A DNA stretch of 22,211 nt from a virus: positions 1-22,211 of IMG/VR virus record IMGVR_UViG_3300021959_000444. One strand, given 5' to 3'. The notes under the pieces were generated by a model. The model ran no database searches. It saw nothing but the letters and a program-made list of their open reading frames with translations, and was not told the origin of the DNA. Below, piece by piece: positions 1-22,211 of this stretch; the stretch's first letter is position 1, and the number at the start of each line of letters is the position of its first letter. The translations under genes and the position numbers were made by a program.

Positions 1-1149
1 ACATTAGATAATGACGGTAATGCATTACAAGATGGTGCATTATATTTTGACACAACAAATGATATTATGAAAGTCTATGACTTGACTAATACAACATGGC
101 GTCAACTTACTTTAACATCTGCAAATCAAGCGTATGTAAACACAGTTGCAGGTCAAATTTCACCAACAAACAACATTGCAACAGTTGCAGGTTTAAATTC
201 TGAAATAACAAACGTATCTGGTTTAAGTACAGAAATTACAAATCTTAATGGTATAAGAACAGATATATCTGCTGTAAATTCAATTAGTACAGAAGTACAA
301 GGAGTTTATAATAACACATCAAATATTAATGCAGTTTACAATAATGCTACAAACATCAATACTGTTGCAGGTTTAAATTCTGAAATAGGTTTAATTGGAA
401 CAAGTGCTAACATAGCATCAATAACAACTGCGGCTAACAATCTTACATCAATTAATAGTTTTGCTAATACTTATTTAGGCCCAAGTGCAACAGCACCTAC
501 ACAAGATCCAGATGGAAGCGCATTAGATGTGGGCGATCTTTATTTTGATACTACTTCAAATGTTATGAAAGTGTACTCATCAAGCGGGTGGGTCACGGCG
601 GCGTCTGCAATCAATGGCACTTCGGACAGGTTTACGTACACAGTATCTTCATCAACTACTACAATCACAGGCCCAGATGATGATGGCAATACTTTGACAT
701 ATGATGCAGGGTATATAGACGTTTATCTAAACGGGGTACGTATGGTAAATGGAACAGACGTAACAGTATCGTCTGGTACAAGTGTTGTTTTTGCTAGTGC
801 TATTGGTACAAGTGGTACAGATGTTGTTGACATTGTGGCATTTGGTACATTTCAATTAGCTAATTTTAGTGTAGGTAGTGCAAATGATGTATCTTTAGCA
901 GGTATATCAGATGGTCAAGTATTAGTATGGAATGCAGGATCTAGTACATTCCAAGCAGGAAACGCTAGTAGCGCTGAAGTATATGGTTTTAGCAAAGATA
1001 GTAGCGGTAATTTAATAGTAACAACAACAAATGGTGGCGCTGATAATATAGATGCGGCAACATACGCTACATTTGATGACGTGGTATTTGCGGCCTCTGG
1101 ATTTACTTGGAGTATTGATAGTGGTGGTAATTTAATTGCAACAATATAG
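1..1149 (+). CDS. Tail fibre protein, 5' end cut off by the window
   Basis: The reading frame is open from base 1, so the ATG at 67 is probably internal and the gene starts outside the window. Counting from that ATG, residues 30-135 are short degenerate repeats rich in Asn, Ile and Val (VAGLNSEI, VSGLSTEI, INAVYNN), the pattern of a trimeric fibre shaft. A block reading DGSALDVGDLYFDTT around residue 150 repeats a block encoded by bases 1-70 (DGNALQDGALYFDTT). The following part (YIDVYLNGVRM, then GTDVVDIVAFGTF) matches a domain common in tail fibres of marine phages. The C-terminus has two SGGNLIATI-like strands. It heads a rightward cluster of adhesion-type genes. Role inferred: receptor-binding fibre of the virion. 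The family assignment is firm as a tail fibre; the receptor is unknown. Confidence 0.85.
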   Translation, partial: TLDNDGNALQDGALYFDTTNDIMKVYDLTNTTWRQLTLTSANQAYVNTVAGQISPTNNIATVAGLNSEITNVSGLSTEITNLNGIRTDISAVNSISTEVQGVYNNTSNINAVYNNATNINTVAGLNSEIGLIGTSANIASITTAANNLTSINSFANTYLGPSATAPTQDPDGSALDVGDLYFDTTSNVMKVYSSSGWVTAASAINGTSDRFTYTVSSSTTTITGPDDDGNTLTYDAGYIDVYLNGVRMVNGTDVTVSSGTSVVFASAIGTSGTDVVDIVAFGTFQLANFSVGSANDVSLAGISDGQVLVWNAGSSTFQAGNASSAEVYGFSKDSSGNLIVTTTNGGADNIDAATYATFDDVVFAASGFTWSIDSGGNLIATI

Positions 1150-1189
1150 ATTGAAACTAGAACAAAAATAGGGTAAAAGGAGTACATAT

Positions 1190-1945
1190 ATGGCAACAGT
1201 AAATTTAGGATCAATAAAATTTAATTGGCAAGGTGCATACGCAGGTGGAACAGCTTATGCTGTTGATGACGTTGTATCTTACAATGGATCAAGCTACGTT
1301 TGTAAGTTAGCATCTACAGGCAACTTACCTACCAACACTACCTATTGGGATGTAATGTCTTTAGCAGGTACTGATGGAACAGATTTAACAACAACATTAA
1401 CTACACAAGGCGACTTGGTTTATTACAATGGCTCTGCTCTTGCTAGACTTGGTGCTGGAACAAGTGGTCAATTTTTAAAAACTTTAGGCACAGGTGCTAA
1501 TCCTACTTGGGGTGATGTTGCAGGTGGAGTTGTTCAAATGACTTCAAGTTATGCAATTACTTCAGCATCTACAAGTGCTACAAGTTATGTTGATACAGCT
1601 TTTACAGTTGCAATTACACCAACAAGTACAAGTAATAAAATATTAATTATTGCACAAGGTGCTGTTCAAGTAAGTAATGGTAGAGGATTTTTAAGTTTAG
1701 AAAGGTCTGGTTATGGTGATTTACATGGAGATGTAGGAGCAACTTCTTTTGCTACATACGAAGGTAATGTAAACAGAAATGGTTTTGTGTCTTTTATGTA
1801 TTTAGATGCACCTTCAAGCACAAGTGCTTTAACCTATAAAGTTAGATACAGACAAAGTAGTCCTTCTGATACTTTTAGTTATGGAAATATTGGTGGCACA
1901 GTTCAACAAATGTTTGCAATAGAATTAGATGGAGGAATATTTTAA
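1190..1945 (+). CDS. Tail fibre/adhesion protein with N-terminal carbohydrate-binding-like module
   Basis: 251 residues with a good ribosome site (AAAGGAG, 7 nt before ATG). Residues about 8-55 (FNWQGAYAGGTAYAVDDVV, then YVCKL and a YWDVMS end) look like a CBM5/12-type module, a small Trp/Tyr-rich sugar-binding fold often placed at the N-terminus of phage fibre proteins. Residues about 62-105 (TQGDLVYYNGSALARLGAGT, then QFLKTLGTG) match a linker seen widely in phage fibres. The rest is a beta-rich domain with many Ser/Thr, probably the distal tip. It shares one base with the next gene (TAATG), implying coupled translation. Function as a fibre or fibre-associated adhesin is inferred from these segments and from its neighbours; no enzymatic motif was seen. 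Confidence 0.8.
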   Translation: MATVNLGSIKFNWQGAYAGGTAYAVDDVVSYNGSSYVCKLASTGNLPTNTTYWDVMSLAGTDGTDLTTTLTTQGDLVYYNGSALARLGAGTSGQFLKTLGTGANPTWGDVAGGVVQMTSSYAITSASTSATSYVDTAFTVAITPTSTSNKILIIAQGAVQVSNGRGFLSLERSGYGDLHGDVGATSFATYEGNVNRNGFVSFMYLDAPSSTSALTYKVRYRQSSPSDTFSYGNIGGTVQQMFAIELDGGIF

Positions 1946-2217
1946 TGAGTAATATTTTAAATAAATTTAAGGCAATAAGAAATTTATATAGTAATACTGT
2001 TAATATTATTGAAAATGAAGATGGCACATTTGCTGTTAAAGATATAAATAACAATGATGTTTCTATTGATATGTCAGCAGTAAATACAAAAGCTACTGAG
2101 TTAGAAACTGCTGATGCAACTAACAAAGCTAATGGCAATCAAAAGCTATTAGACTTAGGATTAACACAAGCTGAAGCAACTGCATTAACTGGTTATACAC
2201 CACCAAGCGAGGAGTAA
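1945..2217 (+). CDS. Small protein of the tail-fibre cluster, unknown function
   Basis: 90 residues, starting at an ATG that shares its A with the stop of the preceding fibre gene. The N-terminal half (KFKAIRNLYSNTVNIIENED, then GTFAVKD) looks like a small alpha/beta unit. The middle (residues 45-75) is Ala/Thr/Asn-rich and helical. The end, LGLTQAEATALTGYTPPSEE, is Pro-tipped and acidic. No signal peptide, membrane segment or Cys is present. Position between two fibre genes and co-translation suggest a fibre-assembly or fibre-connector protein, but that is inference. Its stop codon lies in the loop of a hairpin that covers the ribosome site of the next gene. Confidence 0.75.
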   Translation: MSNILNKFKAIRNLYSNTVNIIENEDGTFAVKDINNNDVSIDMSAVNTKATELETADATNKANGNQKLLDLGLTQAEATALTGYTPPSEE

Positions 2218-2224
2218 AACTCCT
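2210..2224 (+). promoter_or_regulatory. Hairpin covering the ribosome site of the large fibre gene
   Basis: AGGAG-TAAAA-CTCCT forms a perfect 5-bp stem with a 5-nt loop. The 5' arm is the Shine-Dalgarno of the gene starting at 2225 and the 3' arm ends directly before its ATG. The stop codon of the upstream gene (2215-2217) lies in the loop, so a ribosome finishing that gene would open the stem. This would couple translation of the two genes. The structure is seen; the coupling is inferred. Confidence 0.45.
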
Positions 2225-3955
2225 ATGACTAAAGCAAGAGATATTGCTGATTTCAAATTTGAAAACATAGTTGATACTGGTACTGAAGGCACTAGAGTTG
2301 CTACAGGTACAAATGCTCAACGAGGTAGTACAGCAGGTCAGATTAGGTTTAACTCTGATACAGGATTAGCTGAATATTATACTGGTACTGCTTTTAAAGC
2401 TATTGATGCACCACCAACAGTTTCAAGTGTTGGTAATACAAACATTGAAGAAGCAAGTATTGCTAGTGGATTTGATTTAACAATTAGTGGTTCTGGTTTT
2501 GGTTCTGGTGCAACAGTTAAATTTATTGGAAATGATGGAACAGAATATAATAGTCCAACAGTTACAGTAAATTCAGATACTTCAATAACAGCTACAGTTA
2601 ATACTTTATTAACTAATGCAAACGAACCTTATGATGTTAAAGTCACAAATGTTTCTGGTTTAGCTAATACTTTAGCAGACGCATTTAATGTTGATGGAAA
2701 ACCTGCTTGGCAAACAGCAAGTGGAACACTAGCTACCATTCAAGATAACGCTACTGGTACTCATGCAACAGTATCAGCAACAGACCCAGAAGGTGATGCA
2801 GTTTCTTATTCTGAAACTGGGGGTACAGTTTTATCTACAAACAACTTTTCATTAAATAGTTCAAGTGGTGCAATATCTGGTGACCCAGTTGATGTATCTG
2901 GTGCAACAACACACACTTTTACTTTAAGAGCAACAAGTGGAACAAATACTGCTGACAGAAGTTTTAATATAATTGTTAATCCGACATTAGATGGAACAAC
3001 AAGTGGTAGAGCATTTTCAAGTATATCTACATTTAATTCTTTAGGAACATTATCAACAGCAGGTTATTATAACAGATATGTCACTTTAAATGGTGGAGTT
3101 TCAGCATATCAACAAAAAGTTTATTATGATGGTACTGATACTTGGTATGTAGTTTCGCCACAATTTACAAGTGGTGGATTGATTTCTAACAGTATGTATG
3201 GTGTTGCTAATGACCGAGCATCTGATGGTTCATTTAAAACAATTTGGCAACAACATAACAGAAGTGTGTCTTGGAATGGTACTTGGAGTTATTTAGGAAC
3301 AACAACTGTTCAAGATTTAATAGGAACAGGAAAAAATAATGTAGGTTCAACTGGTGCAGTTCCACTTGGAGATAGTTCTTCACAAGTTCTTACATCATTA
3401 GCGTCTTTAACAAGTTTTTCTACAATCAATTACTATGACCATGTTGCAGGTAGTAATTATTCTAGTGCAACATTAACAGCATTAAGAAATGTAGTTACAG
3501 AATTAAATTATAAAACTGCTTGGATGAGTATTACAGGTGATGATGATGGAAGTGGTTTCAATAATTATGGTGGTATAGGTTGGGATGATGGTTCAATATT
3601 AAATAATCCAAGTTTTAATGGAACACCTGCTACTACGCATATTAAAAATGCAAGTGGTAGTATTCAAAAAGGAATGGCAGGTCAAACTAATGATAATGAA
3701 GCTATGGGTGTTACTCTATGGACACATAACGCAGGTTTAGCTAAAGCATCAGTAGGAACAGGTGGTAATTCTAATTTTAATACATTTAGTAATGCAGGTA
3801 GTGGAAGTTACACAGGTGGTTTAAAAACTACTGGACATATTTTACCTGCTGAAATTGCAGGTGAAACTGGTGGTTCTTCTACAGTTGTTACTTCACCTTT
3901 ATATAATTCAACAATAGGAAAACTGAATAGTAAATTAGTTTTATTAGTTAAATAA
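2225..3955 (+). CDS. Large tail fibre protein with Ig-like domains
   Basis: 576 residues. The N-terminus (MTKARDIADFKFENIVDTG, then AGQIRFNSDTGLAEYYTGT and FKAID) is a tail-attachment type segment common in marine phage fibres. Residues about 78-160 look like an IPT/TIG domain (FDLTISGSGFGSGATVKFIG, then a VNSDTSITATV strand). Residues about 165-255 look like a putative Ig/cadherin-type domain (ATVSATDPEGDAVSYS, then FSLNSSSGAISGDP and HTFTLRATSG). The C-terminal 300 residues are Gly/Ser/Asn-rich with a GIGWDDGS stretch and end in a hydrophobic tail (LVLLVK); this is probably the receptor-binding tip. The gene ends the rightward fibre block, facing the leftward block with only 15 bp between stops. 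Adhesion to the host surface is inferred from the domain types. Confidence 0.85.
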   Translation: MTKARDIADFKFENIVDTGTEGTRVATGTNAQRGSTAGQIRFNSDTGLAEYYTGTAFKAIDAPPTVSSVGNTNIEEASIASGFDLTISGSGFGSGATVKFIGNDGTEYNSPTVTVNSDTSITATVNTLLTNANEPYDVKVTNVSGLANTLADAFNVDGKPAWQTASGTLATIQDNATGTHATVSATDPEGDAVSYSETGGTVLSTNNFSLNSSSGAISGDPVDVSGATTHTFTLRATSGTNTADRSFNIIVNPTLDGTTSGRAFSSISTFNSLGTLSTAGYYNRYVTLNGGVSAYQQKVYYDGTDTWYVVSPQFTSGGLISNSMYGVANDRASDGSFKTIWQQHNRSVSWNGTWSYLGTTTVQDLIGTGKNNVGSTGAVPLGDSSSQVLTSLASLTSFSTINYYDHVAGSNYSSATLTALRNVVTELNYKTAWMSITGDDDGSGFNNYGGIGWDDGSILNNPSFNGTPATTHIKNASGSIQKGMAGQTNDNEAMGVTLWTHNAGLAKASVGTGGNSNFNTFSNAGSGSYTGGLKTTGHILPAEIAGETGGSSTVVTSPLYNSTIGKLNSKLVLLVK

Positions 3956-3970
3956 TGCCTAGAAAAAAGA

Positions 3971-4672
3971 TTACACTAATTTCTTAATCCATTTACCATC
4001 ATTATTTAAAACCATTGGAAGTAATCTTGGAATACCATCAAGGATAACTCCACATCCAATTATAAATCTAGTTTTAAAATTTTTGGCGTATTGAAAAGCA
4101 AGTGACTTTTGGTCTATCATACATCCTACATTCATACCAAAGAATATATTATCTGGATTGGCCCAATAGCTTATAATAAACTTTGTATGATAGTGGCCTT
4201 GTACAGCAGACATACCCATAGTCTGTGATACTTTTAATATATCAGCAGATCTACCGTGTGTGAAAAAACATCTTTGTCCATTAGACATTGTAATAGTTAG
4301 ATCATCAATCCATTCCCATTTCTTTGTACCAAGAAAATCACCGTAGTCTTTAAGAAACTCTTTAGACATTCCATATTTTAATGCACGTCTATATACTAAA
4401 CTACTATGATTGCTTTCTACTTCAATCATTTTAGGGAATATACTTTCTAATTCTTTAACGTATTTTCTAGCTACTTTTAATTCGTGACCAGCAGAGTATA
4501 AGTCTGGATCGTGAGAATGCATAGATATAGCGTGGAAATCAAGTAGATCGCCGATATTAACCACCAAGTCTGGCTTATATTCTTTCTTAATCTCACGTAG
4601 AAATTCAAAAGCGTCTTTATGATGGTACGGTATATGTAAGTCACTAATAACTAATATTCTTTTGTGTGTCAT
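3971..4672 (-). CDS. Calcineurin-like metallophosphoesterase
   Basis: 233 residues with the complete two-metal motif set of the family: D11-L-H13, G41-D42-x2-D45, N88-H89, H139-G and G159-H160-Y-H162. These residues bind two metal ions and hydrolyse phosphomono- or diesters. The usual GNH(D/E) motif reads ESNHSS here, so the glycine before Asn is replaced by Ser while the metal-binding Asn-His is kept. The size fits the short phage subgroup rather than the larger SbcD/Mre11 nucleases. It is the last gene of the leftward lysis and recombination block, and its start overlaps the end of the preceding 60-residue gene by 29 nt. The substrate is unknown; nucleic-acid end processing or nucleotide/protein dephosphorylation are both possible. 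Confidence 0.9.
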   Translation of the reverse strand: MTHKRILVISDLHIPYHHKDAFEFLREIKKEYKPDLVVNIGDLLDFHAISMHSHDPDLYSAGHELKVARKYVKELESIFPKMIEVESNHSSLVYRRALKYGMSKEFLKDYGDFLGTKKWEWIDDLTITMSNGQRCFFTHGRSADILKVSQTMGMSAVQGHYHTKFIISYWANPDNIFFGMNVGCMIDQKSLAFQYAKNFKTRFIIGCGVILDGIPRLLPMVLNNDGKWIKKLV

Positions 4673-4826
4673 ATATCACAGCAGGTGAGCCGTCTATGTA
4701 CTCCTCTAGGTTTTTTATTTTTTCTTTGGGATCTACAAAAATTACTTTCCCATTTTCTATATGCACATCCTTGACAATATTATTTTCTTCATCAACGATT
4801 ATATCTTCAAGTATAAGCACATACAA
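4644..4826 (-). CDS. Small acidic protein, unknown function
   Basis: Up to 60 residues from a TTG at 4826; a GTG at 4820 is an alternative, and there is no in-frame ATG upstream of the conserved-looking part. No strong ribosome site is visible, so the start is uncertain. The product has short beta-strand-like stretches (MYVLILEDIIV, VHIENGKVIFVDP) and no Cys, membrane segment or signal. It lies 15 nt after the lysozyme gene and overlaps the phosphoesterase start by 29 nt, which fits operon membership. I do not recognise the family. Confidence 0.5.
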   Translation of the reverse strand: MYVLILEDIIVDEENNIVKDVHIENGKVIFVDPKEKIKNLEEYIDGSPAVIYDTQKNISY

Positions 4827-4841
4827 TTTATACAGGAATTT

Positions 4842-5285
4842 TTATTCTTTGCAAGACCTCATTACTTCTGCAAGTTTTTTTGCACGAAGTGGAGTTTGAT
4901 TGGCCCAACGGCTGTCCATCATTTGAAATGATGCTTCACCATAATCTTTTTTCTTTAATGCTTCCCACATCTTTTTAAACTTGGATACACCACCAATACC
5001 TAATTGAAACACCATCTCAATTATGACACATTTAGCTTGGTCATGTATATCAGTTATACTATTGTCATGTAGTATCAATATATCTGCATTGTTTTTAGCT
5101 GTTTGAAAGTCTGCCTCAAACTGTGCATCTAATTCTTTTCTTGGATATTTAATATCTGGTTTGTAATGATCTTCTGGAGTAACTAAATGGCCATATCCGA
5201 TTGTGGCAAAACCAAGACTATCTTTATATACAGTATCTCTAAAGCCTTCATGTTCTTTTATACGTTTTTTAAGTTCTTCGTACAT
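4842..5285 (-). CDS. Endolysin, T4-type lysozyme (GH24)
   Basis: 147 residues. The N-terminus reads EHEGFRDTVYKDSLGFATIG, and the T4 lysozyme catalytic triad aligns as E13, D22 and T28, followed by GYGHL. The C-terminal SRWANQTPLRAKKLAEVM matches the conserved NQTPxRA segment of the family. The enzyme cleaves the N-acetylmuramic acid to N-acetylglucosamine bond of peptidoglycan. Length is slightly under T4 lysozyme (164 residues). There is no signal peptide, so export should need a holin, and several small membrane proteins lie upstream in the same operon. Its ATG shares one base with the stop of the DUF6321-type gene (TAATG), indicating coupled translation. Confidence 0.95.
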   Translation of the reverse strand: MYEELKKRIKEHEGFRDTVYKDSLGFATIGYGHLVTPEDHYKPDIKYPRKELDAQFEADFQTAKNNADILILHDNSITDIHDQAKCVIIEMVFQLGIGGVSKFKKMWEALKKKDYGEASFQMMDSRWANQTPLRAKKLAEVMRSCKE

Positions 5286-5557
5286 TATGCTTTATTTTTA
5301 TTAGCAAATGCTCTAGCTTCTTCTTTACTGTTAAAACCCCATTTTTTAAGCGCTAGTTTTAATCTGGTAGGTTTACCCTTATTATCAGTTAAAGGGCCAT
5401 CCATGCCCCCGAAACGAGCCGCAAACGATATTCTACGGCCATTCTTACCAGACGATAAAGGTGGTTTTAAATTAGATCCTTCAGTTATTTTAAAGTAATC
5501 CCTGCCTTTTTGATTAAGTCCACCGCTAGGGTTTTTGTGTTCTTTACTGTAACCCAT
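5285..5557 (-). CDS. DUF6321-type phage protein
   Basis: 90 residues, very basic. The N-terminus EHKNPSGGLNQKGRDYF, then TEGSNLKPPL, a KNGRRISFAARFGGM segment and GKPTRLKLALKKWGF match a small protein family of phages (which I place as DUF6321) with the signature GGL-x-KGR, GSNLK-PP and R-x-SF-x-AR. Function is unknown in the family. The last 20 residues are Ala/Lys/Glu-rich and helical. The gene is joined by 1-nt overlaps to both neighbours (57-residue gene upstream, endolysin downstream), so it is expressed late with lysis genes; a virion or DNA-associated role is a guess from its charge. Confidence 0.8.
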   Translation of the reverse strand: MGYSKEHKNPSGGLNQKGRDYFKITEGSNLKPPLSSGKNGRRISFAARFGGMDGPLTDNKGKPTRLKLALKKWGFNSKEEARAFANKNKA

Positions 5558-5730
5558 TAACCTGTACCAAATTTAGGAAACCCTGCTTTTGCTTTAGCAT
5601 ATTGTTTAGGGTCAACTGTAGATTTAGATTTAGGGTTAGACGTACCTTTTTTTTTGGCTCTATTCATATAATAATATAAACCTTTTTTAGCTACCTTACC
5701 CGATTTTGTTTTATGATAACCATCTTTCAT
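5557..5730 (-). CDS. Small basic phage protein (57 residues)
   Basis: A short gene missed by length cut-offs. It starts at the ATG at 5730, 1 nt after the stop of the holin-like gene, and its TAA overlaps the next ATG (TAATG). The product is basic and Gly/Lys-rich. It has a KSGKVAKKGLYYYMNRAKKK stretch at residues 9-28 and ends in QYAKAKAGFPKFG. A KGKVAKKGL-type signature recurs in small proteins of marine and other podoviruses, as far as I recall. It may bind nucleic acid through its basic surface. Junction geometry makes the gene nearly certain; the function is unknown. Confidence 0.8.
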   Translation of the reverse strand: MKDGYHKTKSGKVAKKGLYYYMNRAKKKGTSNPKSKSTVDPKQYAKAKAGFPKFGTG

Positions 5731-5731
5731 A

Positions 5732-6109
5732 TTATTTTCTTTTTATTAGATCAGTTGCTTTAAGTCCATAAACACTTGCTATGACACCCACAAATATTGT
5801 TTGATACCAAAATGGAAGATCAGCAAAGTATTCAAAAAATAATTTCATCTTTTCCATGTGCGCAGGATTATCAGACCATACTGCAAATCCCAACATTACT
5901 ATTGGCAAACACAATATGATTAAAATTAGTTCGTCTTTCCAATCAGATTTTTGATTTTCAAGAACAGTACCTTTATACTCAATTTCACCTTTAGCCATAC
6001 GAATTGCAGTTTGTAGTTTTGCATCCGAGATAGCTTCTTTCGTTCTTTGATTGTTAGCATATACTTTTGCCCCCGTTTTCATTGCCATTGATAATAAATT
6101 TAGCCACAC
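5732..6109 (-). CDS. Putative holin, two membrane segments
   Basis: 125 residues. An amphipathic, charged N-terminal half (residues 10-55, with an Asp/Lys/Gln-rich helix) is followed by a DWKDE motif and a first hydrophobic segment at about 61-78 (LILIILCLPIVMLGFAVW). A second lies at about 99-117 (PFWYQTIFVGVIASVYGLK). The end is basic (IKRK). This order is common among phage proteins encoded just before the endolysin, some annotated as holins. A holin makes the inner-membrane holes that release the endolysin. It lies two small genes upstream of the lysozyme in the same transcript. The 76-residue and 45-residue membrane-type proteins nearby are rival holin candidates, so the precise role is not settled. 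Confidence 0.8.
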   Translation of the reverse strand: MWLNLLSMAMKTGAKVYANNQRTKEAISDAKLQTAIRMAKGEIEYKGTVLENQKSDWKDELILIILCLPIVMLGFAVWSDNPAHMEKMKLFFEYFADLPFWYQTIFVGVIASVYGLKATDLIKRK

Positions 6110-6114
6110 TATTA

Positions 6115-6345
6115 TTACCCCCAGAATTTAAAGTTTTTAATTATTGTAAATAACATAGCAACTAATGCGCCAATAACAAATACAGCTTTAACTCCACCTG
6201 TACCCATGGCCATTTGTTTCTTTAATTCTTCTATGTCTTTTGAATTCTTTTGTACAACAGATTTGATTTCATCTAATTTGTATGCAATCATATTATGAGA
6301 TATAGTAACTGATCCTGTTCTTTTAAGTTTCTTGCTTCTAGGCAT
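6115..6345 (-). CDS. Small membrane protein with coiled coil and C-terminal anchor
   Basis: 76 residues. A basic start (MPRSKKLKR) leads into a coiled-coil helix at about 22-46 (LDEIKSVVQKNSKDIEELKK). One membrane segment follows at about 52-70 (VKAVFVIGALVAMLFTIIK). The cytoplasmic-coil then tail-anchor order resembles XhlA-type or other single-span lysis accessory proteins. The gene shares 8 nt with the preceding gene (ATGCCTAG on the coding strand), a junction type seen repeatedly in this genome. It may be a holin, an antiholin or a lysis regulator; this is inferred from topology and position only. Confidence 0.8.
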   Translation of the reverse strand: MPRSKKLKRTGSVTISHNMIAYKLDEIKSVVQKNSKDIEELKKQMAMGTGGVKAVFVIGALVAMLFTIIKNFKFWG

Positions 6346-6553
6346 TCTGTACCTCTTTACAATAGAAACTTATAACAGTTCTAAACTTGTGTAGATCTTC
6401 TGCTTTTAATTCATTCATAATATCATAACTCTTTTTATAGCCTGTTATAGCACATTCTTTATATGAATTGTAGTGTAAATTATCAGATATTGGGCCTGTA
6501 CATATGCCTATAGATGCTTGACATATCTGTAATATTAATATGAATTTAGTCAT
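6338..6553 (-). CDS. Small secreted Cys-containing protein
   Basis: 71 residues. The N-terminus MTKFILILQICQASIGICTG looks like a short signal peptide or membrane anchor. The mature part carries C33 and C64 besides the two Cys at 11 and 18, and has a helical middle (SYDIMNELKAEDLHKF) and an ISFYCKEV end. Similar short signal-plus-two-Cys proteins occur in marine phages. The paired Cys would form a disulphide if exported. It joins its neighbours through ATGA (upstream) and an 8-nt overlap (downstream). No function is known; periplasmic action during lysis or superinfection exclusion are possibilities. Confidence 0.75.
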   Translation of the reverse strand: MTKFILILQICQASIGICTGPISDNLHYNSYKECAITGYKKSYDIMNELKAEDLHKFRTVISFYCKEVQNA

Positions 6554-6732
6554 TTTTTCGGTACTTGTAATACATTATATGCACCTGTCTGCGCCATGCC
6601 CAGTTGTGTATAATATTGGAGTACTTCCCGATCAGACGATAGACCTTTAGAAGCACACGATCTGATAGATTGTTCTTCTGCGTGTTGCTCATTATAGTCA
6701 TCCTCCTGTAATGTACCTGCGTTTATAATCAT
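6550..6732 (-). CDS. Small soluble protein, unknown function
   Basis: 60 residues, bounded by ATGA overlaps on both sides, which strongly supports it as a real gene. It is acidic in the first half (QEDDYNEQHAEEQ) with one Cys, then has SSDREVLQYYTQLGMAQTG and a basic PKK end. No membrane segment or signal was seen. I do not recognise the family. Its place in the run of membrane and secreted proteins suggests a lysis-associated role. Confidence 0.72.
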   Translation of the reverse strand: MIINAGTLQEDDYNEQHAEEQSIRSCASKGLSSDREVLQYYTQLGMAQTGAYNVLQVPKK

Positions 6733-6947
6733 TTTGCTTTTACTATCCTTTTAATAGATTTACTTCCATCTACATTTGTATCTAATTCTGCCTCTACTTG
6801 ACCGCACATAAATTGTTTATTATTCATTTCCATATTTCTTTCAGCTTCACGTTTCATTTTAAGACAAGTAGATAAGTTATCTTGTATTCTGTGTTCAATA
6901 AGTTCACCGTTTATGAACAAACAAAGAGCAAAAACTAGGGAGTACAT
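6729..6947 (-). CDS. Small secreted or anchored Cys-containing protein
   Basis: 72 residues. The N-terminal MYSLVFALCLFINGELIEHR is a hydrophobic signal or anchor. Cys residues follow at about 28 (STCLKMKREAERN) and 48 (QFMCGQVEAE), flanking a charged helix. The tail is basic (IKRIVKAK). The plan matches the 71-residue product two genes downstream and the 72-residue product at 10615: hydrophobic start, helix, two Cys. It lacks a proper lipobox, so it is not a clear outer-membrane spanin. TAATG joins it to the upstream coiled-coil gene and ATGA to the downstream gene. Confidence 0.75.
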   Translation of the reverse strand: MYSLVFALCLFINGELIEHRIQDNLSTCLKMKREAERNMEMNNKQFMCGQVEAELDTNVDGSKSIKRIVKAK

Positions 6948-7324
6948 TAATGACCTCCATTACCATTACTAAACTTAATATCTCTAGTTTGATCTTTAAG
7001 TTTCTCTACGTCTTTTTTAAGTTTATCTATTTCTTTTTCAAACTGTTGTAACATTACACCCGTGTGTATATTTTGGTCTAATAACTTTTGATGTTTTTCT
7101 AATTGACCAGACATATATTCAATCAACATAAACTGTTCTTGGTCAATAGGTTTTTGTGCTGATGCTTCTAATAGATCTTGCTGTTGTAATTTGTCTGCTG
7201 TTTCTAATGAATTAAGTCTTTCAATAATGCCAAAATAAGCCCATACACCTATGGCTACTGCCCCGACAATCGCAATCAAATTTCTTATTGGTAAAGCAAC
7301 TGAAGTATTGTCGGATATTTTCAT
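6947..7324 (-). CDS. Membrane-anchored coiled-coil protein, possible inner spanin
   Basis: 125 residues. A membrane segment at about 12-33 (LPIRNLIAIVGAVAIGVWAY) follows a short polar start. The rest is almost entirely helical and heptad-like: LNSLETADKLQQQDLLEAS, then LEKHQKLLDQN, and a strong coiled coil at 90-115 (LQQFEKEIDKLKKDVEKLKD). It ends in a Gly/Asn/His tail. A single N-terminal anchor with a long coil is the plan of Rz-type inner-membrane spanins, which disrupt the outer membrane in Gram-negative lysis. No partner with a clear lipobox was found nearby, so spanin is only a suggestion. The start is 2 nt after the stop of the 51-residue gene. Confidence 0.85.
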   Translation of the reverse strand: MKISDNTSVALPIRNLIAIVGAVAIGVWAYFGIIERLNSLETADKLQQQDLLEASAQKPIDQEQFMLIEYMSGQLEKHQKLLDQNIHTGVMLQQFEKEIDKLKKDVEKLKDQTRDIKFSNGNGGH

Positions 7325-7326
7325 AG

Positions 7327-7482
7327 CTATATACCTTGTAGTCTTGGATCTTTAGATGTAATATTTTTAGTAGCTTTAGGCCTTGCGATACTATCCACAC
7401 TTCTTTTACGAAGTTGTGCTTTCGCTGATGTTTCTTTTCTTTTATCATCAATTTGTTTTTTTAAATCCCATTTAAAGTTCAT
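7327..7482 (-). CDS. Small basic protein (51 residues)
   Basis: Short gene below usual length cut-offs. It starts at the ATG at 7482, preceded by a purine-rich AAGAGAAAGAG stretch. That ATG overlaps the TGA of the upstream 45-residue gene as ATGA, and the TAG at 7327 is 2 nt before the next ATG. The product is highly charged: FKWDLKKQIDDKRKETSAKA, then RKRSVDSIARPKA and an SKDPRLQGI end. No membrane segment or Cys. I do not recognise the family. Function unknown; the charge suggests nucleic-acid or membrane-surface binding. Confidence 0.72.
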   Translation of the reverse strand: MNFKWDLKKQIDDKRKETSAKAQLRKRSVDSIARPKATKNITSKDPRLQGI

Positions 7483-7616
7483 CTCTTTCTCTTTCTTCTT
7501 AACAGTTTAACCCTTGTTTGCCATAACCAAGATGTTAGTTTAACAGCATATGTTTCTATTTTAGAAAACAATGTGTCAATACTAGCAAAAAAATTATATA
7601 AAAATTTATCAATCAT
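7479..7616 (-). CDS. Small amphipathic protein with polybasic tail (45 residues)
   Basis: A short gene. The ATG at 7616 is followed by an aromatic, amphipathic helix (MIDKFLYNFFASIDTLFSKI), a second Trp-containing helix (LTSWLWQTRV) and a polybasic end (LLRRKRKR). The stop forms an ATGA overlap with the next gene. Aromatic amphipathic helix plus Arg/Lys tail is typical of peripheral or pore-forming membrane peptides, so it is a pinholin-like or other lysis-accessory candidate; this is inference. An extended -10-like TG-G-TAAAAT lies 5 nt before the ATG (7622-7627), so it may begin a sub-transcript, weakly supported. Confidence 0.68.
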   Translation of the reverse strand: MIDKFLYNFFASIDTLFSKIETYAVKLTSWLWQTRVKLLRRKRKR

Positions 7617-7651
7617 AATGCATTTTACCACAATATGATTTAATATAAATG

Positions 7652-7912
7652 TTATTTTTTATTGAGTTTTGTTAAGGTTTCAATGAGTTGTTTGATTTCG
7701 TATTTTGTCTTTTCAAGATAGACAATACTATCCCATAATTCTTCTTGTATATCAGTAATCCAATTATTTAATGGTTTACTAGCTTTTAACATTGTCACTT
7801 TATAATCAGATATACCTTTATCAGACCGTTGAGAAAACTTACGTAATAAATCCTGTATCATTGGATCTTTAGTAATAACAAACGGTCTGACTATTTTATC
7901 TTTTTTAGACAT
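7652..7912 (-). CDS. MazG-like small phage protein
   Basis: 86 residues. The segment from about 30 to 70, with KGISDYKVT and then NNWITDIQEELWDSIVYLEK, resembles the core helices of a widespread phage family related to MazG-type nucleotide pyrophosphohydrolases (W-x6-EEL-x-D-x3-YL). In MazG proteins the EExxD residues bind the catalytic metal. Here only a short version is present and the second metal motif is not obvious, so catalytic activity is doubtful. The ATG shares one base with the stop of the nuclease gene (TAATG). After it comes the only noticeable gap of the operon (35 nt), where a weak internal promoter may lie. Confidence 0.78.
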   Translation of the reverse strand: MSKKDKIVRPFVITKDPMIQDLLRKFSQRSDKGISDYKVTMLKASKPLNNWITDIQEELWDSIVYLEKTKYEIKQLIETLTKLNKK

Positions 7913-8817
7913 TAAAAAGTAACATTCATAAAATGATTACAGAATTCATTAACCCTGCAATAATGTTGGCATCTAACATCTTCACCTTTACGGAATACAA
8001 TACTGCATCCTTTACCTTCAATCATCTTTTGACTTAAAAGAAATTGTGAGGCTTCTTCTTTCGTATTGAAGACACGCCATGCAGTTTTTCTATTGTCTTT
8101 CATAACAGCATAGGTGTCTTCTTTACGCCATCTTTCTTTAGCTGTACATAAAGGGAGTTGATTGGTTTGTTCAGCATCTTGATGAAGTTTGATACGAGTA
8201 CGAACATAGTTATCTTGTTCTTCTTCTGTCCATCTTCGTATAGGTATCATCACAACTTGTTTACGTGGATAGTTATCTGATTGCATTACTTTCATTTTAG
8301 ACCAATCACGTAAGATTGCCATGATAGATAATGATTTAACTTTAACTTCTTTTTTATATCGTATTAGTTCTTTTTGTTTTTTACGACATAAGAAATCAAG
8401 AACATTTAATTGTTGTTCCCATTCAGCTTTACCATTAGTTGTGGCATCTAGCGCCGCCCAAGCAGATGTAACTTTAAAATCAATTAGATTACCTTGTCTG
8501 GTAAGCAAATCAAATGCACCAGATAATGTCCATCCATTTGTTATAGCATCATCTTTATAGAATAATCTACGTTCAGCTATATCAGTTTTCTGTTTAGCAC
8601 GTTCAATGATGTGATGTACTGATTGACCTAACAAAGAAAATATACGATCTGATACATCTTCTTTAATTAAATCAAAGTTATTTTTTTCTAATACCCTAAT
8701 TCTAGGTGGCGCTATTAAACGAGTAGTAGATATATCAGACCCACTACTGTCGTATGGATCGTTAGCTACTGCCCGTTCAATAACTTTAGGTAAATTAGAT
8801 ATGTTTGTGAATTCCAT
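7912..8817 (-). CDS. PD-(D/E)XK nuclease, Cas4/RecB-like
   Basis: 301 residues. Motifs in order: LLGQSVHHIIERA (His at 68-69, Glu 72), LSGAFDLL (D103), LIDFKVTSAW (D113 and K115, the catalytic D-x-K) and EWEQQLNVL (Q135-Q136). These match the RecB-family core that cuts DNA with a metal ion. Cys 224 and a C-terminal cluster C283-x3-C287-x5-C293 resemble the four Cys that hold an iron-sulphur cluster in Cas4 and AddB-type nucleases. The N-terminal DISTTRLIAPPRIRVLE segment recurs in phage exonucleases of this type. It is adjacent to the SSB-like gene, with a 1-base overlap at 8817, so the two probably act together in DNA end processing, replication or recombination. Exact polarity is unknown. 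Confidence 0.9.
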   Translation of the reverse strand: MEFTNISNLPKVIERAVANDPYDSSGSDISTTRLIAPPRIRVLEKNNFDLIKEDVSDRIFSLLGQSVHHIIERAKQKTDIAERRLFYKDDAITNGWTLSGAFDLLTRQGNLIDFKVTSAWAALDATTNGKAEWEQQLNVLDFLCRKKQKELIRYKKEVKVKSLSIMAILRDWSKMKVMQSDNYPRKQVVMIPIRRWTEEEQDNYVRTRIKLHQDAEQTNQLPLCTAKERWRKEDTYAVMKDNRKTAWRVFNTKEEASQFLLSQKMIEGKGCSIVFRKGEDVRCQHYCRVNEFCNHFMNVTF

Positions 8818-9428
8818 TAAAATGGTATTGCTTCTTCACCAACGCTTGTATCAGCACCATTTGCACCATCACCTAGATCTTGGTTCATGTCCTGTAGTTC
8901 ACGTGAGTTTAGTATCATTTTACGTATGCCTTCTGATAATTGATTAAAGACTTCCTTCTTACCATTTTGAAAGTCATCAATACTAAACATCATACTTGGA
9001 TATACTTGTTCAGCAACTTTATCATTTTTTGCTAAAGGCATTACAGATGATATTCTGGCCTTACCATTCTTCTCAATCACATTAAGTGTACAAGCAACGC
9101 CTACTAATTTAGAAACATCAAACGATTGTTTTTCAGTTTCAGTAAACGGTCTTCCACGCCAAGAAACAAGATCTTGACTTAATGATGATTTTTCATGGAG
9201 TGATAAATTGTAAAACTTACTGATAGTCATAGCTTTACCTTCACCGTCTAATTCTTCTGGTACTTCCCAGATAATTAGTACAGTTCTTTTCCAACTGATT
9301 TGTCCTTGATAGTCGTTTTTTTGTGTACCAAGATCAATTACCTTAATACATCTGGCTTTGTGTACACCTGCGGACACGCTTGGATAACGAGGTGTATCAC
9401 TACCACTTGTAGCTATTATGCTTGTCAT
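8817..9428 (-). CDS. Single-stranded-DNA-binding-like phage protein
   Basis: 203 residues, first gene of the leftward block. The N-terminal half is beta-rich (ARCIKVIDLG, ISWKRTVLIIWEVP, then SKFYNLSLHEKSSLSQDLVS and WRGRPFTE), matching a phage family that I know as uncharacterised or SSB-like. It has a flexible acidic tail ending in EEAIPF, close to the DDDIPF tip by which bacterial SSB recruits partner enzymes. Binding of ssDNA is therefore inferred from fold-like pattern, tail and its neighbour nuclease. The ribosome site is AAAGGA, about 9 nt before ATG. Transcription probably starts within the operator array at 9462-9497. An alternative is a recombination mediator or annealing protein. 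Confidence 0.85.
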   Translation of the reverse strand: MTSIIATSGSDTPRYPSVSAGVHKARCIKVIDLGTQKNDYQGQISWKRTVLIIWEVPEELDGEGKAMTISKFYNLSLHEKSSLSQDLVSWRGRPFTETEKQSFDVSKLVGVACTLNVIEKNGKARISSVMPLAKNDKVAEQVYPSMMFSIDDFQNGKKEVFNQLSEGIRKMILNSRELQDMNQDLGDGANGADTSVGEEAIPF

Positions 9429-9461
9429 AGTTATTTTCCTTTTTCACTAATTTATTATTGA

Positions 9462-9475
9462 TTAACTACTGTTAA
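9462..9475. promoter_or_regulatory. Operator O1 (TTAAC-TACT-GTTAA)
   Basis: Perfect 5-4-5 palindrome in the divergent region. A TATAAT on the minus strand (9481 to 9476) lies immediately beside it, so the leftward start point, about 7 nt further on, would fall inside this site. A bound repressor should block the leftward SSB/nuclease/lysis transcript. Confidence 0.7.
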
Positions 9476-9481
9476 ATTATA
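9476..9481 (-). promoter_or_regulatory. -10 box of the leftward promoter
   Basis: Perfect TATAAT on the minus strand, exactly filling most of the 8-bp gap between operators O1 and O2. No good -35 hexamer is found 16-18 bp upstream, so activity may need an activator or be weak. The predicted start point is near 9469, about 40 nt before the ATG at 9428. Confidence 0.45.
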
Positions 9482-9483
9482 TA

Positions 9484-9497
9484 TTAACTATAGTCAA
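9484..9497. promoter_or_regulatory. Operator O2 (TTAAC-TATA-GTCAA)
   Basis: Same 5-4-5 pattern as O1 with one half-site changed (GTCAA). Its first base is exactly 22 bp after that of O1 and 22 bp before that of O3, i.e. about two helical turns, so proteins on the three sites would sit on one face of the DNA. Confidence 0.7.
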
Positions 9498-9505
9498 GTA
9501 ATTAG

Positions 9506-9519
9506 TTGACAAAAGTTAA
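9506..9519. promoter_or_regulatory. Operator O3 (TTGAC-AAAA-GTTAA)
   Basis: Third copy of the palindrome, overlapping the rightward -35 box (TTGACA, 9506-9511). Occupancy should directly block the rightward promoter. Confidence 0.7.
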
Positions 9520-9534
9520 GAAAACAAATATAGA
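9506..9534 (+). promoter_or_regulatory. Rightward sigma70-type promoter of the regulator/replication block
   Basis: TTGACA (9506-9511), a 17-bp spacer, then TATAGA (9529-9534). The start point about 7 nt on would coincide with the ATG at 9541, predicting a leaderless or nearly leaderless message. No ribosome site is present before 9541, which agrees. Confidence 0.65.
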
Positions 9535-9540
9535 ACAATT

Positions 9541-9759
9541 ATGGCTAGTGTAATAGATGAATTAGTTGAGGAATTACAAGCGAAAAAGAAACGTCTAGAT
9601 AAAGAAATAATTAATCTAGATAGATCTAGCGTCATTCCACAACATTATAATAAAGCAGATTGTATTTGCGAATTAACTGATGAAGCAATTAAGTGTGAAG
9701 ATAGAGCCAATTATCTGTTGCAGTTAAGACACACAGATGTTGCAAAATTACAACAATGA
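9541..9759 (+). CDS. Small protein next to the regulator, unknown function
   Basis: 72 residues. Helical N-terminus (IDELVEELQAKKKRLDKEII), then SVIPQHYNKADCICELTDEA with C-x-C, another Cys (CEDRANYLLQLR) and a polar end. It is the first gene of the rightward block and probably translated from a leaderless transcript. It shares ATGA with the regulator gene. I do not recognise it. A role in the switch, for example as an anti-repressor or co-regulator, is possible because of its position but has no sequence support. Confidence 0.7.
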   Translation: MASVIDELVEELQAKKKRLDKEIINLDRSSVIPQHYNKADCICELTDEAIKCEDRANYLLQLRHTDVAKLQQ

Positions 9760-9965
9760 GTAATATTGAATTAGCACAGAAAAGAAAAAAAGAAGTTATT
9801 ACTAAATACGGTGGTAAAAATCTATCTAGAATGCTTGGTATTTCACATCCAGCAGTATCTAAATGGAAAGTAATACCTCCGTTCCGTGCTTTTCAAATTG
9901 CAAAACTTGGTGATTTTGATATAGAATATATTAGACCAGATTTAAAGATTACGCCTCAACGCTAG
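9756..9965 (+). CDS. Cro/YdaS-like helix-turn-helix repressor
   Basis: 69 residues, one DNA-binding domain. The helix-turn-helix is at about 22-40: NLSRMLGISHPAVSKWKVIP, with the second helix starting at GISHPAVSKW. The following PPFRAFQIAKLGDFDIEYIRPDL matches the C-terminal part of YdaS/Cro-type proteins (PP-x-RA-x2-I, then RPDL). Such proteins bind short palindromic operators as dimers. It is transcribed from the promoter overlapped by operator O3, so it may repress itself and the opposing leftward promoter in a lambda Cro-like manner. No CI-type partner with a peptidase domain lies in this window. Binding to the TTRAC-N4-GTYAA sites is inference. Confidence 0.85.
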   Translation: MSNIELAQKRKKEVITKYGGKNLSRMLGISHPAVSKWKVIPPFRAFQIAKLGDFDIEYIRPDLKITPQR

Positions 9966-9969
9966 GCGT
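9951..9969 (+). terminator. Hairpin at the 3' end of the regulator gene
   Basis: ACGCCT-CAACGCT-AGGCGT, a perfect 6-bp GC-rich stem spanning the regulator stop codon (9963-9965). It is not followed by a T-run, so it is a weak or factor-dependent terminator, or an mRNA-stabilising element. Confidence 0.35.
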
Positions 9970-10006
9970 AGCGCATCTATAATTAGCGTAAAAATATAGC
10001 GTTTTA

Positions 10007-10055
10007 GTGTGGCGGTTTTTCCCTCTTTCCATTTTAGTTTAGGTTTCCGCCACAC
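10007..10055. repeat. Perfect 9-bp inverted repeat with 31-nt loop
   Basis: GTGTGGCGG at 10007-10015 and CCGCCACAC at 10047-10055. The GC-rich arms stand out in AT-rich DNA and enclose a T-rich loop on the plus strand. It could be an origin hairpin, a protein site or a structured RNA. Confidence 0.6.
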
Positions 10056-10177
10056 CTCCCTTCATAGCATAGCTATAGCATTGCCATAAAATCGCATCAT
10101 TTTGCTAATGGCAAAAGTATCCCCTTCATCTTCATCTTCATCTTCACCTGCACCTTCAACTGCACCCAAGATAGTCC

Positions 10178-10206
10178 TTGACTAGCCCTTACTTCTGGGG
10201 TAAATA
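10178..10206 (+). promoter_or_regulatory. Candidate promoter of the replication genes
   Basis: TTGACT (10178-10183), 17-bp spacer, TAAATA (10201-10206). The -10 is poor. The predicted start point is near 10213, inside the operator-like site O6. Confidence 0.35.
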
Positions 10207-10211
10207 TCAAA

Positions 10212-10225
10212 TTAACTAAACTTAA
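10212..10225. promoter_or_regulatory. Operator-like site O6, one mismatch (TTAAC-TAAA-CTTAA)
   Basis: Matches TTRAC-N4-GTYAA except for the first base of the right half. It ends one base before the ATG at 10227, so a bound protein would block the start point or the ribosome entry region of the replication operon. Confidence 0.4.
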
Positions 10226-10226
10226 T

Positions 10227-10622
10227 ATGAGAAAATCTACAACAGACGAACAAAGTCCTGCATTTCAGTTTTATGCAAATGATTGGATTTCAGATCCTAA
10301 TCGTATGAAACTATCCTTGGAGGAACAAGGCGCATATGTTTTATTATATTGTCATTGTTGGCGTGGATTTAAAATACCAAAAGATTTTGAAGTAATGTCT
10401 AGAATGTTAAATTGTAGAACAGAAAAAATTGAAAAAATATTTCCTAAAATTCAGCACTTATTTGAAGAAAAAAAAGAAAAGGATAATATCACTTATCTAT
10501 ATTGTATTCAAGCCGAAGAAGAACGTAAAGAACAAGCAAAGAATAGACGTAAGAGATCTATTGCAGGTAAGTTAGGTGCTAAAAAAAGATGGAGTGATGA
10601 GAACCTAGAAGAAGATGAGTAA
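10227..10622 (+). CDS. DUF1376 family replication-associated protein
   Basis: 131 residues. The first half, SPAFQFYANDWISDPNRMKL, then SLEEQGAYVLLYCHCW, is the DUF1376 (YdaU-type) signature, a winged-helix-like family of phage and prophage proteins found with replication genes. Residues about 50-80 contain MLNCRTEKIEKIFPKIQHLF. The C-terminal third is highly basic then acidic (RKEQAKNRRKRSIAGKLGAK, then ENLEEDE), as expected for a DNA-binding tail. It likely helps recognise the origin or load the helicase. It heads the replication operon, shares 8 nt (ATGAGTAA) with the next gene, and no strong ribosome site precedes it. Confidence 0.88.
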   Translation: MRKSTTDEQSPAFQFYANDWISDPNRMKLSLEEQGAYVLLYCHCWRGFKIPKDFEVMSRMLNCRTEKIEKIFPKIQHLFEEKKEKDNITYLYCIQAEEERKEQAKNRRKRSIAGKLGAKKRWSDENLEEDE

Positions 10623-10833
10623 GATAGTTATATTTTTACTTGCGTGTACAAACTGTGATTTAGAAAAATTATATTTTGATTATAACTACAAAAGTATATC
10701 TGATTGTTCAGACAAAGCGCATGAGATTTATAAAACACTTGGTACGTTTCATTGGTATGAAGAAGGTAAATACGAACATTCAGCATATTACACTTCAGAT
10801 GGTAAAATAATTATTGGGCATAGATGTGAATAG
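10615..10833 (+). CDS. Small secreted Cys-containing protein in the replication operon
   Basis: 72 residues. MSKIVIFLLACTNC is a short hydrophobic start with Cys at 11 and 14. The rest is Tyr-rich and polar (YFDYNYKSISDCSDKAHEIY, then FHWYEEGKYEHSAYY) and ends GHRCE. Cys at 31 and 71 could pair if exported. Plan and length resemble the products at 6338 and 6729. It overlaps both neighbours by 8 nt (ATGAGTAA and GTGAATAG). Its presence among replication genes suggests early expression, so an envelope-directed early function such as blocking superinfection is possible but speculative. Confidence 0.75.
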   Translation: MSKIVIFLLACTNCDLEKLYFDYNYKSISDCSDKAHEIYKTLGTFHWYEEGKYEHSAYYTSDGKIIIGHRCE

Positions 10834-11671
10834 TTTTAACGAAAATACACATTACAGTATGTTTCTAGATTACTTTGGTGAAACACACACGTTCCAAACA
10901 TTTGATGATAAGATGGTCAATAAAAGATTAATTAAACAATTACATGGTAGAATTAAAAATCATTTTAATGAACTTGCAGATCTAAATCAAAAAGGTGCAG
11001 GTATATATTTTACTGTAAATAAAACTGATTTGTTTGGTAGATCTACACGACACATTAAAAAAGTTAGGGCAGTATTTATAGATCTTGATGGTACTCCATT
11101 ACCAGATAAGTTTGATGTTATTCCAAACATTGTAGTCAACACAAGTCCAAATAAATATCATTGTTATTGGATAGTCAAAGATATGCCATTAGAAAGTTTT
11201 AGTTTATATCAAGAAGCGTTGGCTAGTAAATTTAATTCAGATCCAAAAGTTAAAGATCTACCACGTGTAATGCGTGTTGCAGGTTTTTATCATAACAAAA
11301 GAAATCCTTATCCTGTAAAAATTATTCAATGTACAACACAAGAACCATACACAATGAAAGAGATTAAAGATGGGTTAAAATTAAAAAGGCCAGAACGTAA
11401 AGTTATAAATTATGATCCATCATTATACAAAGGTAAGTACACAGGCTCACTAAAGTATGGATGTGGTGAGGGTGATAGACATGAACAGTTAGTCAAGATG
11501 TTAATATCTATTCGTATGAGAGGTGAAACATTTGATTATGCTAAACAAGAAGCATTGGAGTTTGCCAAACATTGTGTACCACCAGAAAACCCTGATGAAG
11601 TTTTATTTCAACTAAACGATATATGGAAACGATATGAACCTACTGCGAGATTATCAAAAACAGGCAATTAA
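10826..11671 (+). CDS. RepB/AEP-type DNA primase
   Basis: 281 residues from a GTG at 10826, chosen because it gives the 8-nt overlap (GTGAATAG) typical of this genome; a TTG at 10814 and an ATG at 10859 are alternatives. The catalytic core follows the archaeo-eukaryotic primase pattern of RepB-like phage and plasmid primases. It has D86-x-D88 (FIDLDGTPL), then H112 in NKYHCYWIV, then LPRVMRVAGFYHNK with R147 and R150. A helical C-terminal part (GDRHEQLVKMLISIRMRG, then WKRY) resembles a PriCT domain. It makes primers for phage replication, probably with the downstream SF2 helicase, whose gene overlaps by 38 nt. No DNA polymerase is seen in this window. Confidence 0.88.
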   Translation: MNSFNENTHYSMFLDYFGETHTFQTFDDKMVNKRLIKQLHGRIKNHFNELADLNQKGAGIYFTVNKTDLFGRSTRHIKKVRAVFIDLDGTPLPDKFDVIPNIVVNTSPNKYHCYWIVKDMPLESFSLYQEALASKFNSDPKVKDLPRVMRVAGFYHNKRNPYPVKIIQCTTQEPYTMKEIKDGLKLKRPERKVINYDPSLYKGKYTGSLKYGCGEGDRHEQLVKMLISIRMRGETFDYAKQEALEFAKHCVPPENPDEVLFQLNDIWKRYEPTARLSKTGN

Positions 11672-13130
11672 TAATATTAGAAATTGTTTTTTAAAAGGTA
11701 AGAAGAAAATATTACTTGTTGCACCAACAGGTAGCGGTAAAACTGTTATCGCATCATCTATGTTAGAACAAGCACAAGAAAAAGGAAACTTTGGTTTGTT
11801 TGTGGCACATAGACGAGAACTTGTTATGCAATGTAGTAAGAAGTTAGCAGACTTTGAAATCAAACATGGTGTTATCATGGCTAACAAAAGTGGTAATGCA
11901 TATGCAGATGTACAAGTTGTATCTATTCAAACATTTACATCAAGAATACACAATGATGATTTTGTAAAACCAAATGCACATTTTATAATTATTGATGAGG
12001 CTCATAGATCTACATCTACATCATTTAAAAAACTTATTGCAGAATACCCAGATGCTCATGTGATTGGTTTAACTGCTACACCATGTAGAGCAGACGGTAA
12101 AGGTTTGGGTAATATCTATCAAGAACTTATTGAATGCGGAAACATTAAAGATCTAACTGCACAAGGTTATTTAGTGCCTACAAGAATAGTTGCGCCTACA
12201 ATACCAGATCTACAAAACATTAGAATTGTTGCAGGTGATTATGAAAAGAAAACATTAGACAATAGAATGAACACTCCAAAATTAGTAGGCGATATTGTAT
12301 CACATTGGATAAAGTTTGGTGAGAGCAGACCTACTGTTGTTTTTGCTGTGTCTATTAAACACTCAAAGTATATTACAAATATTTTTAAACAAAACGGAAT
12401 ACCTGCGGGTCATATTGATGGTGAAATGCCAGAAATAGAACGTGAACAACAATTAGAAAAATTAAACAAAGGTGAGATCAAAGTATTATCTAACTGTATG
12501 GTCTTGACGGAAGGGTGGGATCAACCGAAAGTATCATGTGTTATTATTGCAAGACCAACTAAATCATATTCATTGTATCTACAAATGGTGGGTAGAAGTT
12601 TAAGACCTGCTGAAAATAAAAAAGATACATTAATCATAGATCATAGTGGATGTGTATATGAACATGGTTTCCCAGATGATGTTCCACAATGGGAACTAAA
12701 AACATCTAAAGAAAAAGAACGTAAAAAGAAAGAACCACAACCAATAGAGAAACAACCATTTACGTGTGTTCAATGTGATACAGTTTATAAACCAACTAAA
12801 GAAGAACCAGAATGTCCTAACTGCGCTTTCATTCCGACAAAAAAAGAACAAATGATATTAATACAACAAGGCAGATTAGTTGAATTACCAAAAGCAAAAC
12901 CTAATGCAGAAGATAAAACAAATTTCTATGCACAATTAGTTTATTATGCAAAACAAAAAGGATACAAAGAAGGATGGGCGTCATATACATTTAAAGAAAA
13001 ATATGGCCATTGGCCACATACTAAAAAAGTTATGCCTGTTGCTACAGGTAAAGATGTCATGGGCTATATTCAACATCTTAATATTCGTAAAGCAAAATCA
13101 AAAAACATAAGGGAGTTTAGATATGAGTGA
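11634..13130 (+). CDS. SF2 DEAD/DEAH-box helicase with zinc ribbon
   Basis: 498 residues with a full SF2 motif set. APTGSGKT at 30-37 (ATP binding), AHRREL (Ia), IIDEAHRS at 119-126 (Mg-ATP hydrolysis), GLTATP at 145-150 (III), a LTEGWDQP segment at 291-298 and QMVGRSLRP at 317-325 (VI with arginine finger). A Cys4 zinc ribbon follows: C378-x2-C381 and C394-x2-C397. The last 90 residues (KAKPNAEDKTNFYAQLVYYA, then WASYTFKEKYGHWP) occur in phage helicases of this type. It unwinds duplex nucleic acid with ATP, presumably at the replication fork or origin. The start is inside the primase gene (38-nt overlap). The end shares ATGAGTGA with the next gene. Confidence 0.93.
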   Translation: MNLLRDYQKQAINNIRNCFLKGKKKILLVAPTGSGKTVIASSMLEQAQEKGNFGLFVAHRRELVMQCSKKLADFEIKHGVIMANKSGNAYADVQVVSIQTFTSRIHNDDFVKPNAHFIIIDEAHRSTSTSFKKLIAEYPDAHVIGLTATPCRADGKGLGNIYQELIECGNIKDLTAQGYLVPTRIVAPTIPDLQNIRIVAGDYEKKTLDNRMNTPKLVGDIVSHWIKFGESRPTVVFAVSIKHSKYITNIFKQNGIPAGHIDGEMPEIEREQQLEKLNKGEIKVLSNCMVLTEGWDQPKVSCVIIARPTKSYSLYLQMVGRSLRPAENKKDTLIIDHSGCVYEHGFPDDVPQWELKTSKEKERKKKEPQPIEKQPFTCVQCDTVYKPTKEEPECPNCAFIPTKKEQMILIQQGRLVELPKAKPNAEDKTNFYAQLVYYAKQKGYKEGWASYTFKEKYGHWPHTKKVMPVATGKDVMGYIQHLNIRKAKSKNIREFRYE

Positions 13131-13476
13131 AGAAATAACAGAAATGCATATGCAAAAATTACGTGAAATAGGCCATAAACACGCTGAAGCTAAAAGTAAT
13201 TTAACTGCGCTAGAACATGGCAGAAAGATATTATTAGCTACCTTAATGAAAGAAAAGATGATAAATTCTAATACAGGTAAATTAGACAGCGTCAATGCCC
13301 AAGAAAGAGAAGCAAGAACAGATGAGAGGTATCAAAAGCACATTGATAAACTTGCTGTTGCTGTGCAAGAGGAGGCCAAATGGCATTGGGAAAAGCGTTG
13401 TGTTGAAATTAATTTTGAAACATGGAAAACAAAAATGATTAATCAAATGCGTGAGGCCAAACATTATGGCGCATAA
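13123..13476 (+). CDS. Helical protein of the replication operon, unknown function
   Basis: 117 residues, almost wholly helical and charged: EMHMQKLREIGHKHAEAKSN, then LEHGRKILLATLMKEKM, RTDERYQKHIDKLAVAVQEE and FETWKTKMINQMRE. One Cys, no membrane segment. It overlaps the helicase stop by 8 nt and precedes the next gene by an 11-nt overlap. A coiled-coil dimer that works with the helicase or ssDNA is plausible from context; the family is not recognised by me. Confidence 0.8.
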   Translation: MSEEITEMHMQKLREIGHKHAEAKSNLTALEHGRKILLATLMKEKMINSNTGKLDSVNAQEREARTDERYQKHIDKLAVAVQEEAKWHWEKRCVEINFETWKTKMINQMREAKHYGA

Positions 13477-13783
13477 AAAAAACAAACGTAAAGACCCTCA
13501 ACTATATACCTACGATAAGTATGAATGTTGGTGGGAAGATCATGCTAGTGCTTGTGAATGGAAGCCTATAAAAGAAGCAGAAAAAGATAAACCAGAAATT
13601 TGTTTTACTGAAGGTTATTTACTAAAAAAAGATAAAGATTGCCATATCTTCGTTATGTCATTTTCACACGATCAAATAGGTGATGAAATGATTGTAGCTA
13701 ATAAAAATATTTTAAGTTTAAAAAAAATAGGTACTAAAACATTTTACGTAAAAGACTTTGATTATGGCACGTACAAAAACTAA
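13466..13783 (+). CDS. Small protein of the replication operon, unknown function
   Basis: 105 residues from the ATG at 13466, chosen over a GTG at 13451 because GAGG lies 9 nt before it. Basic start (AHKKNKRKD), then YDKYECWWEDHASACEWKPI with two Cys and three Trp. The second half is beta-rich (EGYLLKKDKDCHIFVMSFSH, then TKTFYVKDFDYG). No recognised motif. The gene overlaps its neighbours by 11 and 20 nt. Function unknown. Confidence 0.78.
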   Translation: MAHKKNKRKDPQLYTYDKYECWWEDHASACEWKPIKEAEKDKPEICFTEGYLLKKDKDCHIFVMSFSHDQIGDEMIVANKNILSLKKIGTKTFYVKDFDYGTYKN

Positions 13784-14066
13784 ACACGAAAAAGAACATA
13801 TGCAGAAGATTGCTGATCTTGGGTGTATTATCTGTCGTAAGATGGGGTTTCCTAATAGTCCTGCTGAACTACACCATATCAAAGACAAGACAGGTATGGG
13901 TAAGAAAGCTAGTAATTTTGAAGTAATACCATTATGTCCAAAACATCATAGACACGGTAAAGACGCTTATCATACAAGCCCAAAAGAATTTACAAAAAAG
14001 TGGGGAACTCAAAGAGAGTTGTTGACAGAAGTATTAACAAATGTTAATTGTTGTGGTAAGTGCTAA
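13764..14066 (+). CDS. HNH nuclease, Ref-like (RecA-dependent nuclease family)
   Basis: 100 residues from the ATG at 13764; a TTG at 13758 is an alternative. C21-x2-C24 (GCIICRKMG), AELHHIKDK (H37-H38), then VIPLCPKHHRHGKDAYH (C58, H61, H62) form a zinc-bound HNH/beta-beta-alpha-metal site. The following PKEFTKKWGTQRELL closely follows the pattern of phage P1 Ref and related proteins that cut DNA held in RecA filaments. It could promote recombination or process replication intermediates alongside the SSB-like protein and nuclease. A homing HNH role is less likely given size and operon position. A Cys-rich end (CCGKC) is unusual. An operator-like palindrome lies in its last 30 nt. Confidence 0.82.
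   Translation: MARTKTKHEKEHMQKIADLGCIICRKMGFPNSPAELHHIKDKTGMGKKASNFEVIPLCPKHHRHGKDAYHTSPKEFTKKWGTQRELLTEVLTNVNCCGKC
14034..14047. promoter_or_regulatory. Operator-like site O7 (TTAAC-AAAT-GTTAA)
   Basis: Perfect match to the 14-bp palindrome, inside the 3' end of the HNH gene and 59 bp before the ATG at 14106. A TTGACA (14022-14027) starts 12 bp upstream, but no good -10 follows. It may control an internal promoter for the last three genes of the block, or be chance. Confidence 0.45.
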
Positions 14067-14089
14067 TGCACCTAGTAGCGAGAGTTACG

Positions 14090-14103
14090 TTGTAGGCCTA
14101 CAA
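14090..14103. promoter_or_regulatory. Perfect 14-bp palindrome before the gene at 14106
   Basis: TTGTAGGCCTACAA is fully self-complementary and ends 2 nt before the ATG, where a ribosome site would be expected. It is a different sequence from the TTRAC palindrome, so it may bind another protein or form an mRNA structure. Confidence 0.4.
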
Positions 14104-14105
14104 TT

Positions 14106-14498
14106 ATGATAGATTATAAAAAACTAAAACGATTATTCAAAGATGGTGAATGGCAAATTCTAGACGCTTTAATCAATGTTGATATTGATCTTATATCTAA
14201 AATTGATGACCATATGATTAGACAAGGGTTTGCTCAAAAAGACGGTAATAAATATAAATCATTATTAACTCCAAGAGAACTACAGTTATTTACTACGGTC
14301 AAAATTATAGCTAATGGTCATATTAGATTTTTAGTCAATGCGCTATCTACAATCTTAAAGGATAAACAAGACGCTAATACTATATTTAGATTAGAAAAAG
14401 AATGTGAAGCCTTAAAATCTGTAATTGACGCTAAAGATTTAGAAGTAGAAAGATTACAAAAACCATTGCCAGACCAATTACGTGAAAAAGGTTTGTAA
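14106..14498 (+). CDS. Helical protein, unknown function
   Basis: 130 residues. The N-terminal part (YKKLKRLFKDGEWQILDALI, then DDHMIRQGFAQKDGNKYKSL) could be a small winged-helix-like domain, and a C-terminal coiled coil runs from about 95 to 120 (RLEKECEALKSVIDAKDLEV). No catalytic motif, Cys pair or membrane segment. It follows the palindromes at 14034 and 14090 after the only real gap in this part of the operon and overlaps the next gene by one base (TAATG). A DNA-binding accessory role is a guess. Confidence 0.75.
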   Translation: MIDYKKLKRLFKDGEWQILDALINVDIDLISKIDDHMIRQGFAQKDGNKYKSLLTPRELQLFTTVKIIANGHIRFLVNALSTILKDKQDANTIFRLEKECEALKSVIDAKDLEVERLQKPLPDQLREKGL

Positions 14499-14626
14499 TG
14501 GCTAAACAGAAATTTGTCCATTTTGTACCAAGAGATAAACCACCCAAACGGCCAAGACGCCACAAAAAAACTCTCAACAAAAATGAAAAACGATCCTATA
14601 AGAAGTACAATAGACAAGGTAGGTAG
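14498..14626 (+). CDS. Small highly basic phage protein (42 residues)
   Basis: Short gene starting at the ATG that overlaps the preceding stop (TAATG). The product contains FVHFVPRDKPPKRPRRHKKT and ends NKNEKRSYKKYNRQGR, so more than a third of residues are Arg or Lys. I recall close small proteins with a KKRPGRHKK...NKHEKR...Y-x2-QGR pattern in marine podoviruses, but cannot verify it here. The charge suggests binding to nucleic acid or ribosomes. Its last 44 nt may also code for the start of the next gene in another frame. Confidence 0.72.
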   Translation: MAKQKFVHFVPRDKPPKRPRRHKKTLNKNEKRSYKKYNRQGR

Positions 14627-14786
14627 AAACTTAATTGTAGGTTATATGGTAAAATTAGATAGAGCCAAGAAATCTAAAGCTAAATCAATTCGTATTAAGA
14701 ATAATTGGAAAAAGAAATATTTTAAACTATTGGATAAATATAAAGATTTAAAGGAAGTGTTTGAAATATACAAACACCTCCCTTAA
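14583..14786 (+). CDS. Small basic protein, start uncertain
   Basis: 67 residues from the ATG at 14583; this start lies inside the preceding small gene and has no ribosome site. An in-frame ATG at 14646, after that gene ends, would give 46 residues. The product has a possible short amphipathic segment (VGRNLIVGYMVKLDRA) then a Lys-rich helix (KSKAKSIRIKNNWKKKYFKL) and a LLDKYKDLKEVFEIYKHLP end. The 3' end forms a terminator-like hairpin. Function unknown. Confidence 0.6.
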   Translation: MKNDPIRSTIDKVGRNLIVGYMVKLDRAKKSKAKSIRIKNNWKKKYFKLLDKYKDLKEVFEIYKHLP

Positions 14787-14790
14787 TTTA
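14753..14790. terminator. Bidirectional terminator-like hairpin between converging blocks
   Basis: GTGTTTG (14757-14763), 7-nt loop, CAAACAC (14771-14777), extended past one mismatch by GGA (14753-14755) and TCC (14779-14781). It overlaps the end of the last rightward gene and lies just beyond the last leftward gene. T-rich sequence follows on both strands, though not long pure T-runs. Confidence 0.5.
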
Positions 14791-14797
14791 TTGTTAA

Positions 14798-14920
14798 CTA
14801 AAATATAATTGAACCTAAAATAAAACCACAAACAAAAATAATTATTTCTGTTCTGTAATATAAAGATTTTACACCAATTTCACTACGCCATTCTTTTGGT
14901 GTTTTGCCTAATATAATCAT
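14798..14920 (-). CDS. Tiny membrane protein (40 residues)
   Basis: Last gene of the leftward small-gene block. The ATG at 14920 forms ATGA with the stop of the preceding gene, and GGAG lies about 7 nt upstream. A charged N-terminal half (LGKTPKEWRSEIGVKS) precedes one membrane segment at about 25-40 (EIIIFVCGFILGSIIF) which runs to the end. Likely an inner-membrane protein. Function unknown; host-membrane interference is possible. Confidence 0.68.
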   Translation of the reverse strand: MIILGKTPKEWRSEIGVKSLYYRTEIIIFVCGFILGSIIF

Positions 14921-15147
14921 ATATCTACTCCTGTTTCTATTTTAAGATCAACAAGAACGTCTGTCAAATCATCTATAATAGTATCTAGACTTTCTTTAAC
15001 ATAACCATTTGTATCACCTTTAAGTTTATCTAGTCTGTTAATTTGATTATTAAGACCAGAAAGCGCTACATTAAACTTATTACGTTTAAATGCCTCCGCC
15101 TTGTTTTTGCTATCTCTATAATCGTGACCATCATCTCTTTGTGTCAT
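14917..15147 (-). CDS. Small protein of the early-type cluster, unknown function
   Basis: 76 residues from the ATG at 15147, chosen over an ATG at 15168 because GGAGG (15158-15154) lies 6 nt before it. A polar start (TQRDDGHDYRDSKNKAEAFK) is followed by helices: LSGLNNQINRLDKLKGD and SLDTIIDDLTDVLVDLKIE, likely a helical hairpin or coiled coil. No Cys or membrane segment. It overlaps the upstream gene by 17 nt. Not recognised. Confidence 0.78.
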   Translation of the reverse strand: MTQRDDGHDYRDSKNKAEAFKRNKFNVALSGLNNQINRLDKLKGDTNGYVKESLDTIIDDLTDVLVDLKIETGVDI

Positions 15148-15319
15148 TGTTAGCCTCCGTTCCCTCATCTGTTATTTCTTCATCAAAACAATGCACCTCT
15201 TTATAATCTGCACCACCGTCATTATGAATTTCTGTCGCCTCGTCTAATGAATTGGCTTTGATGACACATTGTTCTCTTATATGTTTTTTAACTTCTTGCC
15301 AAAATATGTATTCTTTCAT
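15131..15319 (-). CDS. Small acidic protein, possibly DpnD/PcfM-like
   Basis: 62 residues with GGAGG 7 nt before the ATG. EYIFWQEVKKHIREQCVIKA, then SLDEATEIHNDGG and YKEVHCFDEEITDEG follow a beta-strand, helix, beta-strand order that vaguely resembles the small DpnD/PcfM family (a strand ending in V-x-A, then S-x-EEA). The tail is acidic and then basic. Two Cys. The family match is weak. Position in the early-type block suggests a host-directed or regulatory protein. Confidence 0.75.
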   Translation of the reverse strand: MKEYIFWQEVKKHIREQCVIKANSLDEATEIHNDGGADYKEVHCFDEEITDEGTEANNDTKR

Positions 15320-15510
15320 TGGTTAGCCTCCTTTATATCGTTGTGTGGTACTGTTTCATTTATAATTTTATCTTCACAATACTCGGTTAAAAAATCATCA
15401 ACTATAGACGCTGTGCTGTCATCTATATCTGTGATAGTTTCGGTATAGTATGTCTTGTCTGGTCTTTCCATTGTTGCAACAATAGCCCAACCTGTACATT
15501 TGTATGTCAT
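15316..15510 (-). CDS. Small acidic protein, unknown function
   Basis: 64 residues with GGAGG (15521-15517) 6 nt before the ATG and 4-nt overlaps (ATGA) at both ends. Beta-rich start (MTYKCTGWAIVATMERPDKT), then a strongly acidic stretch (ETITDIDDSTASIVDDFLTE, YCEDKI). High acidity is common in phage proteins that mimic DNA or inhibit host enzymes, but nothing specific is recognised. Confidence 0.75.
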   Translation of the reverse strand: MTYKCTGWAIVATMERPDKTYYTETITDIDDSTASIVDDFLTEYCEDKIINETVPHNDIKEANQ

Positions 15511-15674
15511 TGTTTCCCTCCCTGTTTTTCTGCATCTATTAAAACATCAACACCAAGATTATAAATTAACTCATCTATAAACTCTCTCAATGCTTTATCT
15601 TTTTTAGATTGGTTTTTAATTGTAGATATGTCCTTCAATCTATTACAAACATATATAATATCTATTCTAAACAT
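15507..15674 (-). CDS. Small protein (55 residues), unknown function
   Basis: Short gene. GGAGG lies 7 nt before the ATG at 15674; that ATG overlaps the upstream stop (TAATG) and the stop overlaps the next ATG (ATGA). The product reads MFRIDIIYVCNRLKDISTIK at the start, then a charged helix KKDKALREFIDELIYNLGVD and ends AEKQGGKQ. Probably a compact helical protein. Not recognised. Two open frames on the opposite strand here are shadows. Confidence 0.75.
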   Translation of the reverse strand: MFRIDIIYVCNRLKDISTIKNQSKKDKALREFIDELIYNLGVDVLIDAEKQGGKQ

Positions 15675-15826
15675 TATTTTGCCTCCCTATCTAACCCGCT
15701 TAAACAAGTTATTACGCCACCTACGGCCAATATTAACCCGATTGTTGAATTACCATGTAATGAAATTGCACATCCAAGAAATGCGAGGGCAAAGCCCCCG
15801 CAAGTCATTATTATACGGCTAACCAT
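15674..15826 (-). CDS. Tiny two-span membrane protein (50 residues)
   Basis: The ATG at 15826 overlaps the preceding stop by 8 nt (ATGGTTAG) and the TAA overlaps the next ATG. Two hydrophobic segments are visible: residues 4-22 (RIIMTCGGFALAFLGCAIS) and 28-44 (STIGLILAVGGVITCLS), joined by a short LHGN turn, a helical hairpin in the membrane. The end is polar (GLDREAK). Similar small Gly-rich two-span proteins occur in phages. Function unknown; early expression suggests effects on the host membrane rather than lysis. Its codons are somewhat richer in G and C than those of neighbours. Confidence 0.75.
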   Translation of the reverse strand: MVSRIIMTCGGFALAFLGCAISLHGNSTIGLILAVGGVITCLSGLDREAK

Positions 15827-16217
15827 TAACCACCGCCTTATACTCATCTGATAAGTATTTCTTTTTTAGATCGTCAAGAAATCCCATATCAAATAAATTA
15901 TACTTTCTAGATGGATAAGTTTTTTCAAATATCTTAATCCATAGTTTTTTATCTTTTAATTTGATTTCATAACGGTACTCTAAATCACCGTGATGTTGCC
16001 AATGGTCTGTATTATAGACATCCCCACCGCTTTTAGATTTATTACCCGCAATGAACGAGGCGCTAAACTCCATTGCCTCAAATCGTGGTAAAGTCCAAGC
16101 ATAAGGCAAAGCGTTATCAATAAACTCTATTGCCCCCGTTGGATAACCATCCCAATGCTTATAAACATGAAATGTATCTTTTTCGTCAATAAACGAATAT
16201 ACTGCTCTAGTTCCCAT
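15819..16217 (-). CDS. Conserved phage protein of unknown function
   Basis: 132 residues, the largest gene of the block, with GGAGG (16231-16227) 9 nt before the ATG. MGTRAVYSFIDEKDTFHVYK, then HWDGYPTGAIEFIDNALPYA, LPRFEAMEFSASFIAGNK and DVYNTDHWQHHGDLEYRYEI form a pattern that I recognise from uncharacterised proteins of phages and plasmids (MGTRA, then V-Y-K-H-W-D-G-Y-P). Aromatic and acidic residues are many. No known catalytic motif is evident, though the conserved His, Asp and Glu could form an active site. The conserved start excludes other start choices. Confidence 0.85.
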   Translation of the reverse strand: MGTRAVYSFIDEKDTFHVYKHWDGYPTGAIEFIDNALPYAWTLPRFEAMEFSASFIAGNKSKSGGDVYNTDHWQHHGDLEYRYEIKLKDKKLWIKIFEKTYPSRKYNLFDMGFLDDLKKKYLSDEYKAVVNG

Positions 16218-16377
16218 AAGTGTTTTCCTCCATTTTAGTTATAGGTTTTTTTTCTATTGTTTTATTTACATCCACCATTTTAGCGTGAATATCTATTGGC
16301 TCTCTTACTGCCTTGCATAAACATTCGTACACGGTTTTACCCGTGTACAGAACGCCTTTTATTCTCATTTTAATCAT
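16207..16377 (-). CDS. Small basic protein (56 residues), unknown function
   Basis: Start taken as the ATG at 16377, not the TTG at 16389: the ATG has GGGGGA 4-5 nt upstream and gives an 8-nt overlap (ATGATTAA) with the preceding gene. Beta-rich start (MRIKGVLYTGKTVYECLCKA) with C-x-C, then IDIHAKMVDVNKTIEKKPIT. The 3' end contains the GGAGG for the next gene. Not recognised. Confidence 0.72.
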   Translation of the reverse strand: MIKMRIKGVLYTGKTVYECLCKAVREPIDIHAKMVDVNKTIEKKPITKMEENTYGN

Positions 16378-16522
16378 GGTATCCCCCAATCTCTTTTAAG
16401 TCTTCAAGCATATCCCCCGCATCATCAAGATCATCCCTTGAAATACCAAGATTGCTCAAAAAATTATCTTCTTTTTGAGTTTCAGTTAATTCCTCATTTT
16501 TAGGTTTTTGTTTATCAATCAT
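16370..16522 (-). CDS. Small acidic protein (50 residues), unknown function
   Basis: Short gene. Its ATG shares a base with the preceding stop (TAATG), CCTCC on the plus strand at 16530-16534 supplies a strong ribosome site, and its stop overlaps the next gene by 8 nt. Product: PKNEELTETQKEDNFLSNLG, then SRDDLDDAGDMLEDLKEIGG. Very acidic, with Asp/Glu about a third of residues, helical, no Cys. DNA mimicry or binding to a basic host target is possible but unproven. Confidence 0.75.
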   Translation of the reverse strand: MIDKQKPKNEELTETQKEDNFLSNLGISRDDLDDAGDMLEDLKEIGGYHD

Positions 16523-16875
16523 TATTGAACCTCCATAAATTTGAAATGATTAGAGGGTTTGTCAATAGCCACAGAAAAAGGCATATCAGCATAATTACCC
16601 TCATGTTCAACAAATTTTTTAAAAGCAAAATAAGAGGCGTCAATTAAATAAGCTATTGCCCTCCCACTTGTTTGAACAAGTTTAGAACCGTCTTCAAAAT
16701 CTTCAACTAATTGGTCTGAAGATATAAGAACGGCAATTTTATTATTTTGCTTAACTTTGTTAATCTTATTGACCCATTCCAAGTCAATTTCGTCTTGTGT
16801 TTTTCTGTTAGGATGAGCAAGTTTCCAACCCTTTAACAGTAATCTACGTCTTTCAACGCTTGATATTTGGCTCAT
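16522..16875 (-). CDS. First gene of the leftward early-type block, unknown function
   Basis: 117 residues from the ATG at 16875, with GGAGG (16888-16884) 8 nt upstream. A longer frame starting at 16902 is rejected because that codon lies inside operator O4 and at or before the predicted start point. Basic start (SQISSVERRRLLLKGWKLAH), then KTQDEIDLEWVNKINKVKQN. A central IAVLISSDQLVEDFEDGSKL and SGRAIAYLIDASYFAFKKFV suggest an alpha/beta fold. Not recognised. As the first gene behind a strong promoter it should be made early and in quantity. Confidence 0.8.
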   Translation of the reverse strand: MSQISSVERRRLLLKGWKLAHPNRKTQDEIDLEWVNKINKVKQNNKIAVLISSDQLVEDFEDGSKLVQTSGRAIAYLIDASYFAFKKFVEHEGNYADMPFSVAIDKPSNHFKFMEVQ

Positions 16876-16895
16876 ATGTTTAACCTCCATTTTAG

Positions 16896-16909
16896 TTAAC
16901 ATAAGTTAA
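16896..16909. promoter_or_regulatory. Operator O4 (TTAAC-ATAA-GTTAA)
   Basis: Perfect copy of the TTRAC-N4-GTYAA palindrome. It overlaps the -10 region and predicted start point of the leftward promoter, so repressor binding should shut off the ten-gene block. Confidence 0.7.
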
Positions 16910-16934
16910 TAATATAATTATATTTACTTGTCAA
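16906..16934 (-). promoter_or_regulatory. Leftward promoter of the small-gene block
   Basis: On the minus strand TTGACA (16934-16929), 17-bp spacer, TATTAA (16911-16906). Start point near 16899, giving a leader of about 24 nt that contains the GGAGG before 16875. Confidence 0.6.
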
Positions 16935-16956
16935 CTACTTTAGTTTAGAATAATAA
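16928..16956 (+). promoter_or_regulatory. Rightward promoter candidate before the small terminase
   Basis: TTGTCA (16928-16933), 17-bp spacer, TAATAA (16951-16956). The -35 overlaps the leftward -35 almost fully, so the two divergent promoters should exclude each other. The -10 is only 4 nt from the ATG at 16961; if used, the message would be leaderless. TAGAAT at 16946-16951 is another -10 option. Confidence 0.4.
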
Positions 16957-16960
16957 GAAC

Positions 16961-17380
16961 ATGACTAGAACATTGACAGATCAACAAAAACGGTTCATTG
17001 AGTACTTTAGCCAAACAGGGAACGCTACTCAAAGCGCAATCAAGGCGGGATACTCCGAGAAGACTGCCGAGCAACAGGGCTATGAACTTAAAAACAAGCT
17101 ACACAATGAAATAGATGACGCTACCCGTAAGCTGTTGTCTGGTGCTGTTCCAATGGCCGTAGATAAGCTGAAATCCTTAATCGCTGAAGACAAGATCAGT
17201 CCAAGTGTAAAACTAGGCGCAATCAATTCATTACTAGATAGAACAGGCTACCAAACTGTCACCAAGATAGAAGACGTCACAGGCAAGAAAACCGACGCTG
17301 AACTCCAAGAGGAACTGAAACACCTTCTAGGCTCATTGCAAGTCATTAGAACAGATGACGGGTCTGGTTCATTAAATTAG
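16961..17380 (+). CDS. terS: Terminase small subunit (Terminase_2 family)
   Basis: 139 residues. RTLTDQQKRFIEYFSQTGNA, then TQSAIKAGYSEKTAEQQGYE is the N-terminal helix-turn-helix signature of Terminase_2 small subunits, which recognise the packaging site and regulate the large subunit. Residues 50-110 are helical (oligomer core; DKLKSLIAEDKISPSVKLGA, then AINSLLDRTGY). The tail is polar. The gene is plainly richer in GC than the rest: about half G+C in 17041-17160, against about a fifth in 20641-20700, with many C/G-ending codons. This suggests a different origin. It is separated from the large subunit by about 590 bp, which is unusual because the two are normally adjacent. Confidence 0.9.
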   Translation: MTRTLTDQQKRFIEYFSQTGNATQSAIKAGYSEKTAEQQGYELKNKLHNEIDDATRKLLSGAVPMAVDKLKSLIAEDKISPSVKLGAINSLLDRTGYQTVTKIEDVTGKKTDAELQEELKHLLGSLQVIRTDDGSGSLN

Positions 17381-17761
17381 GCTCATAGTCCTCCATATCT
17401 CATCATACATAAGCATAAGACATAAGGAACGACACTTACCCTACATCACTTTGATTACTCCATATCTGCCTCAATGTGCTTGAAATAAAGGTTCTACACC
17501 CACACACACACGCCCTTCAAGGTAAGCTGATTGGTTCAAATGATGTGGTCTTGTGTAAATATCCCTCCCATATTCGTCTTCATGTGCCACATACACAGAC
17601 AAGCAAGGCCAATAGCGTTCCTCTTTTGTTCTTTTTTTGACCCCCCACCCCCCAAAACGCTTCCCATTCCAATTAAGTATGGATTACTTCGCATAGCGGT
17701 GGGTATTTCTATATATTAACCAAAGTTAATAGCTTGAATATGTGTAAAAAAAAGAGTATTT
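17381..17761. other. Long non-coding stretch, possible packaging site region
   Basis: About 380 bp with no convincing gene on either strand; one 62-codon frame at 17531 lacks a ribosome site and encodes an unconvincing Phe/Pro/Ile-rich chain. Composition follows the GC-richer small terminase gene up to about 17700, then drops. Features: CACACACACACAC near 17500, a T-run followed by two C-runs (CCCCCCACCCCCC, 17641-17653) and operator O5 near the end. Lying beside a small terminase gene, it is a candidate pac or cos region. Confidence 0.45.
17716..17729. promoter_or_regulatory. Operator O5 (TTAAC-CAAA-GTTAA)
   Basis: Perfect copy of the palindrome, 32-45 bp before the first gene of the packaging/head block. 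TATATA (17710-17715) overlaps its left side as a possible -10, but no good -35 is seen. It could repress late genes. Confidence 0.6.
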
Positions 17762-17767
17762 GTGTGC

Positions 17768-17974
17768 ATGGTTAAGCCTATTAAGGATTTACAAACAATA
17801 TTGCATTTTAAAAAAGGTAATTATGTATATAGGTATGTTCTTGTTGATAGGTTTAAAAATACTGGTAAAGTACATTATGGTTTTGATAATAAACTAGAAC
17901 GAACCGAGGCTGAAATTTTTGCGCTTGAAACACCACGAAAATTACGTAGAAAATATATTTTAAAAGATGGATAG
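17768..17974 (+). CDS. Small basic protein before the large terminase
   Basis: 68 residues from the ATG at 17768; a GTG at 17762 (70 residues) is equally placed, with AAGAG 5 nt before the GTG and 11 nt before the ATG. Beta-rich: DLQTILHFKKGNYVYRYVLV, then DRFKNTGKVHYGFDN, and a basic end (PRKLRRKYILKDG). Overlaps the large terminase gene by 8 nt (ATGGATAG), so it is co-translated with it. Not recognised. A packaging accessory role is inferred only from position. Confidence 0.72.
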   Translation: MVKPIKDLQTILHFKKGNYVYRYVLVDRFKNTGKVHYGFDNKLERTEAEIFALETPRKLRRKYILKDG

Positions 17975-19388
17975 TAACGCTTTAGAACGTGCAATAGAAA
18001 TTGCTAAAGAATTAGAACGCCGTAAGGCAACTAATCGGATGGATCATTATGAACCTTATGAATATCAAAAAAAATTTCATGGTGATAAATCTGCTCAACG
18101 ATTGTTAATGGCTGGTAATAGGGTCGGCAAGTCTTTCTGTGGGGCTATGGAAATGGCGTACCATGTGACGGGTCACTACCCAACGTGGTGGGAAGGCAGA
18201 AAATTTAACAGACCGATACGTGCTTGGGCTGGGGGTGTTTCAAATGAAACAACTAGGGATGTCTGCCAAAGAGAACTTGTTGGCCAACCAGATGATCCGT
18301 CTGCAAAAGGTACAGGATCTATACCATTAAAATATATTGTTGATACTGTAAGAAAAGCAGGTGTACCAAATGCATTAAACTCGGTAGTTATAAAACATAA
18401 ATCTGGTGGTAATTCTAGAATTGGTTTTAAAGCCTATGAAATGGGTAAAGAAAAATGGATGGGTGAAAGTCTAGACGTAATATGGCTAGATGAAGAACCA
18501 CCACCAAGTATATATTCACAAGCATTAACAAGAACAGCCGATAAAGGCGGAATTGTGTATATGACATTTACGCCAGAAAGCGGAATGACAGAAACAGTAG
18601 CACAATTTATGAACCAACTAAAAGATGGACAAGCATTATTTACTGCGGGATGGGATGATGCACCGCATATGACAAAAGAAATTAGAGATCAAATATTACA
18701 AGCCTTACCACCGCATGAAAGAAAAATGCGTGAAAGAGGAATACCACAATTAGGATCTGGTTTAGTATTTCCTATAGCAGAAGAAGATATTATTTGTGAT
18801 CCAATAGAAATGCCAAGTCATTGGCCTAGAATATGTGGGCTAGATTTTGGATGGGATCACCCAACTGCTTGTGCATGGATAGCATGGGATAGAGATAGTG
18901 ATATAGTTTATATTTATGATAGTTATTCTTTACGACAAGAAACTGTACCTGTACACGCTAGTGCAATAAAAGCTAGAGGTAATTGGATACCTGTAATATG
19001 GCCAATGGATGGAAGACAAGCTGATAAAGGATCTGGTAAAAATTTAACAGATCAATATCGTAGAGAAGGTGTAAACATGACTAGAGAACATTTTAGTAAT
19101 CCACCAAGCATAGGGCAAAAAGAAGGTAGTGGTGGTAATAGTGTTGAAGCAGGTGTTATGGAAATGTTAACACGTATGCAGACAAAGAGATTGAAAATAT
19201 TTAAAAATCAAGGTAAACTGTTAGAAGAATTGCGAATGTATCATAGGAAGGATGGTAAAATTGTTCCTGCTAATGATGACGCTATATCAGCAATGAGATA
19301 TGCTGTTATGTCGTTAAGAAAAGCAAGAGTAAAAAATTACGAACCTACTCAAATATATTCTGATTCTGAATTTAACGTATTTACGTAA
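17967..19388 (+). CDS. terL: Terminase large subunit
   Basis: 473 residues, typical length. ATPase: MAGNRVGKS with Walker A at 50-56, Walker B with catalytic Glu VIWLDEE at 171-177, coupling motif TFTP at 200-203. Nuclease (RNase H-like): GLDFGWDHPT with D293, VIWPMDGRQ with D348, NDDAISAMRYAV with D437/D438. It pumps DNA into the prohead through the portal and cuts the concatemer. The sequence style (EPYEYQKKFHGD, RPIRAWAGGVS) is that of podovirus terminases related to Terminase_6 types. It is followed after 20 nt by the first of two small paralogous genes. Very secure. Confidence 0.96.
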   Translation: MDSNALERAIEIAKELERRKATNRMDHYEPYEYQKKFHGDKSAQRLLMAGNRVGKSFCGAMEMAYHVTGHYPTWWEGRKFNRPIRAWAGGVSNETTRDVCQRELVGQPDDPSAKGTGSIPLKYIVDTVRKAGVPNALNSVVIKHKSGGNSRIGFKAYEMGKEKWMGESLDVIWLDEEPPPSIYSQALTRTADKGGIVYMTFTPESGMTETVAQFMNQLKDGQALFTAGWDDAPHMTKEIRDQILQALPPHERKMRERGIPQLGSGLVFPIAEEDIICDPIEMPSHWPRICGLDFGWDHPTACAWIAWDRDSDIVYIYDSYSLRQETVPVHASAIKARGNWIPVIWPMDGRQADKGSGKNLTDQYRREGVNMTREHFSNPPSIGQKEGSGGNSVEAGVMEMLTRMQTKRLKIFKNQGKLLEELRMYHRKDGKIVPANDDAISAMRYAVMSLRKARVKNYEPTQIYSDSEFNVFT

Positions 19389-19408
19389 CAAACAATATAG
19401 GAGTAACA

Positions 19409-19660
19409 ATGGGATTTGTAAGATCAATAGTTAGAATGATAACACAAGCGCCAAAAGCGCAACCTGCACCTGTTCAAGTAGTTGAACAACCAAAAACTGT
19501 AACTGAAGCAGTTGATACAGCAAAAACTGATAGGCAAAAATTAATGGGTGCTGGATATGGTGGATCTACAATTATGGGTTCTGCTTCTGGTGTAGAAGAA
19601 GAAGCTAATGTAGCAAAAACTGTTTTAGGCGGCGGAAGAAAAAGAAAAATACAAGCATAG
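19409..19660 (+). CDS. Small virion-type protein, first paralog
   Basis: 83 residues, AGGAG before the ATG. An N-terminal helix (GFVRSIVRMITQAPKAQPAP), a Pro/Val linker and a C-terminal motif at about 50-75: YGGSTIMGSASGVEEEANVA, then KTVLGGGRKRK. A closely related motif ends the 70-residue product at 20100 (YGTILTSGTGVEEEA, then SKTLLGG). Similar GGTIL-x-S...KTLLG proteins lie near the portal gene in many podoviruses, suggesting a minor virion or head-assembly component. Joined to the next gene by TAGTG. Confidence 0.78.
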   Translation: MGFVRSIVRMITQAPKAQPAPVQVVEQPKTVTEAVDTAKTDRQKLMGAGYGGSTIMGSASGVEEEANVAKTVLGGGRKRKIQA

Positions 19661-20088
19661 TGATTGAAACAGTTACCGACGAAAAATGGAAAAAACGTGT
19701 TGGCGACTATATTAAAAAAAATGCTTACATATCAGCAGATCTTGGTGAAAAATTTTCTTATATTGGTTTTGTTGAAGATGACAAAATTTTAGGTGGATGG
19801 TTATTTTCCGATTATGACGGAAACAACATTTGGGTACATTTAGCATTAGAAACTCCTAGAGTTTGTACAAAAAATCGTATAAAATATGTGTTCCAATACG
19901 GATTTAAACAATTAGGCTGTAATAGAATGACAGCTTTGTGTCGTAACGGTTATGTACGAAATGAAAGATTGTTAAGTGGCACAGGATTTGTTAAAGAAGG
20001 TGTTGTACGTAAATGTTTTAATATTAACGGAAATTACGTTGATGGCGCAATTTACGGAATGTTGAAAGAAGAATGTAAATGGTTATAA
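19660..20088 (+). CDS. GNAT-like protein, possibly related to T7 gp13
   Basis: 142 residues from a GTG that overlaps the previous stop (TAGTG); no other start fits. Middle part: FSYIGFVEDDKILGGWLFSD, then NIWVHLALETPR. The helix and strand at 72-112 (RIKYVFQYGFKQLGCNRMTA, then LCRNGYVRNERLLSGTGFVK) match the second half of a GNAT acetyltransferase (x-GF-x-KEG-x2-R). The usual acetyl-CoA loop (Q/R-x2-G-x-G/A) is not clear, so activity is uncertain. GNAT-fold proteins occur beside head genes of T7-like phages, including internal virion protein gp13. Sitting between the two paralogs, it could modify or assemble with them. Alternative: a true acetyltransferase acting on host proteins. Confidence 0.8.
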   Translation: MIETVTDEKWKKRVGDYIKKNAYISADLGEKFSYIGFVEDDKILGGWLFSDYDGNNIWVHLALETPRVCTKNRIKYVFQYGFKQLGCNRMTALCRNGYVRNERLLSGTGFVKEGVVRKCFNINGNYVDGAIYGMLKEECKWL

Positions 20089-20099
20089 AGGAGTAATAT

Positions 20100-20312
20100 A
20101 TGGGTTCAAAATCTGCACCAATGATGCCACCACCAGTAGATACATCTGTTCAAGATAAAGTTGATGCATCTGAAGCGGCATTAGAAGCTGAAAAACAAAA
20201 AGCACTTGGTACAAAACGTAAAGGTATGTACGGAACAATTTTAACAAGTGGAACAGGTGTTGAAGAAGAAGCGTCAACATCTAAAACTTTGTTAGGCGGC
20301 ACTAAAATATAA
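20100..20312 (+). CDS. Small virion-type protein, second paralog
   Basis: 70 residues with AAAGGAG 6 nt before the ATG. Pro/Met-rich start (GSKSAPMMPPPVD), a central helix (QDKVDASEAALEAEKQKALG), then KRKGMYGTILTSGTGVEEEA and SKTLLGGTKI. The last 25 residues closely match the C-terminal motif of the 83-residue product at 19409 while the N-terminal halves differ, indicating duplication of a functional C-terminal tag. It directly precedes the connector gene. Role in head or tail-core assembly is inferred from position. Confidence 0.8.
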   Translation: MGSKSAPMMPPPVDTSVQDKVDASEAALEAEKQKALGTKRKGMYGTILTSGTGVEEEASTSKTLLGGTKI

Positions 20313-20317
20313 ATATT

Positions 20318-21979
20318 ATGGCAACATACGAGTATATTAAAAAACGAGTTGATGCATTAGCATCTGATAGAGGAACGTGGGAAGTAAATTGGCAAGAAAT
20401 ACTTGATTATGTTATGCCACGTAAAGCAGATGTTGTTACGTTAAGAACAAAAGGTGAAAAACGTACAGAAGTTTTATTTGATAGTACAGCAATTACAGCT
20501 AACAATTTATTAGCCGCAAGTTTACATGGAACACTTACATCACCATCATTACCATGGTTTTCAATTAAATTACGTGATGAAGATCTAAATAAAAATAGAG
20601 ATGTACAGTTATGGTTAGAAGATACTGCAAGAAGAATGTATGACACATTTAATGAAAATAATTTTAACACAGAAGTACATGAATTATATCTTGATTTATG
20701 TTCAATAGGTACAGCCGCAATATTTGTAGAAGAAGGTAATAAAGGTTTTAATACAGATGGTATTCATTTTAATACATTACACATTGCAGAATATTACATA
20801 CAAGAAAATATAAATGGTAAAGTTGATACACTTTATAGAAAATATAAATTAACAGCTAGACAAGCTATTCAAGAATTTGGTGAAAAAAATGTTGGTGAAA
20901 AAATTTTACAAGCGGCAAAAGAAAAACCAGATCAAAAATTTAATTTTATTCATGCTGTAGAACCAACAAATGATTACGAAAGAGCAACAGGTAAATCATC
21001 TACTAGATTACCTTTTCATTCTTGTCATGTTTGTGAAGAAGATAAAATGGTAGTTAGAACAGGTGGTTATAATGAGTTTCCATATTTAGTACCTAGATGG
21101 TCTAAAGCAACTGGTGAAATTTTTGGTAGATCACCAAGTTACAATGCATTACCAGATATTAAAACTTTAAACAAAGCTGTAGAAATTGGATTAAAAGCAT
21201 GGGCAAAAGCTATTGATCCACCATTACTTGTTCAAGATGATGGTGTTGTAGGTAGAGTTAGAATGACCCCTGCGGGTATTACAGTTATTAGAAATGATGG
21301 TGCAGTTAAACCATTACAAATTGGATCTAATTGGCAAATAACTGATATGAAAGAAAACCAATTAAGAACTGCAATTAGACAAGCATATTATTCAGATCAA
21401 TTACAATTACAAGAAGGCCCACAAATGACAGCAACAGAAGTACAAGTTAGATACGAACTGATGCAAAGATTACTTGGGCCAACATTAGGACGTTTTCAAA
21501 CTGAATTTTTAAATCCATTAATTGAAAGAGTATTTGGTATTATGTATCGTGCAGGTGCATTAAATAATCCACCTTCAGAAATTGGTGATACTAAAATTGA
21601 TGTAGAATACGTTGGCCCATTAGCTAGATCTCAAAGAATGGAAGAAGCAGTTGCTATAGAAAGATTATATCAATTAGCAATGAATATTGGACAAGTAGAT
21701 CCTGCTATCATGGATAATATTGACCATGATGAAGCTATTAGAATGAGAGCAAAATTATTAGGTGTACCTAAAACAATTATGAAAGATATTAATGATGTTA
21801 ATGAAGTTAGAGAACAAAGAGCAATGCAACAACAAGCAATGCAAGAAGCACAGTTAGCGCAACAACAAGCGCAATCAGCTTTAACCCAAGGTCAAGCAAT
21901 GTCACAATTAGGACAACCAGAAGCACAACAAGGAATGGAACAAGCAGAAGAAGCGGCTAAAGAACAAGGCCTAATCTAA
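20318..21979 (+). CDS. Head-to-tail connector (portal) protein
   Basis: 553 residues, the usual size. The sequence fits the bacteriophage head-to-tail connecting family (PF12236) throughout: WQEILDYVMPRKADV near 25-40, VLFDSTAITANNLLAASLHG, TSPSLPWFSI, YLDLCSIGTAAIFVEE, then YNEFPYLVPRWSKATGEIFG. Later come LPDIKTLNKAVEIGLKAWAK, DPPLLVQDDG and GPQMTATEVQVRYELMQRLL. The dodecameric portal is the DNA gateway at the head vertex and docks the terminase and the tail. The C-terminal 50 residues are Gln/Ala-rich (AQQQAQSALTQGQ), a common low-complexity portal tail. It defines the phage as podovirus-like. Confidence 0.96.
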   Translation: MATYEYIKKRVDALASDRGTWEVNWQEILDYVMPRKADVVTLRTKGEKRTEVLFDSTAITANNLLAASLHGTLTSPSLPWFSIKLRDEDLNKNRDVQLWLEDTARRMYDTFNENNFNTEVHELYLDLCSIGTAAIFVEEGNKGFNTDGIHFNTLHIAEYYIQENINGKVDTLYRKYKLTARQAIQEFGEKNVGEKILQAAKEKPDQKFNFIHAVEPTNDYERATGKSSTRLPFHSCHVCEEDKMVVRTGGYNEFPYLVPRWSKATGEIFGRSPSYNALPDIKTLNKAVEIGLKAWAKAIDPPLLVQDDGVVGRVRMTPAGITVIRNDGAVKPLQIGSNWQITDMKENQLRTAIRQAYYSDQLQLQEGPQMTATEVQVRYELMQRLLGPTLGRFQTEFLNPLIERVFGIMYRAGALNNPPSEIGDTKIDVEYVGPLARSQRMEEAVAIERLYQLAMNIGQVDPAIMDNIDHDEAIRMRAKLLGVPKTIMKDINDVNEVREQRAMQQQAMQEAQLAQQQAQSALTQGQAMSQLGQPEAQQGMEQAEEAAKEQGLI

Positions 21980-21982
21980 TTT

Positions 21983-22201
21983 ATGGATTTTGACAACAAA
22001 GATCACAAACAATTAAAAACAGATTACCAATCAACTTTTGATACAAAAGAAGGTAAAAGAGTGTTGGACGATTTAAAATCGGCCTACTATCATAGATCAT
22101 CACATACAAAAGGTGATCCATATGAAACAGCATTTCGTGAAGGACAACGAAATGTAATAATCAGAATAATCAATTTAATCAAGGAGGATAAAGATGTCTG
22201 A
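21983..22201 (+). CDS. Bbp19-family phage protein
   Basis: 72 residues. KQLKTDYQSTFDTKEGKRVL, then DLKSAYYHRSSHTKGDPYET and AFREGQRNVIIRIINLI match the small Bbp19-type family of phages (pattern DY-x-TF-x-T-x2-G-x2-VL-x-DL, RSS, DP-x2-TAFREGQR), usually encoded just after the portal and before the scaffold or capsid gene. The function is unknown; it is probably an assembly factor. It overlaps the next gene by 8 nt (ATGTCTGA). Confidence 0.85.
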   Translation: MDFDNKDHKQLKTDYQSTFDTKEGKRVLDDLKSAYYHRSSHTKGDPYETAFREGQRNVIIRIINLIKEDKDV

Positions 22202-22211
22202 TGAACAAATG
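22194..22211 (+). CDS. Start of a following gene, truncated by the window
   Basis: AAGGAGG (22181-22187) precedes the ATG at 22194 by 6 nt, and six codons (MSDEQM) remain before the window ends. The strong ribosome site and the 8-nt overlap with the Bbp19-type gene support it. By podovirus gene order it could be the scaffold protein, but nothing in six residues can show it. Confidence 0.6.

Follow-up and report, generated by a model that had tools for sequence, protein, structure and literature searches.

The 22,211-nucleotide stretch of viral DNA analysed here (positions 1 to 22,211 of IMG/VR record IMGVR_UViG_3300021959_000444; hereafter the window) carries three palindromes between its divergent operons. 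Judged by comparison with related phages, these palindromes are real, conserved operator-like sites of a divergent control region. We assign a probability of roughly 0.7 to the reading that they serve a self-limiting repressor of the Cro type, with a genome-wide regulon through which the timing of phage genes would be set, and that they do not form a lysis/lysogeny switch. The features discussed below are collected in Table 1.

Table 1. Operators, promoters and genes of the proposed regulon, with positions in the window
Feature	Positions	Strand	Elements and context
O1	9462..9475		TTAACTACTGTTAA; perfect 5+5 palindrome
O2	9484..9497		TTAACTATAGTCAA; right half on the minus strand is TTGAC, a likely leftward -35
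O3	9506..9519		TTGACAAAAGTTAA; left half is the rightward -35
P_R	9506..9534	+	-35 TTGACA (9506-9511), 17-bp spacer, -10 TATAGA (9529-9534)
P_L -35	9492..9497	-	TTGACT; conserved; within the right half of O2
First gene of leftward operon, 203 aa	8817..9428	-	phrog_862
72-aa ORF	9541..9759	+	First gene of rightward operon; no family match
Cro-like protein, 69 aa	9756..9965	+	Proposed operator-binding protein
Site C promoter	10178..10225	+	TTGACT (10178-10183), 17 bp, TAAATA (10201-10206), then operator
Further exact site	14034..14047		TTAACAAATGTTAA; within the RecA-dependent-nuclease/HNH gene, at its 3' end
Site A	16896..16934	-	Operator TTAACATAAGTTAA (16896-16909); adjoins the small terminase gene
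Site B	17716..17729		Operator TTAACCAAAGTTAA; first gene of the terL/structural operon about 40 bp downstream
Candidate late promoter	17734..17762	+	TTGAAT-17-TATTTG; 4 bp downstream of site B

All three sites are 14-bp palindromes of the form TTRACNNNNGTYAA, located within the 112-bp gap (9429-9540) that separates an ORF running leftward from 9428 and an ORF running rightward from 9541. Their start-to-start distances are 22 and 22 bp, confirming the coordinates and the exact interval given for this phage by an earlier, sequence-only reading of the same DNA. The window as a whole contains six exact matches to TTRACNNNNGTYAA, where 0.22 are expected. When the gap was shuffled 100,000 times with dinucleotide content preserved, three sites never arose and two sites arose once, and a motif-free test, counting any three equally spaced and equally alike palindromes regardless of sequence, gave 0 of 20,000 shuffles. 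The half-sites of the array are unequal: of the six, only the right one of O2 and the left one of O3 read TTGAC. More generally, TTGAC halves are found almost exclusively where they can be used as a -35 (the same two half-sites), and nearly all single sites elsewhere have TTAAC in both halves.

In about 36 of 40 non-redundant control regions, two to three palindromes lie upstream of an orthologue of the P22-Cro family; in about 4 of the 40 the sites are degenerate or absent. The array is conserved even where the Cro proteins are only about 70% identical. O3 is the best conserved of the three operators, the TTGAC in the right half of O2 is kept across relatives, and O1 is exact or has one mismatch, or is missing in some. 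Spacing is looser: relatives with the window's architecture have 21-25 bp, mostly 21-24, with a mode of 22 and a single case of 19, and a close relative, whose leftward protein is 97% and Cro-like protein 100% identical, already has 22 and 21. In a second architecture, without the 72-aa gene and with cro directly after the operators, the spacing is 31-36 bp and the operators lie 57-100 bp upstream of cro. The exact 22 bp is a property of this phage, and the feature that is conserved is a spacing near two or three helical turns; the two-turn spacing proposed by the sequence-only reading is kept in most relatives. A cro orthologue accompanies the sites in every case, and the survival of this linkage through rearrangement is the best evidence for the Cro-like protein as the binder. 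Distantly related versions of the leftward gene, in Manatee Spring contigs and RIO-1, were accompanied by no comparable site or Cro arrangement.

The closest isolate record is that of Pelagibacter phage EXVC032P Baldr (OQ414636), with 69% DNA identity over 89% of a 1.5-kb query, and because of this kinship the phage of the window probably infects a SAR11 host. Baldr is one of the relatives that have the array, and shares with the window the gene order, sites A and B and a Cro orthologue that is 75% identical and annotated only as a hypothetical protein; its O3 is exact, and its O1 and O2 have one mismatch each. Unlike in the window, the DUF1376 gene of Baldr has no separate promoter or operator C.

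The 69-aa ORF at 9756 belongs to the P22-Cro family by the Pfam cutoff (P22_Cro, PF14549; 39.8 bits against a cutoff of 30.2, E = 3.9e-10), and as a profile it matches P22 Cro (1RZS) with E = 3.9e-6. Its predicted structure is poor (pLDDT 50). All full-length relatives collected share an unchanged recognition-helix segment, SHPAVSKW, and in a comparison of recognition helix with operator half-site both are invariant in the collected set. The 72-aa ORF ahead of it, which the second architecture lacks at this place, overlaps the 69-aa ORF at 9756. On the other side of the gap, ORF 8817-9428 has distant similarity to annotated phage ssDNA-binding proteins, and a family search returned no repressor family match for it.

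O3 lies over the rightward -35, as the sequence-only reading had it. The -10 of P_R is 6-8 nt from the ATG in most relatives with the window's architecture, and no ribosome-binding site lies between the two. For these two reasons transcription from P_R is predicted to start at or beside the A of the 9541 ATG and to yield a leaderless mRNA. The promoters at 9529-9543 and 17757-17770 both stop 5-6 nt short of an ATG and have no ribosome-binding site, a pattern that suggests that leaderless mRNAs are usual in this phage group; the gene that runs leftward from 9428 has a leader of the normal kind. For the leftward promoter, the earlier proposal of a TATAAT between O1 and O2 did not hold up: the hexamer is found in the closest relatives only, and a -35 at 16-18 bp from it is absent (the best in the window matches at 2/6). 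The likely leftward -35 is instead the conserved TTGAC within O2, for which the candidate -10 in the window, TAACAG at 9474-9469 and 17 bp away, is weak (3/6).

Sites of the same form occur at other promoters, and the positions of sites A, B and C are conserved among relatives. Site A covers the -10 and start of a leftward promoter (TTGACA 16934-16929, 17 bp, TATTAA 16911-16906). The leftward gene beside it (16525-16902) varies among relatives while site A stays, as if genes were exchanged under a fixed promoter. At site C the operator, TTAACTAAACTTAA (10212-10225), is imperfect and lies upstream of the DUF1376 primosomal-type gene; the site is retained wherever a separate gap precedes this gene, and relatives without the gap lack it. 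In every relative examined, site B is located before terL and the structural genes. Nearly all relatives also have, ahead of site B, a conserved CCCCCCACCCCCC tract and then a small CCGCATAGCGG-like hairpin (17640-17716). Folding of this short hairpin is better than that of shuffled sequences (z = -2.48), and the tract and hairpin together may be a packaging (cos/pac) site. The exact site at 14034 is present in four relatives, with changes in its centre bases, and absent in Baldr, and may partly reflect protein coding. Across 17 phage records, TTAACN4GTTAA occurs 34 times where 0.7 are expected, an approximately 50-fold enrichment, and TTGACN4GTTAA 17 times where 0.3 are expected.

From these sequence features we infer that the Cro-like protein binds the operators, that binding represses, and that events would run in the following order. 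P_R and P_L are arranged back to back, with O3 over the -35 of P_R and O2 over that of P_L. Early in infection P_R would be open and would direct synthesis of the 72-aa protein and then of the Cro-like protein. As the latter builds up, it would fill O3, O2 and O1, shutting off both its own promoter and P_L, and at the single sites A and C it would cover the start regions of other promoters. It would also bind site B ahead of the terminase/structural operon. Repression of the whole P_L operon would be odd unless there are internal promoters, because the leftward genes include a lysozyme (ORF 4842-5285).

At site B, binding also fits activation, and activation of the late genes by the Cro-like protein is possible. 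We regard as a minority possibility a dual action of the protein, with repression of the early promoters through O1-O3, A and C and activation of the late promoter through site B. The site precedes the late genes throughout the relatives examined, is followed after 3-4 bp by a weak, conserved -35 (TTGAAT or TTGCAT) with TATnnn at 17 bp, has its centre near -46 from the predicted late start, and never has the TTGAC half that marks use as a -35. However, the offset of site B was not singled out in a promoter scan, where offsets of 10, 0 and -6 scored equally well or better, and the late -35 is missing in some relatives. With the -10-like TATATA directly before it, site B would, moreover, be a repressor site in the manner of A and C. 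The candidate late promoter itself, which ends 5 nt before the ATG at 17768, is statistically ambiguous. One early phage protein acting both at early promoters and ahead of a late promoter has a precedent in phi29 p4 (PMC3100819). The likeness is one of working only: the protein is unrelated, no p6 partner is known here, and activation is only proposed here. A similarly tentative extension makes the Cro-family protein the sole master regulator of a lytic group, with graded early repression and late activation from site B; if true, it would take the place of CI and also of a dedicated late activator or RNA polymerase. A search for phage RNA polymerase (PF00940) gave no match, with the control also silent everywhere.

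The arrangement was taken by the sequence-only reading for the geometry of a genetic switch. A switch like that of lambda would imply a temperate phage, with competition between Cro and a repressor for three operators that are bound cooperatively. In lambda, the three tandem operators OR1-OR3 cover two back-to-back promoters. The window resembles this in its three tandem operators between divergent promoters, in their similar spacing of about 22 bp and in the presence of a Cro-family protein. In contrast to lambda, the leftward gene encodes a replication-type protein and not cI, P_R encodes another small protein ahead of cro, and the spacing drifts among relatives. The P22 operator region, too, has multiple palindromic operators at about two-turn spacing, overlapping divergent promoters and a small HTH repressor of the same family, but here the half-site is different (TTRAC), operators are also found at distant promoters, and no opposing repressor gene or integrase was found. 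Searches for Phage_integrase, Resolvase, Peptidase_S24 and HTH_3 returned nothing in 10-12 related records, some of them incomplete (the window is partial, the Baldr genome complete), and the controls gave matches; within these records, neither CI-, C2- or LexA-type repressors by the S24 and HTH_3 families nor integrase or resolvase genes for integration or prophage maintenance were detected. A scan of one genome each for 84,980 bacterial and archaeal species, pattern-seeded and so open to escape by distant relatives, yielded no tblastn-confirmed Cro orthologue, which argues against common prophages. A search of 8 SAR11 genomes, run without a positive control, also gave no match. A switch of the lambda type is accordingly very unlikely.

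Some alphaproteobacterial phages are known to carry CtrA sites (PMC9437464). The operators here contain TTAA half-sites and the host would be alphaproteobacterial, but binding by CtrA (TTAA-N7-TTAA) or another host regulator in place of a phage protein is the least probable explanation and is rejected, since the N7 motif is depleted in the 17 phage records (37 against 56 expected), the very records in which the N4 motif is enriched, and the operator motif shows no enrichment in 8 SAR11 genomes of about 9 Mb (18 against 42 for a reversed control).

Few organisms in the sea are as abundant as SAR11 bacteria and their phages. No description of a pelagiphage transcription circuit was found in the literature searched, which covers few subscription journals. 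The self-limiting Cro-type reading comes with a defined motif for the operators, a candidate for the regulator and a set of promoters, and the isolate Baldr is already in culture. This reading suggests that phages in which no lysogeny genes are detected can retain an operator array in the style of lambda as a device for timing.
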